Shown here: in pieces, positions 1-63,400 of the stretch
How positions within the stretch are numbered: the first letter of the stretch is position 1
How the letters are laid out: every line of letters starts with the position of its first letter
Source of the DNA: a virus
Strand: one strand, 5' to 3'
Virus record (IMG/VR): IMGVR_UViG_3300034101_001021
Location: 1 to 63,400 of that record
DNA length: 63,400 nucleotides
Translations under genes and position numbers: made by a program
Notes under the pieces: model-generated
What the model was told of the DNA's origin: nothing
Databases searched by the model: none
The model's input: the letters and a program-made list of their open reading frames with translations, nothing else

Positions 1-127
1 GGAAGAGGCTACCGAGTTCTTGCGTATGCACCTGGAGGTTCAGTCCCGGTCGGATCTCAAAACTAATGACGCGGCGAGGATAAAGCTCGACATCATCTAC
101 AAGGACTTTCAAGCATGGGAAAGTTAG
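1..127 (+). CDS. 3' end of the gene that crosses the genome join
   Basis: The frame opens at base 2 and ends at TAG 125-127. It matches the last 42 codons of the 138-residue protein encoded at 62966-63382, so this is that gene's tail continued across the circle and not an independent gene. It overlaps the start of the next gene (ATG at 115) by 13 bases. No function is recognised; see the full copy. Confidence 0.9.
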   Translation, partial: EEATEFLRMHLEVQSRSDLKTNDAARIKLDIIYKDFQAWES

Positions 128-145
128 TTTCGTACTCGGTCTTCA
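1..145. repeat. Terminal direct repeat, left copy
   Basis: These 145 bases recur at 63256-63400 with three mismatches, all in the first 19 bases (positions 1, 13 and 19 here); bases 20-145 are identical. Positions 13 and 19 are third codon positions of the gene crossing the join (ACC/ACA Thr and TTC/TTT Phe), so the protein is unchanged. This is the pattern expected when a circular or terminally redundant genome is assembled as a line. The silent differences suggest strain variation more than random error. Confidence 0.95.
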
Positions 146-396
146 TACCCGAGGAGCACTACAAAAAGCTGAAGGAAGCAGCTCGATCTCGCGGCGCAGC
201 AGCACTAGTTCGTGACGGGCTATCAATCATTCTGGATAACAAAGAAGTATTCGATGCTGGCTACGAGAAGGGAATCAAAGACGCAGCCCAAGTTGTCTAT
301 GAGTGCCCCGAGGCGCAACTGGTAGCAGTCAAAGGCAGAGACATTGGGGTCTACCTATCTGAGCAGATCGAGATGCTTATAAAGGACAAGAAATGA
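115..396 (+). CDS. Small protein with ribbon-helix-helix-like N-terminus, possible regulator
   Basis: A 93-residue protein. The first 40 residues look like a ribbon-helix-helix (Arc/MetJ) DNA-binding unit: a short strand (VSYSVFIPEEHY), a helix (KKLKEAARSRG) and a second helix (ALVRDGLSIILDN). The C-terminal half is unassigned. It overlaps the recombination-operon gene before it and the methyltransferase after it by 4 bases (ATGA), so it is translated within the same rightward operon. Such dimeric proteins bind short inverted repeats, so it is one candidate reader of the TGTAAC/GTTACA sites. The fold call is from sequence pattern only. Confidence 0.55.
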   Translation: MGKLVSYSVFIPEEHYKKLKEAARSRGAAALVRDGLSIILDNKEVFDAGYEKGIKDAAQVVYECPEAQLVAVKGRDIGVYLSEQIEMLIKDKK

Positions 397-929
397 AAGA
401 CAAGATTGCAGCAATCAAGAGCCGGTACGACCTCCCTAATCTCATTCCTTTTCATGGCATTTCTATTGAGCTAGGCGTAGCTGAGGGTGGGTTTTCTGAA
501 GCCATACTCGTTAAGGGGCGGGCCTCCTATCACTACGGGGTGGATCGTTATACCGGGGAGCGTGGGCATACGGATGACGAGTATCTGAAGGCCCTGCATA
601 AATTGGAGAGGTTTAAGCATCGGTTCACCCTGCTGCGGTGTGACTTCTCTGTAGCGGTCCACCTTTTTCCAGACGAATACTTTGACTTTGTTTACGTTGA
701 TGGATACGCCCATACCGGTCAGGAGCGGGGCAAAACCTTCTATGACTGGTGGCCGAAGGTAAAGCCTGGCGGGCTATTTGGTGGGGATGACTATGACGTT
801 CAATGGCCGGAGACAACCACTGCGGTTAACACGTTTGTGAAGAACGTAAACCGTGAACTATATGTAACTCAGTGCGACAAAGGGGAAGACTGGGCGAGTT
901 TGTTTCAGTCCTGGTTCGTACAGAAATAA
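393..929 (+). CDS. Class I SAM-dependent methyltransferase-like protein
   Basis: 178 residues. It has the order of motifs of class I (Rossmann) methyltransferases: a glycine-rich SAM loop (IELGVAEGGFS, about residues 26-36), a strand ending in acid (YGVDRY), FDFVYVDGYAHTG near residues 89-101, and KPGGLFGGDDYD further on. This resembles the Methyltransf_24-type proteins often encoded by phages and sugar-modification loci, which act on small molecules or glycans. No DNA methylase motif (DPPY/NPPY) is visible, so DNA methylation is unlikely. The substrate cannot be told. The ATG overlaps the previous stop (ATGA). Confidence 0.65.
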   Translation: MKDKIAAIKSRYDLPNLIPFHGISIELGVAEGGFSEAILVKGRASYHYGVDRYTGERGHTDDEYLKALHKLERFKHRFTLLRCDFSVAVHLFPDEYFDFVYVDGYAHTGQERGKTFYDWWPKVKPGGLFGGDDYDVQWPETTTAVNTFVKNVNRELYVTQCDKGEDWASLFQSWFVQK

Positions 930-939
930 GGAGAGAGAG

Positions 940-1233
940 ATGACACCGATTGAAACATTCAAATTCCTAAAGAACAAAAATTTAGACCTAACAGCAATGA
1001 TGATCTTGGAAAGGATGGCGTTCTATGACCGCCCAATCATGACGGGACAGATGGTCACAGATGCAACAAATAATTCTGCGTTTACGTCTCACGCTACGGT
1101 GTATAAGTATCTGGCTAGGCTCAAAGAGCGAGGTCTTATCGGAGAAGTAAACGAGTACAGCGATGGTCGGTGCACGTACATAGAGGCAACAACCAAAGGC
1201 AAAAAACTTTTAAAGGAGTATGTAAATGGCTGA
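940..1233 (+). CDS. Winged-helix DNA-binding protein (MarR-like fold)
   Basis: 97 residues, preceded by a strong AGGAGAGAGAG ribosome site. Predicted helices are followed by a helix-turn-helix (TSHATVYKYLARLKERGLI) and a wing with the typical G-R-x-T-Y-I-E-A-T-T-K-G-K-K-L pattern of MarR/PadR-like winged helices. No sensory domain is apparent. A small phage-encoded transcription regulator is the likely role; its target is unknown. It overlaps the next gene by 8 bases. Confidence 0.65.
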   Translation: MTPIETFKFLKNKNLDLTAMMILERMAFYDRPIMTGQMVTDATNNSAFTSHATVYKYLARLKERGLIGEVNEYSDGRCTYIEATTKGKKLLKEYVNG

Positions 1234-1489
1234 GAATATTCGTATGAGCAAAAGCATGGTGGAGTGCTTCACTGCAAAAGTGAACTACGGAGACGGAAAA
1301 GTAGAAGTGCTTTTTGTACCGCTATTTGGTGGTAAACCAGGATGGGTTGGGCCAGGGTATTGGAAACCCCAACTAGAAGGAAAAGTCACATCGCCTCCCC
1401 CTTTCAATTACAACACACGCATATACACACGCGACGAACTTATGAAGGCTGGGGCTAAGTCTAAGTTTGAATATTTGTGGATGCGTTAA
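1226..1489 (+). CDS. Hypothetical protein
   Basis: 87 residues with a good ribosome site (AAAGGAG) and an 8-base overlap with the gene before it. The middle is rich in Gly, Pro and Trp (GGKPGWVGPGYWKPQ), suggesting a small beta domain. No signal peptide, membrane segment or recognisable motif. Function unknown. Confidence 0.7.
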   Translation: MAENIRMSKSMVECFTAKVNYGDGKVEVLFVPLFGGKPGWVGPGYWKPQLEGKVTSPPPFNYNTRIYTRDELMKAGAKSKFEYLWMR

Positions 1490-1500
1490 AAGGGGTAGCC

Positions 1501-1818
1501 ATGAAAAAGATCTTAACTGGTTTACTGATGGTCCCTACGATGGCAAGTGCTGAGTTCATGTCTGGTAACAATCTGCTTAGTGATATGAACGGTGACATCG
1601 TAGATCAGATGATTGCCCTTGGTTATGTGATGGGCGTATCTGATGTGTTCACTAATGGAACCGTGTGCCCCCCTAACAATGTCACTGCGGGTCAGGTCAA
1701 AGACATCATTAAGCGACACTTAGAAGCCAACCCGTCTATCCGTCATTTCACCGCAGACAGCCTCATTAAGAATAAGTTAGAGGAGATCTGGCCGTGCCGC
1801 AGGGGGCGTGGAACATGA
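1501..1818 (+). CDS. Secreted Rap1a/Tai-type protein (immunity-like)
   Basis: 105 residues from the ATG at 1501, chosen because AGGGG precedes it and it gives a clean Sec signal peptide (MKKILTGLLMVPTMASA, cut after ASA). An upstream ATG at 1477 would bury the signal. The mature part fits the Rap1a/Tai family: F-M-S-G-N-x-L-L, G-Y-V-M-G-V-S-D, then C-P-P-x-x-V-T-A-G-Q and a final W-P-C. Known members are periplasmic proteins that neutralise peptidoglycan-cutting or other type VI effectors. A phage might use one to block a rival's effector, control lysis or exclude superinfection; that is inference. Confidence 0.7.
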   Translation: MKKILTGLLMVPTMASAEFMSGNNLLSDMNGDIVDQMIALGYVMGVSDVFTNGTVCPPNNVTAGQVKDIIKRHLEANPSIRHFTADSLIKNKLEEIWPCRRGRGT

Positions 1819-2033
1819 TTACCGTGGAGCAGTACGCCCAAAGAAATAGGATCTCGGAAAACAGCGCCCGCAAGAGATTGCAGCGCAAGGTCTTGGATGG
1901 CTACATGTTTAAAATGCGCGGGCCTGATAATCGTTTTGTTTACCACGACAAGCCGCCAGTAACAATCAAGTGGCATGACCCGTTCAACCGGATCAAGGAC
2001 TGTAAACCTAAAACCGAGGCACTAGAAACTTAA
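1815..2033 (+). CDS. Small helix-turn-helix protein
   Basis: 72 residues from the ATG at 1815, which overlaps the previous stop (ATGA). The N-terminus reads as a helix-turn-helix of the MerR/excisionase type (TVEQYAQRNRISENSARKRL, then a short basic turn). The rest is basic with no further domain. It could be an excisionase-like or transcription factor; there is no integrase here, so regulation is more likely. Confidence 0.55.
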   Translation: MITVEQYAQRNRISENSARKRLQRKVLDGYMFKMRGPDNRFVYHDKPPVTIKWHDPFNRIKDCKPKTEALET

Positions 2034-2044
2034 AGGGGTGAGAA

Positions 2045-2269
2045 ATGAGTATCCACACTTGTAGTTATTTCTGCGACAGACCTGATTGCATTAAGGCGCA
2101 AAGGGATGAGTTACGTCAAAAGTTTGAGCAAGCAGAGAAACCTTGGGTTGACCTAACTGATGAGGAGATCAAAGAAATCATAGGCCCCTGGGGTCCAACT
2201 CCGATCAGGGGCTATACCCGCAAACTGTTCGACGCCATTGAGGCTAAGTTAAAGGAGAAGAACACATGA
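2045..2269 (+). CDS. Hypothetical protein, first of three tandem relatives
   Basis: 74 residues. The N-terminus carries Cys and His (CSYFCDRPDC). The second half has W-V-D-L-T-D-E-E and ends in KLKEKNT, both shared with the next two genes. The last codons also encode AAAGGAGAAGAACAC, the ribosome site of the following gene. Function unknown; the set looks like serial duplication of a small acidic helical protein. Confidence 0.7.
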   Translation: MSIHTCSYFCDRPDCIKAQRDELRQKFEQAEKPWVDLTDEEIKEIIGPWGPTPIRGYTRKLFDAIEAKLKEKNT

Positions 2270-2505
2270 CATGGGTGTTTCTAACCGACAAAGAACGGGA
2301 AAAAATTGCCTACGATGCAGGACCATATGTTGTAGACGGGCTTGACCCACATGAAACAGAGGTGCGTAAGCGTAACCCCCGTGATGACTGGAAAGGGTTG
2401 ACCAAAGAAGAGCGCAAAGAAACCATAGATTCAATGCCCAAACCGTTTTACATGAGACATTTGTATGCTTTGCTTGAAGACAAACTAAAGGAGAAGAACA
2501 CATGA
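2266..2505 (+). CDS. Hypothetical protein, second of three tandem relatives
   Basis: 79 residues. Begins with TWVFLTDKEREKI, matching the W-V-x-L-T-D-x-E motif of its neighbours, and ends in KLKEKNT, whose codons double as the next gene's ribosome site. It lacks the N-terminal Cys segment of the first relative. Starts on an ATGA overlap. Function unknown. Confidence 0.7.
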   Translation: MTWVFLTDKEREKIAYDAGPYVVDGLDPHETEVRKRNPRDDWKGLTKEERKETIDSMPKPFYMRHLYALLEDKLKEKNT

Positions 2506-2696
2506 TCTGTACTTGCGGCGACCCTACCACTTTAGGTGTTGTACATCTCCGTGACAGACCGTGCTTTCACTATGTTGAGCGCGAATGGGTGCCACTCACC
2601 GATGAAGAGTTTGAAGAAGTAATTAAGGAACTTGGCAAAGATCCAAGAATCTTAGCTGTAGAGATTGAAATAAGACTGATGGAGAAAAATACATGA
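2502..2696 (+). CDS. Hypothetical protein, third of three tandem relatives
   Basis: 64 residues. N-terminal Cys residues (ICTCGDP) resemble the first relative; W-V-P-L-T-D-E-E and the ending MEKNT tie it to both. The 3' end GGAGAAAAATACATGA supplies the ribosome site of the next gene. Function unknown. Confidence 0.7.
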   Translation: MICTCGDPTTLGVVHLRDRPCFHYVEREWVPLTDEEFEEVIKELGKDPRILAVEIEIRLMEKNT

Positions 2697-2974
2697 ACTT
2701 TGAAGATAAACCTGGGTACGACTCGCACACTCACATGGTCACACTCAATACCTTTGGAGATGTACGTCGGTTGATCTTGGACACGATCTGGCAGCTCCGT
2801 GAGGGGAGCATGTCTCCGAATGTAGGCATGGCAATAGCCGCCAACATGAAGACTCTTAACGACAACATAAACGCCGAGATCAGCGCAGCCAAGCTATCAA
2901 TCATGACTGAGGACCGGGCAAACAACTTTGGGAAGCTGGTTAGCATGGGCACCAGGGCGATCAACGACAAATGA
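2693..2974 (+). CDS. Hypothetical helical protein
   Basis: 93 residues, mostly helical by composition, with no Cys or membrane segment. It overlaps the neighbours on both sides by 4 bases, so the whole run 2045-3614 is translationally coupled. No family recognised. Confidence 0.65.
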   Translation: MNFEDKPGYDSHTHMVTLNTFGDVRRLILDTIWQLREGSMSPNVGMAIAANMKTLNDNINAEISAAKLSIMTEDRANNFGKLVSMGTRAINDK

Positions 2975-3354
2975 GACGTAGGCTGGAAGATCTTGATGTA
3001 AGAGATCGACTACGGATCAGGTATGGAAATGATCGCTATGTCATCGAAGAACTTTGGGAAAGGTCAATTAAGAAGTTCAAGATTACATACCTGCCTTTTT
3101 ATTTCTATACCAAGTACCCTTACCTCAAACCGTATGAAGATAGATTTCTTAAGTTTCGTGACCGGTTTATTAAAAAGTTTAAACCATGGTATCCAAGTCA
3201 GCGTTTTGACTATTGGGGGAGGACTGGGGTGTCTTGCATAGAAGGCAAGCCCATACAGTTGTACTACATGAACGACCCTGAAAAAGAGATGTCAATTGCG
3301 GTGATGCTACGAACGCTGCTCTACACCGAGCAATTAGAAAGGAAGAAGAAATGA
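2971..3354 (+). CDS. Hypothetical basic protein rich in Tyr and Phe
   Basis: 127 residues, very basic and aromatic (KFKITYLPFYFYTKYPYLKP). No signal peptide or membrane span is clear. Starts on an ATGA overlap. Function unknown; the charge would allow nucleic-acid binding but nothing specific supports it. Confidence 0.65.
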   Translation: MRRRLEDLDVRDRLRIRYGNDRYVIEELWERSIKKFKITYLPFYFYTKYPYLKPYEDRFLKFRDRFIKKFKPWYPSQRFDYWGRTGVSCIEGKPIQLYYMNDPEKEMSIAVMLRTLLYTEQLERKKK

Positions 3355-3614
3355 ACTCACTACTTGATCAACGCATACAGAACGGCACCTACTGGTCTGG
3401 CTTTGTGCTCGGCGCATTTTCTATGATGTTCCTGGTCCTGGCCATTGGCCGTATGACAGATGACGATATGCCTAGTCAACTCACCATGCCAAAGGATGTT
3501 GTGGAGGCATACAGGATGGGACTCAAAGATGCCATGAAGACAAACCCTCCCTCGCTTGAACTAGAACAGACATGCTTAAATATGTGGGCAGAGAGACAAC
3601 CAATTAAAGAATAG
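3351..3614 (+). CDS. Small single-span membrane protein
   Basis: 87 residues with one clear membrane segment at about residues 17-33 (GFVLGAFSMMFLVLAIG) and a soluble acidic/helical tail. Last gene of a tightly coupled run; the next 125 bases hold a structured RNA candidate. Function unknown. Confidence 0.7.
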   Translation: MNSLLDQRIQNGTYWSGFVLGAFSMMFLVLAIGRMTDDDMPSQLTMPKDVVEAYRMGLKDAMKTNPPSLELEQTCLNMWAERQPIKE

Positions 3615-3618
3615 CGAC

Positions 3619-3719
3619 CAGCCGGAGGTGTCGTGGCCTAGACATCCGAACAACACCGGCAGCGGGGGCCTTCATCCGGTACCGAGGGGTTCCGGCTTGG
3701 CTCCAGAAGGTGACCCCGC
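3619..3719 (+). ncRNA. Structured leader RNA candidate with pseudoknot
   Basis: The 125-base gap before DUF3310 can fold compactly. P1: AGCCGGA (3620-3626) with TCCGGCT (3691-3697), 7 bp. Inside it, P2: GGTGTC (3627-3632) with GACATC (3641-3646), one wobble; and P3: ACCGG (3655-3659) with CCGGT (3676-3680). The P3 loop holds GCGGGG (3662-3667), a perfect match to CCCCGC (3714-3719) downstream of P1, which makes a pseudoknot. The next ribosome site (AAGGAG, near 3729) lies just after. This could be a cis-regulatory element or a small RNA. No known class was recognised and it does not fold as a tRNA. Confidence 0.45.
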
Positions 3720-3739
3720 ACCTACACTAAGGAGAGATC

Positions 3740-3979
3740 ATGAGAAAGAAAGTAGATCTGATTAACCACCCACCCCACTACACCGTAGGCGGGATAGAAA
3801 CCATAGACTTCATGCGGGCTAAATCTACCCCCGAAGAGTTCATGGGTCATTTAAGATTGACGGTCATCAAGTATCTCAGCCGTACTGGCTACAAAGATGA
3901 CGCGCTGGAGGATTTGAAGAAGGCCCATTGGTATCTTAGTTATCTCATTGCGGAGGCAGAACGTGAGGAAGGTAAGTGA
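3740..3979 (+). CDS. DUF3310 family protein
   Basis: 79 residues carrying the family signature: N-H-P-P-H-Y-T near the N-terminus, G-G-I-E-T-I-D-F, then K-Y-L-S-R-T-G-Y-K-D and D-L-K-K-A-H-W-Y-L. This small protein is common in phage early regions and is sometimes labelled a nucleotide kinase-like protein, though its activity is unproven. It has a strong ribosome site (AAGGAG) and follows the structured RNA candidate. Confidence 0.8.
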   Translation: MRKKVDLINHPPHYTVGGIETIDFMRAKSTPEEFMGHLRLTVIKYLSRTGYKDDALEDLKKAHWYLSYLIAEAEREEGK

Positions 3980-4154
3980 AAAGGTCTGGACGTACCTGGT
4001 TGAGCACAAGAGGCCAGTCACCAGCGACAAGATTGCAGATCATTACTTGGTCAGCAATGATTCAGTAAGAAAAGTTTTGGGAGAATTGACCCGTAAACAA
4101 GTACTAGATCGAATTAAAACCGGCAATAAGTCTCTATACAAAATTAAGGATTAA
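3963..4154 (+). CDS. Small winged-helix protein
   Basis: 63 residues from GTG at 3963, chosen because GGAGG lies 6 bases upstream; the alternative TTG at 3948 has no ribosome site. It overlaps DUF3310 by 17 bases. The sequence follows a winged helix: a first helix (EKVWTYLVEHKRP), T-S-D-K-I-A-D-H-Y, the recognition helix S-N-D-S-V-R-K-V-L-G-E-L, then a wing (RIKTGNKSLYKI). Likely a transcription regulator. Confidence 0.6.
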   Translation: MRKVSEKVWTYLVEHKRPVTSDKIADHYLVSNDSVRKVLGELTRKQVLDRIKTGNKSLYKIKD

Positions 4155-4156
4155 CT

Positions 4157-4384
4157 ATGAACATCACGCCACTCACAGGAATGTATTCCGCAGCCGACAC
4201 CATCAAGGTCGAGATCAGAGAACAAGACCCACCGTTCACCATGTATGGATTGAGCCGTGAACCCAAAGAAGACGCTATGAAGCTCGCCTTGAACGCCCTT
4301 CTGCTATGGGAAGAGATGATCCCTAAAACAAACGCATCCAAGGTCAGGTCAGAAGCTATCGAGGCTCTTCAGAAGTATGTCTAA
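4157..4384 (+). CDS. Hypothetical protein
   Basis: 75 residues, two bases after the winged-helix gene and overlapping the nuclease gene by 8 bases. A short beta-rich start is followed by an alpha-helical tail. No family recognised. Confidence 0.65.
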   Translation: MNITPLTGMYSAADTIKVEIREQDPPFTMYGLSREPKEDAMKLALNALLLWEEMIPKTNASKVRSEAIEALQKYV

Positions 4385-4673
4385 CTACCGCAACAAGGCG
4401 CTCCTGGAGGTTGTCCGGGAGTCTCCTTGTCAGATGTGCGGGGCCAAAGACGGTACGGTAGCGGCGGCTCACAGCAACAGACTGCGGGACGGTAAAGGTA
4501 AAGCCATCAAAGCCCATGACTTTCGTATCGCGGCTCTCTGTTACAGATGCCATTCACGCATCGACCAGGGGGCGGACATGAGCAAAGAGGAACGGATGGA
4601 GGCGTGGGAAGAGGCGCACCGGGCTACCATCGGCTGGTTGTTTATGAACGAGAAACTCAAGGTCTTGTCTTAG
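4377..4673 (+). CDS. YbcO/Ref-like HNH-family nuclease
   Basis: 98 residues with the pattern of small phage nucleases of the YbcO (DUF1364)/Ref group: C-Q-M-C-G-A, A-A-H-S-N, G-K-G-K-A-I-K-A-H-D, then A-A-L-C-Y-R-C-H-S-R-I-D. The paired Cys and His residues fit a zinc-stabilised beta-beta-alpha metal nuclease. In lambdoid phages relatives sit in the nin region and may act in recombination. Last gene before the 724-base non-coding stretch. Confidence 0.7.
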   Translation: MSNYRNKALLEVVRESPCQMCGAKDGTVAAAHSNRLRDGKGKAIKAHDFRIAALCYRCHSRIDQGADMSKEERMEAWEEAHRATIGWLFMNEKLKVLS

Positions 4674-4737
4674 GGGCGGGGAGGTGGTACTTTCCCTAGT
4701 GTTTCATGTGTAACTCTCCTCCCTGTTCACAGGGATT

Positions 4738-4773
4738 AGACCCAGACTCTCTCCCTGAGCTGGGTCTTTTTTT
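4738..4773 (+). terminator. Intrinsic terminator after the early run
   Basis: Stem AGACCCAG (4738-4745) with CTGGGTCT (4760-4767), followed by a run of T ending at 4773. It lies 65 bases after the nuclease gene and would end the transcript running from the recombination genes through the small early genes. Confidence 0.85.
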
Positions 4774-4775
4774 CA

Positions 4776-4849
4776 TGGGGGCCGGCAAGTCGGCGCGGCG
4801 ACTTTAAATAGCCCGTAACCTTTCCTTGGTGCAAATGATCCGGCCCCCA
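4776..4849 (+). ncRNA. Structured element with 10-bp closing stem
   Basis: TGGGGGCCGG (4776-4785) pairs perfectly with CCGGCCCCCA (4840-4849). Inside, AAGTCG (4787-4792) pairs with CGACTT (4799-4804). It starts three bases after the terminator's T run, so it is a separate element. Two exact nested stems in 74 bases are unlikely by chance. No RNA class recognised. Confidence 0.4.
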
Positions 4850-4916
4850 CCCTTCTAGGGAACTTTTTCTCAGTTGTGCTATCCTATGTCTGTCGGAAGT
4901 GACGCTCCGGTGTTGT

Positions 4917-4980
4917 GGCGAGAACTGTGGTATCCAAGAACCTCCTAGAGAGGGCTTGAAGTCATCGTTTGGTTCTCGCC
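4917..4980 (+). ncRNA. Rod-like hairpin, small-RNA candidate
   Basis: GGCGAGAAC (4917-4925) pairs perfectly with GTTCTCGCC (4972-4980). Within it CAAG (4935-4938) pairs with CTTG (4955-4958), and CCTC (4941-4944) with GAGG (4950-4953) around a 5-base loop. A terminator-type hairpin follows at 5000-5032, so a small RNA covering roughly 4890-5030 is plausible. No convincing promoter could be placed upstream. Confidence 0.4.
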
Positions 4981-4999
4981 CGATGCTGGCTCGTCAAAG

Positions 5000-5032
5000 C
5001 CCAAGTCCTCCCTAGGAGGTTTTTCTTTTGGG
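5000..5032 (+). terminator. Terminator-type hairpin with T run
   Basis: CCTCC (5007-5011) and GGAGG (5015-5019) close a 3-base loop and are followed by TTTTTCTTTT (5020-5029). A further outer pairing CCCAA (5000-5004) with TTGGG (5028-5032) would compete with termination, so attenuation is possible. It sits between the rod-like hairpin and the first operator palindrome. Confidence 0.6.
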
Positions 5033-5210
5033 TCTCCGGCTGCGGTACATGTGGACGGGGTCTCAACGCCAGCGCATGAACCAAAGATCTGATACTGGGG
5101 GAAAGCTGCGGAAGAATCGGAACGGGGTGGCGAAGCTAGTGCCCCAGCAGCGAACGACTGGCGAGTCAAAGCGGCTCCAATGGACAGACTTTGTAAAGGC
5201 ACCCGAGTCC

Positions 5211-5230
5211 ACTGTAACATTTGTTACAGT
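5211..5230. promoter_or_regulatory. Operator-type palindrome
   Basis: ACTGTAACA, two bases, TGTTACAGT: perfect 9-bp arms. It lies 168 bases before the PAPS-reductase start. A possible promoter, TTGTAA (5191-5196) with TAACAT (5215-5220) and an 18-base spacer, would place the -10 box inside the palindrome, as expected for repression. One of a family of sites in this genome. Confidence 0.7.
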
Positions 5231-5351
5231 ACACGGCTCGGGGATGGCTAAGTCTTGCCCACCAACGGACAGGTGGTGATAGACAAGGTAGAAACAGCAA
5301 GAAGTTAAGGTCAAAAACAACAAAGGGGGATAACTCCCCCCAAAAATCGTT

Positions 5352-5366
5352 TGTAACTGTGTTACA
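5352..5366. promoter_or_regulatory. Operator-type palindrome, short spacing
   Basis: TGTAAC, three bases, GTTACA, with a further half site GTTACA at 5378-5383. It lies 31 bases before the PAPS-reductase ATG, within its leader and near the ribosome site (AAGGAGAG). The spacing is two bases shorter than in the full-length sites. Confidence 0.6.
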
Positions 5367-5397
5367 GTTGGAACATAGTTACATCAAGGAGAGCAGC

Positions 5398-6180
5398 ATG
5401 GATCCCTTCAAGATTACGGAACCCACCGTCATATCGTTCTCTGGTGGTCGTACATCTGCGTATCTACTCTGGCGTGTTCTTCAAACCAACAATGGTCTGC
5501 CGGCTGATGGCCTTGTCGTCTTTGCCAATACAGGGAAAGAAGAAGAGGCGACTCTGCGTTTTGTCCGTGACTGCGAAGTCAATTGGGGCTGCGAGATTCA
5601 TTGGCTGGAGTTCCAAATTGAAGACCCGAAGTTCCGTCGCGTGAACTTTGATACAGCCAGCAGGAATGGCGAACCTTTTGAGGCGCTCATTCGCAAAAAA
5701 AAATACCTTCCAAACATGGTCGCAAGATTTTGCACTCAAGAGTTAAAAGTGCTGACCATAGACCGTTATCTCAAAAGCCTCGGTCATAAAAACTACCTTT
5801 CGATGGTTGGTATAAGGGCAGACGAGCCGCGCAGAGTCACCAAGATTCGCGGACAAGAAGACAAGTTCTGTCCTCTAGCCGACGCCCAAGTAACGGAGCA
5901 ACAGGTGTGGCGATTCTGGGATGAGCAACCTTTTGATCTTGCATTGCCAAAAATGAGTGGTGCATCTAACTGCGACCTTTGTTTTCTAAAGGGTGGTCAG
6001 ATCGTAATGGGATTGATAAAACAAAAGCCAGAACGTGCGGTCTGGTGGGCAAGTATGGAGGAGAAGATTGGCGCTAGATTTAGATCAGACCGCCCCTCAT
6101 ACGCTCAGATGGCCAAGTTTGCCAAAGACCAACAAAATTTATTTACCGACGAAACTATCCCGTGTTACTGCGGGGACTAA
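5398..6180 (+). CDS. PAPS reductase-family protein, IbrA-like
   Basis: 260 residues from the ATG at 5398, chosen for its AAGGAGAG site; the open frame extends upstream but through the palindrome region. It has the ATP-pyrophosphatase loop SGGRTS (residues 15-20), F-C-T-Q-E-L-K and a CDLC and CYC cysteine set near the C-terminus. Family members activate sulfur or bind nucleotides; phage copies probably do not serve sulfur assimilation. The next gene encodes a ParB-like protein, the pairing known from IbrA/IbrB, which together activate prophage-borne genes in Escherichia coli. A role in gene control or nucleic-acid modification is inferred. Confidence 0.75.
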   Translation: MDPFKITEPTVISFSGGRTSAYLLWRVLQTNNGLPADGLVVFANTGKEEEATLRFVRDCEVNWGCEIHWLEFQIEDPKFRRVNFDTASRNGEPFEALIRKKKYLPNMVARFCTQELKVLTIDRYLKSLGHKNYLSMVGIRADEPRRVTKIRGQEDKFCPLADAQVTEQQVWRFWDEQPFDLALPKMSGASNCDLCFLKGGQIVMGLIKQKPERAVWWASMEEKIGARFRSDRPSYAQMAKFAKDQQNLFTDETIPCYCGD

Positions 6181-6191
6181 AGGAGAAGAGC

Positions 6192-7004
6192 ATGAAACTT
6201 ACCGAAATCCGTACCGACGGCGGCACCCAGGCCAGGGCGCAGCTGAACCAAGAAGTAGTCAACGAGTACGCAAATCAGATGCAGGACGGGGTGGTCTTCC
6301 CGCCTGTCGTGATCTTCAATGACGGCTCAAAAAACTGGTTGGCTGATGGTTTTCACCGGTACTACGCCCACCGGCAGAACGGCGCGTTAGACATAGAAGT
6401 AGAAGTCCACAGCGGGACGGTAGACGACGCTACCCTGTACGCCTTTGGTGCCACCAATCGACGCGGCCTATCGTTCACCCGCTCAGATCTCACCGAGATC
6501 ATCGGCAGAATTAATAAGCATCCAGTCTGGAGCACCTGGTCTACCAGAAAGATCGCAGAGCATATTGGTTGTTCGCATATGACGGTCAGTCGTATCCGTA
6601 GTTCCTTTGAGGAGGCCCCTAAAAAGGTCTCCTACACCCGCAACGGGGAAGAGAAGACCATGGATACCTCCGCGATAGGAAAGACCCCTAAGAAGCCCAA
6701 AGAGAAGCCTCCCGAGGCGATAGAAGAAAACAATGTCCCAGAAGAATTGATAGATGAAATAAATAAACTATCGGAAGAGAACGAACGATTGAAAGATGCT
6801 ATCGCCATCGGTCAGTTGGATGTCAGCGACATTGAGAAGGCCGACATCGAGGACACGGTTAGGGAGTTGCGGGAGCAGCTGCGGGTCAAAGATGTAGAGA
6901 TCCTGGCTCTCAAAGAAAGCCGTGACATGTATCAGAATGAGAACGCGGAACTCAAGCGCACGGTTAAGTCACTACAGGCCAAACTCAAAAAGGTGGAAGG
7001 ATGA
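6192..7004 (+). CDS. ParB/Srx-fold protein with HTH and coiled coil, IbrB-like
   Basis: 270 residues from the ATG at 6192 (AAAGGAGAAGAGC before it). Residues 1-95 form a ParB-like domain with the D-G-F-H-R-Y motif near residue 52, equivalent to the G-x-x-R nucleotide-binding motif. Next come a helix-turn-helix (STRKIAEHIGCSHMTVSRIR), a basic linker and a long coiled coil to the end. It starts 11 bases after the PAPS-reductase gene, so the two are one unit. A DNA-binding partner of the PAPS-reductase protein is likely; a partition role is not supported because no ParA is present. Confidence 0.75.
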   Translation: MKLTEIRTDGGTQARAQLNQEVVNEYANQMQDGVVFPPVVIFNDGSKNWLADGFHRYYAHRQNGALDIEVEVHSGTVDDATLYAFGATNRRGLSFTRSDLTEIIGRINKHPVWSTWSTRKIAEHIGCSHMTVSRIRSSFEEAPKKVSYTRNGEEKTMDTSAIGKTPKKPKEKPPEAIEENNVPEELIDEINKLSEENERLKDAIAIGQLDVSDIEKADIEDTVRELREQLRVKDVEILALKESRDMYQNENAELKRTVKSLQAKLKKVEG

Positions 7005-7156
7005 GGGACTACGCAGAAATCAGTACCGATATCAAAGCAAAGATCACCGAACTCTATCGTCTTATGAACGAAGGCGATAGGGACGGCGCATTAAAACTAG
7101 CGGTTGATTTAAAGATTTTATCTACAGAACTTGTCCAATCTTTGCTGGACAAATAA
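7001..7156 (+). CDS. Short helical protein
   Basis: 51 residues, starting on an ATGA overlap with the ParB-like gene and ending at TAA 7154-7156. Preceded by GGTGGAAGG. The sequence is a single helical domain with heptad-like spacing (IKAKITELYRLMNEG, VDLKILSTELVQSLL). Function unknown. Confidence 0.6.
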   Translation: MRDYAEISTDIKAKITELYRLMNEGDRDGALKLAVDLKILSTELVQSLLDK

Positions 7157-7171
7157 GTTCTTAAAGCCCAC

Positions 7172-7190
7172 GCCGAGGGGGAATCTCGGC
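7172..7190 (+). promoter_or_regulatory. Hairpin touching the helicase ribosome site
   Basis: GCCGAG (7172-7177) and CTCGGC (7185-7190) form a perfect 6-bp stem with a 7-base loop, ending one base before AGGAG (7191-7195) of the helicase. It has no T run, so a translational or RNA-stability role fits better than termination. Confidence 0.45.
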
Positions 7191-7200
7191 AGGAGAAAAC

Positions 7201-8676
7201 ATGGAACTAGCATTACGCGATCACCAAATGCGGACTATCGACGCATTGCGGGAGGGATTCAAGCAGGGCCACAGATGCCAATTGCTATACGCTCCCACAG
7301 GTACAGGTAAGACCGAGATGGCAATTTATCTTATGAAAGCCACCTCGGAAAATTATAAACGCTCTGTAATGTTGATGGACAGGATTGTTCTGGTGGATCA
7401 AACAAGCGCCAGGTTATCCAAGTACGGAATAGAGCACGGGGTCTACCAAGCAGATCACTGGAGATACAGGCCCCTTGAAAAAATTCAAGTCTGTTCAGCT
7501 CAAACTCTTGAGCGTAGAGATAACTTTCCCCAGACAGAACTACTAATTATAGATGAATGTCATATAAATCGACGCCAGACACTAGAGTTCATCAAGTCAC
7601 GGCCAGAGATGAAGGTCATTGGATTGACCGCTACGCCATTCACAAAGGGTCTGGGGGATGTCTATACCCATGTGGTCAACGGCAGCACCACGGACTTTCT
7701 GGTAACGAATAAGTGGCTGGCTCCGCTGCGGGTCTACATTGCCAAAGAGATCGACATGACTGGGGCCAAGAAGGTAGCAGGCGAGTGGTCTCAGGATGTT
7801 GCAACCGAGCGCGGCATGAAGATCACGGGCGACATCGTGGAGTCATGGATCACCAAGACTCATGAGGTATTCGGACGTCCTAGGAAGACGATTGTCTTTT
7901 GTTCTGGGGTTCAGCACGGCGCAGATCTGGTCGCAAAGTTTGCAGAGCGTGGCTATAACTTCGTGTCTATCAGTTACAAAGACGACGACGAGTTCAAACG
8001 CCAGGCCATCGAGGACTTCAGTAAACCAGACACAACGATTCACGGTCTAATCGCAACCGACATACTAACTCGCGGTTTTGATGTCCCCGATGTGATGATT
8101 GGCGTATCAGCACGACCGTTCTCTAAGTCTCTGTCCTCCCATGTGCAGCAGATGGGCCGTGTAATGCGTTCGTATTCCGGCAAAGAGTACGGCCTCTGGC
8201 TGGATCACTCGGGCAATTACCTGCGGTTCCGTGACGACTGGGACGAGGTATTCAATGACGGTGTGAAAGAACTGGACGATTCAAAAGAAAAGTCCAGGAA
8301 GGAACCGACAGAGAAAGAGAAGAAAGAATCCAAGTGTCCCGCGTGTGGGCATCTATGGCCCAAGGCAGCACTCAGTTGCCCGGCGTGTGGTCATGTAAAA
8401 CCACGGCGCTCATTAGTTTCAGAAATCCCAGGCGAACTACAGGAACTAGGCCAGACCGTCAGGAGAGATGATCGGCAGTCCTTCTATTCACAATTGATCT
8501 ACATTGCCAATGACCGTGGATATGCAAAGGGGTGGGCAGCGCACAAGTACAAAGAAAAGTTCGGTGTCTGGCCCCGTGGTCTTGAGGAAGTCACCAAGGT
8601 TCCAGAGTTCACGACAATGAATTGGATTCGGAGTCGACAGATCGCCTGGGCCAAGAGTAAACGGAGGTTAGCATGA
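7201..8676 (+). CDS. Superfamily 2 DEAD/DEAH-type helicase, RadD-like
   Basis: 491 residues with the full helicase set: GTGKTEM (about residues 33-39), D-E-C-H (118-121), LTATP (about 142-146) and Q-M-G-R-V-M-R (about 317-323). Two zinc-ribbon knuckles follow, CPACGHLWPK and CPACGHVKPR, the layout of RadD, a bacterial repair helicase. It probably unwinds or remodels phage DNA during replication or recombination. No primase or DnaB-type helicase is seen nearby apart from the TOPRIM protein two genes on. Confidence 0.85.
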   Translation: MELALRDHQMRTIDALREGFKQGHRCQLLYAPTGTGKTEMAIYLMKATSENYKRSVMLMDRIVLVDQTSARLSKYGIEHGVYQADHWRYRPLEKIQVCSAQTLERRDNFPQTELLIIDECHINRRQTLEFIKSRPEMKVIGLTATPFTKGLGDVYTHVVNGSTTDFLVTNKWLAPLRVYIAKEIDMTGAKKVAGEWSQDVATERGMKITGDIVESWITKTHEVFGRPRKTIVFCSGVQHGADLVAKFAERGYNFVSISYKDDDEFKRQAIEDFSKPDTTIHGLIATDILTRGFDVPDVMIGVSARPFSKSLSSHVQQMGRVMRSYSGKEYGLWLDHSGNYLRFRDDWDEVFNDGVKELDDSKEKSRKEPTEKEKKESKCPACGHLWPKAALSCPACGHVKPRRSLVSEIPGELQELGQTVRRDDRQSFYSQLIYIANDRGYAKGWAAHKYKEKFGVWPRGLEEVTKVPEFTTMNWIRSRQIAWAKSKRRLA

Positions 8677-9458
8677 GTCCAACCGTCGCTGAGTACATAT
8701 CGCTTATGCCAATAAGTCCTGTCTCTCATATTTGGTTTGATGTAACAGAGGAGTCGGGATTTAGGCTCATGTTCGCCAAGTGGATGAAGGAAAATCCATT
8801 AGAAAACATGGACAAGAAGATTGCTGAGATGCCCATGCCCTTTGATCGAATCGGACTGGTCATCACACTAAAGCCAGAAGGAGATCGGTCAACCTGGATA
8901 CCGTATCCCTACTTGATTGATCGCAATGGTTCAGAAATCGCTATAAGGAGTTACATAGTAGGCCTAACAGAGCCAGCGATTTCGGTGGTGTTCAAGGAAA
9001 ACTTTAACTATAAAGATTCTTGCGTTTTAAAATATCACCCAAAATATTTGAAGGCTTTGGGTGTAGATCAAAAAGATGTCTCAAGTCTCCGAGAAGATAC
9101 GCTGAGATCAACAGAAATCCTGATGTCCAGAATCTTTATGTTGTGTTACGGCATCCCGGCCCAGGGCTACAAGGTAATTGGTTCCAAACTGCGAGACCAT
9201 CACCACAACGCCAAGCGCAGAGCAAAAGGTAAGCGGCAGTTTTTTGAGTGGACAACTGTCGAGATCGATACCAAATCAAGATCCGAAGAGATGGTCTCCC
9301 AAGGCGGGACTCACGCCAGCCCGAAACCCCATGATCGTCGAGGGCATCAGCGTCGATACAAAAATGGCAAGGTCGTTTACATTCGGCCAACAACGATCAA
9401 TCGGCACAAGATACCGACAGAGGGATTCATTCACCATGACTACAGGGTATCGGTATGA
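8673..9458 (+). CDS. Conserved-looking phage protein, function unknown
   Basis: 261 residues, ATGA overlaps on both sides. The C-terminal part is rich in His, Arg and Gly (GGTHASPKPHDRRGHQRRY, then G-K-V-V-Y-I-R-P), a pattern I recall from uncharacterised phage proteins beside replication genes. The His/Arg cluster would suit nucleic-acid or metal binding. Sandwiched between helicase and TOPRIM genes, it probably belongs to the replication set. Confidence 0.7.
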   Translation: MSPTVAEYISLMPISPVSHIWFDVTEESGFRLMFAKWMKENPLENMDKKIAEMPMPFDRIGLVITLKPEGDRSTWIPYPYLIDRNGSEIAIRSYIVGLTEPAISVVFKENFNYKDSCVLKYHPKYLKALGVDQKDVSSLREDTLRSTEILMSRIFMLCYGIPAQGYKVIGSKLRDHHHNAKRRAKGKRQFFEWTTVEIDTKSRSEEMVSQGGTHASPKPHDRRGHQRRYKNGKVVYIRPTTINRHKIPTEGFIHHDYRVSV

Positions 9459-10291
9459 CATTTGAAGACTTCGCCCGTGCTCATGGTCTCGTCATCAATC
9501 AAGCCATTCACAATCGATGGGTGGCGACGCCCACGACAGATCACCCTCACAAACGGAACGGTAGATACAAGTTGATCGGGGATATTGGGTGGGTGCAGAA
9601 CTGGGCAACCATGGAAGGCCCGGCGATGTGGAAGTCAGACAAACCCGTCGCCATTCGTCCCGTCATGATCAAAGATGACCGCGCAGAACTGGCGGCAAAG
9701 GCGGCAAAGAAAGCGGCCTGGATTCTCAATCAATGCGAACTAAAGACGCATCCGTATCTGGAGAAAAAGGGATTCCCGAACGACCGGGGCAATGTCTGGG
9801 AGACCGAAGGAAAGAGCCTCTTAGTTATTCCCATGCGGCGGGCGGGCAGACTTGTCGGATGTCAGATGATAAGCGCAGAGGGGGAAAAAAAGTTCTTGTA
9901 TGGTCAGGCTACGAAAGGCGCAGCCTTCATGATCGATGCAAAAGGCATCCCCATTTTCTGCGAGGGTTACGCGACCGCCCTGTCCATAAGAGCCGTCATG
10001 CAGGCCATAAATATGCGCTACACGATCTACTGCTGTTTTTCGGCAGGGAATATGAAGGAAGTAGCGCGGAGCATCGTCGGGGGCATCGTCATCGCGGACA
10101 ATGACGCCAGCGGAACCGGTGAGAGATTTGCCCTTGAGATAGGCAAACCGTACTGGCTCGCCCCCACAACCGGGCACGACTTCAATGACGCACACCAAGT
10201 CGAGGGGGTGTTCCATGTCTCACAATCTCTCAAGAAAGTGTTGATAAGTGCGAAGCGAGTTTCCGTTGAAAATGGGCCTCAATCTGCCTGA
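9455..10291 (+). CDS. TOPRIM-domain protein, primase-like
   Basis: 278 residues. The C-terminal half is a TOPRIM domain: the glutamate motif IFCEGYATALS (Glu near residue 170) and the D-x-D motif I-A-D-N-D-A-S-G (near 215-217). The layout matches small phage and plasmid primase-like proteins that lack the helicase part. It may prime DNA synthesis with the RadD-like helicase. There is no zinc finger at the N-terminus. Its 3' end overlaps the converging sigma-like gene by 62 bases. Confidence 0.8.
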   Translation: MTFEDFARAHGLVINQAIHNRWVATPTTDHPHKRNGRYKLIGDIGWVQNWATMEGPAMWKSDKPVAIRPVMIKDDRAELAAKAAKKAAWILNQCELKTHPYLEKKGFPNDRGNVWETEGKSLLVIPMRRAGRLVGCQMISAEGEKKFLYGQATKGAAFMIDAKGIPIFCEGYATALSIRAVMQAINMRYTIYCCFSAGNMKEVARSIVGGIVIADNDASGTGERFALEIGKPYWLAPTTGHDFNDAHQVEGVFHVSQSLKKVLISAKRVSVENGPQSA

Positions 10292-10502
10292 TTCTCTCAA
10301 TCGAAACTTCGTGTTCTTTCGCAACCGTCGCCAGGGTCTGCCCCGATAGTCTCATGTTGATGATCGACCACATACGGTCGAGTATCTCCTGAGTCCGTCG
10401 GGGAAGCATGGCATCAAACGCCTCACGATCAGGCATCGGAACCAGCCTGTATCCGTCATCATCACGGATAGGTACGCGACCGCCGCCTTGTTTTAAGTTC
10501 AT
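10230..10502 (-). CDS. Stand-alone sigma-70 region 4-like protein
   Basis: 90 residues. The C-terminal 40 residues match sigma region 4: LATVAKEHEVSIERIRQIEA followed by a basic helix (HFQRKLASHL). The S-x-E-R-I-R-Q-I-E stretch is the usual -35 recognition helix. Regions 2 and 3 are missing, so it cannot be a complete sigma factor; it may act as an anti-sigma/co-activator type switch or a simple DNA-binding protein. Last gene of the leftward cluster; it overlaps the TOPRIM gene tail-to-tail. Confidence 0.7.
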   Translation of the reverse strand: MNLKQGGGRVPIRDDDGYRLVPMPDREAFDAMLPRRTQEILDRMWSIINMRLSGQTLATVAKEHEVSIERIRQIEAHFQRKLASHLSTLS

Positions 10503-10636
10503 GGCGCCGCCTCAAAAAAGATCATCACCGCCCACAATCCAACCCATAATCCAGCCAACAGGCCGGCACTCACGATCAAGTTCTGGGCAAACTCCGACCA
10601 GGACTCCGCGAAGAATAAATCTTTTAACCAATTCAT
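10499..10636 (-). CDS. Single-span membrane micropeptide
   Basis: 45 residues. An amphipathic start (MNWLKDLFFAESWSEF) is followed by a membrane span (LIVSAGLLAGLWVGLWAVM). It has an upstream AGGAATGAGC and a 4-base overlap with the sigma-like gene. Too small for a known family. Such micropeptides in phage accessory clusters often target host membranes, which is only inference here. Confidence 0.6.
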   Translation of the reverse strand: MNWLKDLFFAESWSEFAQNLIVSAGLLAGLWVGLWAVMIFFEAAP

Positions 10637-10657
10637 GCTCATTCCTTTGTGATTAAT

Positions 10658-11227
10658 CTATATGACAATGCCGTCGCCATTGCACTCAGGGCAATCTATC
10701 CATACAGGTGTCAGACCATCAGCACCTTCAAAAGAATGCCCTTCATCCTGCCAATGACTAGCGCAACTTTCACAACCATGTGTGGCATTCCAAAGCCGAT
10801 TAGCCTCGGCATTGACTTCTTCGACAGTCTCATAAAACCGCTTGGCGAACTCCTCTGGTTCCTCGTCAAGGTGCTTAATCTCAACTTCAAACTCACCCGT
10901 CCCTTCGTCACAACCCTCGACAATCGAGCCAACCATAAGGGCAGTCACCAACACCCCTTGAGAATCCATGTCTGCCCATGTGCCCAGACGATACAGATCA
11001 TCAGAATGCATCCATTCGGTCACTTCTTTTTCATGCGGGTAATCGTCAAAACCATCAGGTTCAATCACCTTGATGTACTGAATCTGTGCAGATAACCAAG
11101 GCCCGCATTCGGTGTATTTGTAGGTCTGTCGGTAAAGATCGCCTAAGCCTTTTGCATCCGGGAATGCTTGGGCAAGTAGACTGTTATCGAGGTTTTCCTG
11201 GTCGTACTCCGGTGGATAGTCGTTCAT
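10658..11227 (-). CDS. Acidic protein with C-terminal zinc-ribbon-like cysteines
   Basis: 189 residues from the ATG at 11227, chosen because GGGGGAGAG precedes it; the frame stays open upstream into the previous gene. Strongly acidic. The C-terminus has two Cys pairs, C-E-S-C and C-P-E-C, about 30 residues apart, likely binding one zinc. Function unknown. Confidence 0.7.
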   Translation of the reverse strand: MNDYPPEYDQENLDNSLLAQAFPDAKGLGDLYRQTYKYTECGPWLSAQIQYIKVIEPDGFDDYPHEKEVTEWMHSDDLYRLGTWADMDSQGVLVTALMVGSIVEGCDEGTGEFEVEIKHLDEEPEEFAKRFYETVEEVNAEANRLWNATHGCESCASHWQDEGHSFEGADGLTPVWIDCPECNGDGIVI

Positions 11228-11238
11228 GATCTCTCCCC

Positions 11239-11616
11239 CTACCAGTTCGCCATCGTTTTGAAAACCCGCTTGTACTCTGCGTAGTCTTTGAATCCCGTGA
11301 TTGATTCGCAATGCCGCAGGAATTTGTCGTCCATGAAATGCCCTTGGGCTAATTCATCGCGGGATTTTGGAAGGGCTCGCCATTCCTCACCATCATAAGC
11401 ACTAGCCAGAACAAACTTGATCGAGTTCCAGGTCTTTTCGTCGTATCCATCGGGGCATAAATCCTCATCATCAACCCGTCCATAACCGTCGTAGTAACCC
11501 GTGATCTTCCGACCGTCTGGGTACAAGGCAACCACCTCGGAGAGCGCAGGAAACCCGCGTAACTGGTGAACGACTGGCTTATTTGTTTTCACGCACACTT
11601 TAGAAAAGAAACCCAT
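11239..11616 (-). CDS. Hypothetical protein
   Basis: 125 residues. A short beta-rich first half (LYPDGRKITGYYDGYGRV) and a helical C-terminus. No membrane segment. It lies in a tightly packed leftward operon. Family not recognised. Confidence 0.65.
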   Translation of the reverse strand: MGFFSKVCVKTNKPVVHQLRGFPALSEVVALYPDGRKITGYYDGYGRVDDEDLCPDGYDEKTWNSIKFVLASAYDGEEWRALPKSRDELAQGHFMDDKFLRHCESITGFKDYAEYKRVFKTMANW

Positions 11617-11618
11617 GA

Positions 11619-11705
11619 TCAGACTCCCAGAATATTTAAGTAAATGATTCCCGCGCAGATGGTGAGAATCACAAAGTAGAAAATGAAAAGAATTTGGCCC
11701 ATCAT
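11619..11705 (-). CDS. Membrane micropeptide
   Basis: 27 or 28 residues, nearly all of it one membrane span (ILFIFYFVILTICAGIIYL). Two adjacent ATGs are possible; the first overlaps the previous stop as ATGA, the second is better spaced from GGAGG. Its stop lies 2 bases before the next gene's ATG. Coding status rests on position and hydrophobic pattern. Confidence 0.5.
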   Translation of the reverse strand: MMGQILFIFYFVILTICAGIIYLNILGV

Positions 11706-11941
11706 TCCCTCCATGCCGGGATTACCGGGTTCGTTTTGCTGGTCGTGAACAGTACGCCCGCGTCGTTTCCTTCATCATCAGCGGCGGGGAATATCATCGA
11801 TCCGTCGTCAAGTTCTAAGACCAGGGCTCGGCTCTGCCAAAAGAAGTCCTGCATCTCGGGAATGGTCATATATCGAACCCCCACGATACGGCGCCCTAGG
11901 AGTTGATCTGAGGCGATTTCCGCCCATTTGGTGAGTGTCAT
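11702..11941 (-). CDS. Hypothetical protein of phage-conserved type
   Basis: 79 residues. Features G-R-R-I-V-G-V-R-Y-M, L-V-L-E-L-D-D-G-S-M-I-F and A-D-D-E-G-N-D-A-G-V-L-F. The alternating pattern suggests a compact beta barrel or sheet. I recall similar small proteins in other phages without assigned function. Confidence 0.65.
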   Translation of the reverse strand: MTLTKWAEIASDQLLGRRIVGVRYMTIPEMQDFFWQSRALVLELDDGSMIFPAADDEGNDAGVLFTTSKTNPVIPAWRE

Positions 11942-11951
11942 GATTTACCTT

Positions 11952-12290
11952 TCAGAATTTGGGGCAGTCATTCACGACAAAATCGTCGAAATGCTTCATT
12001 GCGTATTGCATCGCGGCTCCGTGGGTCTCAAAAACTCCCACGGAGTTGCCATCATTCACGACCACAAAGGCCCGTGCTGGCGGTTTCTTGAACGAAGGAA
12101 TGGAGAAAAACTCCTTCTCCTTCCCGTTCAGCGTCTCCCCGTCCTTATGGGTGAGGCCGATACAATGCCCGTTATCGTGGAATTTGATCAGGTATTGGCC
12201 CAGGTTATCCTTCACAACCTCATAGCCGTTATGCACCCAGAAAACCCGGTCTCCGCGTTCCAGGGCGGCTTTGATCTCGCGCGTGTTCAT
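11952..12290 (-). CDS. Hypothetical protein
   Basis: 112 residues, mixed alpha/beta, no Cys pairs or membrane span. Overlaps the 59-residue gene upstream by 4 bases. Function unknown. Confidence 0.65.
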   Translation of the reverse strand: MNTREIKAALERGDRVFWVHNGYEVVKDNLGQYLIKFHDNGHCIGLTHKDGETLNGKEKEFFSIPSFKKPPARAFVVVNDGNSVGVFETHGAAMQYAMKHFDDFVVNDCPKF

Positions 12291-12466
12291 GACTGCACCT
12301 CCTCATCGCAATAATCAGACACGCCGGCCTCGTAACCTTGTTGGTAAAAATGGCGACAATTCCCCTCGGATTCTGAATATGGGTCTGGATCGTAGCCCTT
12401 GGATCGTCCGTAGTAATAGCCCAGGGCGTAGGCGTAAAGATCCATTCGGGTGATGTCTTGGCTCAT
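12287..12466 (-). CDS. Small Tyr-rich protein
   Basis: 59 residues, ATGA overlaps on both sides, so coupled translation is likely. Rich in Tyr, Gly and Asp (YAYALGYYYGRSKGYDPDPY). The spaced G-Y-x-x-G pattern is seen in small phage proteins of unknown role. Confidence 0.6.
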   Translation of the reverse strand: MSQDITRMDLYAYALGYYYGRSKGYDPDPYSESEGNCRHFYQQGYEAGVSDYCDEEVQS

Positions 12467-12735
12467 GACCGCACCTCGGCTCGGTAGGACGGCAGGGAGC
12501 GCACAAAAGAATCGTTTCGGGGTTCGTTTACCTCTAGCACCTTAAACTCACGACCAGCGGCGCCCATTGCCCGCGTGAAAAGGGAAAGGTCGCAATCCTC
12601 CTCAAGAAAAACCTTGTCGAGTCTCTGATAGGAATACCGGCTGATGTCGTCGGCAATGCCTAGGTCGTGCAACAAATCGCGTGGAACTTCTAACCAGCCG
12701 TGGCCAGGGTCAGCGTAGAAGGTGAATGTCTGCAT
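12463..12735 (-). CDS. Hypothetical protein of phage-conserved type
   Basis: 90 residues. Contains Y-A-D-P-G-H-G-W-L-E-V-P, D-I-S-x-Y-S-Y and F-L-E-E-D-C-D-L. I recall this pattern as a recurrent small phage protein; no activity is known to me. AAGGAGAGATAAACC precedes the ATG. Confidence 0.65.
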   Translation of the reverse strand: MQTFTFYADPGHGWLEVPRDLLHDLGIADDISRYSYQRLDKVFLEEDCDLSLFTRAMGAAGREFKVLEVNEPRNDSFVRSLPSYRAEVRS

Positions 12736-12778
12736 GGTTTATCTCTCCTTGGTTATGACGCAAAACGCGTCCCCTAAC

Positions 12779-12790
12779 CCCCATAAGGGG
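12779..12790 (-). other. Intercistronic hairpin
   Basis: CCCC (12779-12782) and GGGG (12787-12790) around a 4-base loop, between the genes at 12805 and 12735. There is no T run on the minus strand, so it may only slow transcription or protect RNA ends. Confidence 0.3.
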
Positions 12791-12804
12791 CTAGAGGCCG
12801 GGTT

Positions 12805-13221
12805 CTAGTAGACGCATATTCCGCGCGAGTAGTAAGCGGCGGGGTCTTTACCCTCTGGAACATCGCCAGGGCGCAGGATATACAGAGCGGCTCCGCGTGG
12901 GTCTCCCTGGATGTAGGTACTGAGAACATCGGTTTCCGTCCGCTCGTTGCGTGTTTTGATAATCTCCGACAGTCGGCGGTGGGCTCCAGTCTCGCGGTCT
13001 GCCACCGGGTAGCGTCGTCCGTTTTTGGCCCCTACAAAATAAGGTTTCCCGGTAGTTTCGTCCCGCTCGATATGCCCGCTATGGTCTCCGCACTCCAGTT
13101 CGTGCCAACGGTGCAGGGTCATGGATATGCGGCGCATACGCTCGCACTCGTTGAAGGTGAACCCCAGGCGCATCATGGCGTTATAGGTATGGGTGCGGTT
13201 TTCGCGTTCGGCTTTGGTCAT
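12805..13221 (-). CDS. Hypothetical basic protein
   Basis: 138 residues. The N-terminal half is basic and helical with a possible helix-turn-helix (GFTFNECERMRRISMTLHRW). The C-terminus is a small mixed domain. No certain family. Starts 4 bases after the previous stop. Confidence 0.65.
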   Translation of the reverse strand: MTKAERENRTHTYNAMMRLGFTFNECERMRRISMTLHRWHELECGDHSGHIERDETTGKPYFVGAKNGRRYPVADRETGAHRRLSEIIKTRNERTETDVLSTYIQGDPRGAALYILRPGDVPEGKDPAAYYSRGICVY

Positions 13222-13225
13222 GGTT

Positions 13226-13405
13226 TTAGGCTCCGGTGGTTTCTTCGATTAATTTGGTGGCGCAGGGTTGGCAGTAATAGGCGGCATAAGCGGGCCCGTC
13301 TAGGTCTGCGACTGTCTGCGATAGGGCGAAAATGCGATTGCAGGCGTAACAGTAGACGCGGGCATCGTTGTGCGGCGTGTCTGGCAAGTATTGAAATAAG
13401 CGCAT
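13226..13405 (-). CDS. Small zinc-ribbon-like protein
   Basis: 59 residues from the ATG at 13405, which has TTGGAG eight bases upstream; longer starts run into the terminator hairpin. Two Cys pairs, C-Y-A-C and C-Q-P-C, about 25 residues apart suggest a zinc ribbon. Function unknown. Confidence 0.6.
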   Translation of the reverse strand: MRLFQYLPDTPHNDARVYCYACNRIFALSQTVADLDGPAYAAYYCQPCATKLIEETTGA

Positions 13406-13416
13406 GGCAAGGGCTC

Positions 13417-13436
13417 CAAAAAGCCCCCGAAGGGGC
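13417..13436 (-). terminator. Intrinsic terminator inside the leftward operon
   Basis: On the minus strand GCCCC, TTCG loop, GGGGC, then five T and a G. It follows the stop of the 13444-13803 gene by seven bases, so it should lower transcription of the genes to its left (13405 down to 10230) relative to the two or three to its right. Confidence 0.8.
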
Positions 13437-13443
13437 AAAGGGG

Positions 13444-13803
13444 TTATGCGGGGTTGGTGTCGTAGTAGGCCGGAACTGTTTCATAGCCGGCGGCGAGCAG
13501 TTCTAAACGGGCGTCGTCGTCCCAATGTTCCGGGAGTGAACCTTCGATCACGAAAGCCCATTCGGTTTGATCTTCGTCTTCGTCGTCGAAAATTGCTTGC
13601 ACTTCGTAATAAGTCCCGAAGTCGTGTCCGTTTGCCTTGGTGCGGAAGTACAGGCCGGTTTCTATTGCCTCGGGGAAAGTACGCTCTAGTTGGTGCTTGA
13701 ACACGCGACACTCTAGGCGGGCGCGGCGCTCGTAGTCGTCCGAACCTACACCGGCGCAGGGTTCGTTTACGGGTACGGAACAGAGTTCTAGGTAGTCTTT
13801 CAT
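13444..13803 (-). CDS. Hypothetical acidic protein
   Basis: 119 residues, strongly acidic (DDEDEDQTEW). A likely beta-sheet core (GTYYEVQAIF, WAFVIEG). Highly acidic small phage proteins are often DNA mimics or inhibitors, but nothing specific shows this here. Confidence 0.65.
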   Translation of the reverse strand: MKDYLELCSVPVNEPCAGVGSDDYERRARLECRVFKHQLERTFPEAIETGLYFRTKANGHDFGTYYEVQAIFDDEDEDQTEWAFVIEGSLPEHWDDDARLELLAAGYETVPAYYDTNPA

Positions 13804-13807
13804 GGTG

Positions 13808-14131
13808 TTATTCCTTGATTAGGTTATGTACTTGCATGGCACGGCGCCAATATTTGGCGGCGCGTGGTTTGTTGAGGCTGGAAAAATGGAGTGCGTATTG
13901 AGTCTGTTCGCCTGTTCTGTAATCCGTTTCCGGTTCAGTCTGAAGCCACTCATATGCCGATCCGGTTGCTGGCGAGCATGAAGGGTAAAGAAATCCTTCC
14001 CGGCCCATCATGTTGACCAGTTCCCGGAACCTAATTGGTTGATTTACAAATTCAAAGCCGCGCGTGTTTGTGTCTCCGGCTTCTATGTCGTCCTGCGTCC
14101 AGGTTTCAAAGGTGCGAGATATTAAGATCAT
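13808..14131 (-). CDS. Hypothetical protein
   Basis: 107 residues from the ATG at 14131 (GAAAGGAAAG before it). The open frame extends far upstream, but that part reads through the micropeptide gene and promoters. No family recognised; ends with a basic helical tail. Confidence 0.65.
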   Translation of the reverse strand: MILISRTFETWTQDDIEAGDTNTRGFEFVNQPIRFRELVNMMGREGFLYPSCSPATGSAYEWLQTEPETDYRTGEQTQYALHFSSLNKPRAAKYWRRAMQVHNLIKE

Positions 14132-14133
14132 GT

Positions 14134-14295
14134 TTACTTTCCTTTCGTGTGGTAGGGCATGAAGGCAACAAAAATGGAAAAGATGATTACCAGCCCAGTG
14201 ATGGCGCGGGCATAAAATGGGTGCAAGTCTCCGCTGAGTACCAGGGCGACTGTCGCGGCGATAACAGACAAAATGGTGAAAATATAGAGTTTCAT
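14134..14295 (-). CDS. Two-span membrane micropeptide
   Basis: 53 residues with two membrane spans (IFTILSVIAATVALVLSG and ITGLVIIFSIFVAFM) and a short basic tail (YHTKGK). First gene after the leftward promoter, so expected early. A membrane-modifying or holin-like role is possible, but the lysis genes are elsewhere (42592-43900). Confidence 0.6.
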   Translation of the reverse strand: MKLYIFTILSVIAATVALVLSGDLHPFYARAITGLVIIFSIFVAFMPYHTKGK

Positions 14296-14333
14296 TTGGT
14301 GGTTGGCTCCGTGTGGTTGATTGGTACAGTTGC

Positions 14334-14363
14334 ATCCTACAGGTGTTTGGACTTGAAAAACAA
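14334..14363 (-). promoter_or_regulatory. Leftward sigma-70-type promoter
   Basis: Minus strand TTGTTT (14358-14363), 18-base spacer, TAGGAT (14334-14339). It would transcribe the leftward small-gene cluster, with the first ATG at 14295. Its -10 box is identical to that of the divergent rightward promoter. Confidence 0.6.
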
Positions 14364-14381
14364 GGGGTGTTCCATTCTTTG

Positions 14382-14410
14382 TTGCAATCGTTTGGCGCGA
14401 TTGATAGGAT
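14382..14410 (+). promoter_or_regulatory. Rightward sigma-70-type promoter before TerS
   Basis: TTGCAA (14382-14387), 17-base spacer, TAGGAT (14405-14410). It lies 77 bases before the TerS ATG. A small hairpin, GCGC GAA GCGC (14464-14474), sits just before the TerS ribosome site. Confidence 0.65.
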
Positions 14411-14486
14411 TCGGCTATTCCCGGTTTGTACCCGTCTGGCGGGCATAGTCGGCGGGGGTTAAAGCGCGAAGCGCAGAAGGCAAAGA

Positions 14487-15290
14487 ATGAAACTCAGTCG
14501 TAAAGCAATGAAGGAAGCACTAGACACAGTACCCATGGATGTCGTCCTACTGGGTAGTGCCGGCGCATCAGGGGAGAAAAGGCTTAGCCCAAAGGAAATA
14601 GAGTTTGCCAGGGCGATAGCACTCGGGGAAAGCAAGGCGGGCGCATACAGAAAAAGCCGACCAAATAGCAAGGCAAAACCAGAGAACCAGAGCCGAAGGG
14701 GTCAGGAGCTGATGAAGAAAAGCGCAGTACAAGCGCAAGTCGAAGCCTTCCAGCGGGCTATTGAGGCGCAAAGATATCAAACCCCTGCTCACTTGCGGGC
14801 TCTGGTCATCCACCAGCTTACCGAAGCGGCCCTGAACCCTGACTTTCCACCGGCTACCAGGGTGAACGCACTCAAGGCGCTGGGCACAGTTACCGAAGTC
14901 GCGGCATTCACAGAGCGGCGCGAAGTTATCAAGTCCACCGATTCCACCGAGGCTCGGGAACGCCTGCTCGCAAGCCTACGCATGGCCATGCAGTCGCAAG
15001 CCGTGGATGTCGATGCCAACGATCTATTGGCAGAACTCGCACCCGCCCCCATGCGAAACGCGGCAGACGCAGACCCCGCCACCCCCACCCCCCAAGACTG
15101 TAGCGATGAGGAGGGGCTAACTACGCATAGTAATCCGCACAACCAATCGTCAGACTGTAACAACTTTACAGACACCCCATCCAATGCCTGTACCAATTTT
15201 ACAGGGGGGGATCTAAATTTTCCCGATGGCTCTGTAACGCCGGATATAGAAGATACCCCCCCTTATGAAAAGGGTACCCCTGAAAAGTGA
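14487..15290 (+). CDS. terS: Terminase small subunit (TerS)
   Basis: 267 residues. It has the features of TerS: a helix-turn-helix-like N-terminal domain (LSPKEIEFARAIALGESKAG, Y-R-K-S), a helical oligomerisation middle and a long disordered acidic C-terminus. It recognises the packaging site and loads TerL. TerL follows after one small gene. Two weak palindromes of the operator type lie within the codons of the disordered tail (15155-15171 and 15187-15205). Confidence 0.75.
   Translation: MKLSRKAMKEALDTVPMDVVLLGSAGASGEKRLSPKEIEFARAIALGESKAGAYRKSRPNSKAKPENQSRRGQELMKKSAVQAQVEAFQRAIEAQRYQTPAHLRALVIHQLTEAALNPDFPPATRVNALKALGTVTEVAAFTERREVIKSTDSTEARERLLASLRMAMQSQAVDVDANDLLAELAPAPMRNAADADPATPTPQDCSDEEGLTTHSNPHNQSSDCNNFTDTPSNACTNFTGGDLNFPDGSVTPDIEDTPPYEKGTPEK
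15155..15171. promoter_or_regulatory. Degenerate operator-type repeat within terS
   Basis: CTGTAA, five bases, TTACAG. It lies in the disordered tail codons of terS, about 140 bases before the main operator cluster. A looser relative, CCTGTA/TACAGG, lies at 15187-15205. Confidence 0.35.
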
Positions 15291-15292
15291 GT

Positions 15293-15313
15293 ACTGTAAC
15301 ATTATGTTACAGT
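15293..15313. promoter_or_regulatory. Operator palindrome, 10-bp arms
   Basis: ACTGTAACAT, one base, ATGTTACAGT: perfect 10-bp arms, followed by GCAA. It begins two bases after the terS stop and is first of a cluster in the 126-base gap before the LexA-like gene. Confidence 0.75.
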
Positions 15314-15364
15314 GCAAATGTACCAAAGTTATAGTGCTACGTAACAGTGATACAGAGCAAGAGT

Positions 15365-15402
15365 ACTGTAACATGATGTTACAGTGCAAGTAACAGTGTT
15401 AC
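15365..15402. promoter_or_regulatory. Paired operator palindromes
   Basis: ACTGTAACAT, G, ATGTTACAGT (15365-15385), then GTAAC AGT GTTAC (15390-15402). The last copy ends 14 bases before the LexA-like gene, overlapping the position of its ribosome site. A degenerate GTAACAGTGATAC (15341-15353) lies between the two main sites. The extended match TACTGTAACA...TGTTACAGTGCAA recurs at 15292 and 30543. Confidence 0.75.
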
Positions 15403-15416
15403 GGCAAGGATAGAAA

Positions 15417-15644
15417 ATGACGGATGCTCAGAGAGAGATATATGTAGTGATAGAGGGCTGGTGGAATAAGTTTGGTTATGGGCCGTCTATAGACAATATT
15501 ATGCTTGTGACTGGGGACAAGGGCCGTGGGAATGTGCATAGGAAGATCAAGGCGTTGCTGAAGGCTGGCTACTTGAAAGGTCGGCCTAGGGCGCCGAGGT
15601 CTGTGAGGCCGTCGTATATGCGGGTTCACAAAGTCGTTAAGTGA
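15417..15644 (+). CDS. LexA-type DNA-binding domain protein
   Basis: 75 residues with the LexA winged-helix layout: L/T-x-x-Q-x-x-I-Y-x-x-I, G-Y-G-P-S-I-D-N-I, then NVHRKIKALLKAGYLKG and a basic tail. The protease half is absent, so it cannot self-cleave. At least three operator-type repeats lie directly upstream, so autoregulation is the simplest model. It overlaps TerL by GTGA and would set packaging-gene expression. Confidence 0.6.
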   Translation: MTDAQREIYVVIEGWWNKFGYGPSIDNIMLVTGDKGRGNVHRKIKALLKAGYLKGRPRAPRSVRPSYMRVHKVVK

Positions 15645-17137
15645 AGATATTAGAGATCCTTGATGCTCTTCCTGAAGGGGAGAGGGAGTCTTTAGTTCAG
15701 ATGGCTCTACAGTATCAAGAGGCCATGTCTAGGGAGGCGGGGCAGAAGCAGTTCTTGTCCTTTGTGAAGACGATGTGGCCGGGGTTTATTAGTGGCCGAC
15801 ATCATGCTGTCATGGCAAAGAAGTTTGAAGAGATCGCTGAGGGGAAGCTAAAGAGGCTGATCATCAATATGCCGCCTCGACATACAAAGTCAGAGTTTGC
15901 TTCTTTCTTGTTGCCGGCGTGGTTTTTGGGAAGGTTCCCAGATAAGAAGATCATCCAGACTTCCCATACGGCAGAACTTGCTGTCGGATTTGGTCGGAAA
16001 GTTAGAAACCTGGTTGATAGCGACGCGTATGCAAAAGTCTTCCCTAATGTAGCCCTACGGCATGACTCCAAAGCGGCTGGACGATGGTCTACTAATAAGA
16101 GCGGGGAATACTTTGCTATTGGTATCGGGGGTGCTGTAACAGGTAAAGGGGCGGATCTACTGATTATTGACGATCCACACTCGGAGCAAGAGGCTGCTTT
16201 AGCCGAGATCAACCCTGAGATCTACGATAAAACGTATGAATGGTTTACCTCTGGTCCTCGTCAGAGGTTACAGCCTGGCGGGTCCATAGTCGTCGTTATG
16301 ACTCGATGGTCGAAGAAAGATTTAACCGGCCAAGTCTTAAAAGCAAGCGCCCAGAGAGAGGGGGATGAGTGGGAAGTTATCGAGTTCCCCGCGATTCTTC
16401 CGTCTAAAAAGCCTCTATGGCCTGAGTTCTGGCCGTTAGAAGAGCTACAAGCACTTAGAAATGAGCTGCCAAACTCTAAATGGATGGCGCAGTATCAACA
16501 AAATCCGACGTCAGAGTCGGCTGCGATCATCAAAAGAGAGTGGTGGAGGACATGGATACACGATGACCCTCCTCAGTGTGACTACACATTGATGTCTTGG
16601 GACACGGCGTTTGAAGCAAACAACCGAGCTGACTACTCGGCCTGTACTTTATGGGGGATATTTGATCATCCAGACGAGACTGGCACCCCTCAGTCGAACA
16701 TTATTCTTCTAAACGCCTTTAGAGACAGGATGGAATTCCCTGAATTGAAGAAAAGGGCAATTCAGAATTACAAAGATTGGGAGCCAGACTCAGTAATTAT
16801 TGAGAAAAAGGCGTCAGGTGCCCCGTTGATTTATGAGTTACGGGCCATGGGTATCCCTGTACAAGAATTTACCCCTGTCCGGGGGAACGACAAGATAACA
16901 AGACTTAATGCCGTATCAGATATTTTTGCTTCTGGGAGAGTTTGGGCGCCGACTACGCGTTGGGCCGAAGAAGTTGTAGATGAAGTAGCGGCATTTCCTG
17001 CTGGAGAACATGACGACTATGTAGACGCAACGTCTCTTGCCATCATGAGGTTTCGTAAAGGGGGCTTTATCCGTACACTATTAGATCAAGAGGACGACCC
17101 TCCCACACTTAGACGGCGAAACGAGCCGTATTACTGA
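15641..17137 (+). CDS. terL: Terminase large subunit (TerL)
   Basis: 498 residues from a GTG overlapping the previous stop (GTGA). ATPase part: Walker A-type MPPRHTKSE (residues 77-85) and Walker B LLIIDD (173-178), followed by T-R-W coupling motif. Nuclease part: S-W-D-T-A-F-E (near residue 320) and H-D-D-Y-V-D-A (near 456). It drives DNA into the head and cuts it, docking on the portal encoded next. Confidence 0.95.
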   Translation: MKILEILDALPEGERESLVQMALQYQEAMSREAGQKQFLSFVKTMWPGFISGRHHAVMAKKFEEIAEGKLKRLIINMPPRHTKSEFASFLLPAWFLGRFPDKKIIQTSHTAELAVGFGRKVRNLVDSDAYAKVFPNVALRHDSKAAGRWSTNKSGEYFAIGIGGAVTGKGADLLIIDDPHSEQEAALAEINPEIYDKTYEWFTSGPRQRLQPGGSIVVVMTRWSKKDLTGQVLKASAQREGDEWEVIEFPAILPSKKPLWPEFWPLEELQALRNELPNSKWMAQYQQNPTSESAAIIKREWWRTWIHDDPPQCDYTLMSWDTAFEANNRADYSACTLWGIFDHPDETGTPQSNIILLNAFRDRMEFPELKKRAIQNYKDWEPDSVIIEKKASGAPLIYELRAMGIPVQEFTPVRGNDKITRLNAVSDIFASGRVWAPTTRWAEEVVDEVAAFPAGEHDDYVDATSLAIMRFRKGGFIRTLLDQEDDPPTLRRRNEPYY

Positions 17138-17147
17138 GGAATAAGAC

Positions 17148-19658
17148 ATGGCTATCGAAAAAGCACTGAACCAAGCGCCCCTTGGAATGGGTACGGACAT
17201 GATGGAAGATCAAGAGCCGGCTATTGAAATTGAGATTGAAGATCCAGAGTCCGTAAAGATTGGGATTGGCGATCTGGAGATTGAGTTTGAGAAGCAGGAA
17301 ATGTCTGATGAAGACTTTAACTCTAATCTGGCTGAGTCAATGGACTCAGAAGCCTTAGCGACTATCGCCGGAGAACTCATTGGCGACTACGACGACGACA
17401 TTTCGTCTCGTAAAGACTGGATACAGACCTATGTAGACGGCCTAGAACTTCTCGGAATGAAGATTGAAGAGCGGGCTGAGCCGTGGGAAGGCGCGTGTGG
17501 TGTGTATCACCCGTTACTTTCTGAAGCCTTGGTGAAATTTCAGGCAGAAACCATGATGTCCACGTTTCCTGCCTCGGGCCCGGTCAAAACACAGATCGTC
17601 GGCAAAGAGACGCCAGAGAAAAAAGAAGCTGCAAAGCGCGTTCAAGACGATATGAACTATCAGTTGATGGACGTAATGAAAGAATATCGTCCAGAACATG
17701 AGAGGATGCTCTGGGGCCTGGGGCTTTCTGGTAATGCGTTCAAAAAGGTCTATTACGACCCAAATATTGAGCGACAAGTTTCGTTGTTTGTCCCGGCAGA
17801 AGACATTGTTGTTCCCTATGGAGCCTCTGATCTTGAGTCTGCCGAGCGCGTAACCCACGTTATGCGGAAAACAGAGAATGAACTACGTCGTCTCCAAGTC
17901 TCTGGTTTCTATGCAGACGTAGATCTCGGTCCTCCAAACAATATTCTCGACGAAGTAGAGAAGAAGATCGCTGAGAAGCTGGGATTTAGAGCGACGAGTG
18001 ACTCGCGATACAAGATTCTTGAAATGCACGTGGAGTTAGACCTCGCTGGCCACGAACACCGTGACGATAAAGGCGAACTAACAGGTATCGCTCTTCCATA
18101 TGTTGTAACTATTGAGAAGGGATCGAACACAATCCTGGCGATTCGTCGTAACTGGGAGCCCGATGATGAGACGTATCAAAAACGACAACATTTTGTTCAT
18201 TACGGATACGTTCCGGGCTTTGGGTTTTACTATTTCGGTCTTATTCACCTTGTTGGTGCTTTTGCCAAGTCTGGTACTTCTCTCATTCGTCAGTTGGTTG
18301 ATGCTGGAACACTATCGAATCTGCCGGGAGGCTTTAAAGCGCGGGGTCTGCGCGTTAAAGGCGATGACACACCGATAGCGCCAGGCGAGTTCCGTGACGT
18401 AGATGTCCCATCAGGTTCTATTAAAGATAACCTGATGCCGCTGCCGTACAAAGAGCCAAGTCAAACTCTGTATCAATTGTTCAATACGATCATTGAAGAG
18501 GGCCGTAGGTTTGCAAATACCGCAGACCTTCAGATCTCTGATATGTCTGCCCAGGCTCCGGTAGGAACTACGCTGGCAATCCTTGAGCGCACACTCAAAA
18601 CCATGTCGGCAGTCCAGGCCCGCGTTCATTACTCGATGAAGCAGGAGCTTGGGTTACTCAAGCAGATCATCGCGGCATACACACCTGATGAATACAGCTA
18701 TGAACCTGTAGACGGACATCGCAGGGCGAAGAAAGCAGACTATGACGATGTTGATGTCATCCCGGTATCCGATCCAAACGCGTCAACGATGGCGCAGAAG
18801 ATCGTTCAGTATCAGGCGGTCATGCAATTGGCGCAGGCGGCTCCCAATCTCTATAACCTTCCGCTTCTTCACAGGCAGATGCTCGACGTACTAGGGATTA
18901 AAGACGCGCAGAAGTTAGTCCCCATGGACGAAGATCAGAAGCCAGAAGATCCTGTTACAGAGAATCAAAACATTCTTCGCAGCAAGCCAGTGAAGGCGTT
19001 TATGTACCAGGACCACAGAGCGCACATCACGGTCCACATGTCTGCTATGCAAGACCCAATGATCCAGCAGCTCTTAAAAGACAATCCTGCTGCCGGACAG
19101 ATGCAAGCGGCCATGATGAATCACATCAATGAGCACCTTGGCATGGAGTATCGCAAGCAGATTGAATTGCAGCTTGGATTCAATCTGCCGCCGACACAAG
19201 ACGAAGCTGGTGATGACATTCACATTAATCCAGAAGTCGAAGCCCGTCTTGCCCCGATGTTGGCTCAAGCCGCACAAAGATTACTGGCACAAAACCAGGC
19301 GCAAGTTGCACAACAACAAGCGCAGCAGCAGGCCCAAGATCCGATCATACAAATGCAGCAACAAGAGCTTGCAATTAAACAGGCCGAGGTACAACGCAAG
19401 GCCCAGAAAGATCAAGCAGACATTGATCTACGTAAACGCCAGCAGGAGATCGAGGCTGGCCGCATCATCGCCCAGAACGAAATGGCAAAACAAAAACTCC
19501 AGGTTGATCAACAAATGGAGGCCATTAAAGCTGCGGCAGAAATGCGTGATGGCAGAGAGAAAGAAATCATTCGTCTTGGTGCTGATATTGCCAAGCAGCT
19601 CTCTAGCCAGGCGCATCAGAAAGAATTGCAACGTCAACCACAACCAAAGGTTAAGTAA
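17148..19658 (+). CDS. Portal protein, P22-type
   Basis: 836 residues. The length, the acidic N-terminus, the conserved core (E-P-W-E-G-A-C-G-V-Y-H-P-L, G-L-S-G-N-A-F-K-K-V-Y-Y-D, M-S-A-Q-A-P-V-G-T-T-L-A-I-L-E) and the long Gln-rich helical C-terminus fit P22-like portals, whose C-terminal barrel extends into the head. It forms the dodecameric DNA gate. It follows TerL by 10 bases. The Q/A-rich coiled tail (about residues 700-830) is the barrel candidate. Confidence 0.85.
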   Translation: MAIEKALNQAPLGMGTDMMEDQEPAIEIEIEDPESVKIGIGDLEIEFEKQEMSDEDFNSNLAESMDSEALATIAGELIGDYDDDISSRKDWIQTYVDGLELLGMKIEERAEPWEGACGVYHPLLSEALVKFQAETMMSTFPASGPVKTQIVGKETPEKKEAAKRVQDDMNYQLMDVMKEYRPEHERMLWGLGLSGNAFKKVYYDPNIERQVSLFVPAEDIVVPYGASDLESAERVTHVMRKTENELRRLQVSGFYADVDLGPPNNILDEVEKKIAEKLGFRATSDSRYKILEMHVELDLAGHEHRDDKGELTGIALPYVVTIEKGSNTILAIRRNWEPDDETYQKRQHFVHYGYVPGFGFYYFGLIHLVGAFAKSGTSLIRQLVDAGTLSNLPGGFKARGLRVKGDDTPIAPGEFRDVDVPSGSIKDNLMPLPYKEPSQTLYQLFNTIIEEGRRFANTADLQISDMSAQAPVGTTLAILERTLKTMSAVQARVHYSMKQELGLLKQIIAAYTPDEYSYEPVDGHRRAKKADYDDVDVIPVSDPNASTMAQKIVQYQAVMQLAQAAPNLYNLPLLHRQMLDVLGIKDAQKLVPMDEDQKPEDPVTENQNILRSKPVKAFMYQDHRAHITVHMSAMQDPMIQQLLKDNPAAGQMQAAMMNHINEHLGMEYRKQIELQLGFNLPPTQDEAGDDIHINPEVEARLAPMLAQAAQRLLAQNQAQVAQQQAQQQAQDPIIQMQQQELAIKQAEVQRKAQKDQADIDLRKRQQEIEAGRIIAQNEMAKQKLQVDQQMEAIKAAAEMRDGREKEIIRLGADIAKQLSSQAHQKELQRQPQPKVK

Positions 19659-19846
19659 TGGATGCACTCGACATAATAGTTGAACAAACCGACGAGAAGG
19701 TCGAGCAATTAAAGAATCACTTGGCAGAAGGCAAGTGTGAGTCGTTTGAAGAGTACAAAAGAATTTGCGGTGAGATCCGGGGTCTGCTCATCGCAAGGGG
19801 GTACACATTAGACCTCAAACAAAAGATGGAGAACTCGGATGAGTAG
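19658..19846 (+). CDS. Small acidic helical protein
   Basis: 62 residues, helical, acidic. Overlaps the portal stop and the GroES-like gene. Often a short protein sits here in podovirus-like phages; role unknown. Confidence 0.6.
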   Translation: MDALDIIVEQTDEKVEQLKNHLAEGKCESFEEYKRICGEIRGLLIARGYTLDLKQKMENSDE

Positions 19847-20255
19847 TCTGTTAATCGGTACAAATCCCGATCAACCCCAGGTTGTAGGCTCGATTGACCT
19901 AGAAGCAACAAACGAAGAGAAGGCAAGGCAGTTACCTAAACCATCTGGATACCGCATCTTGTGCGCGATTCCAGACATAGAGAAAGAGTATGAAAGCGGT
20001 TTAGTAAAAGCAGATACAACAATTCATTTTGAAGAGTTGTTGACCACGGTCCTATTTGTAGTTGATATGGGGCCAGATTGTTATAAAGACCCGACCCGTT
20101 TCCCGACTGGTGCCTGGTGCAAACAAGGCGACTTTGTACTCGTCCGCCCCAATGCAGGAACCAGAGTTGTTATTCATGGCAAAGAGTTTCGCCTGATTAA
20201 CGATGACTCGGTAGAAGCGGTTGTTCAAGACCCACGCGGCATTAAACGCAAATAA
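19839..20255 (+). CDS. GroES-like co-chaperonin fold protein
   Basis: 138 residues. From about residue 34 it follows the GroES pattern: P-x-G-Y-R-I-L-C-A-I-P, then E-S-G-L-V, V-V-D-M-G-P-D, a G-D-F-V-L-V-R-P turn and G-K-E-F-R-L-I-N-D-D-S-V-E-A-V-V. GroES-like proteins in phages help fold capsid protein (T4 gp31 is the best-known). Its place between portal and scaffold supports such a role. The mobile loop is unusual, with D-C-Y-K-D. Confidence 0.7.
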   Translation: MSSLLIGTNPDQPQVVGSIDLEATNEEKARQLPKPSGYRILCAIPDIEKEYESGLVKADTTIHFEELLTTVLFVVDMGPDCYKDPTRFPTGAWCKQGDFVLVRPNAGTRVVIHGKEFRLINDDSVEAVVQDPRGIKRK

Positions 20256-20267
20256 CAGGAGGACAAG

Positions 20268-21227
20268 ATGCCTGAATTAGAGAAAAACGATTTTCAGTTT
20301 CCCGACGAAAAGCGCGAGTTAAGCGTAACTATGGAAGCCTCTGACGACAAAGTTGAGGTGGAGATAGAAGACGACACTCCAGCAGAAGATCGGGGCCGAC
20401 AGCCTCTCCCTATGCCTCTAAGAGAAGAATTAGAAAAAGACGATCTTGAGTCATACGACGAGGAAGTTAAACAAAAACTAAAGCAGATGCGTAAAGTCTG
20501 GCATGACGAGCGCCGAGAGAAAGAGGCTGCTTATCGTGAGCAGCAAGAGGCGGTTCAGTTTGCTCAGAAGCTAATGAATGAGAACAAGCGTATTAAGCAG
20601 ATCCTCGATACCGGGGGTAAAGAATATGCGACGACTCTGCAAGAAGCGGCTGGTTTAAAGCTAAAAATGGCTGAGCAGCTATACAAAGAAGCCTATGATT
20701 CTGGTGATTCTGACAAGGTATTAGAGGCGCAAAAGGCACTGCAAGAGGCTCATATTCGGGCCATGCAGGCGCAGCACTTCCAAATGCCCACTTTACAAGA
20801 GGAAAATTTTCAGGTACAAAATAATTATGAGACCCAGGCGCCCGTCGCCCGGACCAATCCCAAGTTAAATGCGTGGCAAGAACGCAACCCTTGGTATGGC
20901 CAGGATGACGAAATGACCGCGACTGCTCTAGGGCTACACGAAAAGCTCAAGAAGTCGGGGGAAGTGGAGATTGGGTCCGACGAGTATTACGCGATTTTGG
21001 ACAGAACAATTCGCAAACGGTTTCCAGAGCAGTTTGAGGAACCGGAAGTTCAAAAGGCAAGAACTGATCGGACAAAACCGAGCACAGTGGTAGCCCCAGC
21101 AGTTCGCAGCACGGCTTCTAACAGAATAAAGCTGAAAGCGAGCCAGGTAGCACTGGCAAAAAGGTTGGGATTAACCCCTGAACAGTACGCCATTGAACAA
21201 CGTAAATTGGAGGCCCAAAATGGCTGA
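20268..21227 (+). CDS. Scaffold protein
   Basis: 319 residues, acidic, with long charged coiled coils (KQKLKQMRKVWHDERREK, then LKLKMAEQLYKEAY) and a basic C-terminus. This composition and position, between portal and capsid, are typical of internal scaffolds that guide head assembly and then leave. It overlaps the next gene by 8 bases. Confidence 0.7.
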   Translation: MPELEKNDFQFPDEKRELSVTMEASDDKVEVEIEDDTPAEDRGRQPLPMPLREELEKDDLESYDEEVKQKLKQMRKVWHDERREKEAAYREQQEAVQFAQKLMNENKRIKQILDTGGKEYATTLQEAAGLKLKMAEQLYKEAYDSGDSDKVLEAQKALQEAHIRAMQAQHFQMPTLQEENFQVQNNYETQAPVARTNPKLNAWQERNPWYGQDDEMTATALGLHEKLKKSGEVEIGSDEYYAILDRTIRKRFPEQFEEPEVQKARTDRTKPSTVVAPAVRSTASNRIKLKASQVALAKRLGLTPEQYAIEQRKLEAQNG

Positions 21228-21672
21228 ACAAACTAGAGCTTCACGCGATGTAGCAACCCGAGCAACAACCGAGCGCCCCAAACAGTGGGCGCCAGCGGAG
21301 TTACTCCCAGAGCCAGACAAAGAAGCTGGGTATGCTTATCGATGGATTCGTGTTTCCATGTTGAATCAGGCTGACCCACGTAACCTTTCTTCCAAAATGA
21401 GAGAGGGCTGGGAGCCGGTTCGGATTGAGGAACAACCGAAATTCCAACTGTTACTAGATCCCAATAGTCGTTTTAAAGACAACATTGAGATCGGCGGGTT
21501 GTTGTTATGCAAAACCCCAGAAGAGCTAGTTGACCAGAGGTCTAAACACTTTCGTGGCCAGACCCAAGCTCAGACGGAGGCTGTTGACAATACCCTTATG
21601 CGGCAAAGCGATCCGAGGATGCCAATCTTTAAAGAGCGGAAATCATCGAGTAGCTTTGGTAAAGGAACTTAA
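21220..21672 (+). CDS. Virion-region protein, function unknown
   Basis: 150 residues from the ATG at 21220 (GGAGG before it). It includes Y-A-Y-R-W-I-R-V-S-M, G-W-E-P-V-R and G-G-L-L-L-C-K-T-P-E-E-L, a pattern I associate with a small conserved protein next to capsid genes. Ser-rich C-terminus. Head completion or scaffold partner is possible. Confidence 0.6.
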   Translation: MAEQTRASRDVATRATTERPKQWAPAELLPEPDKEAGYAYRWIRVSMLNQADPRNLSSKMREGWEPVRIEEQPKFQLLLDPNSRFKDNIEIGGLLLCKTPEELVDQRSKHFRGQTQAQTEAVDNTLMRQSDPRMPIFKERKSSSSFGKGT

Positions 21673-21687
21673 ACTTAGGAGTTAAAA

Positions 21688-22344
21688 ATGGCTTACCCTA
21701 CTGTTAGCAAGCCTTATGGTTTGCAACCGATCAATTTGATCGGCGGTCAGGTCTTTGCCGGAGCAACTCGCTATCGTCGTATTGCCAGTGCTTATGCAAC
21801 GGCAATCTTCTATGGCGATCTGGTAAAACTGACAACGGACGGCACTGTTGTTCTAGCTAATGAAACCTCCACGGGTCCTTCAACGGGATTTGCTGGCGTC
21901 TTTCTTGGCTGTACATACACCGACCCCACAAGCAAGCAGATTCGTTTCCAACAGTTTTACCCTGGTGCGATTACTGTTCCCACTGGTACGTTTATTAACG
22001 CCATCATTGCTGACGATCCTGACACTCTGTTTAAGGTTGTTGTGGTCTCTGGCACGACGGTTGTTACTGGCGTTCAGTACAGTGCAATTGGTGAAAATGC
22101 TGACCTGGTGCAAAACACTGGATCGACGGTGACTGGTAATTCCGCAGTTGCTATTAACGCAACTACCGGAACTGCCAAGACAAAACCTATCCGTATTGTG
22201 GATGTTGTTACTGACACTTCTTATATCTCTAGTGGAAACGTTCTGTTCCCAGAGGTAATCGTCAAGATCAATGCTCCCTCGATGGATGGTGATGGCGTGT
22301 CATCCGGCGGCCATATGTACAACAACCCGCTTGGCATTGCTTAA
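21688..22344 (+). CDS. Probable head decoration or capsid-associated protein
   Basis: 218 residues, beta-rich, no charged helices. N-terminus S-K-P-Y-G-L-Q-P-I-N-L-I-G-G, then many V/T strands; C-terminal G-H-M-Y-N-N-P-L-G-I-A. It directly precedes the capsid gene, as decoration proteins often do. I recall similar pairs in other phages with gpT-like capsids. Confidence 0.6.
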   Translation: MAYPTVSKPYGLQPINLIGGQVFAGATRYRRIASAYATAIFYGDLVKLTTDGTVVLANETSTGPSTGFAGVFLGCTYTDPTSKQIRFQQFYPGAITVPTGTFINAIIADDPDTLFKVVVVSGTTVVTGVQYSAIGENADLVQNTGSTVTGNSAVAINATTGTAKTKPIRIVDVVTDTSYISSGNVLFPEVIVKINAPSMDGDGVSSGGHMYNNPLGIA

Positions 22345-22355
22345 GGAGCTAAATC

Positions 22356-23261
22356 ATGGCTATTTCACGCGCACAACTACTGAAAGAGCTTCTCCCTGGC
22401 CTGAACGCATTGTTCGGTATGGAGTATGCTCGCTACGGCGAAGAGCACAAAGAAGTCTACGAAACAGAGACTTCCGAGCGTTCTTTTGAAGAGGAAACCA
22501 AGCTCTCTGGCTTCTCAGCAGCGCCGGTCAAGAACGAAGGTTCGGCCATCGCTTATGACAATGCCCAGGAAGCCTGGACGGCTCGCTATAACCACGAAAC
22601 CATTGCTCTTGGTTTCTCGCTGACCGAAGAGGCCATCGAGGACAACCTGTACGACAGCCTGTCTGCTCGTTACACCAAAGCGCTGGCCCGTGCTATGGCT
22701 TACACCAAGCAGGTGAAAGCGGCTGCGGTTCTGAACAACGGCTTTGACGCCGCCTATCCAGGTGGTGACGGAGTTGCCCTGTTCTCTAACGCACACCCGC
22801 TGGTATCTGGCGGCACCAACAGCAACATCCCCACCACCCCCACGGACCTGAACGAGACGTCTCTTGAGAACGCCGTCATTCAGATCGCCGCTTGGACGGA
22901 TGAGCGCGGGTTGCTGATCGCCGCTCGGCCCAAGAAGCTCGTTGTTCCCCCCGCACTCCAGTTCGTGGCCACCCGTCTCCTTGAGACTGAGCTGCGTGTT
23001 GGTACGGCTGACAACGACATCAACGCCATCAAGAACAATGGTTCGATCCCCGAGGGATACACCATTAACCACTTCTTGACCGATACCAACGCTTGGTTCC
23101 TTACCACGGACGTACCCAATGGTATGAAGCACTTCGTTCGGGTTCCTTTGCAGAATTCCATGGACGGGGACTTCGACACAGGAAACGTACGTTATAAATC
23201 CCGTGAAAGGTACTCCTTTGGGTGGAGCGATCCGCTCGGGATGTTCGGTTCAGCAGGCTAA
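22356..23261 (+). CDS. Major capsid protein, gpT-like
   Basis: 301 residues. Matches the Mu gpT-like capsid group: E-x-K-L-S-G-F-S-A-A-P, W-T-A-R-Y-N-H-E-T-I-A-L-G-F-S-L-T-E-E-A-I-E-D-N, then L-F-S-N-A-H-P-L-V and P-x-K-L-V-V-P-P-A-L. C-bias in codons (AAC, GTC, CTC) is stronger than in neighbours, as in highly expressed genes. A strong terminator follows. It should form the HK97-fold shell. Confidence 0.85.
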   Translation: MAISRAQLLKELLPGLNALFGMEYARYGEEHKEVYETETSERSFEEETKLSGFSAAPVKNEGSAIAYDNAQEAWTARYNHETIALGFSLTEEAIEDNLYDSLSARYTKALARAMAYTKQVKAAAVLNNGFDAAYPGGDGVALFSNAHPLVSGGTNSNIPTTPTDLNETSLENAVIQIAAWTDERGLLIAARPKKLVVPPALQFVATRLLETELRVGTADNDINAIKNNGSIPEGYTINHFLTDTNAWFLTTDVPNGMKHFVRVPLQNSMDGDFDTGNVRYKSRERYSFGWSDPLGMFGSAG

Positions 23262-23285
23262 ACCCAATAGAATCAAGGGTTTAAG

Positions 23286-23307
23286 AGGGGACTTCGGTCC
23301 CCTTTTT
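23286..23307 (+). terminator. Strong terminator after capsid gene
   Basis: AGGGGAC, TTCG loop, GTCCCCT, then T run. It lies 25 bases after the capsid stop and would separate high capsid transcription from the genes downstream. Confidence 0.9.
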
Positions 23308-23316
23308 ATTTCCATG

Positions 23317-23345
23317 TTGCGTTATTTGTTATGTTGAGGTAAGAT
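23317..23345 (+). promoter_or_regulatory. Promoter of the GIY-YIG gene
   Basis: TTGCGT (23317-23322), 17-base spacer, TAAGAT (23340-23345), 27 bases before the endonuclease ATG. AAAGGAGG gives a strong ribosome site. Confidence 0.65.
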
Positions 23346-23372
23346 GGTCGCACTCTACAAAAGGAGGCAGTC

Positions 23373-24098
23373 ATGGGAATGGGTATCTATAAGATCATCA
23401 ACGTGGTTAACAACAAGTTCTATGTAGGCAGTGCGGTCAACTTTAGCCGCAGGAAAGCCAGGCACTTTTCAGAGTTACGCCACAACAAACACAACAACCG
23501 GTGGTTGCAAGCATCGTGGAATAAACATGGAGAAAGTGCGTTTGTGTTTGCCGTAGTGGAAGAGGTTCAAGACAAAACCTTGCTGCTTGAGGTAGAGAAT
23601 CGTTGGTTGAAAGATCACGTTGGTAAAGAGTATTGCTACAACCTTGGCGTTGACGCTACTGCTCCGATGCTTGGAATGTCTGGAGAATCAAGCCCAACTT
23701 GGGGGTACAAGCACACACCAGAGGCTATAGCAATTATTACTTCTGCTTCTATGGGTCGTAAACACACCCCAGAAGATATAGAAAAAATTCGTCAACATTG
23801 GATTGGTAAACCAAAGTCTGCCGCTACCCGCGCCAAGATCTCGGCCACACTCTCCGGTGAGGGCAACTTCTGGTATGGCAAAAAACGACCTGATCATGGC
23901 GCCAAAGTAAGCAAACCTGTTGTTGTTACAGATCCTTTCGGGAAAACTATGGAGTACGCCAGCATTTCTATCCTGCGAGAAGAGATAAAACTAAAGCCGC
24001 CGACAGTTAACCGGGCGCTGAAATCTGGCAAGCCGTTGAGCCGTGGACCTTATAAGGGCTGGTCCTTTAAATACCTTGACTCCCTCCCTAATCCCTGA
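23373..24098 (+). CDS. GIY-YIG homing endonuclease with NUMOD repeats
   Basis: 241 residues. GIY-YIG core: G-I-Y-K-I (residues 4-8), F-Y-V-G-S-A (16-21), conserved Arg near 27 and E-N-R-W-L near 77. The C-terminal DNA-binding part contains NUMOD3-type segments (GMSGESSPTWGYKHTPEAI, GEGNFWYGKKRPDHG) and a NUMOD1/IENR-like end (SISILREEIKLKPPTVNRAL). A free-standing homing nuclease inserted between capsid and downstream virion genes, with its own promoter after a terminator. It cuts allelic sites in rival phages lacking it. Confidence 0.9.
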   Translation: MGMGIYKIINVVNNKFYVGSAVNFSRRKARHFSELRHNKHNNRWLQASWNKHGESAFVFAVVEEVQDKTLLLEVENRWLKDHVGKEYCYNLGVDATAPMLGMSGESSPTWGYKHTPEAIAIITSASMGRKHTPEDIEKIRQHWIGKPKSAATRAKISATLSGEGNFWYGKKRPDHGAKVSKPVVVTDPFGKTMEYASISILREEIKLKPPTVNRALKSGKPLSRGPYKGWSFKYLDSLPNP

Positions 24099-24104
24099 TA
24101 CAAA
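24076..24104 (+). promoter_or_regulatory. Promoter for genes after the endonuclease
   Basis: TTGACT (24076-24081), 17-base spacer, TACAAA (24099-24104). The -35 box lies in the last codons of the GIY-YIG gene. It would restore transcription of the virion genes from 24197 onward, needed because of the terminator at 23286. Confidence 0.55.
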
Positions 24105-24196
24105 GAGATAAGTCTAGGATTTATCACCCATGCAGACTGGCCTAGCAGACTTAGTAGAGACGGCATGGGAATGTGCTACTACACAAGGAGGCTTTA

Positions 24197-24772
24197 ATGG
24201 CCCGCACTACCTTCTCCGGCCCAGTCGCGTCGGATAACGGCTTTATCTCTGGTACCGTAACCGATGAGATTTCGGTAACTACCGCATCAAACGTTTCTTC
24301 TTCCTACGTTTCGGCTTCCAATACTACTGGTGACGTTCGTCTGAACTACAGCCGTCTGACCTTTACCTCTACTGGTTCTGGTGAGACCGCACGGTTCCTG
24401 ACCCGCGTAACTGGCGCTGGCGCTGCTACTGGCGGCACGGTAAACGGCGCTCATATCTCCCTGTCCATTAATGGATCTGGAACGATCTCCGGTGCTGGTA
24501 ATGCTCTGCGTCTGACCCTTGGCGGATCGTCTACCAACCCTGGTGGCACGATTGCAGCTCTCCAGCTGGACTCTGACTTTGCTTCTGGTGGCACCTGGAC
24601 CAATGCTTCGTACATTCGCTGCACGAACTCTGGTACTGGCACGATTGGCACGTTTGCGGTTCTGCCCAATGCCATGATCGCAACCCAGTCGTCTGCTGCC
24701 GTATCTCATGTTATTGCCATTAAGAACGCTTCTGGTACCCCGTACTACCTCATGGTATCCAACGCGGCCTAA
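24197..24772 (+). CDS. Beta-rich virion protein
   Basis: 191 residues from the ATG at 24197 (AAGGAGG before it), preferred to an earlier ATG in frame. Rich in Ser, Thr, Gly and Ala, with a repeated beta pattern and N-terminal T-T-F-S-G-P-V-A-S-D-N-G-F. Such proteins are often head fibres or decoration proteins. C-biased codons suggest high expression. Confidence 0.65.
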   Translation: MARTTFSGPVASDNGFISGTVTDEISVTTASNVSSSYVSASNTTGDVRLNYSRLTFTSTGSGETARFLTRVTGAGAATGGTVNGAHISLSINGSGTISGAGNALRLTLGGSSTNPGGTIAALQLDSDFASGGTWTNASYIRCTNSGTGTIGTFAVLPNAMIATQSSAAVSHVIAIKNASGTPYYLMVSNAA

Positions 24773-24993
24773 TGGAAATTACTAAAGAGTTTCTTCTAGC
24801 CGAGATCAAGAAAATGGAGCAGCAACGTGACCACGCGCATGATGTGGCCGTTGCTTCCCAGGCGTCAATAGACACCATGCAGGCTTTGTTGGCGCGTCTT
24901 GATCTTCCCGAGGAAGAGGGGCTGAAATTTTCGGACTTAGGTCTACCTGACCCAGTGCCGATCTCGGAGATACAAGATGGCAATGCAATATGA
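24772..24993 (+). CDS. Small coiled-coil protein
   Basis: 73 residues. The N-terminal 45 residues form a coiled coil (FLLAEIKKMEQQRDHAHDV), followed by a short acidic tail. It overlaps the previous stop and the next gene. Possibly a chaperone or linker for the neighbouring virion proteins. Confidence 0.6.
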   Translation: MEITKEFLLAEIKKMEQQRDHAHDVAVASQASIDTMQALLARLDLPEEEGLKFSDLGLPDPVPISEIQDGNAI

Positions 24994-25465
24994 TGTAAAG
25001 TCATATCACGCGACAAGTTCCTCGCTTGCCTATGCAGCCCGTACCCGGCTAAAGGGTGTAGTTATATCGCCTTCAACTTCGACGACTTTTAACTCATGTG
25101 TGGTTGATACTCAGGGTGCGTTGTCAGGTACGTACGATATTCCAGGCTCAACAACCTGTACGGTTACTATTGCTAATCACGGTCTGTCAAACGGCGACAT
25201 TGTTGGCTTTAACTTTACTAGCGGTACAGCAGTAGATGACTCATACACCGTAGCAAACGTAACAACCAACACGTTTACTATAACTACGGCAAGTCTGACC
25301 ACAAGTGGTGATGTGACGATGTATCCGTATGTTCTTGTTGAATTGGATTGTTCTTCAGGTACGGCGTTTTATACGCTGATTCCGGGTGAAGGTATTCTTG
25401 CACAGGGCGGTCTGTTTTGTTTGTTGCCGTCTACCACTGTAACGATGACTATTTTTTACGGGTAG
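24977..25465 (+). CDS. Virion protein with FCCH-like beta module, first of a pair
   Basis: 162 residues. Begins MAMQYDVKSYHA, matching the next gene's start. The middle has a module of the form V-T-I-A-N-H-G-L-S-N-G-D-I-V, Y-T-V-A-N-V-T-T-N-T-F-T-I, resembling the small beta domain named FCCH in ubiquitin-activating enzymes and used in phage structural proteins. Ends F-Y-G like its relative. Confidence 0.65.
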   Translation: MAMQYDVKSYHATSSSLAYAARTRLKGVVISPSTSTTFNSCVVDTQGALSGTYDIPGSTTCTVTIANHGLSNGDIVGFNFTSGTAVDDSYTVANVTTNTFTITTASLTTSGDVTMYPYVLVELDCSSGTAFYTLIPGEGILAQGGLFCLLPSTTVTMTIFYG

Positions 25466-25469
25466 CGCC

Positions 25470-25961
25470 ATGATGCAATATGACGTTAAATCCGCTAGAG
25501 CAGCAAATACTGGGCTGTTGGTGACGCAGATTCCTGTTCGGCTAAAGTCAATTACGGTGACAAGCGCAACCGCGTCTTTAAGAACTACTTGTGTGTGCGA
25601 CCCGACACAACAAAAGTCTGGTACATATGCTCGTACAAGCCCGAGTGCCACAATTACTGTGACTATTACAAATCACGGCCTTGAGACCGGGGATCGAGTA
25701 TTTTTGGACTTCACATCTGGTACTGGGCGGGATGGAGCATATACCATCACAAAAACAGGTGATAACACGTTTACTTGTGAAGATGCACCGACTACAACCA
25801 CAAGTGGTAATGTCACGATGTATAGCAGTATTGCTTTAGAGATCGACACTTTTAATACAATTGGTTTACCCGTACTAATTCCCGGTGAAGGTATTTACTG
25901 CCCCAACGGTATTTTTGTGGGGTGTGGAGCTTCCGTAACTGCGACGGTGTTCTATGGCTAA
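25470..25961 (+). CDS. Virion protein with FCCH-like beta module, second of a pair
   Basis: 163 residues, 4 bases after its paralogue. Shares M-Q-Y-D-V-K-S, T-N-H-G-L-E-T-G-D-R-V, Y-T-I-T-K-T-G-D-N-T-F-T-C, I-P-G-E-G-I and the F-Y-G end. The two are clearly duplicated but well diverged. Confidence 0.65.
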   Translation: MMQYDVKSARAANTGLLVTQIPVRLKSITVTSATASLRTTCVCDPTQQKSGTYARTSPSATITVTITNHGLETGDRVFLDFTSGTGRDGAYTITKTGDNTFTCEDAPTTTTSGNVTMYSSIALEIDTFNTIGLPVLIPGEGIYCPNGIFVGCGASVTATVFYG

Positions 25962-26208
25962 GTCTCCAGCCTGGCAGCGTAAAGAAGGCAAGTCTGAAAA
26001 AGGCGGTCTTAACGCCAAGGGACGTGCTTCCTACAACGCTGCCAACCCTAGCAAGCCTGGCCTTAAAGCTCCACAGCCTGAAGGCGGTGCTCGTAAAAAG
26101 TCCTTTTGCGCCAGAATGACCGGCATGAAGAAAAAGCTGACTTCAGCCAAAACCGCCAATGATCCCAATAGCCGTATCAATAAGAGCCTCAGGGCGTGGA
26201 AATGCTAA
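25954..26208 (+). CDS. Small basic protein, DUF6321-like
   Basis: 84 residues, very basic. Pattern A-W-Q-R-K-E-G-K-S, G-G-L-N-A-K-G-R-A-S-Y, G-L-K-A-P-Q-P-E-G-G, S-F-C-A-R-M and a terminal W-K-C. I recall this as a widespread phage protein of unknown function (DUF6321-type). First of a run of basic proteins in the virion region; DNA binding within the head is possible. Confidence 0.65.
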   Translation: MAKSPAWQRKEGKSEKGGLNAKGRASYNAANPSKPGLKAPQPEGGARKKSFCARMTGMKKKLTSAKTANDPNSRINKSLRAWKC

Positions 26209-26457
26209 ATGGAAATGATGCTTTGGAATATCGTGTTAAGCGCGATAGTGGCAATCATGGGAATGATGCTTAAGGGCAAGTTTGATGAACTCAACCGCCT
26301 AAGTATCCTGCTTAACAGGACTCGGGAGGAAGTGGCGCGGGAACATATCACTCGTGCTGAAGTACGGCAAGACCTGGATAAGATCCGGGAACATTTTGAT
26401 GATGGCTTCCGCAGACTAGAGGCCAAACTTGACGCGATGGCGCAGAAAAGGATTTGA
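26209..26457 (+). CDS. Membrane-anchored coiled-coil protein
   Basis: 82 residues: one N-terminal span (MLWNIVLSAIVAIMGMML) and a charged coiled coil to the end. It might be an Rz-like spanin part or virion membrane protein, but lies far from the lysis genes. Confidence 0.6.
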   Translation: MEMMLWNIVLSAIVAIMGMMLKGKFDELNRLSILLNRTREEVAREHITRAEVRQDLDKIREHFDDGFRRLEAKLDAMAQKRI

Positions 26458-26458
26458 G

Positions 26459-26719
26459 ATGGAAAACAAAGACTCAAGCCGTACCAAAAAGATCAAAGAA
26501 GCCAAGATTGAAGATGACTTCATGGGTATTAAGAAGGGCGTCAAAGCCGCTACGGTAAAAGCCAGCGAGTTTGGTGATCGCCTTGGGTTTACCCAGGAGG
26601 ATTACTACGGTCCAAAAAAGACCGAGAAAAAAGCCAGTGGTGGAATGATTAAGTCGTCAGCCTCTAAGCGAGCTGATGGGTGTGCTGTCCGTGGAAAAAC
26701 GAAAGGGAAAATGATATGA
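26459..26719 (+). CDS. Small basic protein
   Basis: 86 residues from the ATG at 26459. Lys-rich, with G-D-R-L-G-F-T-Q-E-D-Y-Y-G in the middle and K-A-S-G-G-M-I-K near the end. Member of the basic cluster. Function unknown. Confidence 0.6.
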   Translation: MENKDSSRTKKIKEAKIEDDFMGIKKGVKAATVKASEFGDRLGFTQEDYYGPKKTEKKASGGMIKSSASKRADGCAVRGKTKGKMI

Positions 26720-26955
26720 AAAAGATGACTGGTATGGGTGCCTCTAAGATGGGTTCCGTTAAGACCGCTGCTCCAAGCAAAGACGGTGTTGCTACCAAAG
26801 GCAAGACCAAAGGCAAGATGATCAAGATGGCTGAAGGCGGAAAGATGCCCATGGTTATGAAGGGTGGGAAGTCTGTTCCTGCTTTCGCTGCCGACGGTAA
26901 AGGCAAAATGGCCAAAGGTGGCATGACCAAGATGCGCTATGGTGGTAAGTGCTAA
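26716..26955 (+). CDS. Lys/Gly/Met-rich small basic protein
   Basis: 79 residues, ATGA overlap. Low-complexity, made of G-K-T-K-G-K-M, E-G-G-K-M, K-G-G-M units. The composition resembles a polycationic tail. Could neutralise packaged DNA; that is inference. Confidence 0.6.
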   Translation: MKKMTGMGASKMGSVKTAAPSKDGVATKGKTKGKMIKMAEGGKMPMVMKGGKSVPAFAADGKGKMAKGGMTKMRYGGKC

Positions 26956-27240
26956 ATGAGGCCGTCTCGCGGAATGGGCGATATTCGCCCTTCAAAGATG
27001 CCAGAAGCCAAAATAGGAAGGCGGAAAGATGGCGATAAATTCACTACTTTCAAAGATGGTGGGAAGGTTAAGTCTCGCGTCAATGAAGCAGGCGTTTATA
27101 CAAAGCCTTCAATGCGTAAAAAGCTCTTTGAGCAAATTAAAGGTTCCGCGACTCAAGGGACTTCTGCGGGCCAATGGTCAGCCAGAAAAGCCCAACTCTT
27201 AGCCAAGAAGTACAAAGCCAAAGGCGGCGGTTATAAGTGA
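26956..27240 (+). CDS. Small basic protein
   Basis: 94 residues starting immediately after the previous stop. The N-terminus is R/G/M-rich; the C-terminus has T-Q-G-T-S-A-G-Q-W-S-A-R-K-A-Q-L-L-A-K-K-Y and K-A-K-G-G-G-Y-K. I recall this end pattern from other phage virion-region proteins. Function unknown. Confidence 0.65.
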   Translation: MRPSRGMGDIRPSKMPEAKIGRRKDGDKFTTFKDGGKVKSRVNEAGVYTKPSMRKKLFEQIKGSATQGTSAGQWSARKAQLLAKKYKAKGGGYK

Positions 27241-27401
27241 TCAAGGCCCCGGTGTATGACCCAAAGAGAGACGGCAACGTTTTTCAATGGTTACTCATCG
27301 CGGCTCAGGTTTACAGACAACGGAAACAGGTAGAGTCAAATGCCGCTAAAGAAGCCACAACAGAGCTTAAAAGACTGGGGAACCCAGAAGTGGAAAACTA
27401 A
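27237..27401 (+). CDS. Possible short protein starting with GTG
   Basis: 54 residues from GTG at 27237, overlapping the previous stop (GTGA) and running 62 bases into the next gene. It would fill an otherwise empty 99-base gap. Sequence has a mixed helix (FQWLLIAAQVYRQRKQV). Coding status rests on position only. Confidence 0.4.
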   Translation: MIKAPVYDPKRDGNVFQWLLIAAQVYRQRKQVESNAAKEATTELKRLGNPEVEN

Positions 27402-27579
27402 AAGTGGCAAACCGTCTTCCGTTACTGGCGAACGCTATCTCCCAGAGAAGGCGATCAACGCACTATCTCCAGCTGAGTATGCAGCGACGACTAGAGCGAA
27501 GCGAGCTGGTAAAGCTGGTGGAAAGCAGTTCGTTAAACAACCAAAGTCAATTGCAGCAAAGACAGCGAGGTTCAGATGA
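27340..27579 (+). CDS. Small basic protein, DUF5872-like
   Basis: 79 residues. Contains S-L-K-D-W-G-T-Q-K-W-K-T-K-S-G-K-P-S, G-E-R-Y-L-P-E-K-A-I and K-R-A-G-K-A-G-G-K-Q-F-V-K-Q-P-K. This matches my memory of a DUF5872-type phage/virus protein, basic and without known activity. Confidence 0.65.
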   Translation: MPLKKPQQSLKDWGTQKWKTKSGKPSSVTGERYLPEKAINALSPAEYAATTRAKRAGKAGGKQFVKQPKSIAAKTARFR

Positions 27580-27848
27580 AAACGGTTACTCCTAGTCCAT
27601 CCAAAGAAGACCAGATGAGCAAAGACCCGATTGAACAGATCAAGAAGGCCAAGGGCAAAACGGTCATAGCCAAGTCTGGTGGTTGGATCAAAGATGCCAT
27701 CAAGAAGCCTGGCGCCCTTCGTTCGTCTCTTGGCGTCAAAAAGGGTGAGAAGATACCGGCTGGGAAACTTGCTGCCGCTGCCAAAAAACCTGGAAAAATA
27801 GGCCAAAGAGCACGTTTAGCCCAGACATTGAAGAAATTAGGAAAGTAA
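27576..27848 (+). CDS. Small basic protein
   Basis: 90 residues from the ATG overlapping the previous stop (a second ATG at 27615 is possible). Very Lys- and Ala-rich (GKLAAAAKKPGKIGQRAR). Last of the first basic cluster. Confidence 0.6.
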   Translation: MKTVTPSPSKEDQMSKDPIEQIKKAKGKTVIAKSGGWIKDAIKKPGALRSSLGVKKGEKIPAGKLAAAAKKPGKIGQRARLAQTLKKLGK

Positions 27849-27849
27849 T

Positions 27850-28782
27850 ATGCCAACGTCCGGCACCGTAGCATTTAACCTAGACCTCTCCAACCTGATT
27901 GAAGAGGCGTTTGAGCGCGTCGGTGGTGAGCTGCGTTCAGGGTATGACTTACGGACGGCAAGGCGGTCTTTGAACCTGTTGACCATCGAGTGGGCTAACA
28001 GGGGTATCAATCTGTGGACGATGGAGCAGGGGTCTTTCCCGCTGGTTACAGGACAGGCCATTTATCCGATCCCCGTAGATACCATCCAGATCCTCGATAC
28101 GGTCATTCGGCAGAATCCTGGAACACTGAACCAGATCGACATCAACATCAGCAACATCGCGGAACCAACGTACTCCTCGATACCCAATAAGTTAACCCAG
28201 GGCAGGCCGATCCAGTATTGGTTCAACCGGCAGTCTGGTAACGACAATCCTACGACGATTCTTCTGGCCCAGAACATTACGGCCACTGACACGACCATAC
28301 CCCTGTCTACGACTACGGGCCTGGCTGCGGCAGGATTCATCAAGATCAACAACGAGACGATCAGCTACCCAAACATCTCCGGTAACTCGCTAATCAACTG
28401 CGCCCGTGGACAGAACGGCACCACGGCAGTAGGACACAACGTTATCGGCACCCCTGTTATCACGGTCCAAAACCTCCCGTGCGTGAACATATGGCCAACG
28501 CCAAACCCACCGGGAGACCAGTACACGTTTGTCTACTGGAGACTTCGTAGGATGCAGGATGCGGGCAATGGAACGACGGTACAGGACATCCCTTTCCGTC
28601 TTATCCCGTGCATGGTGGCTGGCTTGTCTTACTACTTAGGCATGAAGCTGCCAGGCATAGACCCCACCAGGATTCAGATGCTGAAGATGGACTACGAAGA
28701 GCAGTGGACACTAGCATCGGCTGAGGACAGAGATACAGCACCGCTGCGTATCGTCCCCCGCAATATGTTCTATTACGGGTAA
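27850..28782 (+). CDS. Head-tail adaptor-like protein (P22 gp4-like)
   Basis: 310 residues. N-terminal helical part (LSNLIEEAFERVGGELRSG, R-T-A-R-R-S-L-N-L-L) and C-terminal part are typical of podovirus adaptors that sit under the portal. An inserted beta domain (about residues 130-205) resembles an Ig/FCCH module with A-Q-N-I-T-A-T-D-T-T-I. It likely completes the neck after packaging. Confidence 0.65.
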   Translation: MPTSGTVAFNLDLSNLIEEAFERVGGELRSGYDLRTARRSLNLLTIEWANRGINLWTMEQGSFPLVTGQAIYPIPVDTIQILDTVIRQNPGTLNQIDINISNIAEPTYSSIPNKLTQGRPIQYWFNRQSGNDNPTTILLAQNITATDTTIPLSTTTGLAAAGFIKINNETISYPNISGNSLINCARGQNGTTAVGHNVIGTPVITVQNLPCVNIWPTPNPPGDQYTFVYWRLRRMQDAGNGTTVQDIPFRLIPCMVAGLSYYLGMKLPGIDPTRIQMLKMDYEEQWTLASAEDRDTAPLRIVPRNMFYYG

Positions 28783-28785
28783 GCC

Positions 28786-29214
28786 ATGTCTAACAGGTTT
28801 GCTTCGGGCAAGTTTGCAATTGCTGAGTGCGATAGGTGTGATCAGAGGTTCATGTTAAAAGAGTTGCGTATCCAGACGGTTAAGACCAGGCCATTTAAGA
28901 TCAAAGTGTGCCGGGCCTGTTGGGATCCTGATCAGCCCCAGCTACAGCTTGGTATGTACCCGGTCAACGATCCACAAGCCGTTAGAGAGCCGCGCCCAGA
29001 CGTCAGTTATAGGCAGTCTGGAACGACAGGATTGCAGGAGCTTACGACCAATAGCACGGCCCCACTGGGCTTTGGTTTTCCGGCAGAAGGCAGTAGAGTG
29101 TTCCAATGGGGATGGTACCCAATAGGTGGGGCCAGCGCTGAAGATGCGGGGTTGACGCCAAACGATTTAGTGGCTACAACAGCCGTAGGAACTGTATCAA
29201 TCTCAATATCCTAG
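28786..29214 (+). CDS. Zinc-finger-like virion protein
   Basis: 142 residues. Four Cys in two pairs (C-D-R-C about residue 14 and C-R-A-C about residue 43) in a zinc-knuckle arrangement, then a flexible Gly-rich tail. Located between the two adaptor-type genes; a structural connector is plausible. Confidence 0.6.
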   Translation: MSNRFASGKFAIAECDRCDQRFMLKELRIQTVKTRPFKIKVCRACWDPDQPQLQLGMYPVNDPQAVREPRPDVSYRQSGTTGLQELTTNSTAPLGFGFPAEGSRVFQWGWYPIGGASAEDAGLTPNDLVATTAVGTVSISIS

Positions 29215-29223
29215 GAGTTTAAA

Positions 29224-29421
29224 ATGATGAAAAGTATGCGCGGCGTTGCAAAGCGGGAAGCCATGAAGGCCGTTAAGGGCCATGAGGCAACCATGCACAA
29301 GGCCAAGAAAATGAAGGCTGGCGGTCCCACCTCTATGGACATGAAGAAGTATGGCCGTGGAATGGCTAAGGTGATGAATCAGCGTTCGCCGGTTCGTAAA
29401 GTACGTGCTACGGGGATCTAA
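29224..29421 (+). CDS. Small basic protein
   Basis: 65 residues, Lys/Met/Ala-rich, with repeated K-A-M-K and K-K-M-K-A-G-G. Good ribosome site (AGGAGT). Resembles the basic proteins at 26459-27240. Confidence 0.55.
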   Translation: MMKSMRGVAKREAMKAVKGHEATMHKAKKMKAGGPTSMDMKKYGRGMAKVMNQRSPVRKVRATGI

Positions 29422-29423
29422 TC

Positions 29424-29714
29424 ATGGCTAAATACAGCAATAAAGTAATGGGCAAAGAGGTCGGAGACGGCGCTCTTTATGCCCCTCCCCATACGATGAC
29501 CGGAAAGGACATTGGCCCTAAAGAGGCTATGAAGGCTGTCAGTCGTCCTCCAGATCCCAACACCCTCGCTGCTAAAGACTTTACCTGCAACACCCCGGCT
29601 GGGCGTGTGAGCTTTGGTGACCCTGGCCGCGACTATGTAAAGACCGACGGGATCAAGATCCGTGGGACTGGTGCGGCTACTAAGGGTGTAATGGCTCGGG
29701 GACCGATGGCGTGA
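29424..29714 (+). CDS. Small Gly/Lys-rich protein
   Basis: 96 residues starting two bases after the previous stop. Contains G-K-E-V-G-D-G-A-L-Y-A-P-P-H-T and K-D-I-G-P-K-E-A-M-K. Ends with R-G-T-G-A-A-T-K-G. Function unknown. Confidence 0.55.
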   Translation: MAKYSNKVMGKEVGDGALYAPPHTMTGKDIGPKEAMKAVSRPPDPNTLAAKDFTCNTPAGRVSFGDPGRDYVKTDGIKIRGTGAATKGVMARGPMA

Positions 29715-30367
29715 ACTACACGGAACTGACCGCTGCAATTAAGGGCTATGCAGAAAATGATTTCCCAGAGACTGTGGGGAGTTTTACCTCTGCATCCCAG
29801 ATAGCCACGTTTGTCCAAGAGGCTGAGCAGCGGATCTACAATTCCATTCAGATTCTTGCCCTGCGGAAGAACTCGACTGGTACGGTTACGGGAGGAAGTC
29901 AGTATTTGACCGCCCCTGTAGACTGGTTGGCAACTTTCTCTTTGGCCGTGATTGACCCGGTTACGGGAGAGTACGAGTACCTTCTGGACAAGGATGTGAA
30001 CTTCATCCGCCAGGCGTATCCGTACCCGACGACATCAGGCAAGCCCCTGTACTACGGGTTGTGGGATGAAAATACGTTCATTCTCGGGCCGACACCGGAT
30101 GTTAACTACGTTATGGAGCTGCATTACTTCTACTATCCAGAGTCAATAGTGACGGCTGGAACGTCCTGGCTTGGCGATAACTTTGACTCTGTCCTTCTGT
30201 ACGGGGCTTTGCTGGAGGCTGCGGCGTTCATGAAGAGCGACCCAGATACAATAGCCAACTATACGGCTCGTTACGGTGAAGCCATGGATGTGCTCAAACA
30301 GCTCAGCGAAGGTAAGAACAGGTCTGACGCCTACAGAAACGGGCAGATTAGGGTTCCAATTAGATGA
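29711..30367 (+). CDS. Phage adaptor / tail tubular A-like protein
   Basis: 218 residues from GTG at 29711, overlapping the previous stop by 4 bases. N-terminal helices (IATFVQEAEQRIYNSI), then D-W-L-A-T-F and G-K-P-L-Y-Y-G-L-W-D-E-N-T-F-I-L-G-P-T-P-D, a pattern typical of the podovirus adaptor proteins that join portal and nozzle. Fits its place upstream of fibre genes. Confidence 0.65.
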   Translation: MNYTELTAAIKGYAENDFPETVGSFTSASQIATFVQEAEQRIYNSIQILALRKNSTGTVTGGSQYLTAPVDWLATFSLAVIDPVTGEYEYLLDKDVNFIRQAYPYPTTSGKPLYYGLWDENTFILGPTPDVNYVMELHYFYYPESIVTAGTSWLGDNFDSVLLYGALLEAAAFMKSDPDTIANYTARYGEAMDVLKQLSEGKNRSDAYRNGQIRVPIR

Positions 30368-30780
30368 TCGTTCAGACGCAGACCACCTCTTTCAAAGAGG
30401 AACTCTACGAAGGAATCCACGACCTTTTGACGGATACTTTGAAGATGGCTCTGTATACGGCCAACGCAGATCTAAACGCTGCCACAACCGTCTACACAAC
30501 AGATCAAGAAGTGTCTGGAACAGGGTATACAGCCGGGGGAGATACTGTAACAAATGTTACAGTGCAATCATCTGGGAATACTGCATACGTCAATTTTGAC
30601 AATGTCCAGTGGCCTGGCGCCTCGTTTACTACCCGTGGAGCTTTGCTCTACAACGCTAGCAAAGCAAACCGTTCGATTGCGGTCATCAATTTTGGTTCCG
30701 ATAAGATTGTAAATAACGGTACTTTTACCGTAACTATGCCTGCCAACACGGCCACAACCGCCCTGATAAGGTCAACCTAA
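30364..30780 (+). CDS. Virion protein, fibre-region
   Basis: 138 residues, beta-rich, with A-L-Y-T-A-N-A-D-L-N, G-T-G-Y-T-A-G-G and W-P-G-A-S-F-T-T-R-G-A. I recall this as a common phage protein encoded beside tail genes. Codons 61-66 carry a perfect operator-type palindrome (30544-30563). ATGA overlap with the adaptor gene. Confidence 0.65.
   Translation: MIVQTQTTSFKEELYEGIHDLLTDTLKMALYTANADLNAATTVYTTDQEVSGTGYTAGGDTVTNVTVQSSGNTAYVNFDNVQWPGASFTTRGALLYNASKANRSIAVINFGSDKIVNNGTFTVTMPANTATTALIRST
30544..30563. promoter_or_regulatory. Operator-type palindrome inside a virion gene
   Basis: ACTGTAACA, two bases, TGTTACAGT, then GCAA as at 15293 and 15365. The encoded residues are T-V-T-N-V-T-V-Q. 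Nine-bp perfect arms plus shared flanking bases argue against chance, but no promoter is obvious here. Confidence 0.5.
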
Positions 30781-31646
30781 TGTTCGCCTCGTTCTTCTCT
30801 GAGCCGCCTACTGTCGTGGTATCTCAGATCCCGCCTACTGAGCATGAGACCTGGATGCCGGCAGAAGACTTTGAGATGTGTGGGTCGTTGAACATTGACT
30901 TGGATCTACTGAAAAACAACGTCTCAACCAACATCAAGCGGGGCTTTCAACAGATCGCTCCCCACCCTACCAATGAGGTAGAGGCAATGATTGTTGGTGG
31001 AGGGCCGTCCCTCAAAGAATACATCCACGAAATTAAGATGCTTCGCCGCAATGGCGTGAAGCTGATTACGTTAAACAATGCTTACCAATACTGCATCGAT
31101 GCTGGGGTCATGCCATCTGCCATGGTTATGGTCGATGCCAGGCCGTTTAATGCGCGGTTTGTGCAAAACATTGTCCCGGACTGCAAATACTTTATAGCGT
31201 CACAATGTGACCCATCGGTCTTTGATAACTTGCCAAAAGACAGGACGTACATCTGGCATACCAGCGCGGAAGAGATAAGCGATCTGCTGGCTACGGAATA
31301 CGCAAATTGGTATCCGGTTCCAGGTGGATCTACTGTCTTGTTGCGGGCGTTACCTTTGTTTAGAATGTTGGGATTCAAGCGTTTTCACATCTTCGGGTGT
31401 GATTCTTGTTTGGAGGATGGAGCGCACCATGCTTACGAGCAGCAAGAAAATGATGACCAGATGGTCATTCCTGTGCGTGTCGGCGGCAAAGTTTTTCACT
31501 GTAATCCGTGGATGGTTTCTCAGGCCAAAGAGTTTATTGACTTGATTGGCTGCATGGGTGACGTAATGGAGCTGGAAATCTACGGCGGGTTACTCCGTCA
31601 AATTTTGGAAACTGGCGCTTCTCGCGCAGACTTAGAGGAGATTTAA
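30780..31646 (+). CDS. DUF115/MptE-like protein
   Basis: 288 residues. Contains the V-G-G-G-P-S-L-K nucleotide-binding turn (about residue 73), then L-I-T-L-N-N-A-Y and M-V-D-A-R-P, and H-I-F-G-C-D-S-C-L. This is the arrangement of DUF115 (6-hydroxymethylpterin pyrophosphokinase MptE-like) proteins, which in bacteria often occur in glycan or flagellin glycosylation loci as nonulosonate transferases. Inside a fibre gene cluster it may modify a surface structure or the host envelope. Confidence 0.7.
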   Translation: MFASFFSEPPTVVVSQIPPTEHETWMPAEDFEMCGSLNIDLDLLKNNVSTNIKRGFQQIAPHPTNEVEAMIVGGGPSLKEYIHEIKMLRRNGVKLITLNNAYQYCIDAGVMPSAMVMVDARPFNARFVQNIVPDCKYFIASQCDPSVFDNLPKDRTYIWHTSAEEISDLLATEYANWYPVPGGSTVLLRALPLFRMLGFKRFHIFGCDSCLEDGAHHAYEQQENDDQMVIPVRVGGKVFHCNPWMVSQAKEFIDLIGCMGDVMELEIYGGLLRQILETGASRADLEEI

Positions 31647-31647
31647 A

Positions 31648-32115
31648 ATGGCTGCAACCGCATGGCAACTGTATAACACTGCTAAACGCTACATCGGCAA
31701 CGGGACGATTGAACTCGGCGCTGGTAACTTCAAGATGGCATTGTTCCGTACTTCTAGTAATGCTTCGACTTTTACCCTGAGCACGTTTGCTTCTTTGACT
31801 GCTCAGATCTCTGCGACCGGCGGATATGTGAGTGGTGGTAAAGCCCTGGTCCCCGCTACGGGCCAGTGGACTACCGGCGCTTCTGCTAAGCAGATGAAGT
31901 TCACCTACTCCACAGTGGGCCTGACCTTCACAGCTTCTGGCGCATCACTGACAAACATTCGGTACGCGGTAATTACGTATGGTGCTTCGGCTGCGGTAGC
32001 TTCTGCCCGTAAGCTGGTCTGCTTCTGCCAGCTATCGAGCGCACAGTTTTCCGTAACGTCGCCTAATACTCTTACGGTGCTACCCGCTGCGACCGGCGTC
32101 TTCACCCTTACCTAA
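31648..32115 (+). CDS. Beta-rich virion protein
   Basis: 155 residues. N-terminus T-A-W-Q-L-Y-N-T-A-K-R-Y-I-G-N-G-T-I-E-L. The S/T/A-rich beta pattern is related in style to the 30364 protein. Probably a structural component near the fibres. Confidence 0.6.
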   Translation: MAATAWQLYNTAKRYIGNGTIELGAGNFKMALFRTSSNASTFTLSTFASLTAQISATGGYVSGGKALVPATGQWTTGASAKQMKFTYSTVGLTFTASGASLTNIRYAVITYGASAAVASARKLVCFCQLSSAQFSVTSPNTLTVLPAATGVFTLT

Positions 32116-32131
32116 AAAGTAAGGGGGCAAG

Positions 32132-33028
32132 GTGTTTGCTCAAGCCCCGTTTTCCGGCGCTCCTTTTGCATCTGAAGAGGGGACGTCTAATCCCGTAATC
32201 ACTGTTGATACGGGAAGTATCTCTATTTCTGGGTTTGCACCAAGTGTTTTTTCTTCGGTGCTTGTAACGCCAGGAGTTGGAGCGCTAAATTTAACTGGTT
32301 TTGCGCCTGATTTAATAGTTGATGCTGTAGTAACACCAGCGTCAGGAAGCATTTCTATTCAAGGCTATGCGCCTTTAGTAGAAAACTTAATTGACATTAC
32401 AGTTGGCGCTGGGGCCATTTCAATAGACGGAAAGGTTCCGGTCGCTCTTGTAGGGAATACCGTATCAACAGTTGTTGGGTCGGTCAGCATACAAGGTTAC
32501 GCCCCAGAAGTTTTATCAAGTTTTGCAATTTCACCGGGAACCTATGATTTAAGTATTGTAGGTAACGTACCAGAAGTAATTTTAAAATTAAGTGTTACTC
32601 CAGCAACAGGGGCAATAGTTGTTGCGTCTGATGCAAGCACTGTTTTAACTGGTGCTGTAATTCAACCTGGCGTGGGATCTATAGCAATAACTGGGGCAGC
32701 GCCAAGTTTATCTTTTGTTATTCATACTCAAACTGGTTCTTTATCGGCCCAGGGGAACGCTCCGGTAGTTAACAGCGGGGTGTTTGTACCATCCACTGCC
32801 CTAACGTTTGCCGGCGCTGCGCCAAGTGTTGTTCCAGGAAGGGCAATTGCTCCGCAGTCTGGGTCGATGACAATTGCAACAAGCGTACCCACTGTTTTGC
32901 CAAGTTTTGAAATAAGACCAGGAACAGCAAATTTAGTTATCGTGACTTTTGCTCCCAAACGGCAGAGTCCAAATTGGGTTGTAATAAACGACACGCAAGA
33001 TCCTAATTGGATACAGATTGCCGCATAG
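32132..33028 (+). CDS. Twelve-repeat beta protein
   Basis: 298 residues from GTG at 32132 (AAGGGGG before it). After a short start, about twelve repeats of roughly 22 residues follow, each with V-x-P-G-x-G-S-I-S-I-x-G-x-A-P-x-V. The periodic G-S-I-S-I strand and A-P turn suggest a fibrous beta stack. AT-rich third codon positions differ from neighbours. A fibre shaft or spacer is likely. Confidence 0.65.
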   Translation: MFAQAPFSGAPFASEEGTSNPVITVDTGSISISGFAPSVFSSVLVTPGVGALNLTGFAPDLIVDAVVTPASGSISIQGYAPLVENLIDITVGAGAISIDGKVPVALVGNTVSTVVGSVSIQGYAPEVLSSFAISPGTYDLSIVGNVPEVILKLSVTPATGAIVVASDASTVLTGAVIQPGVGSIAITGAAPSLSFVIHTQTGSLSAQGNAPVVNSGVFVPSTALTFAGAAPSVVPGRAIAPQSGSMTIATSVPTVLPSFEIRPGTANLVIVTFAPKRQSPNWVVINDTQDPNWIQIAA

Positions 33029-33038
33029 AGGATAGATC

Positions 33039-34274
33039 ATGGCATTAGTTCTCAAAGACAGAGTTAAAGAAACTACGACCACAACCAGCACGGGGGCCTA
33101 TACATTGGCTGGTGCAGTTGGTGGCTACCAATCATTTTCTGTAATAGGAAACGCCAACACTACGTACTACGCCGTAACAAACGGCACAGACTGGGAAGTT
33201 GGCATTGGAACCTATACAGCGTCTGGCACCATACTTAGTCGAGATACGATCCTAGAGTCCTCAAACTCTGGTAATGCAGTCAACTGGAGCGCAGGAACTA
33301 AAGAGATCTTTTGTACGTACCCCGCTGAACGTTCTATGTACGTTGATGGAACGACAATTACACCAGCTATATCCGCCAGGCTTGGGTTCGCTAATCTTGC
33401 TCAAGGATCTGCCCTGTCAGTCCTTGGTGTAACAGGCAATTCAACAGCAGACAACGCCAGTATCGCCGCCGGTACAGATAATCAGGTACTTCGTAGATCA
33501 GGGACGGCAGTGGCTTTTGGCGCAGTCAACCTAGCGTCTACTGCTGCTGTTACTGGCGATCTCCCCTTCTCCAATCTTGCCCAAGGTTCCGCTCTTTCCG
33601 TATTAGGTGTTACGGGAAACGCTACGGCAGATAACGCAAGTATTGCGGCGGGTACTGATCATCAAGTTCTTCGTAGGTCTGGTACGGCAGTAGCGTTCGG
33701 CGCAGTAAATCTTGCCCAAGCAGCAGCGATTACAGGAACTTTGCCGGTAGGTAATGGTGGTACAGGCATAACTTCCTTTGGTGCCGGTGTAGCCACTTGG
33801 CTTGGAACTCCTTCTTCTGCAAACCTAGCAGCGGCAGTGACTGACGAGACGGGTACTGGGTCTCTTGTCTTTGCAACCTCTCCGACTCTTGTAACCCCTA
33901 TTCTTGGAACCCCGACCTCCGGCGCTCTGACAAATTGCACGGCAGACGGTACCAATGCGGTTGGATATCGAAATATACCCGCTGTAGCAGACAAGACGAC
34001 CTCGTACTCATTGCAGACATCTGACGTTGGCAAGGTTGTGGGTGTTGGCTCTGGGGGCTCAATCACCATTCCAAACTCAACCTTTGCCGCTGGTGATGCC
34101 GTGCTGATCTTCAACAACACCGCTGGAGACGTAACAATCACGTGCACGATCACGACTGCTTATATTGCAGGTGCAGACGCTGATGTAGCTTCTGTAACCC
34201 TCTCGACCAGAGGTGTATGTAATATCCTCTTCTTGAGTGGTACCGCCTGCGTCCTTACAGGGAACATTGCATAA
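33039..34274 (+). CDS. Tail fibre with duplicated module
   Basis: 411 residues. The N-terminal about 100 residues (L-K-D-R-V-K-E-T-T-T-T, W-E-V-G-I-G-T-Y) are shared with the next three fibre genes and probably anchor the fibre. Two near-identical modules follow (QGSALSVLGVTGN, NQVLRRSGTAVAFGAVNL), then G-N-G-G-T-G and a beta tip. The stop abuts the next ATG. Confidence 0.75.
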   Translation: MALVLKDRVKETTTTTSTGAYTLAGAVGGYQSFSVIGNANTTYYAVTNGTDWEVGIGTYTASGTILSRDTILESSNSGNAVNWSAGTKEIFCTYPAERSMYVDGTTITPAISARLGFANLAQGSALSVLGVTGNSTADNASIAAGTDNQVLRRSGTAVAFGAVNLASTAAVTGDLPFSNLAQGSALSVLGVTGNATADNASIAAGTDHQVLRRSGTAVAFGAVNLAQAAAITGTLPVGNGGTGITSFGAGVATWLGTPSSANLAAAVTDETGTGSLVFATSPTLVTPILGTPTSGALTNCTADGTNAVGYRNIPAVADKTTSYSLQTSDVGKVVGVGSGGSITIPNSTFAAGDAVLIFNNTAGDVTITCTITTAYIAGADADVASVTLSTRGVCNILFLSGTACVLTGNIA

Positions 34275-35663
34275 ATGGCCTTCGTCGTAAGAGACCGCGT
34301 TAAGGTCACCAGCACAACAACCGGCACGGGGACTTATACCCTTGGTGCGGCTGTTGCTGGGTTCCAAACCTTCGCTGACATTGGCAATGCCAACCAGACC
34401 TACTACTCTGCGACCGACGGTACGAACTGGGAAGTGGGGATTGGAACCTATACCTCGTCTGGTACAACACTAAGCCGCGACACAATTCTTGGCTCTTCTA
34501 ATAGCGGCAATGCCGTGAACTGGAGTGCGGGGACCAGAGAGATTCGATGCGCTCAGCCTGCGGAGGCCACTATTGGATCTGCGGCTACGGCGGATAACTC
34601 GTCGATTGGCACTAATGAGTATGCCTACGACAATCTTAAAAAAACATTGGATGCAAGTGCCCAAGGCGGTGTTTTGTTTAACAATAACAATGTTGCTGGG
34701 GTTGTAAGCACCTTTAGCTTGGTTTATTCAACATCCGATGCAGCTCTTGGTGGGACTTTAAACCAAAACGGAGATATTCATATTGTTCCGTTTTTTGCTC
34801 AAGTAGGACAAAAAATATCTTCATCAAACGCTGTTTCTACATATTCACTTGTTTATACGAGAGCCGCTGCCTATGGTGGCGGGGTGTTGGCTCCAAATGG
34901 GGACATTCATTTTGTACCTTGTGCCGGGGACCGGGGCCAAAAAGTATCCTTGTCTGGGGTGGTTTCTACCTATTCGTTGGTTTACTCTTCTGTGGGAACG
35001 ACAAAGTATATAGGTGGTGTTGTAGCCCCAAATGGAGATATTCATTTTATTCCGCATAACGCTGTGGTAGGTCAAAAAATTTCTGCGGCTGGCGTGGTGT
35101 CTACTTACAGCCTTGCCTATACAGCAGGTGCGGCGTACGCCGGAGGGGTACTCGTTCAAAATGGAGATATTCATTTTGTCCCTTTTGACTCAGGTATCGG
35201 GCAAAAAATATCTGCTGCTGGAGTAGTTTCCACTTACTCTTTGATTGTTACCACCTCCCAAGCATATCAAGGTGGTGTTTTAGGGTTAGATGGGAGTATT
35301 TACTTTATAAACAGAGCAGCCCCAGTAGGGCAAAAAATATCTGCCGCTGGCGTTGTTTCAACTTTTTCATTGCTTTTTACAAGTGCCGGCGCTTACTACG
35401 GTGGTGTACTTGCACCAAATGGTGACATTCATTTTGTCCCTGCCGGAGCTTCTGTTGGACAAAAAATATCTGCCGCTGGAATTGTTTCAACTTACTCGTT
35501 AATCTTCACGTCTAGTATAGCGGCGGGTGGCGGGGTACTTCGTCCCGATGGAACCATTGTGTTTACTAGCTATTCACCACTTACATGCCAACAAATCTCT
35601 ACCCTCCCAGGCGTTCCATTTGGAGCTGAAATTGCGCTCAGCTCCTACTTAAACAAGTTCTGA
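34275..35663 (+). CDS. Propeller-type tail fibre 1 (seven repeats)
   Basis: 462 residues. An anchor like that of the previous gene, then seven repeats of about 43 residues centred on V-S-T-Y-S-L, G-G-V-L, N-G-D-I-H-F-V-P and G-Q-K-I-S-A-A-G. Seven beta-rich repeats of this length fit a seven-bladed propeller, here as a receptor-binding head. Variable loops lie between Y-T and G-G, and between V-P and G-Q-K. First of three genes of identical length. Confidence 0.75.
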   Translation: MAFVVRDRVKVTSTTTGTGTYTLGAAVAGFQTFADIGNANQTYYSATDGTNWEVGIGTYTSSGTTLSRDTILGSSNSGNAVNWSAGTREIRCAQPAEATIGSAATADNSSIGTNEYAYDNLKKTLDASAQGGVLFNNNNVAGVVSTFSLVYSTSDAALGGTLNQNGDIHIVPFFAQVGQKISSSNAVSTYSLVYTRAAAYGGGVLAPNGDIHFVPCAGDRGQKVSLSGVVSTYSLVYSSVGTTKYIGGVVAPNGDIHFIPHNAVVGQKISAAGVVSTYSLAYTAGAAYAGGVLVQNGDIHFVPFDSGIGQKISAAGVVSTYSLIVTTSQAYQGGVLGLDGSIYFINRAAPVGQKISAAGVVSTFSLLFTSAGAYYGGVLAPNGDIHFVPAGASVGQKISAAGIVSTYSLIFTSSIAAGGGVLRPDGTIVFTSYSPLTCQQISTLPGVPFGAEIALSSYLNKF

Positions 35664-35665
35664 AT

Positions 35666-37054
35666 ATGCCACTCATCCTAGCAAACCGAGTCAAAGAGAC
35701 GACCACCACGACAGGAACGGGTACCTATACGCTGGCTGGTGCGGTGGCTGGGTATCAGACCTTTGCGGCAATTGGCAACGCCAACACGACCTACTATACG
35801 GTCACGGACAACATCAACTGGGAAGTGGGCATTGGTACATACACCTCCTCCGGCACTGCCCTGGCGCGCACTAGGGTTCTTGCATCGTCTAACAGTAACG
35901 CAGCGGTGAACTGGGGTGCTGGAAGCAAAGAGGTCTTTTGTGGTGGGCCAGCAGAGATCACGCAGGGCACCGTGCCGACTGGAGACAATAGCTCGATTGG
36001 CACCAACGAGATCGCGTTTAAGAACTTTGCCAAGACATTTTTGGCAGGTGAGACGATTGGGGTGCCATATGAAAATAATGGCACGAATGGGGTTGTTAGC
36101 ACTTATTCTTTGGTTCGCACAGGATCTCAACAATATTTGGGCGGGGTACTTGCTCCTAATGGGGACATTTATTTTGTAAACACAAATGCTCCAGTAGGTC
36201 AGAAAATATCCGCTGCGGGTGTAGTGTCTACTTTTTCGCTTATTTATACGAACAGCTCTAATTCATCTTATATAGGCGGTGTTTTAGCTTCTAACGGCGA
36301 TATTCATTTTGTTCCAGGTTTTGCCCCCGTAGGACAGAAAATATCTGCATCAGGGGTAGTGTCTACTTATTCATTGGTGTATACCAACCCAACCACTAAA
36401 TACATTGGAGGCGTCTTAGCCCCTAACGGCGATATTCATTTTGTTCCACAAAACGCTATCGTAGGACAAAAGGTTTCAGCGTCTGGAGTCGTTAGCACCT
36501 ATTCGCTTGTTTATACAACGTCAGCCGCCTATGCTGGTGGCGTACTTGCTCCCAATGGCGATATTCATTTTGTGCCTGATACCGCTGTTGTAGGCCAAAA
36601 AATATCTGCCGCTGGTGTAGTTTCAACCTATTCTTTGGTGTATACAACGAGTAATGCTTATTACGGCGGTGTTTTAGCTACGAATGGGGATATTTACTTT
36701 GTTAACTTTAGAGCGGCCGTTGGACAGAAAATATCTGCCGCTGGAGTAGTTAGCACGTATTCTTTGGTGTATACAACGAGTAATGCCTACGCTGGCGGTG
36801 TACTTGCTCCTAATGGAGACATTCATTTTGTACCTACGAGCGCAAACAGAGGGCAAAAAATATCCGCTGCGGGTACTGTATCCACCTATTCTCTTGCATA
36901 TACAGGGAATCAGTTGTACCGAGGGGGCGTTTTTACCCCTAGTGGAGATATTTACTTTATTCCATGGAACGCGGCAGTGGGGCAAAAAATCTCCACCGGA
37001 TCTTCTGCCTTCAAACTTGAAACAGCATTAAGCTCTTACTTGAATAAACTCTAA
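35666..37054 (+). CDS. Propeller-type tail fibre 2 (seven repeats)
   Basis: 462 residues, two bases after the previous fibre gene. Same anchor (L-A-N-R-V-K-E-T-T) and seven repeats; the loops differ (for example GSQQYLGG, NSSNSSYIGG, TSNAYYGG). Ends S-S-Y-L-N-K-L, almost as in the other two. Confidence 0.75.
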   Translation: MPLILANRVKETTTTTGTGTYTLAGAVAGYQTFAAIGNANTTYYTVTDNINWEVGIGTYTSSGTALARTRVLASSNSNAAVNWGAGSKEVFCGGPAEITQGTVPTGDNSSIGTNEIAFKNFAKTFLAGETIGVPYENNGTNGVVSTYSLVRTGSQQYLGGVLAPNGDIYFVNTNAPVGQKISAAGVVSTFSLIYTNSSNSSYIGGVLASNGDIHFVPGFAPVGQKISASGVVSTYSLVYTNPTTKYIGGVLAPNGDIHFVPQNAIVGQKVSASGVVSTYSLVYTTSAAYAGGVLAPNGDIHFVPDTAVVGQKISAAGVVSTYSLVYTTSNAYYGGVLATNGDIYFVNFRAAVGQKISAAGVVSTYSLVYTTSNAYAGGVLAPNGDIHFVPTSANRGQKISAAGTVSTYSLAYTGNQLYRGGVFTPSGDIYFIPWNAAVGQKISTGSSAFKLETALSSYLNKL

Positions 37055-37056
37055 TC

Positions 37057-38445
37057 ATGCCTATCGTACTAGCCAATCGCGTTAAAGAGACCACCACGAC
37101 AACCGGTACTGGTACGCTTACGCTTGCTGGTGCTGCTGATGGATTTCAATCCTTTGCCGCAATTGGTGATGGCAACCAGACTTACTACACTATTACTAAT
37201 GGTACGGACTGGGAGACGGGCCTTGGAACCTATACGTCCTCTGGAACCACCTTTAGCCGAGATCAGATCTACGAATCTTCTAATAGCAATGCCGCTGTCA
37301 ACTGGGGAGCAGGGCTAAAGACGGTCTTCTCCACTTTCCCCTCTGAGGCATCAGGTGGCACGATAGCTACAGCAGACAATAGTTCAATTGGTACGGATCA
37401 GGTAGCCTGGGACAACTTTCAGAAGCTCATTAATCGAGGCGTGGTTGGTGGTGTGCCGTATCAGAACAACAATACTAATGGCGTAGTGAGTACGTATAGT
37501 CTCGTATCTACGGCTACTACAACCGTAAACTTTACTGGTGGGGTATTAGCACCAAATGGCGATGTGCACTTTATTCCCTACAACAGTGTGCGTGGTCAAA
37601 AAATATCCGCCGATGGAGTGGTATCTACGTATTCTCTTGTTTATACCGTCGCAGGAGCATACGCTGGAGGCGTGTTAGCAGGGAACGGAGACATACAGTT
37701 TGTTCCCGCTTCCGCTGTTAGAGGACAAAAAATCTCCGCCTCCGGGGTTGTTTCTACCTATTCGTTAGTCTACACGACAGCCATAGCTTATTTTGGTGGC
37801 GTATTAGCCCCCAACGGAGACATACATTTCGTTCCAAATGGAGCAGCCAGGGGACAGAAGGTGTCCGCCGCTGGAGTGGTTTCTACATACTCCCTCGTTT
37901 ATACGACTGCTGTAGGAGCTTATTTTGGTGGAGTATTAGCACCAAACGGGGATATACATTTTGTCCCAAGAATCGCGATAGTTGGCCAAAAGATTTCTGC
38001 GGCTGGAGTAGTTTCTACATACTCTCTTGTTTACACCGCATCGGATGCTTATAGGGGCGGTGTTTTGGCTCCTAACGGTGACATTTATTTTATTCCATAT
38101 AATGCTAATCGTGGCCAAAAGATATCAGCTGCTGGAGTAGTTTCTACTTATTCGTTGGCCTATACAGTCTCTGCTGCCTATAACTCTGGAGTATTGGCTC
38201 CAAACGGGGACATTCACTTTATTCCAGCTTCTGCCGCAGTTGGCCAAAAAATTTCTGTGAATGGAGTTGTGTCTACCTACTCTCTTGTGTATACAACAGC
38301 TGGAGCCTATGTAGGAGGTATTCTTCGTCCAAACGGCTCTATTGTCTTCATTCCTGGAAATTCAAATTTTGGTCAAATCATTTCAACTGGTTCTGGTCAG
38401 TTTCCCTTGGCTGTATGCTGTAGTTCGTATTTAAATAAATTATAA
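37057..38445 (+). CDS. Propeller-type tail fibre 3 (seven repeats)
   Basis: 462 residues, again two bases after the previous gene. Seven repeats with loops such as TTTVNFTGG, TAVGAYFGG and SAAYNSG. Synonymous differences between repeats are plentiful, so the duplication is not recent. Three paralogues may form mixed fibres or broaden receptor range. Confidence 0.75.
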   Translation: MPIVLANRVKETTTTTGTGTLTLAGAADGFQSFAAIGDGNQTYYTITNGTDWETGLGTYTSSGTTFSRDQIYESSNSNAAVNWGAGLKTVFSTFPSEASGGTIATADNSSIGTDQVAWDNFQKLINRGVVGGVPYQNNNTNGVVSTYSLVSTATTTVNFTGGVLAPNGDVHFIPYNSVRGQKISADGVVSTYSLVYTVAGAYAGGVLAGNGDIQFVPASAVRGQKISASGVVSTYSLVYTTAIAYFGGVLAPNGDIHFVPNGAARGQKVSAAGVVSTYSLVYTTAVGAYFGGVLAPNGDIHFVPRIAIVGQKISAAGVVSTYSLVYTASDAYRGGVLAPNGDIYFIPYNANRGQKISAAGVVSTYSLAYTVSAAYNSGVLAPNGDIHFIPASAAVGQKISVNGVVSTYSLVYTTAGAYVGGILRPNGSIVFIPGNSNFGQIISTGSGQFPLAVCCSSYLNKL

Positions 38446-38455
38446 AGGAGAGTTC

Positions 38456-39823
38456 GTGTACAACCGTGACAAAATTCTTGCGACGATGCAAGAAATCTAT
38501 GATGAGTCAAAGAGCATTGCACCCTACGTCGTCATCGCGCAGCCAAGGCGAGACCTAAAAGAAACGGCAGCGCAAAACTTCGATGGATATGAAGGGTTGC
38601 ATATCGACCTTCTTGGGTTTTCTCACGGTTTCGTACACATTGGCGGCGAGAAGGTAGACGTCGCCCGTAACTACCTTATTGAGCAGGCGCTTGAGTCTGG
38701 GGCCAAGTACCTCTTCTTCATTGGCGAAGATACGGTCATTCCTTATGATGGGTTTAAAGTCTTGCATGAGACGGCAGAGAAGAACCCTGATGCGGCTGTC
38801 GTTGGGGTTTATTACATCAAGTGCTCTGACGCCATGATCATGGTCCGTAACAACGACTGGATCACCATCCCGAACGTAGACCCAGGTCAACTTATCGAGG
38901 CGTGGCAGACCGGCATGGACGCCATGTTGATACCGATCTCAATCCTCAAGAAGATGAAAGAGGAGGCCCCCGAGCTTCCCTTTTGTTGCATCGCAAACAA
39001 CGTCGAGGGACCAAAAGGTACTATCCCGTTTATTGGTGAGGACAACTTCTTCGTCCACCGGCTGCACAAGCGAGGCACCAAGCTCCTGGTCAACACGGAC
39101 GTTCAATGCCTGCACATGGACCTTGCGTCTGGCATGTATACCGCTCACCCCTCTGTGGATCTGAAGCGCTACTACACCAACATCAAGCCTACCAGGCCGC
39201 TGACCCTGGACGACAAAGAGTTTATTGACAAACGCTGGCACGACCGCCTACCCGAAGGTACGGGGGCCAAGTCTGGATACAAGGCTATCATCACCCAGTT
39301 ACAGGCCGAGAATCAGCCAATTAAATTCAACATGGGCTGCGGCCAAGACAAGATTCCTGGCTACATGGGCGTGGACAAGCATAACCCCAATGCAGACATT
39401 AAGATGGATCTATTTGAGCTTGATCTGCCAGAGGGCTGCGCTGATGAGGTTTTGGCCTCTCACGTTATTGAGCACCTGCCTATGCACCGTGCACCCGAGG
39501 CATTGTCTGGGTGGTTAAAGGTTCTCAAGCCCGGTGGCAAGCTCGTTATGGAGCAGCCAGACCTGGAAGAAATGTGCCGAGATTTTTTATCTCAAGATGA
39601 GAAAGAACGGTTTATGACTACGGTCTGTATTTATGGCGCGGCAGCAGAGCCTGGGGTTGATGGGCTTGAGAAGACTGGTGCAGCCTCTCCCCATTTGTGG
39701 GGTTATACGCCAAAATCCCTGAGCGATCTTGTTGGCGCTGTTGGGTTCAAAGATATTCAGATTCTTCCGGCCACCGGACCGCATCCGGGCAAAAACTTCC
39801 GTCTTGAAGCAGTGAAAGGGTAA
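38456..39823 (+). CDS. Glycosyltransferase-methyltransferase fusion
   Basis: 455 residues from GTG at 38456 (AAAGGAG before it). N-terminal part (to about 270) resembles a GT-A glycosyltransferase: V-D-V-A-R-N-Y-L, F-F-I-G-E-D-T-V-I-P (a D-x-D-like acid site), G-M-D-A-M-L-I, G-E-D-N-F-F. C-terminal part is a class I methyltransferase: F-N-M-G-C-G-Q-D-K-I (near 290), V-L-A-S-H-V-I-E-H-L-P, L-K-P-G-G-K-L. Likely modifies a sugar on a host or virion surface. Confidence 0.75.
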   Translation: MYNRDKILATMQEIYDESKSIAPYVVIAQPRRDLKETAAQNFDGYEGLHIDLLGFSHGFVHIGGEKVDVARNYLIEQALESGAKYLFFIGEDTVIPYDGFKVLHETAEKNPDAAVVGVYYIKCSDAMIMVRNNDWITIPNVDPGQLIEAWQTGMDAMLIPISILKKMKEEAPELPFCCIANNVEGPKGTIPFIGEDNFFVHRLHKRGTKLLVNTDVQCLHMDLASGMYTAHPSVDLKRYYTNIKPTRPLTLDDKEFIDKRWHDRLPEGTGAKSGYKAIITQLQAENQPIKFNMGCGQDKIPGYMGVDKHNPNADIKMDLFELDLPEGCADEVLASHVIEHLPMHRAPEALSGWLKVLKPGGKLVMEQPDLEEMCRDFLSQDEKERFMTTVCIYGAAAEPGVDGLEKTGAASPHLWGYTPKSLSDLVGAVGFKDIQILPATGPHPGKNFRLEAVKG

Positions 39824-39825
39824 TC

Positions 39826-40260
39826 ATGGCTACGATTTCATTAGAGGGCTTGGCCTCCGGTATTGCCGGAGAAGAACGCGCTGTGGCGTACGTGAAGGTT
39901 GACCACAATGGTCAGACCTACGATTGGAAGGTATTCGTTCCTCCCATGCAGGATCTGAGCTTGTACTTACAGTCTGTTACTGATGCTGTGGCCGCAGACA
40001 TTGACGCAAAAGAAACAGCTTGGGCGGCTTTGACACCGAAGACTCGGGAGATCGAAGACCCCCTGACCGGCGAGACGATTGTCGAGGAAATCCAAAAGGG
40101 CGAGATCGTTCGGGCTGATGACCCTGATTACTACGCCAAGCGCCGCGCAGAGTACCCGCCTTTGGCAGAGCAACTCGATGCCTTCTGGAAGGGTGGTCAG
40201 GCTCAGGCAGACATGCTTGCCAAGATCCAGGCCGTGAAGAACAAGTACCCGAAGCCTTAA
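39826..40260 (+). CDS. Fibre-region accessory protein
   Basis: 144 residues. N-terminal beta part, helical C-terminus with Y-Y-A-K-R-R-A-E-Y-P-P-L-A-E-Q-L-D-A-F-W-K-G, a pattern seen in phage tail-fibre assembly-type proteins. It may help fold or attach fibres. Confidence 0.65.
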   Translation: MATISLEGLASGIAGEERAVAYVKVDHNGQTYDWKVFVPPMQDLSLYLQSVTDAVAADIDAKETAWAALTPKTREIEDPLTGETIVEEIQKGEIVRADDPDYYAKRRAEYPPLAEQLDAFWKGGQAQADMLAKIQAVKNKYPKP

Positions 40261-40262
40261 TT

Positions 40263-40535
40263 ATGTGGGCCATTGAAGACCGCCATGTCGGCAAGATCAT
40301 TCGCACGGACAGCATCGACCGCCTTACTATTCGCGGCCCATCTGTCACGGCAGGCCTTGCCTTTGTGATCTTTAATCCACGGGACACGGTAGTAACGATC
40401 TCATCGCAGATTAAAAAGACGTACAAGGCAGCAGATACGCAGGCAAGATCAGAGTTCCAGATCAAGCCCAAAGGGTTGGCAAACGTCCTCTACGTAGCCG
40501 AGGACATGGTGGTTGTTTCTGGAGACGTATTATGA
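40263..40535 (+). CDS. Hypothetical beta protein
   Basis: 90 residues, mostly beta by pattern, no motif. It overlaps the following micropeptide gene by 4 bases. Possibly part of the tail tip. Confidence 0.6.
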   Translation: MWAIEDRHVGKIIRTDSIDRLTIRGPSVTAGLAFVIFNPRDTVVTISSQIKKTYKAADTQARSEFQIKPKGLANVLYVAEDMVVVSGDVL

Positions 40536-40645
40536 GCGGAATCGTATTGGCGTTTGTCGGTGCCTCTTTTGGGGGAGGTGGTGTTGTAATTGCGGGAGAT
40601 GCCGCTTATGCTGCATCGACCTATGGCGAAGTAGCTTTTGGATAA
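40532..40645 (+). CDS. Gly-rich hydrophobic micropeptide
   Basis: 37 residues, starting on ATGA overlap. Hydrophobic and Gly-rich (GASFGGGGVVIAGDAAYAA). No known family; the coding call rests on coupling and filling of the gap before the collar gene. Confidence 0.5.
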   Translation: MSGIVLAFVGASFGGGGVVIAGDAAYAASTYGEVAFG

Positions 40646-40658
40646 CCTGGAGTAAATC

Positions 40659-42014
40659 ATGGCGTCAACGTACAGCCCACTTAAGATCGAACTCATTGGC
40701 ACCGGTGAACAGGTTGCTACTTGGGGTCAGACCACTAACACAAACCTAGGCACGGCTATTGAGCAGGCCATAGGAGGCAAAGCAGATGTCACGATGTCCA
40801 GCACATCGGAGAGCCTGACCCTTACCAATACCAATGCGCTTCAAGATGCTCGGGCCTTGTACCTCAATCTCACTGGTACGCCAGGCGGAGCTGCGACTCT
40901 CAATGTCCCGGCTGTTCAGAAAGCCTACATAGTCCGAAATGGAACTACCGGTGGTAACGCGGTGACGGTCAAGGTCACTGGCCAGACAGGTGTTTCTGTT
41001 CCCAATGGTGCCACGATGCACCTGTATAACAATGGGACGGACGTAGTAAACGCCATGACAAACCTCCCTGCCGGTGCAACGGTAGGCGGAGTGGCAATCG
41101 GTACTGGTGGCGGATCTGTAACTTCTGTTGCGGGGACTGGTACGGTCAATGGAATTACTTTGACTGGCACGGTTACATCATCTGGATCGCTAACTCTTGG
41201 AGGCGCTCTTAGCAACGTTGACTTAGCTACCCAGGTAACAAATACCCTGCCAACAAATCGTGGCGGCACGGGACAAACTGTTACTCAGTATTGCAATTTA
41301 GCTACCAACGTATCCGGTATCCTCCCAATTGCTAACGGTGGTACGGGAACAAACTCAACGACATTTTGTAATCTAACAACAAATGTCACCGGAACATTGC
41401 CAGTTAATAGGGGCGGTACTGGGGCTGCGACACTTACCTCTAATGCAGCATTGATTGGTAACGGTACTGGGGCAGTGCTCGGCCTTTCGCCAGGCCCTGT
41501 TGGAAATCTTATGACTTCCGACGGAACGACATGGGTATCATCCGCTCCTCCGACGTCTTTTATAGCCGGCATGATCATCATGTGGTCCGGGACTATTGCT
41601 ACCATTCCAAGCGGATGGGCGCTCTGTAACGGATCAAACGGTACCCCGGATCTACGAGATCGTTTCATCATTGGTGCAAGCCAGGACAGCGGCGGGCAAG
41701 CACGAACAAACGTTACGGGATCACTAACGCAGACTGGCGGTACCAAAGACGCCATTGTTGTAAGCCATACGCACACGGCGTCATCATCTGTAACAGACCC
41801 AGGCCACACCCACACAGCCAATATCGTTAATGAGATTCTTGCTGGTGGACCATTCTCAACAGTTCGCCCGGTTCCGCTTGGATCTGGAACGATTGGTATG
41901 ACAACAGCAACTACCGGAATTAGTGTTGCCACCTCTGTTTCGACAGCTGGTTCGTCTGGCACTAATCAGAACTTGCCTCCGTACTATGCGCTGGCATTTA
42001 TTATGAAGACCTAA
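40659..42014 (+). CDS. Tail collar-domain fibre
   Basis: 451 residues. N-terminus W-G-Q-T-T-N-T-N-L-G is a common virion-anchor signature. The middle has repeated N-G-G-T-G-T-N-S motifs. The C-terminus is a phage tail collar domain: G-M-I-I-M-W-S-G, P-S-G-W-A-L-C-N-G, G-T-P-D-L-R-D-R-F-I-I-G, with H-T-H and P-P-Y-Y-A-L near the end. A likely second receptor-binding fibre. Confidence 0.8.
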   Translation: MASTYSPLKIELIGTGEQVATWGQTTNTNLGTAIEQAIGGKADVTMSSTSESLTLTNTNALQDARALYLNLTGTPGGAATLNVPAVQKAYIVRNGTTGGNAVTVKVTGQTGVSVPNGATMHLYNNGTDVVNAMTNLPAGATVGGVAIGTGGGSVTSVAGTGTVNGITLTGTVTSSGSLTLGGALSNVDLATQVTNTLPTNRGGTGQTVTQYCNLATNVSGILPIANGGTGTNSTTFCNLTTNVTGTLPVNRGGTGAATLTSNAALIGNGTGAVLGLSPGPVGNLMTSDGTTWVSSAPPTSFIAGMIIMWSGTIATIPSGWALCNGSNGTPDLRDRFIIGASQDSGGQARTNVTGSLTQTGGTKDAIVVSHTHTASSSVTDPGHTHTANIVNEILAGGPFSTVRPVPLGSGTIGMTTATTGISVATSVSTAGSSGTNQNLPPYYALAFIMKT

Positions 42015-42015
42015 A

Positions 42016-42591
42016 ATGCTACAGATGCCAAGCAACCTGCCCGAGTACATCATGTACTTGGAGAATGTAGTCCCCCAGACTTTAATAGACGAGATCTTTT
42101 CTGAGTATGGTGGGGATGAAGACTGGGAAGACTCCAAGATTGGTGTCGATGGGCAGGTTATTAAAAATGTCAGAGGCGCTAAGATTAAGTCGCTGTCCCA
42201 AGCGGAAAGTATCCAAAAGAACGAGGCAGTAAGAAAAAACATTGACGCCCAGCTTTTCAAATGCGTAGAGATTGGGCTTCTTGCCTATACAAAGAAGTTT
42301 CCCATGTGCGTGGTACAGAAGGACACTGGATACGACTTGCTTAAATATGATGCAGGGACTGGATATACCCGGCACGTGGATAACTTTCTTGGATTCCAAA
42401 GGGCGGTGTCCTGCTCTATCGTCCTAAACGATGGCTTTGAAGGCGGTGAGTTTAGTTTCTTTAATGGTGAGGTGTCTTACAAGTTGGGCACTGGAAGCAT
42501 GTTGTTATTTCCAAGTTCCTTTCAATACCCGCATGAAGTAAAGACTGTTACATCTGGTACACGTTATTCAATAGTCACTTGGTTTAATTAA
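42016..42591 (+). CDS. 2-oxoglutarate/Fe(II) oxygenase (prolyl hydroxylase-like)
   Basis: 191 residues. Fe ligands H-V-D (H120 and D122) and His at about 173 (P-H-E-V), followed by Arg near 182 for 2-oxoglutarate. Pattern Y-T-R-H-V-D-N, then G-G-E-F-S-F-F and S-M-L-L-F-P-S. It may hydroxylate a structural or host protein. Its place between fibre and lysis genes is unusual but seen in aquatic phages. Confidence 0.75.
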   Translation: MLQMPSNLPEYIMYLENVVPQTLIDEIFSEYGGDEDWEDSKIGVDGQVIKNVRGAKIKSLSQAESIQKNEAVRKNIDAQLFKCVEIGLLAYTKKFPMCVVQKDTGYDLLKYDAGTGYTRHVDNFLGFQRAVSCSIVLNDGFEGGEFSFFNGEVSYKLGTGSMLLFPSSFQYPHEVKTVTSGTRYSIVTWFN

Positions 42592-43005
42592 ATGAATACA
42601 GACATCGATTTATTAAAAATTCAGGCTCGTATTGAGCTAGATAAGTTAGAAGCCCAGGCTGCTGCTAAAGACGTAGCCGGTAAGGCTATCGGCAAGAACG
42701 GCCTTCCTTACATCACTGCCATAGTGGTCATCGGCGTGGTGGCTAGTATCTTCCTAGAAGAAGGCAAGATGGCTGCGGTCATGGGGCTACTCGGTGCTTC
42801 TCTGACGGCCCTGATTTCTATGCTTAACGGCATCGCCGGTACCGCACCCAAGCAAGAGCGGCCTGAGTTTGAAGTCATCAAGACCCTGATCGACCGGCTG
42901 GATAGGATTGCTGATAAGGCCGAGCCTATGGCGGTTACTGTTGATGGTGATCGGGTCACGGTTCGTAAGGGTGACGACATAGTGACGACTGGAAAGGAAA
43001 AGTAA
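42592..43005 (+). CDS. Two-span membrane protein, possible holin or antiholin
   Basis: 137 residues. Two spans (LPYITAIVVIGVVASIFL and AAVMGLLGASLTALISML) after a charged helical N-terminus. Next to a 3TM holin and an endolysin, so a role in lysis control is likely. Confidence 0.65.
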   Translation: MNTDIDLLKIQARIELDKLEAQAAAKDVAGKAIGKNGLPYITAIVVIGVVASIFLEEGKMAAVMGLLGASLTALISMLNGIAGTAPKQERPEFEVIKTLIDRLDRIADKAEPMAVTVDGDRVTVRKGDDIVTTGKEK

Positions 43006-43436
43006 TGCTGCCTCTTGCTGCCATCCTATCAATCGGGGAAAAGGTACTGGACAAGGTACTGCCCGACCCTAATGCTAAAGCAGAGGCCCAAGCCAAGCTC
43101 ATGGAGATGGCCCAAAAAGGGCAGCTTGCCGAACTAGAGTTTCAGGCCAAAGAAATGGCCTCGGCTCGTGACCGTGAGATTCAGATTGCCACCAGCGAGT
43201 TTGCTCCGACTTTGAACAAGATTGTGACTCCCGTGCTGGCGTTGGGTACGGTTGCGCTGACTTTCATGCTCTACGCCGTGATCATTTTTGTGGATGTTGA
43301 CGAGCAGTCTAAAGACATCTTGATCTACGTGCTCGGTGCACTGACCTCTGCCGTGACCATGGTTCTCGGGTACTACTTCGGCAGTTCTGCGGGTAGCAAG
43401 GAAAAAGACCAGAAGATCAAGGATCTAATGAAATGA
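43005..43436 (+). CDS. GTA-type 3TM holin
   Basis: 143 residues. N-terminus has K-V-L-P-D-P-N-A-K-A-E-A-Q-A-K-L, a signature of the 3TM holin of gene-transfer agents. Two or three spans follow (IVTPVLALGTVALTFMLYAV, ILIYVLGALTSAVTMVLGYY). Ends with a charged tail. It should form the membrane hole for the endolysin. Confidence 0.8.
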   Translation: MLPLAAILSIGEKVLDKVLPDPNAKAEAQAKLMEMAQKGQLAELEFQAKEMASARDREIQIATSEFAPTLNKIVTPVLALGTVALTFMLYAVIIFVDVDEQSKDILIYVLGALTSAVTMVLGYYFGSSAGSKEKDQKIKDLMK

Positions 43437-43900
43437 CACAATTAACCAAGAACTTTTCCCTGGCGGAGATGGTTAAGTCTGAGACTGCGCTGCGGCATGG
43501 TATGGAGAATAACCCTGGCCCGGACGAACTGAACAACCTGTTGCAACTTTGTGCCAATGTCCTCCAGCCTATTCGTGATCACTACCAGAAGGGTGTGAAA
43601 GTCAACTCGGGCTATCGCTCGCCGGATGTAAATGCTAAAGTTGGCGGGTCAAGAACGTCGGACCATACACGTGGTATGGCTGCTGACATAGAGATACCGG
43701 GGGTGCCCAATGCAGAGCTTGCTATTTATATTAGAGACAACCTGGCTTACACACAGCTTATTTTGGAATTTTATACTCCTGGCGTACCTGACAGTGGTTG
43801 GGTTCATGTTAGTTACGATGAGCAGAATCTGAAGAAACAGGTTCTGACGGCCACCAGGAAAGACGGAAAAACCGTATACCTACCAGGATTGGTTGCGTAA
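43433..43900 (+). CDS. M15-type endolysin (D-Ala peptidase)
   Basis: 155 residues. Zinc ligands in S-D-H-T-R-G-M-A-A-D (H78 and D85) and G-W-V-H-V-S-Y (His near 125). It fits Peptidase_M15_3 endolysins, which cut peptidoglycan cross-bridges. ATGA overlap with the holin gene. Confidence 0.85.
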   Translation: MTQLTKNFSLAEMVKSETALRHGMENNPGPDELNNLLQLCANVLQPIRDHYQKGVKVNSGYRSPDVNAKVGGSRTSDHTRGMAADIEIPGVPNAELAIYIRDNLAYTQLILEFYTPGVPDSGWVHVSYDEQNLKKQVLTATRKDGKTVYLPGLVA

Positions 43901-46120
43901 ATGTTAAGAAAAGTCACTCTTCGCCCAGGCATCAACAGAGATACAACGAACTATGCCAACGAGGGCGGTTACTATGAGTGCGACAAGATCCGCTTTTACT
44001 CTGGGTATCCACAGAAGCTGGGTGGCTGGGTTGAAGCTACGACAGAACGATTTTTGGGAACTTGTCGGCAGCTCTGGAATTGGGTTACATCCTTTACAGA
44101 CAACTTTCTTGCGGTTGGTACAGATCAAAAGGTCTACATTGAGGTCGGTGGACTTTACTATGACATCACCCCAATACGTAATCCTCTCGCTTCTCCAGAT
44201 CAAGAGTACACATTTAAGACCCCTACTACAGACAACTGTATAGATACGACCAATGGTTCAACCACGGTCAATATCAACATCACGGCTCACGGATGCTTGG
44301 TTGGGGACTACATAACCATAGCTGGATCTGCCGATGTTGGTGGCATACCTAGTGCGGTTCTTAATACCGAGCACAAAGTTACAGAAGTAACGGACACTAA
44401 TAACTTCAAAATTGTTGTATCGACTGCTGCGACGTCAACCGTAACTAACGGTGGTGGTACGTCTATATTTGTAGGGTGCCAGATACATCCAGGCTTTCCT
44501 CTTCAGACAGCAGGTTATGGCTGGGGAACTGGAGGATTCGGTGGTACAACCGGTTTATCCGCCATTGGAACGTTTACAGTTACCGTCGCATCCCCAGCGG
44601 TTCTTACCTTTGCAGCGCACACCCCCGTAGATAACACCGTAATCATCCTAAGTACAACCGGCGCTCTTCCTACAGGTTTATCTGCTGGTGTGGCGTATTA
44701 CATCGTCGGATCATCTGGTAGCACGTGTAGCCTGGCGCTTACCCAGGCAGGAGCCTCGATCAATACGACAGGAACTCAAAGCGGAACCCATAGTGCTCAG
44801 CTTGTAGCTTCTCCAACAGGATGGGGGTTTGCTAGTCCTCTACCTGTTTACCTACCTCAGAGAGACTGGTTCTTTGATAACTTTGACAACGACTTGGTGA
44901 TGAATATTAGAGCGGTGACTACTGGTACAGGTGTGGCTACTGGTGGACCAATTTATTACTGGAGTCGTGGTACGACGGTAAGTTCCCAGGCTGAGCTAAG
45001 CACTAGAGCCGTATTGTTGTCTGGGCTAACCATTGATGGAGTGGTCCCGGCAGATGTTCCTGAATCCGCTTACCAAATACTTGTATCCCAGAATGATAAG
45101 CATCTTCTGGCTTTTGGATGTCAGCCATATGCAGGATCTACAGGTGACTTCGATCCTCTTCTAATTCGTTGGGCAACCCAGGATCAGCCAAACGTATGGA
45201 CGCCGCTGCTTACTAACTCGGCTGGATTCATCCGAGTATCCCGTGGATCGAGGATTGTCAGGGCGCTGCCAACCAGGCAAGAGATCGTAGTCTTTACAGA
45301 TACACACCTGTATAGCTTTCAGTTCCTAGGCACTATTGAAGTGTTTGGGCTTCAGGAGCTATCAGACAACATCTCAATCATGTCGGCCAGATCTTGTATC
45401 TCCGTGAACAACGTGACTTACTGGATGGGGCTAGATAAGTTCTATGCCTATGATGGCCGGGTCCAGACTCTCCCCTGTACGCTCAGAGAGTACGTGTTCA
45501 AAGATATTAACTTGAACCAAGCAGACCAGGTTATCTGCGGGACGAACGAGGGATACAACGAAGTCTGGTGGTTTTATTGCAGCGCAAGTTCAAACTGGGT
45601 TGATCGTTATGTTATTTTTAATCACCTAGAAAGAGTCTGGTACTACGGGAGTCTTACTCGCACAGCGTGGCTAGATGTCTCTTCGAGGAATTACCCAACG
45701 GCGGTCTTTACTGACGAGAACCAAGATCCAGGTATTCTTTATACCCATGAACTTGGAGTGGATGATGGTTTGCTTCCGATGGAGGCGTTTGTCCAATCTT
45801 CAGACTTTGACATCGAGGACGGTGAAAAGTTGATGCTGACCAAGCGGATGATCCCGGACGTAAATTTCCGTGGGTCTACGGCAGCAAACCCAGAAGTAAC
45901 CATGGCCATACGGGCTAGAAACTTCCCAGGATCAGCTTTTACCAATAACGCCCTGAACGAGAAGCCGGTCATTCAGACTTCTATTGACCAGTACACAGAG
46001 CAGGTATTCATCCGTGCCCGAGGCAGACAGATGGCCATGCGGATCAGTTCAGATGGGCTTGGGGTTCAGTGGCAATTGGGTATGCCTAGGATTGACGCCC
46101 GAGAAGACGGCAAGAGATAA
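43901..46120 (+). CDS. Tail nozzle-like protein (P22 gp10-like)
   Basis: 739 residues. Starts L-R-P-G-I-N-R-D-T-T-N-Y-A-N-E-G-G-Y-Y, typical of nozzle proteins, and then a long beta-rich part that could form a propeller. An inserted FCCH-like module (about residues 113-190) shares N-I-T-A-H-G-C and H-K-V-T-E-V-T-D with the pair at 24977-25961. The nozzle closes the portal-adaptor neck in podoviruses. Confidence 0.7.
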   Translation: MLRKVTLRPGINRDTTNYANEGGYYECDKIRFYSGYPQKLGGWVEATTERFLGTCRQLWNWVTSFTDNFLAVGTDQKVYIEVGGLYYDITPIRNPLASPDQEYTFKTPTTDNCIDTTNGSTTVNINITAHGCLVGDYITIAGSADVGGIPSAVLNTEHKVTEVTDTNNFKIVVSTAATSTVTNGGGTSIFVGCQIHPGFPLQTAGYGWGTGGFGGTTGLSAIGTFTVTVASPAVLTFAAHTPVDNTVIILSTTGALPTGLSAGVAYYIVGSSGSTCSLALTQAGASINTTGTQSGTHSAQLVASPTGWGFASPLPVYLPQRDWFFDNFDNDLVMNIRAVTTGTGVATGGPIYYWSRGTTVSSQAELSTRAVLLSGLTIDGVVPADVPESAYQILVSQNDKHLLAFGCQPYAGSTGDFDPLLIRWATQDQPNVWTPLLTNSAGFIRVSRGSRIVRALPTRQEIVVFTDTHLYSFQFLGTIEVFGLQELSDNISIMSARSCISVNNVTYWMGLDKFYAYDGRVQTLPCTLREYVFKDINLNQADQVICGTNEGYNEVWWFYCSASSNWVDRYVIFNHLERVWYYGSLTRTAWLDVSSRNYPTAVFTDENQDPGILYTHELGVDDGLLPMEAFVQSSDFDIEDGEKLMLTKRMIPDVNFRGSTAANPEVTMAIRARNFPGSAFTNNALNEKPVIQTSIDQYTEQVFIRARGRQMAMRISSDGLGVQWQLGMPRIDAREDGKR

Positions 46121-47011
46121 ATGGCGCTTATTGGATTCCGGGCACCAGCTCTTCCTCTGCCAAGGCAGGAGTATGACCGTCAGCAGATGGACCAGCTTAT
46201 CAATGCGCTGCGTCTGTACTTCAACCAACTAGACTCCCTCACTCCGCAGCAGGCAAACTCCTACCGAGCAGACGAGTTTATTGGTGGGATCTTCTCTGGT
46301 TCAGCCTATACCGGAGGGACATTTACTGGAACGGTGTTTACCGGAGACAGCTTTAACGGTGACTTTTTCAATGGCGGGAACTTTAGCGGGGAACAGTTCA
46401 ATGGTGGTGTCTTTGCCGGCCAAGGAAGAAGGCTTGTATTTCCACACATAGCAGCATCGGATAGTACGGATCAGGTAGCGACGGGAAACAACACAGCTAC
46501 TTTAGTTAAGTTTGATACTTTGGATTCAGGGTTTGGTTGGACGCTTAACTCTCCCGGATCTGCTACGGCAGACTATGCTGGCGTGTACACCATAAGATAC
46601 AGACTACAGTACATAAATACAGCAAACGCTATTCACTATGCGGATGTCTGGCTCAAGGTAAATGGCAGCAACGTAGCCAACTCAACTACTAGATTCTTTA
46701 TTCCGGCTCATAAAAGCGCCTCTGCGGGAGAAGAAGGGTACCTCTGCGCTTACTCTGAGGTAACTTTTGCTGTTCAAATTGGAGATGAGATAGAGCTTTA
46801 CTGGGCTACAGACCTTGCAGGAAACCCGACTACACCGACTAACGGGGTGTATATGTTCCACGATGCTGCAAGCGCCAGCCCCTATTCCAGACCAGCTATC
46901 CCCTCGGCAATAGGATCAATTAGTTTTGTATCAGCAGTAGAAAGCGTAAGCGTGAAACCTGGGGTAAAAGCAGTCCTGCTTTCTGGTTCTTTACCCACGG
47001 TTACAACCTAG
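46121..47011 (+). CDS. Pentapeptide-repeat and jelly-roll virion protein
   Basis: 296 residues. Residues 55-105 form pentapeptide repeats with F every fifth residue (FTGGTFTGTVFTGDSF and so on), followed by a TNF/C1q-like jelly roll (Y-A-G-V-Y-T-I-R-Y-R-L, then Y-A-D-V-W-L-K-V-N-G). This pairing resembles a trimeric tail spike or cap. Ends with T-rich repeats similar to the 32132 protein. Confidence 0.7.
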   Translation: MALIGFRAPALPLPRQEYDRQQMDQLINALRLYFNQLDSLTPQQANSYRADEFIGGIFSGSAYTGGTFTGTVFTGDSFNGDFFNGGNFSGEQFNGGVFAGQGRRLVFPHIAASDSTDQVATGNNTATLVKFDTLDSGFGWTLNSPGSATADYAGVYTIRYRLQYINTANAIHYADVWLKVNGSNVANSTTRFFIPAHKSASAGEEGYLCAYSEVTFAVQIGDEIELYWATDLAGNPTTPTNGVYMFHDAASASPYSRPAIPSAIGSISFVSAVESVSVKPGVKAVLLSGSLPTVTT

Positions 47012-47066
47012 TCAACAGTAGCTAAATCACGGATAATACGGTTAGTCAAGCATTTAGGAGGCTTTT

Positions 47067-47984
47067 ATGGGTACAGGCGTAGGCGAGGCAATGATCATTG
47101 GTGCTGTAACTGGCGCCGGTACTTCTGCTATTACAGGTGGAGATCCACTTAAAGGAGCGCTTCTTGGTGCTGCCGGGGGTGGCGTAGGAGCGGGGATTGC
47201 CGGGGCTGGAGCAGGGGCAGGCGCAGCTAGTGGAGCGGGAAGTGCAGCAGCTCCCATAACCACGGCAAGCACTACAGGGGCAACGACTGGTGCAACCATG
47301 GGTTCGGCAGCTCCAATTACTAGCGTCGGTGTACCAGGAGGCGCAGGACAAATAGGAATGTCAGCATTGCCAAGTGGAGCAACTGTTCCATCTATGATGA
47401 TGCCTAGTGGTGATATTTCCATGCTGGCGTCTCAGACCCCTGGAACCGCTTCAAGTGCCGCAGCGGGATCTCCAACATTCCCCTCAATGAATGCGTTCTA
47501 CGCCAGAAACCCGGTATTAATGCCCGCTGGCCTTGGCGCTGCGTCTGCGGCTATTGGCCAGTCTTATGACGTAGAAGGATTGCCCGAGCAAGAAAAGTAT
47601 AGCGGCCCTCTCAGCCGATTCCGCTATGACCCGGACAAGTATCGTACAGCCATGGCAGGCGGTGGCCTAGCAGACTCCGCAGTAGCACAGCGTTACATGA
47701 GGGGCGGGCATCTTGGCGCCTACTCAGATGGTGGGCGGTTAACCAAGGGGCCAGGCGATGGCATGTCAGACAACATCCCGGCACGTATTGGCGCTAAGCA
47801 GCCTGCTCGTTTAGCAGACGGCGAGTTTGTAGTACCGGCAGATGTCGTCTCTGGGATTGGCAACGGGTCAACCGATGCTGGTGCTCGTAAGCTCTACGCC
47901 ATGATGGACAAAGTTCGTAAAGCTCGTACAGGAACCAAGCGTCAGGGTAAAGAGATCAACCCCAGTAAGTACATGCCAGCCTAG
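47067..47984 (+). CDS. Ejection-type internal protein with glycine zipper
   Basis: 305 residues. Gly/Ala-rich, glycine-zipper hydrophobic N-terminus (GALLGAAGGGVGAGIAGAG) and a C-terminus with R-L-A-D-G-E-F-V-V-P-A-D-V-V and K-V-R-K-A-R-T-G, which I recall from P22-like ejection proteins. Probably enters the host membrane on infection. Confidence 0.65.
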   Translation: MGTGVGEAMIIGAVTGAGTSAITGGDPLKGALLGAAGGGVGAGIAGAGAGAGAASGAGSAAAPITTASTTGATTGATMGSAAPITSVGVPGGAGQIGMSALPSGATVPSMMMPSGDISMLASQTPGTASSAAAGSPTFPSMNAFYARNPVLMPAGLGAASAAIGQSYDVEGLPEQEKYSGPLSRFRYDPDKYRTAMAGGGLADSAVAQRYMRGGHLGAYSDGGRLTKGPGDGMSDNIPARIGAKQPARLADGEFVVPADVVSGIGNGSTDAGARKLYAMMDKVRKARTGTKRQGKEINPSKYMPA

Positions 47985-47993
47985 GAGATAGAG

Positions 47994-48584
47994 ATGGGCG
48001 GAATGGTAAGTAACGCAATTAATCAGTCTGGGCTGCCTAACGCAATTAATCAGGCTGGATTTCAACAACAGCTTGGCCGGGTATCTAACCAGATGTACCA
48101 GCCGCCCAGTCAAATGGGTGGGTACGACCCATACACCGCTATGCGTCGGCCTAACTACATGCCATTTGGTCCAAACCAGCAGTTCTATCAGCCGATCTAC
48201 CAGCCTAGCTATTCCCAGTTCTCCAACTTTGGTTATGGCCAAGCGCCCTTTGGTGGGTTCTATCAGCCGCCGATGATGGGTTTTGGTATGCAAAGGTTTC
48301 AGCCTCAACAATTTCGGCCCATGCTATCTCCGCAGCCAATGCAGTCTCAGTATCGGCCTATTCCATACATGACTCAATCTCAGATTGATACTCGTAATGC
48401 AGCGGCAGCAGCGGCAGCAGCGCCCCCACCAAATATTTATGACGGTAGCGGCGGCGGTTATGGAGACGGCGGAGTTGGTGGTGACGGCGGTGGTGTTGGT
48501 ATGGGTGCTGGTAGCACCGGTGAAGGGGTATTTAAAAAAGGCGGCAATGTAGATGACGGTATCGCTTCTTTGCTGAAGAAATGA
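47994..48584 (+). CDS. Gln/Pro/Tyr-rich internal protein
   Basis: 196 residues, low complexity (Q, P, Y, F, G) and a Gly-rich tail with D-D-G-I-A-S-L-L-K-K. Located within the ejection-protein cluster. It may be a flexible virion component. Confidence 0.6.
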   Translation: MGGMVSNAINQSGLPNAINQAGFQQQLGRVSNQMYQPPSQMGGYDPYTAMRRPNYMPFGPNQQFYQPIYQPSYSQFSNFGYGQAPFGGFYQPPMMGFGMQRFQPQQFRPMLSPQPMQSQYRPIPYMTQSQIDTRNAAAAAAAAPPPNIYDGSGGGYGDGGVGGDGGGVGMGAGSTGEGVFKKGGNVDDGIASLLKK

Positions 48585-49012
48585 ATCTAAACATCCAAGT
48601 TGTAGATACAAACTACATCAGCCAGATTTGGAATCAGGTAGACCAGTATTTAATAGACGCACTAATAAAAGATAACGACGCCCCTGACTGGAGTAACTGT
48701 TACAACATTCATCATGTCCAGGGGTTTTTGACTAGCGGTGTGTGGTTATTGTTGGTGGCGGTAGATGAGGAAGGAAAGATCCACGGTGCCGCAACAGTGT
48801 CATTTGCGAACTATCCGATGGCCAGGGTAGCGTTCATCACACTGATAGGAGGTCGGATGATCTCCAATAGCAACACGTTTGAGCAGCTTAAGATGATTCT
48901 AAAGCAGCGCGGGGCGACAAAAGTCCAAGGGTACGGTAGAGAATCTATCGTTCGATTGTGGAAGAGATACGGCTTTGAGCCACGAACTACTTTAGTGGAA
49001 GTGCAATTATGA
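48581..49012 (+). CDS. GNAT-family acetyltransferase-like protein
   Basis: 143 residues. It has the GNAT layout: a central strand-helix (VWLLLVAVDEEGKIHGAATV, F-I-T-L-I-G-G), and a C-terminal G-Y-G-R-E-S-I-V-R-L-W-K-R-Y-G-F-E-P. The glycine-rich Q/R-x-x-G-x-A loop is weak. Phages of aquatic bacteria often encode one in this position. The substrate is unknown. Confidence 0.65.
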   Translation: MNLNIQVVDTNYISQIWNQVDQYLIDALIKDNDAPDWSNCYNIHHVQGFLTSGVWLLLVAVDEEGKIHGAATVSFANYPMARVAFITLIGGRMISNSNTFEQLKMILKQRGATKVQGYGRESIVRLWKRYGFEPRTTLVEVQL

Positions 49013-50628
49013 GATACGATCACTTTTCAATGCTGCCCGAACGGGCTTTCCAAAAGCGGCCATTTGGCGGCATGACCCTAGAGGGCGGTAGCGGTGGCGG
49101 TGGCGGTGGCCACACGACTAGCACGGTCACCCAATCTTCCATCCCTGATTGGCTACGTCCACAGACAGAAGCGCTCCTTGGTGCTGCGACGCAAGAGACC
49201 TTCCAGACTCAGAAGACCCCAGAGGGTACTTACGAGATCACTGGTGTTAAACCATTTGTTCCGTATAGCGCAGACCCCCGCGATTACTTTGCCCCGTTTA
49301 GCCCACAGCAACAACAGGTAATGTATGAAGCATCTCAGATGCAGCGGCCTGGTGGATTCGGTGTTGGCCAACAAATGGTTGGCAGTGCTGGAATGGGTGG
49401 ATTAGAAACCGCTGGTGGTGCCTATGACTACGGTCAGATGGGTGCTGGATACGGGGCGGCTGGTGCTCGATTGGGAACCCAAGGTGGAGCGCAATTTGGA
49501 AACCTAGGCGCTGGATACGGAATGATGGGCGCTGGTATGGCCCCCGAAGCTCAGATGTATGGCCGCACCGCAGCAGACATTGGTTCGATGGGTCTCCGTG
49601 CAGAAGAGCTTGGCCGTGACGTAGGCGAAGAAGCTCGTCAGTATGCTCGTCAAGCAGCAAGCATGGGTGGTACCTATGAGCGTATGGCAACAGACCCACG
49701 GGCTATCCAAGCCTACATGTCACCGTATCAACAAGGTGTCACAGAGGTAGCAAAACGCAAGGCAATTGATGACGCCCAACGTGCTCAGCTCGGGCAAAAC
49801 TTAGGGGCTGTACGAACAGGTACATACGGCGGTGCTCGACAGGCTCTTCTCCAGGGTCAGCGTGAGGCTGGATTACAGCAGCAGCTCAGCGACATTCAAG
49901 CTCAAGGACTTCAGCGGGCGTTTGAACAAGCTCAACAAGCACAACAGTTCGGTGTCACAACTGGTCTACAAGGACTCCAAGGAGGTCAGGCTGGACTTGG
50001 AACCGCTCTCCAAGGTGGTCAGCTAGGACTCTCTGGTATCGGCCAGGCAATAACTGGTCAAGAGGCTGGGCTTCGTGGACTGGGTCAGGCCGGTCAACTG
50101 TATGGTCTGGGTATGCAGGGTGCTGGTGTTGGACTTCAAGGAGTTCAGCAGCAACTCGCTGGCACAGAACAGGGTATGCGCGGAGCTGGCGTTGGCCTAC
50201 AGGGAATCTCTGGTGCCCAGGCTGGATACGGACTTATGGGTCAGATGGGCCGGTCACTTGCGGATATTGCTCAGCAGCAACAAGCATCAGACATTGCTCG
50301 CCTACAGTTCCAACAACAGATTGGTACGCTCCCACAGGAACAACAACAGCAAATCATCAATCAGGCGATCCAGAACTATGCGATGGCGCAACAGTACCCG
50401 CAGCAGCAGCTTGCCGCATACAACGCCTTACTACGTGGTTACGCGACACCGGTCACTACAGTATCTCAGTATCAGGCAGCAGCCAGCCCCGTCTCTCAAC
50501 TTGCTGGTCTCGGACTCACGGGCGCCGCAGCATATGGCATGGCAACCGGCAAGAAAAAGGGAGGCGAGATTAAAGAAGGTATAGACTCCCTCGCACTGAA
50601 GAAAGCTATGAAAAAGGTGGCAGCATGA
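49009..50628 (+). CDS. Internal/ejection protein, Gly- and Gln-rich
   Basis: 539 residues, rich in Gly, Gln, Ala and Met, with long helical stretches (QREAGLQQQLSDIQAQGLQR). Ends K-K-G-G-E-I-K-E-G-I-D-S. In a podovirus this size and place correspond to the ejection proteins that leave with the DNA. Confidence 0.65.
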   Translation: MRYDHFSMLPERAFQKRPFGGMTLEGGSGGGGGGHTTSTVTQSSIPDWLRPQTEALLGAATQETFQTQKTPEGTYEITGVKPFVPYSADPRDYFAPFSPQQQQVMYEASQMQRPGGFGVGQQMVGSAGMGGLETAGGAYDYGQMGAGYGAAGARLGTQGGAQFGNLGAGYGMMGAGMAPEAQMYGRTAADIGSMGLRAEELGRDVGEEARQYARQAASMGGTYERMATDPRAIQAYMSPYQQGVTEVAKRKAIDDAQRAQLGQNLGAVRTGTYGGARQALLQGQREAGLQQQLSDIQAQGLQRAFEQAQQAQQFGVTTGLQGLQGGQAGLGTALQGGQLGLSGIGQAITGQEAGLRGLGQAGQLYGLGMQGAGVGLQGVQQQLAGTEQGMRGAGVGLQGISGAQAGYGLMGQMGRSLADIAQQQQASDIARLQFQQQIGTLPQEQQQQIINQAIQNYAMAQQYPQQQLAAYNALLRGYATPVTTVSQYQAAASPVSQLAGLGLTGAAAYGMATGKKKGGEIKEGIDSLALKKAMKKVAA

Positions 50629-52130
50629 TCGGAAGCACACTCAGCCGTGTTCAGACGGCAGAAAAGCTCAGCATCCCGCAGCTTCAGCAGGCCATTCAGT
50701 CTGGGACTATCCCGGCCTATATGGGCGTTCCTCTCCTGGAAGAGAAGATCCAGTTTGAACAGAGGATGCGTTCAGCCGCAGCAGCCCGCATGGCCCAAGG
50801 TCAGCAACCTACTATTGCCGAACAGGTCATGGACCAAGCCCAGATGGCTGATCAGGGTGGCATAGACCAGATCCCCATCCAAACTCCTGAGTTCGCAGGT
50901 GGCGGTATCGTAGCGTTTAGCGCAGGGGATAAGGTTCAGTCCGATGAGATGCTTTTGGAACAAGCCATTAATTCTTTGGTGCAACGAGACCCATCTATCA
51001 ATGCCAACTTCATCAGGCAGGCGTATGCCAGCTCTCCACCTGAAAGACGGGAGCAGCTCCTTGCTCAACTAAGAGACAGGGAGGCCTCTAAGTTTGCGCG
51101 TCAAGGAACAGGCGTTCCAATGACCCCTAATCAGGGTATTGCCGGCGCAGACATGGATAGGGAAGCAGCCAAGTTTGCTCGGCAGGGTACAGGCGTACCA
51201 GGCACTCCGCCCAAAGACACAGGTATTGCCCCCGAGATGGATGAAGATAAAGTCATGCCCGATGCTGGGATTTCTTCCATTCCTATCTCCCCGATCATTC
51301 AACGGGCTGGCGAGATGGCAACGGCTCTCCGTGGGACTGAACAGGCCACTCCGATTCCAACCATTGAAGAGGCTGGTAAGCAGACGAGCGACCTTCTCAA
51401 AGCATCTGGATACGATGAGAACGTTCTTGGAAACATTCAGAAAGAGATCGCATCGCAGCGTGAGTCCCTGGCCAAAGATAAGGCTGAGTCACGTAACTTC
51501 CGTCTCCTTGAGATGGGCCTTGGGATCATGGCTGGTACGTCTCCTAACGCCTTTGAGAACATTGGCAAGGGCGCAGCACCTGGCTTGAGGGGACTTGCTT
51601 CTGACATCAAGGATCTACAGAAGGCTGAGCGTGAGTTCAAACTGGCTGAGCAGAACCTTATGCTTAAGCAGAATGACGCTGCTATGGGTAAAGCCAAGAT
51701 CACTCAGGGCACCATTGATAAGGCTCAAGAGCGGGCTGATAAGAAGGCTGAGAAGTTTGACCAACTCAAGGCAGACCTTGCCAAGACGATGCTTACCACT
51801 GAGTCGCAGGAGCGTTTGGCTCGGGCGGCATACAGTACCAAACTCACGGACTTCGATAAACAGTGGAAACTGTACTCACGTGAGGCTGAAGCTAAAGGTG
51901 AAACGCCGTCGTTTACGGGATTCCAAACTGCCATTGGAGATCGTCCGTTGACCATGAAGGACGCTCTAGCTGCCGCGAGACAAGACATAGGCGCTGAAGG
52001 TACTATAGAAAGCAGGGCTCGTCAGATGGTAGAAGACGATAGGAAATACAGAGCGGCTCAGAGAGCTGGGCAAGTACCGCGTGGCCAAACGCCACCCCTA
52101 CCCCCAGGATTTGTCATACAAGGAAGATAA
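50625..52130 (+). CDS. Internal/ejection protein
   Basis: 501 residues. N-terminal two thirds helical (FEQRMRSAAAARMAQGQQP), a duplicated segment near residues 148-190 (ASKFARQGTGVPMTP and AAKFARQGTGVPGTP), and a coiled coil in the C-terminal third (LQKAEREFKLAEQNLMLKQ). ATGA overlap with the previous gene. Probable second ejection protein. Confidence 0.65.
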   Translation: MIGSTLSRVQTAEKLSIPQLQQAIQSGTIPAYMGVPLLEEKIQFEQRMRSAAAARMAQGQQPTIAEQVMDQAQMADQGGIDQIPIQTPEFAGGGIVAFSAGDKVQSDEMLLEQAINSLVQRDPSINANFIRQAYASSPPERREQLLAQLRDREASKFARQGTGVPMTPNQGIAGADMDREAAKFARQGTGVPGTPPKDTGIAPEMDEDKVMPDAGISSIPISPIIQRAGEMATALRGTEQATPIPTIEEAGKQTSDLLKASGYDENVLGNIQKEIASQRESLAKDKAESRNFRLLEMGLGIMAGTSPNAFENIGKGAAPGLRGLASDIKDLQKAEREFKLAEQNLMLKQNDAAMGKAKITQGTIDKAQERADKKAEKFDQLKADLAKTMLTTESQERLARAAYSTKLTDFDKQWKLYSREAEAKGETPSFTGFQTAIGDRPLTMKDALAAARQDIGAEGTIESRARQMVEDDRKYRAAQRAGQVPRGQTPPLPPGFVIQGR

Positions 52131-52139
52131 AGGTTAATT

Positions 52140-55100
52140 ATGCAGAGAGCAGTCAACCCCCAAACTGGTGAGGTACTGTTCCTTGTTAATAACCAATGGA
52201 CCGCCCCGTTACAAACCGCGAGGAATCCGGACTCAGGCCAAATGGCCTACTTGGTTAATAACGAGTGGCAGGTCTTAGATCCGTTTAAGCAGGAAGAAAA
52301 AGGATTCCTTGAGTCCGTCTTTGGAGTAACGCCGCAACAGTTTGCTGAAGCGGCCAAGCCAGAGCCTTTCACCAGAGAAGTTCTTGACGTTCCTCTTAAA
52401 ATTGCTGAGGGGACTGTATCAACTACCCGTGCTATTACGGAAGCATTTGGTGCCAACAATGCTGCCGCTCAAAACATTCGTGGCGTAGAAAAGTACCTTG
52501 CTGAACTAGCGTCTGCACAGTCCAAACAGGACTCTCAGGCGATTGCCGCAATCATGAAGGATGCAGAAGACAAGGGGATTGGTGAACAACTTAAAGCCGC
52601 GCTGTCTGCGTTTGCCACAGCGCCAGTTGACTTCCTTGCTCAAGCTGCTGGATCGTCCGTTCCTATCCTGTTGGGCGCCGTTGCTGGTGTACCAGGTTTA
52701 GTTACCACCGCTGGATTGACGGGAGCTGGCGTAGTCAAAGGCACGATATACGACACCGTCAAAGAAGAACTTAAGAAGGCCGGCGCATCAGAGAAGGAAG
52801 CTGAAGAGCGAGCAATGGCTGCTCAAGAATATGGCGGTGAAAACCTTGACATGATTCTTGCCGGCACGGCTCTTGGTGCTGTTGCTGGTAGGACGGGCGT
52901 TGAGAAATACATTCTTGGAAAGATCGCGGCAAAGCAAGCGGCTCAACAAGCTGCTCAAAAGGGCGCTGTTCGTCAGGCGGTAGAAACCGGCGTAACAGAG
53001 GCTGTTCCAGAGGCTATTCAGGCTGGACAGGAACAATTGGCGGCTAACATCGCTGCTCAAAGAGAAGGACTTGATGTACCAACATTCCGAGGCGTAGCTG
53101 GTCAGGCTGCATTAGAAGCTATTGCAGGTGGCGCTCTGGGTGCTGGTATTGGAGCTGCTGGTGAAGCTGGTCCTGCTGCTCCTCCTGTCCCCCCTACCGC
53201 AACCCCACCCGCTGCCGCTGCACCAACGCCTGCTGCACCCCCAACTGCTGCTGCACCACCTACCGTAGTTACTCCTGTAACTCCTACGGGTGCCCCTCCT
53301 GGAACCACTCCGTCTCCAGTGGTACCCATTCCCCCAGGACCAGATCTCCTTGGCGGATATGCAGACGCTGGAAACAACATCGAGGTAAGGATAGCTCCAA
53401 CACCAGATGGAAGGTTCCAGGTCATATACGTAGATGGAAACTCTGGGCAGTCTTCTGATGCCGGTATATTCGATGACTTCGATGGCGCCAACGCAACGGC
53501 TGCAATGCTTGTTGGTGTAAATCCGGCTACCTTTGCTCCGCCGGCAGCGCCAACACCTCCTGCAGCTCCTACTCCACCCACAACGCCGGTTTCAACGACG
53601 CCTACGCCGCCCACGATTCCTGTTGGTACTACGCCAACACCACCAACCGGTGTTCCGCCTACTACTGGATTGACTCCTCCATCCATCCCAACAGGAACAA
53701 CGACAACCGCTGCGGCAGCACCTAAGCGCCCGGCAAAAGAGATTCAGGTAGATATAAACAAGGCACGGCAAGATCTCAGGAAAGCTGAGACAGCGTTTAA
53801 GAACAATCAAGTCGGACAAGAAGCTGTTGACTTTGCAGCGGCACGACTCAGTACGCTTGAGGCAGAGAAGACTACCCTGAAAGCACCAGAGGTTCCTGCT
53901 GAAGTAATGGCACCAGAGGTAGAGGCTGTGCCAGAGTTACCAGCGAAAGGCCCCAAGACCGCCTTTGAAGAGAAGATGTTTGGCAAAGAACCAATCTTGT
54001 CTGAAGAAGAGCTGGTAGCACGAAAAGACATTAGTGAGAAACAGAGGGCACTCAATGCCCAGTACAACCGTATTAAGGGAACTAAGGGATTTAGTAACCT
54101 TGCTGATTTTTTGTCTGGCCGGGCAGCTCAACCAGCAAAAGTCGAGGGTGCGGATCGCCCATTACCAGATGGGATGCTCGTTCTTGACGAGGATCTAAAG
54201 CGTATCGACTTTGGCTTGGGCAAAGGGGCGACCCTCAAGCGCAATAATTTGGTTAGCAAGACAGGGCGCGGAAGACCGTTACAGCAATTGATTGAAGACG
54301 AACAACTTAACGACTTCCTGCCTGATGATCTAAAGATCTTCGTTCGCGCAGAAGATGTTTACGATCCCAACGAATTTGCGAAGGTTCGCAATGCTGTCGA
54401 TTACATCATCGAGCGCTTTGAGAACAATGACTTCTTGACCGAAGACGACAAGATGGCGTTGCGGTTAATAGACGAAGACATTCAAAAACTATCTCAGGAG
54501 ATGACCCTTGAACAAGTCAATGCCAGACTCGCAGAAATCGCAGCAGAAGAACGCGCTGGAGAGGTTGAAGCAATTGCCCCTCCAGTCTCAGAAGAGGGTG
54601 TTAGAGGAGCTGCGCCGACAACTGTCAGAGAATCTTCCCCAGAAGAGCGAAGACAAGCAGACCTAGAGCGGGATCTATTCCGTCTTACGCCACCGGCTGT
54701 ACCAGAGCGCACCACCCCTCCTGGAGCACAGAGAGATCTGTTTGGTGCCGCTGGATATACCCCCGAAAATGTAACTAAAAGGAAGAAAGAAAATGCCCAA
54801 CAACTCTCTCTCTTCGATCAAAGCCCACTCCCGCCAAATGAAGACAATAAAGCCGGAGCTGATGCTAGACGGGAAGCCGTGTCCACCGTGGATGCTTTAC
54901 AGTCCACCGACACCCCTCTCGCTCTTGCCATGTCAACAGACTACGCAAGACGGCAACGCGTCAGCCTCGTTGGACAAACGCTAACAGGATACGATGATTT
55001 AGCTGTTCTCTCTCAAGTCTATCGGCATCCTAGATTTGAGACGTTCCGAATGTTTTTTGTAAACGACAAGGGAGAGGTCGTATCTCAATTGGGTGTATCT

Positions 55101-58100
55101 AGTAGGCTACCTGCAAGTGCTGTTGCTATTGTTGGTGACGATAGTGTGGCGTACATGAAAAAAGTGCAAGACGCTGCTGTAAAAGGCGGTGCCACAGGCG
55201 TATGGATGTTGCACAATCATCCAAGTGGAAACGTTGAGGTAAGTCAAGCCGATAAAAATTTGACAAAAGCCTTTACTGAGAACTTTGATAAGCTGGCATA
55301 TAAGGGCCACATAGTTATAGATACGAACAAGTATTCTTTAATTACCCCTGAAGGTGATGTTAAAACTCTGTCCAAGGATATGGGGCAAAAAGATTTAGTA
55401 AAAGTTGCGCCATTTACCGCTTCAGAGATCTTTAATCCCATTGAAATGGCACAGCGTGTAGATCAAAATCCAAGTTCAATGGTTGTTGTTGCTATAAATA
55501 ACTCGGCAAAAGTCACGGGTATTACAACAATCAGTAATGATTTTTTTGAAGGCAAAACTAGAGATCAAGCTAGAAGAGCTTTGTATAAGCTATCAATTGC
55601 AAACATAGGTGGTCGTTTAGCTGTCGCCTCAAGAGATGCAAAAGCTCTGGATAAAGTTGCGCCCATGGTTGAAGACGGTATCTTGATTCAGCCAGATGGT
55701 AGTTACAAACGTTTTTCTTCAATGTACACCTTTAGAACTAAGTTTCTATTTCCAGATGAAAGACCGGGAGTTGTAACACCAGATACGTCTAAGCTATTTG
55801 ATTTCTTGCGTGTGCCTAAAGTGCCTAGAACCGACGGTCCTGGAGTTTATCGTTGGAGCGATGCACGTAAGTTGATGGAACAACAAGTAACCATCAAAGT
55901 CCAAGAACCTCAAGAAGACCTATTTGGCGATGATGCTAAGACTCTTAACCAGATAAACGAAGAGCTTCCCAAGGCTAAGAAGAAGCTACCTCCTGGGCGT
56001 TCACCTGAGCTTGCTGCCATGGCTGAGCAGCTCCAGGCTGGCCTGCTTACCAAAGAGGAGTACGACGCAGCGGTCAACAAGTATCGTCCTATCCCTGTTT
56101 ATACAGAGCCGCTTGTTCCTGCGACCGATGAACAGGTAGTCAATGCCCTGTCCTCAGACAAGAAGCCCAAAGCAAACGTATCTATCCCTGATGGAACCAA
56201 GGTTGGTCTGCGCCTAGATATACCAGCCTGGAACAACCACAAGACGTTTGTTGTATCCATACATGAGGGCCGGCCTAAACCAACGTCGGCAAAGCCTGGT
56301 TTAGCCATTGGATACCGCAGCGTAGCGATGGTAAAGAATGTTACGTTTGCTCTGAGCAATCAAGCCAAGGCCCTAGAGATTGCCGCTGGCCAGGCCAAGG
56401 ACGCCCTTCAGACTATGGAAGGGGAGTACGTCAACGTATCTCCAGCCGAAGCCTATCAGATGGCGCAGCAGGCTATCAAAGATCCACGGTATGTCCAGTT
56501 AGGTTTTGATCCGACGAGACACGCCTACTTCTTTGATAGGGCTACTACCCTCCCAGTGGTAAAGGCCGATGCGGTTCTCCAGATCGGTAACATGATCTTG
56601 GCCCGTGGCGTTGAGTATGGTTCCAAGCAGAACTTCCTCTACAACATTGATGCTACTGCGCCTGTAACAGAGGTTGAAGTTGATGCTGGACGTATTACAT
56701 CAAGAGACGAACAGATTGCTGAGTACACCCGCCTCCGTGCAAAGCGCAGCCAGCTAGTCAAAGAATACGTAGCCCAGGGTCCAAGCATTGAATTGCAGCG
56801 CAACATTGCTCTTACAGATGAGCTTGCAAAGCAGCTCAAAGAAGACATTGATGCGTCAGCTGAACCCTCCCGTAGCCCTGAGAACTTCCTGCGTCGTGCT
56901 CTTGATGCCTATGAGAAGGGTGATCTCAGCCCAGAAGTGTTAGCGACTATCCGTGATGCGTATGTTAAGACGCCGTGGACTCTCAATGGCCTTCGTCTAT
57001 CTGTCAGGAAACCGAAGGAAGACAAGTCTTCAGGAAACTTCCAGCCATTTGCTAGGGTAGTCACGCTATGGAATGGAACGTCTGGGATTGAAGATCCTTC
57101 TACTGTCCGGCATGAAATCATGCACTCGCTTGAACAGATGATGACTGCCGATCAGAGAAAAGTAGTGATTGACTCTTGGCAAGATGCTTTGAAAGCTGCT
57201 GTCAAAAAAAGCACAGACGCGCAGTCACTGTTGTTTTTTGAAAATGTTTTAAAGTTTTTAGACACGCCTAGCGATTCGTCCTTTGCTGCGACTGTTCAGT
57301 CCATGCCGTCGTATGACTTCTATCAGTATCTGAGTCCATCAGAATATTGGGCGGTAAACGCTGAAAAACTCTTTGCTGCCAAGCTAGGGACTCAGTGGGA
57401 GCGGTTTAAGTCTGCGGTTCGTAAGCTCGTTGAGTCCATGAAGAAGGTCTTTGGATTCGATAATCGTCTTGGCGTACACAAAGTCTTTGATCGTCTGATG
57501 AAAGATCAGCCAGAGCGGATGGGCTACCCGATGCTTGTAGACTTCGTTACGTCTACTGGTGCTCGGGCAATGGTTCCTCAGAATGTCAGCAAGAATATCT
57601 TTGGCCAGCCGATGCCTAAAGCGTCATGGGGATCTCCTGATGATTCAAAGATTGACGACATCCTCTACGTTCTCCAAGACAAGAACATTGATACAAAGCG
57701 TGTTGTTCAAAAGATTACGGCGCAACGTAAGAGCCTGATTGATTCCTGGAACCCGTATCTCCAAGAGGAGCTGTATCACGGCAGGACGGCTAAACAGACA
57801 GAAGACTTCTTGAAGGATGAGCTTGAGCCATTGATGAAGGCGCTGCGTGATCGCAATCTAACCATGGATCAGGTAGAAGAGTACCTACAGAATCGCCATG
57901 CTGAAGAGCGCAATATCCAAAATGCCAAGCGTGATCCGACCATGCCTGACGGTGGATCTGGAATCCTCACGGCAGACGCTCAAGCCTATCTAGCAGCCCT
58001 TACCCCAAAGCAGAAAAAAGACTTTGACGACATCGCCAAGATGGTTGACGACATTGTTAGGGGGACGCAAGACCTTATTGTTTCAAGCGGCCAAGAGAAG

Positions 58101-60341
58101 CAAGAAGTAATTGATAACTGGAACAAGGCTTACAAGCACTATGTTCCCTTGAATCGTGAGGAAGCTGACTACGATGTTAAGAACGTTGGTGTCGGCGTAG
58201 GGTCTGGTTTTGCTATCAAGGGGCCGTTTAGCAGGGCGTCAGTAGGTTCTGGACGCAAGGTTGTGGACATCCTGGCCAACGTTGCTATGCAGCGTGAGCG
58301 GGCTATCATCCGGGCAGAAAAGCTCCGTGTGGCTAAAGCTACCTATGCTCTGGCAGTGACTAATCCCAACCCTGGATTCTGGTTGCCATACGATCCTTAC
58401 ATCAAGAAAGACCCGCAGCAGCTTGTCAATGATCTTATCTCAATGGGGATCAACCCGTCTGACGCACAGAACATTGCTGACACGCCGACTCGTAGAGAGG
58501 TTGATAAGGCAACCAACACTGTCAAAGAGATACCGAATGAACGGTTGATCACGGGCGCATTGTCGTTACCTATCCGTATTAACGGGGAAGAGAAGTTCTT
58601 AATCTTTAACTCCAACGATCCTCGGGCAGTGCGGATGGTGGAGTCGTTGAAGAACCTGGACGTTGATCAGCTTAGTAAAGCGCTAAGCATTTCTCAGGCG
58701 TTTACTCAATACTTCGCTAAGATCAACACACAGTACAACCCGATCTTCGGCGGAATCAACTTCCTGCGCGACGTTCAAGGTGCGATGTTACAGCTCAGCA
58801 CTACTCCTATTGCTGGTAAGCAGAAGCAAGTTCTTGCTGGTGTTATGCCTGCGCTCAGAGGTATATATGGGGAAGAGCGAGCGAGACGCAAAGGACAACC
58901 CTCTACAAATCGTCCCTGGGCACAGCTCTGGGAAGAGTTCCAGAAAGAGGGTGCACAGACCGGCTTTAGAGATATGTTTAGCCGTAGTCAAGAGCGGGCA
59001 GAGGCGCTGCAACGAATCCTCGATCCCTCATCTTGGACAAAGAGCAAACTTGGGAAAGTATTTACAGCAGGCGGGACGCTCAAGGTACCAGCAGAGATGG
59101 CCCGTAAAGCAGCCACCCCAGTCTTTGATTGGCTGTCTGACTACAACCAAACGATGGAGAACGCGGTTCGTCTTGCTGCGTATAAGGTAGCGCTTGATCA
59201 GGGAATGACGAAGCAGCAGGCAGCATCGGTCGCCAAGAACCTTACGGTGAACTTTAACCGCAAGGGGCAGATTGGCCGGCAGATGGGCGCCCTGTATGCG
59301 TTCTTCAATGCTTCTGTCCAGGGTACAACCCGGATGTATGAAACTTTGAAAGGTCCGGCTGGGAAAACAATTATTGGGGGAGGACTTATCCTTGGTGCGC
59401 TTCAAGCCATGGCACTTGCGGCGGCAGGATTTGATGAAGATGAACCACCTGAGTTCATAAAAGAGCGGAACATTGTTCTGCCGACTGGCGGATCAAAGTA
59501 CATCACCATTCCAATGCCGTTGGGATACAACGTTATTCCTAACACCAGCCGTATCGTTACAGAGTGGGCGCTTTCTGGGTTTAAAGATACGCCCAAACGG
59601 ATCGGCAGCATCCTCTCGGCGACGCTGGATATGTTCAACCCGCTTGGCAATGCTGGGTGGTCGGCTCAAACGATAACGCCTACCGTCTTAGATCCTGTTA
59701 TTGCTCTTACGGAGAACGTGGATTGGACTGGTAAGCCAATTGCAAAAGAAGACATCTCTGGGCTTGACCCTACGCCTGGGTATACACGGGCTAGAGAGAC
59801 GGCCAGCATCGTTGGAAAAGGCCTGTCCGAGTTCCTGAACTACGCCTCGGGTGGAACAAAGTACACCCCTGGAGGGATTAGCCCAACCCCAGATCAGATC
59901 GACTACCTGATAGGACAGTTCACTGGTGGTGTTGGCCGGGAGGTTATGAAAGTTGAACAGACTCTTCGTAGCCAGGTTACAGGCGAAGATCTGCCGATTT
60001 ACAAAGTGCCCCTAATCGGGCGCTTCGTTGGCGACACCCAAGGTCTTGCTGCCGAACGTAACCGCTTTTACAACAACATCATGCAGCTCAATAAGCATGA
60101 GCGGGAGATCAAAGGTAGGCGCGAGAACCGGGAGAACGTCCAGGAGTATCTGATGGACAATCCTGACGCCAGGCTCTTCTCTTACGCTAATCAAGTCGAG
60201 CGTAACCTTCAAGCCCTACGTAAGCGCCGGGATGCTCTGTTAGAGAGGGATGCCCCGAAGGAGCAGGTCAAGGCGGTTGAGAACCAGATCGCTGTTCAAA
60301 TGAAGCGGTTCAACGACAGGGTGGCAAACGCTCAGAAGTAA
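52140..60341 (+). CDS. Giant polyvalent virion protein with JAMM, HExxH-like and LPD38-type regions
   Basis: 2733 residues. Order: two short repeats (NPQTGEVLFLVNNQW and NPDSGQMAYLVNNEW), hydrophobic spans (about 165-255), Pro-rich linker (about 343-530), coiled coil, QLSLF (888-892, sliding-clamp-type motif), a RadC/JAMM domain with H1025-x-H1027, S1035 and D1038, a later domain with H-E-I-M-H (1658-1662), and a C-terminal helical region (about 2190-2400) of LPD38 type. Such phage polyvalent proteins travel with the DNA and act in the host at once. Possible actions are protein or DNA deconjugation and proteolysis. It ends 10 bases into the converging resolvase gene. Confidence 0.75.
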   Translation: MQRAVNPQTGEVLFLVNNQWTAPLQTARNPDSGQMAYLVNNEWQVLDPFKQEEKGFLESVFGVTPQQFAEAAKPEPFTREVLDVPLKIAEGTVSTTRAITEAFGANNAAAQNIRGVEKYLAELASAQSKQDSQAIAAIMKDAEDKGIGEQLKAALSAFATAPVDFLAQAAGSSVPILLGAVAGVPGLVTTAGLTGAGVVKGTIYDTVKEELKKAGASEKEAEERAMAAQEYGGENLDMILAGTALGAVAGRTGVEKYILGKIAAKQAAQQAAQKGAVRQAVETGVTEAVPEAIQAGQEQLAANIAAQREGLDVPTFRGVAGQAALEAIAGGALGAGIGAAGEAGPAAPPVPPTATPPAAAAPTPAAPPTAAAPPTVVTPVTPTGAPPGTTPSPVVPIPPGPDLLGGYADAGNNIEVRIAPTPDGRFQVIYVDGNSGQSSDAGIFDDFDGANATAAMLVGVNPATFAPPAAPTPPAAPTPPTTPVSTTPTPPTIPVGTTPTPPTGVPPTTGLTPPSIPTGTTTTAAAAPKRPAKEIQVDINKARQDLRKAETAFKNNQVGQEAVDFAAARLSTLEAEKTTLKAPEVPAEVMAPEVEAVPELPAKGPKTAFEEKMFGKEPILSEEELVARKDISEKQRALNAQYNRIKGTKGFSNLADFLSGRAAQPAKVEGADRPLPDGMLVLDEDLKRIDFGLGKGATLKRNNLVSKTGRGRPLQQLIEDEQLNDFLPDDLKIFVRAEDVYDPNEFAKVRNAVDYIIERFENNDFLTEDDKMALRLIDEDIQKLSQEMTLEQVNARLAEIAAEERAGEVEAIAPPVSEEGVRGAAPTTVRESSPEERRQADLERDLFRLTPPAVPERTTPPGAQRDLFGAAGYTPENVTKRKKENAQQLSLFDQSPLPPNEDNKAGADARREAVSTVDALQSTDTPLALAMSTDYARRQRVSLVGQTLTGYDDLAVLSQVYRHPRFETFRMFFVNDKGEVVSQLGVSSRLPASAVAIVGDDSVAYMKKVQDAAVKGGATGVWMLHNHPSGNVEVSQADKNLTKAFTENFDKLAYKGHIVIDTNKYSLITPEGDVKTLSKDMGQKDLVKVAPFTASEIFNPIEMAQRVDQNPSSMVVVAINNSAKVTGITTISNDFFEGKTRDQARRALYKLSIANIGGRLAVASRDAKALDKVAPMVEDGILIQPDGSYKRFSSMYTFRTKFLFPDERPGVVTPDTSKLFDFLRVPKVPRTDGPGVYRWSDARKLMEQQVTIKVQEPQEDLFGDDAKTLNQINEELPKAKKKLPPGRSPELAAMAEQLQAGLLTKEEYDAAVNKYRPIPVYTEPLVPATDEQVVNALSSDKKPKANVSIPDGTKVGLRLDIPAWNNHKTFVVSIHEGRPKPTSAKPGLAIGYRSVAMVKNVTFALSNQAKALEIAAGQAKDALQTMEGEYVNVSPAEAYQMAQQAIKDPRYVQLGFDPTRHAYFFDRATTLPVVKADAVLQIGNMILARGVEYGSKQNFLYNIDATAPVTEVEVDAGRITSRDEQIAEYTRLRAKRSQLVKEYVAQGPSIELQRNIALTDELAKQLKEDIDASAEPSRSPENFLRRALDAYEKGDLSPEVLATIRDAYVKTPWTLNGLRLSVRKPKEDKSSGNFQPFARVVTLWNGTSGIEDPSTVRHEIMHSLEQMMTADQRKVVIDSWQDALKAAVKKSTDAQSLLFFENVLKFLDTPSDSSFAATVQSMPSYDFYQYLSPSEYWAVNAEKLFAAKLGTQWERFKSAVRKLVESMKKVFGFDNRLGVHKVFDRLMKDQPERMGYPMLVDFVTSTGARAMVPQNVSKNIFGQPMPKASWGSPDDSKIDDILYVLQDKNIDTKRVVQKITAQRKSLIDSWNPYLQEELYHGRTAKQTEDFLKDELEPLMKALRDRNLTMDQVEEYLQNRHAEERNIQNAKRDPTMPDGGSGILTADAQAYLAALTPKQKKDFDDIAKMVDDIVRGTQDLIVSSGQEKQEVIDNWNKAYKHYVPLNREEADYDVKNVGVGVGSGFAIKGPFSRASVGSGRKVVDILANVAMQRERAIIRAEKLRVAKATYALAVTNPNPGFWLPYDPYIKKDPQQLVNDLISMGINPSDAQNIADTPTRREVDKATNTVKEIPNERLITGALSLPIRINGEEKFLIFNSNDPRAVRMVESLKNLDVDQLSKALSISQAFTQYFAKINTQYNPIFGGINFLRDVQGAMLQLSTTPIAGKQKQVLAGVMPALRGIYGEERARRKGQPSTNRPWAQLWEEFQKEGAQTGFRDMFSRSQERAEALQRILDPSSWTKSKLGKVFTAGGTLKVPAEMARKAATPVFDWLSDYNQTMENAVRLAAYKVALDQGMTKQQAASVAKNLTVNFNRKGQIGRQMGALYAFFNASVQGTTRMYETLKGPAGKTIIGGGLILGALQAMALAAAGFDEDEPPEFIKERNIVLPTGGSKYITIPMPLGYNVIPNTSRIVTEWALSGFKDTPKRIGSILSATLDMFNPLGNAGWSAQTITPTVLDPVIALTENVDWTGKPIAKEDISGLDPTPGYTRARETASIVGKGLSEFLNYASGGTKYTPGGISPTPDQIDYLIGQFTGGVGREVMKVEQTLRSQVTGEDLPIYKVPLIGRFVGDTQGLAAERNRFYNNIMQLNKHEREIKGRRENRENVQEYLMDNPDARLFSYANQVERNLQALRKRRDALLERDAPKEQVKAVENQIAVQMKRFNDRVANAQK

Positions 60342-60781
60342 GCTCTCCGTAGCCACTCAGCTAGGAGAAGGGCCTCTGCCCTGCCGTTATCCTTCACTCT
60401 CTCAAGAGGAGAGTCTGGCCATAACTCTCGGGCCAAGACCAGGCTGTCCTTCTTGTCTGCCGTCAGTCCCATGTCCTTCTTCCAGACCCTGGGTGGAACA
60501 AGTTCAAACTGAGAGAACCGCGTTGCGATTGCAAGAGCAGCGCCATAGGCCATCCCAAACTTGAAGGAGCTTGATACACCCTGCTTCGGCATAGCATGTA
60601 CGGCCTCCACCACCACCATCACATCGTCTAATTGCCTGGCCTGCATGATGTCTCGGGACACTTGGTTGGTGTCTATCCAGCGGTCGTTATGCTTCATATC
60701 CCCGCAGGCAACGAAGTCCCCATGGTGATTTACAAGGCCCCATGCACCGGTGAATCCAGGGTCAATTCCAAGGTAGACCAT
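60332..60781 (-). CDS. RuvC-like Holliday junction resolvase
   Basis: 149 residues. RNase H-fold acids: G-I-D-P-G-F-T-G (D near 7), V-V-V-E-A-V-H-A (E near 59) and D-N-G-R-A-E-A-L-L-L-A-E near the C-terminus. Resolves branched DNA before packaging. It is the sole minus-strand gene in the right half, with AAGGAAAAATT before its ATG and an operator palindrome 26 bases upstream. Confidence 0.85.
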   Translation of the reverse strand: MVYLGIDPGFTGAWGLVNHHGDFVACGDMKHNDRWIDTNQVSRDIMQARQLDDVMVVVEAVHAMPKQGVSSSFKFGMAYGAALAIATRFSQFELVPPRVWKKDMGLTADKKDSLVLARELWPDSPLERVKDNGRAEALLLAEWLRRAYF

Positions 60782-60806
60782 AATTTTTCCTTATAAATCA
60801 ATATGT

Positions 60807-60833
60807 TGTACTGTAACATAATGTTACAGTACA
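60807..60833. promoter_or_regulatory. Longest operator palindrome, 13-bp arms
   Basis: TGTACTGTAACAT, one base, ATGTTACAGTACA: perfect 13-bp arms (27 bases in all). It lies between the leftward resolvase gene and the rightward recombination operon, 29 bases before the -35 box of the latter. It can affect both directions. Confidence 0.8.
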
Positions 60834-60861
60834 GACGGACAGAAATATTTTTGGAACTTAG

Positions 60862-60890
60862 TTGCTATATGCACGATCAGAAGCTAGTAT
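60862..60890 (+). promoter_or_regulatory. Promoter of the recombination and early operon
   Basis: TTGCTA (60862-60867), 17-base spacer, TAGTAT (60885-60890), 31 bases before the nuclease ATG, with AGGAGAG as ribosome site. It probably drives 60922 through the join to about 4673. Confidence 0.7.
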
Positions 60891-60921
60891 ATTGCATAGG
60901 AACAATATAACAGGAGAGAAC

Positions 60922-61821
60922 ATGAAGCTAACGAACAAACACAACATACCAGAGACGTTCCTCAATGTCTTGAAGCGCCCGACTTATTCAAAAGGTAAAG
61001 CCCATCTCTCGGCTACGCAGCTACTCAATAGCCCGAAGATTGTGGCTCTGACCAAGAAGTTTGAGGACGAGCTAGAGACGGATGTTGCTGACATGGTATG
61101 GAGTATCTTTGGTACAGCCGTTCATGGCGTACTGGAGCATGGCAAGGCAGACAACCATATCGTCGAGGAGCGGCTACACGCTACCTTGGAGGGCTGGCGT
61201 ATCTCTGGGGCCGTAGACTTACAGATCTTAGATGAGATGGGTGGGATCGCCATACGGGACTACAAAACCACCTCGGCATGGGCGGTGATGAACGAGAAGA
61301 TAGACTGGGAGAATCAGTTAAACATCTACGCTTGGTTGGTCGAGACTGCCAAGCATGACCATCATGTGAGCAACCTAGGCATCGTGGCCATTATCCGGGA
61401 CTGGTCGCGGCGGGAGGCAACAAGGAACCCAGACTACCCCCAGGCGCCCATCAAAGAGATTCCTATCAAGCTATGGCCCTATCAGGATCGAGAGGAGTAC
61501 ATAGCCAGGCGGTTGTCCCTGCACTCAGCCTGTGAGTTTGCTATGGAGACGGATGAGGATCTGCCCCCATGCACCCCTGATGAGATGTGGGAGCGGCCTA
61601 CAACCTACGCTATCAAGAAGAAGGGTGGCGTCCGGGCTATCAAGGTATATGAAGTCAAGGAGGAAGCGGAAGCTGCGCTTGATCCCAAGACGCAAGAGTT
61701 GGAGGTCCGTCCGGGCAGTCGGACCCGTTGTGAATCATTCTGCCCAGTCAACACGTACTGCCAGCAATGGCGGGACTATCAGGAGAGCATCAATGGAAAC
61801 AAGACAGGAACTGCTGCTTAA
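60922..61821 (+). CDS. PD-(D/E)XK exonuclease (RecB/Cas4-like)
   Basis: 299 residues from the ATG at 60922; the longer frame starts in the promoter. Core motifs: I-F-G-T-A-V-H-G-V-L-E-H, G-A-V-D (D near 98) and I-R-D-Y-K-T-T (D113 and K115). A C-terminal cysteine set C-E-S-F-C-P-V-N-T-Y-C (C270, C274 and C280) may bind iron-sulfur, as in Cas4/AddB. It should make single-stranded DNA for the ERF protein. Confidence 0.8.
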   Translation: MKLTNKHNIPETFLNVLKRPTYSKGKAHLSATQLLNSPKIVALTKKFEDELETDVADMVWSIFGTAVHGVLEHGKADNHIVEERLHATLEGWRISGAVDLQILDEMGGIAIRDYKTTSAWAVMNEKIDWENQLNIYAWLVETAKHDHHVSNLGIVAIIRDWSRREATRNPDYPQAPIKEIPIKLWPYQDREEYIARRLSLHSACEFAMETDEDLPPCTPDEMWERPTTYAIKKKGGVRAIKVYEVKEEAEAALDPKTQELEVRPGSRTRCESFCPVNTYCQQWRDYQESINGNKTGTAA

Positions 61822-61945
61822 GTTCATGTTGGCCTTGGCGTCTAACGCTGAGGTCATGGATTGGCTAGGCGATCCAGAGTTCACAAAAGATCTAGCGAAC
61901 TGCGCTGCGGCGTTGGTTGATGAATACTACAAAAGGATTTCTTGA
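61793..61945 (+). CDS. Small helical protein
   Basis: 50 residues from the ATG at 61793 (AGGAGAG before it), overlapping the nuclease gene by 29 bases and the ERF gene by 1. Helical, acidic, no motif. Located in the recombination cassette. Confidence 0.55.
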   Translation: METRQELLLKFMLALASNAEVMDWLGDPEFTKDLANCAAALVDEYYKRIS

Positions 61946-62658
61946 TGACTGTCTACGCAAAACTACAACAAGCCCGCATCAAATTGCAGGGTCGCAAACT
62001 TACCAAGTCAGGGAAGAACAAGTTTGCAGGGTACGAATACTTTGAACTGGGAGACTTCCTTCCTGCCATCCAGGAGATCTGTAACGAAGTGGGGCTTTGT
62101 GGGGTGGTGACTTACACCGGGACAAACGCCTTCCTGAACATCTATGACACGACCAACAGCGAGTGCGTAGTCTTTAGTTCCCCCATGTCTTCGGCTGAAC
62201 TGAAGGGCTGTCATGCCGTCCAGAACCTGGGGGCCGTACAGACTTACCTCCGTCGGTATCTTTGGACGAACGCCTTTGAGATCGTCGAGCATGACGCCCT
62301 GGATGCCACGACAGGGGTGGAAGTTAAACCTACTCCCAAGCCAACACCTAAGCCTGAGCCAAAGGTCGAGCCCAAGGCAGAAGTCAAAGAGGCGCCCAAG
62401 AAGATCGTAGGCAGGGAGGGTGCCTGGCAGATCATTGCACCGGCTGAACCAGAGGGAGATCCTGATGAGTGGCTGGAGTTGGTTAAGAGAGCCTCTCATA
62501 TCGCCTTAGAAGCGGCTGGTTCGCAAGATGATGTCATGTCTATCTACCGCAATAACAAGACGCTCTTTGAGGTTGTGAAGAACGTTGACGCGGTGTTCCA
62601 CAAAGATTTGATGGCAGTCTTTACCAATGCTAAGAACAAGTTTCAGGAGGCAGCATGA
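61945..62658 (+). CDS. ERF-family single-strand annealing protein
   Basis: 237 residues from ATG at 61945 (a TTG three bases earlier is also possible). N-terminal ERF domain: Y-A-K-L-Q-Q-A-R-I-K-L, G-Y-E-Y-F-E-L-G-D-F, then G-C-H-A-V-Q-N-L-G-A-V-Q-T-Y-L-R-R-Y-L. A P-K-P repeat linker and a C-terminal helical part follow. Anneals complementary strands in phage recombination. Confidence 0.85.
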   Translation: MTVYAKLQQARIKLQGRKLTKSGKNKFAGYEYFELGDFLPAIQEICNEVGLCGVVTYTGTNAFLNIYDTTNSECVVFSSPMSSAELKGCHAVQNLGAVQTYLRRYLWTNAFEIVEHDALDATTGVEVKPTPKPTPKPEPKVEPKAEVKEAPKKIVGREGAWQIIAPAEPEGDPDEWLELVKRASHIALEAAGSQDDVMSIYRNNKTLFEVVKNVDAVFHKDLMAVFTNAKNKFQEAA

Positions 62659-62963
62659 CTTATCAGAACAAACCCAATACCGGCAAACTGTTTGTCAACG
62701 AATACAAAGAGAAAGACAGCCACCCAGATAGGAAGGGAAGTCTGTATCTGGACCGGGAGTTTCTTGCCAAGATGCTTGAGCAGTCAGATGAGCTTGTCGT
62801 CGTAGAAATAACTGCGTGGGAAAACGTCAGTGCTACTGGCAAGGAATACCTTGGTCTCAAAGTCCAGGCCCCCAGGGTTGTTAAAGAAAAGCCCGAGGCT
62901 AAGCCAGAGCCAAAGCCAGAGCCAAAGCCCCAAGAACCAGTAGACGATGACTTTCCGTTCTAG
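62655..62963 (+). CDS. Small protein with SSB-like acidic tail
   Basis: 102 residues. N-terminal part has beta strands (GKLFVNEY, SLYLDREF, ELVVVEITAWENV) that could form an OB-like fold. The linker repeats P-E-P-K and the end is D-D-D-F-P-F, close to the tip of bacterial SSB by which partners are recruited. It probably binds single-stranded DNA with the ERF protein and nuclease. Confidence 0.65.
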   Translation: MTYQNKPNTGKLFVNEYKEKDSHPDRKGSLYLDREFLAKMLEQSDELVVVEITAWENVSATGKEYLGLKVQAPRVVKEKPEAKPEPKPEPKPQEPVDDDFPF

Positions 62964-62965
62964 CC

Positions 62966-63382
62966 ATGGACGTACTTAAATTTGAGGGAGTAAAGATCGC
63001 CTTGAAGCAGGACAAGAATGGTTATGTCCTGACTCTTGGCGTCCACCCCGACGATGTTCCAGAGAACCTGCTGCGGGATTACATAGGGGCTAGGTATCAA
63101 GTGGTCATGGTTCGTCTGAACCTAGTTGAAGAACCCATGGATCGGCAGCAAGAGTTTGAAGGTGACAAGGCTGTCCGTATTGCCGGGATGCTATGCCGGA
63201 ACCCTAAGTTCTGGGAATACCTGGAAGAGAAGAACGAGATCATGGAAGCCACCGAAGAAGAGGCTACAGAGTTTTTGCGTATGCACCTGGAGGTTCAGTC
63301 CCGGTCGGATCTCAAAACTAATGACGCGGCGAGGATAAAGCTCGACATCATCTACAAGGACTTTCAAGCATGGGAAAGTTAG
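62966..63382 (+). CDS. Hypothetical protein crossing the genome join
   Basis: 138 residues, full-length here; its last 42 codons recur at 1-127. Mixed alpha/beta N-terminus (FEGVKIALKQDKNGYVLTLG) and helical C-terminus. Follows the SSB-like gene by two bases in the recombination cassette. Similar small proteins flank recombination genes in other phages, but no activity is known to me. Confidence 0.7.
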   Translation: MDVLKFEGVKIALKQDKNGYVLTLGVHPDDVPENLLRDYIGARYQVVMVRLNLVEEPMDRQQEFEGDKAVRIAGMLCRNPKFWEYLEEKNEIMEATEEEATEFLRMHLEVQSRSDLKTNDAARIKLDIIYKDFQAWES

Positions 63383-63400
63383 TTTCGTACTCGGTCTTCA
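63256..63400. repeat. Terminal direct repeat, right copy
   Basis: Copy of bases 1-145 with three mismatches at its left edge (63256, 63268 and 63274). It contains the end of the hypothetical gene and the start of the ribbon-helix-helix-like gene. Confidence 0.95.
63370..63400 (+). CDS. 5' start of ribbon-helix-helix-like gene (cut by window end)
   Basis: ATG at 63370 is the same gene as 115-396; only the first ten codons are in the window at this end. It confirms that the genome is circular or terminally redundant. Confidence 0.85.
   Translation, partial: MGKLVSYSVF

Follow-up and report, generated by a model that had tools for sequence, protein, structure and literature searches.

Dispersed palindromes of an uncultured aquatic phage as candidate sites of a ParA-less ParB-like protein

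Described ParB-type systems and the phage locus

ParB-parS and Noc-NBS are described systems close to the phage locus considered here; ParB R173 hydrogen-bonds guanine 1 of parS, and Noc Q173 reads adenine 1 (PMC7383237). KorB of plasmid RK2 is a ParB-family global regulator with dispersed operators (OB) (PMC11790492), and phage N15 encodes a ParB-type protein, SopB, with several inverted-repeat sites (IR1-4) in the phage genome (PMC7205306). There is also precedent for a mobile element borrowing the ParB system of another replicon: the integrative mobilizable element SGI1 is reported to hijack IncC parABS (PMC10954446). A survey of ParB-CTPases describes phage ParB folds as widespread and, in the part of it available to us, reports no sites of the kind described below (PMC12704722).

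The phage system shares with ParB-parS and Noc-NBS a ParB_N fold plus HTH, the geometry of a 16-bp palindrome (in the form with a 2-bp spacer) and the pairing of a residue equivalent to position 173 with the base 7 bp from the dyad, Lys or Arg going with G. It differs in that the core is TAACA, not TTCAC, the spacer is 1-3 bp, the dimer domain is a predicted coiled coil, no ParA was found, the sites lie near operon starts and the terminase genes, and the arms drift rapidly between phages. As with KorB, the sites are dispersed and, by position, lie at several operon starts including that of the protein's own operon, and the phage model matches KorB structures 8qa8 and 8qa9; however, no KorA equivalent was identified in the phage and the site itself is different. 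N15 has SopA, a linear plasmid prophage and GC-rich sites, whereas here neither the ParA ATPase (PF13614; 14 of 14 controls positive) nor a tyrosine integrase (PF00589) was found in the window or in nine relatives, which makes classical prophage partition unlikely. Relatives that carry a canonical parS may, judging by sequence, borrow a ParB system as SGI1 does.

Palindromes of the window and its relatives

The stretch of DNA that we analysed (the window) is positions 1 to 63,400 of IMG/VR virus record IMGVR_UViG_3300034101_001021 (63,400 nt). The pattern TGTAAC-N(0-8)-GTTACA matches it six times, far above the 0.03 matches expected, and none of 100 dinucleotide shuffles reached six. One 7-bp palindromic arm repeats at five places; arms of this length occurred at one place at most in 29 of 30 shuffled genomes and at two places in the remaining one. 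Perfect ACTGTAACA-N2/3-TGTTACAGT palindromes number five (5211-5230, 15293-15313, 15365-15385, 30544-30563 and 60810-60830) and weaker copies start at 5350, 15154, 15338 and 15387, those at 5352-5366 and 15390-15402 being shorter. Re-reading the sequence recovered every copy listed in a preliminary description of this DNA, including a weak one in terS, which is an imperfect palindrome, and arms of up to 13 bp. Three loci are distinguished: locus A is the 3' end of terS plus the gap before the LexA-like gene and terL, locus B lies between the resolvase and the exonuclease, and locus C is upstream of the PAPS-reductase/ParB operon. The features are as follows, sites being given without strand.

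5211-5230: site C1, ACTGTAACA-TT-TGTTACAGT, in front of the PAPS-reductase/ParB operon; L059, G001 and G004 have it at this position
5350-5368: site C2, TTTGTAAC-TGT-GTTACAGT, a short way before the PAPS-reductase start (5399)
5399-6180, plus strand: PAPS-reductase-like gene, first of the ParB operon (Pfam PF01507 5e-7, phrog_424 1e-55; scanned as ORF 5221-6180)
6192-7004, plus strand: ParB-like protein, 270 aa (phrog_1033 4e-19; ParB/Spo0J by profile; model and Foldseek)
6480-6605, plus strand: HTH of the ParB-like protein, residues 97-138, recognition helix 129-138 (DSSP of the model; Pfam HTH_23)
6576-6578, plus strand: codon of residue X129 (His in the window), the best column for predicting the half-site base
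7201-8676, plus strand: helicase downstream of the ParB-like gene, used as control tree gene (Pfam ResIII/DEAD/Helicase_C)
14487-15290, plus strand: terminase small subunit, terS (phrog_51 0.003; position before terL)
15154-15172: imperfect site in the 3' end of terS, 3 mismatches
15293-15313: site A1, ACTGTAACA-TTA-TGTTACAGT, conserved in L007, L049 and L050
15338-15356: imperfect site between A1 and A2, 5 mismatches
15365-15385: site A2, ACTGTAACA-TGA-TGTTACAGT, from the sequence
15387-15405: imperfect site GTAACA-G-TGTTAC, immediately preceding the ribosome-binding region of the LexA-like gene
15417-15644, plus strand: LexA DNA-binding-domain-only protein, 75 aa, adjoining locus A (Pfam PF01726 6e-7; 80 related loci)
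15641-17137, plus strand: terminase large subunit, terL (phrog_38 5e-111)
30544-30563: coding site ACTGTAACA-AA-TGTTACAGT in a phrog_644 gene (30364-30780), under codon constraint
60332-60781, minus strand: Holliday junction resolvase, divergent from the exonuclease (phrog_1770 2e-21)
60807-60833: site B, ACTGTAACA-TAA-TGTTACAGT, arms perfect over 12-13 bp each side; conserved in G001, G002 and G003
60922-61821, plus strand: PD-(D/E)XK exonuclease, start of the recombination operon (Pfam PF12705, phrog_2139 1e-51; scanned as ORF 60862-61821)

The site at 30544 does lie in a coding region, as had been noted, and is probably no coding accident because its codons are fixed in close relatives at 7 of 7 positions versus 32 of 105 elsewhere. 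In window positions 15200-15280 and at locus A of many relatives, G-runs and C-runs recur at the 3' end of terS; these are possibly part of a packaging site.

A scan of viral contigs with the exact pattern gave 56 stretches, almost all of them belonging to relatives of the window phage, and the relatives' sites fall at the same three loci; in L035 and L052, counterparts of C2 precede ParB or PAPS genes, and terS of L005, L031 and L034 contains several copies. Among 137 loci selected by the ParB protein, 94 palindromes lie in A, B or C (296 kb) versus 12 elsewhere (1,777 kb), a 47-fold higher density, with about half of these loci giving no called site, partly because they are fragments. Many LexA-carrying relatives also have no recognisable palindrome. 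Five contigs (L026, L028, L042, L058 and L060) carry the exact pattern but are not recognisable relatives, and were set aside as probable cases of chance or of an unrelated hairpin.

The arms are specific to each genome (CTG-, CAG-, CCT-, CTT-, GGG-TAACA and others) and common to distant loci within it. At loci picked only by the LexA-like protein, the upstream palindromes keep the (G)TAACA core and the outer arms change symmetrically. Searching for repeated palindromes de novo, we found CAGTAACA in G005, ACACCTTAACA in G009, CTGGCAAC in G010, TGTCAAC in G012 and TGGAAC in G011, each at distant loci, and in several genomes the top repeated palindrome was a different variant at the same loci. 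Because variant arms are shared by distant loci of one genome, a trans-acting protein appears to read the sites. The idea of a phage-wide operator, put forward in the preliminary description, is supported as far as a phage-wide, operator-like family of sites read in trans is concerned; control of transcription is plausible. Sigma-70 scans near the sites gave matches at shuffle level, and since no strong promoter match overlaps the sites, an operator role is read from their position.

The variable spacing is also real. Spacers of 1, 2 or 3 bp recur in relatives, and two different spacers occur within single genomes in six cases. Spacer length differs by locus class, B being mostly 1 bp (9/14) and A mostly 2 bp (21/30) or 3 bp (Fisher p 1e-4); the A and B sites of the window have 3 bp, one more than parS.

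A hairpin would also give perfect arms and changes that compensate each other on the two sides, and one terminator-like match spans 15293-15313 on the minus strand. We nonetheless find it extremely unlikely that the palindromes are hairpins (terminators, structured RNA) or mobile palindromic repeats and not protein sites: the loops would be only 1-3 nt, most copies are without a T-run, the positions include those between divergent genes, and the exact arm is shared genome-wide, which structure alone would not demand.

The site-bearing phages are a large family of uncultured aquatic phages. Two cultured relatives, DSL-LC04 and Pag-Yong1, lack such sites over those parts of their genomes that were read; Pag-Yong1 (L588) has GGTTCAG-N-CTGAACC at 15 places, several between genes, and these are probably terminators. 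In another phage (MW202545, ctpbd312; L590), TACTAGTC-N-GACTAGTA occurs 8 times, including 10176 and 10203, two of the copies being inside its ParB-like gene, and this is possibly the ParB site of that phage. Prophage-type or distant bacterial ParB-like genes (L620, L599, L622, L593) carry palindromes, GTGGAATCGGATTCCAC or GTGGTAACCGTTACCAC, inside their own linker-coding region, where they encode the peptides VESDST or VVTVTT; the linker-type palindrome of a Pelomonas MAG is also present in a TerS-like gene. In the literature that we searched, on operators of phage ParB proteins, on VESDST repeats and on parS in phages, we found no description of such a system.

The ParB-like protein and the half-site base

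The ParB-like protein was found in all near-complete relatives examined; a single-sequence scan for homologues gave 2 loci only, and alignment-based searches worked. It is placed in the ParB family as follows: (i) the best profile match to ParB/Spo0J is 3e-9, and PF02195 was detected in 14 of 36 family members; (ii) the predicted structure (mean pLDDT 82) has an N-terminal ParB_N domain of the ParB_N/Srx type, a central HTH whose recognition helix starts at X129, the residue that covaries with the site, then a beta hairpin and, beyond a disordered linker, a long coiled coil; and (iii) the best Foldseek matches of the model are ParB, Noc and KorB (7bnk, 7ng0, 1vz0; KorB 8qa8, 8qa9). Of the CTP-binding boxes, G53-x-x-R56-x-x-A59 and N88..G92 are largely kept, but the full motifs GERRxRA and ENxQR are different. 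The predicted coiled coil (183-269) takes the place of the canonical ParB dimerisation fold. The flexible spacing fits a ParB-type protein, because in the prediction a disordered linker joins the DNA-binding domain to the coiled-coil dimer domain.

When the HTHs are sorted by site, residue X of S-X-MTV-[SG]-R (X129) follows the base beside the TAACA core. With sites called by a fixed rule, X129 was Lys, Arg or His in 16 of 17 cases with G and in 1 of 23 with other bases. The residues were K12, H2, R2 and A1 with G; S9, A4, N1 and K1 with A; S5 with T; and one each of A, Q and P with C. The association has a Fisher p of 2e-8 on 38 genomes, a value that ignores phylogeny. A plain mutual-information ranking was discarded, helicase and exonuclease columns scoring equally high, and because that measure is confounded by phylogeny we adopted independent pairs and a column scan. 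On the helicase tree, the independent G/non-G pairs, few in number at six, gave five concordant, one tie and none discordant, and X129 was the most accurate of the 270 ParB columns (0.95). At least five concordant pairs were also reached by three other ParB columns, one helicase column and one primase column. The two exceptions to the rule, G003/L321 (Ala with CTG) and G007/L366 (Lys with CTA), are informative: G003 is an intermediate genome with many mixed CTA/CTG half-sites, and G007 has three further GTAACA sites.

Aligning G-[CV]-S-X to G170-K171-S172-R173 makes X129 the equivalent of R173 of Caulobacter ParB. In the 2-bp-spacer form the phage base lies 7 bp from the dyad, the same distance as guanine 1 of parS. 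Changing TT to AA turns parS TGTTTCA into the half-site TGTAACA, whose 2-bp-spacer form has parS geometry.

Two other readers had been proposed alongside the ParB-like protein, an RHH-like protein and the LexA-like protein. Among those early genes that were searched with Pfam and PHROGs, no RHH protein turned up. In relatives carrying both, the LexA-like gene lies directly downstream of the locus A sites, as might suit a protein reading the sites and repressing its own gene and other loci; we also counted for it the outer half-site TACTGTA, which we take to resemble the E. coli LexA half-site. We regard this explanation as decidedly unlikely. The LexA-like helix GRGNVxR is constant while the arms change from CTG to CAG, CCT, AGG and GGC (an invariance that is partly selected, because one search pattern contained GRGN), L041, L093 and L094 have a nearly identical helix and wing beside three different arms, and no LexA column covaries well with the half-site base or reaches five concordant pairs; on these grounds the protein was rejected as reader of the variable arms. 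The 75-aa protein shares the LexA DNA-binding domain but has no peptidase domain, and the LexA-type CTGT-N8-ACAG is not matched, the spacing in perfect copies being N10 or N11. The ParB-like protein, with its covarying X129, is the best-supported candidate reader of the three.

It is also conceivable, if highly unlikely, that TerS reads the palindromes of locus A as packaging (pac) sites. Locus A overlaps the 3' end of terS, the TerS-like gene of the Pelomonas MAG also carries a site, and in other phages canonical parS is close upstream of terL. However, the same sequence recurs far away at the exonuclease and ParB operons, the spacers differ by locus class, and TerS columns covary only weakly with the half-site base, none of them reaching five concordant pairs.

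Canonical parS at the terminase locus and the proposed mechanism

Where the window has the variant TGTAACA-N-TGTTACA, several relatives have a canonical or near-canonical parS in place of the locus A site. G016 and G018 combine canonical parS at locus A with a ParB reduced to its coiled coil (ORF of 88-95 aa); these free-standing ORFs (G016 26031-26297, G018 9626-9913) persist after loss of the DNA-binding half. G021 and G022 have parS near the TerS/LexA genes, with no ParB match in their 31-kb records, and G015 has canonical or near-canonical parS with a full ParB. L549 and L556, the only parS carriers among the 137 full-ParB loci, have it at locus A. L549 retains a palindrome of its own at B. 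It thus seems that a host ParB can serve site A, with B following the phage protein. In six further contigs (L409, L435, L446, L449, L477 and L518) a related terL is preceded, at a distance of 18-136 bp, by canonical parS; this is another indication that phage terminase genes come with host ParB sites. The cultured Pelagibacter phage HTVC027P (L589) has a parS-like sequence, GTTTCACGTGAAACA, near terS at 16413. The canonical parS of some relatives points to a possible recruitment of host proteins, and a host regulator might then read the sites in the window phage as well; we give this almost no weight, as the arms track the phage-encoded residue X129.

We favor the possibility that the palindromes are sites of the ParB-like protein (6192-7004), with parS-like loading at locus A and KorB-like operators at B and C, and put its probability at roughly 0.78. 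A ParB-like dimer, held by the coiled coil and a flexible linker, would bind half-sites 1-3 bp apart. At the terminase locus the phage ParB would load in the manner of ParB at parS, perhaps forming a CTP clamp, and host ParB could therefore stand in where a phage carries a real parS; we infer that locus A resembles a parS-type loading site more than an operator. At loci B and C the protein would act as an autoregulatory operator protein, KorB-like, controlling the recombination genes and its own operon. The favoured picture is thus a regulator akin to KorB, whose loading site at the terminase genes is parS-like and which, from the sequences, may load, spread and repress.

The terminase-side site and ParB could further form an exchangeable module, a proposal for which we consider the odds even. 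The site would load either the rapidly drifting phage ParB or, after a parS swap, the host chromosomal ParB, some phage ParBs then having shrunk to a coiled coil, and a ParA-less ParB would serve gene control, genome organisation or packaging, not segregation.

In this way an orphan palindrome family has become a candidate regulatory system of a large group of uncultured aquatic phages, one that would pair ParB with its sites and do without ParA. The evolution of protein-DNA specificity has left a natural record here, intermediates included, that follows the same residue-base rule as laboratory work on ParB and Noc. Whether phages borrow a host chromosome-segregation protein at the terminase locus can be tested in the parS-bearing relatives.
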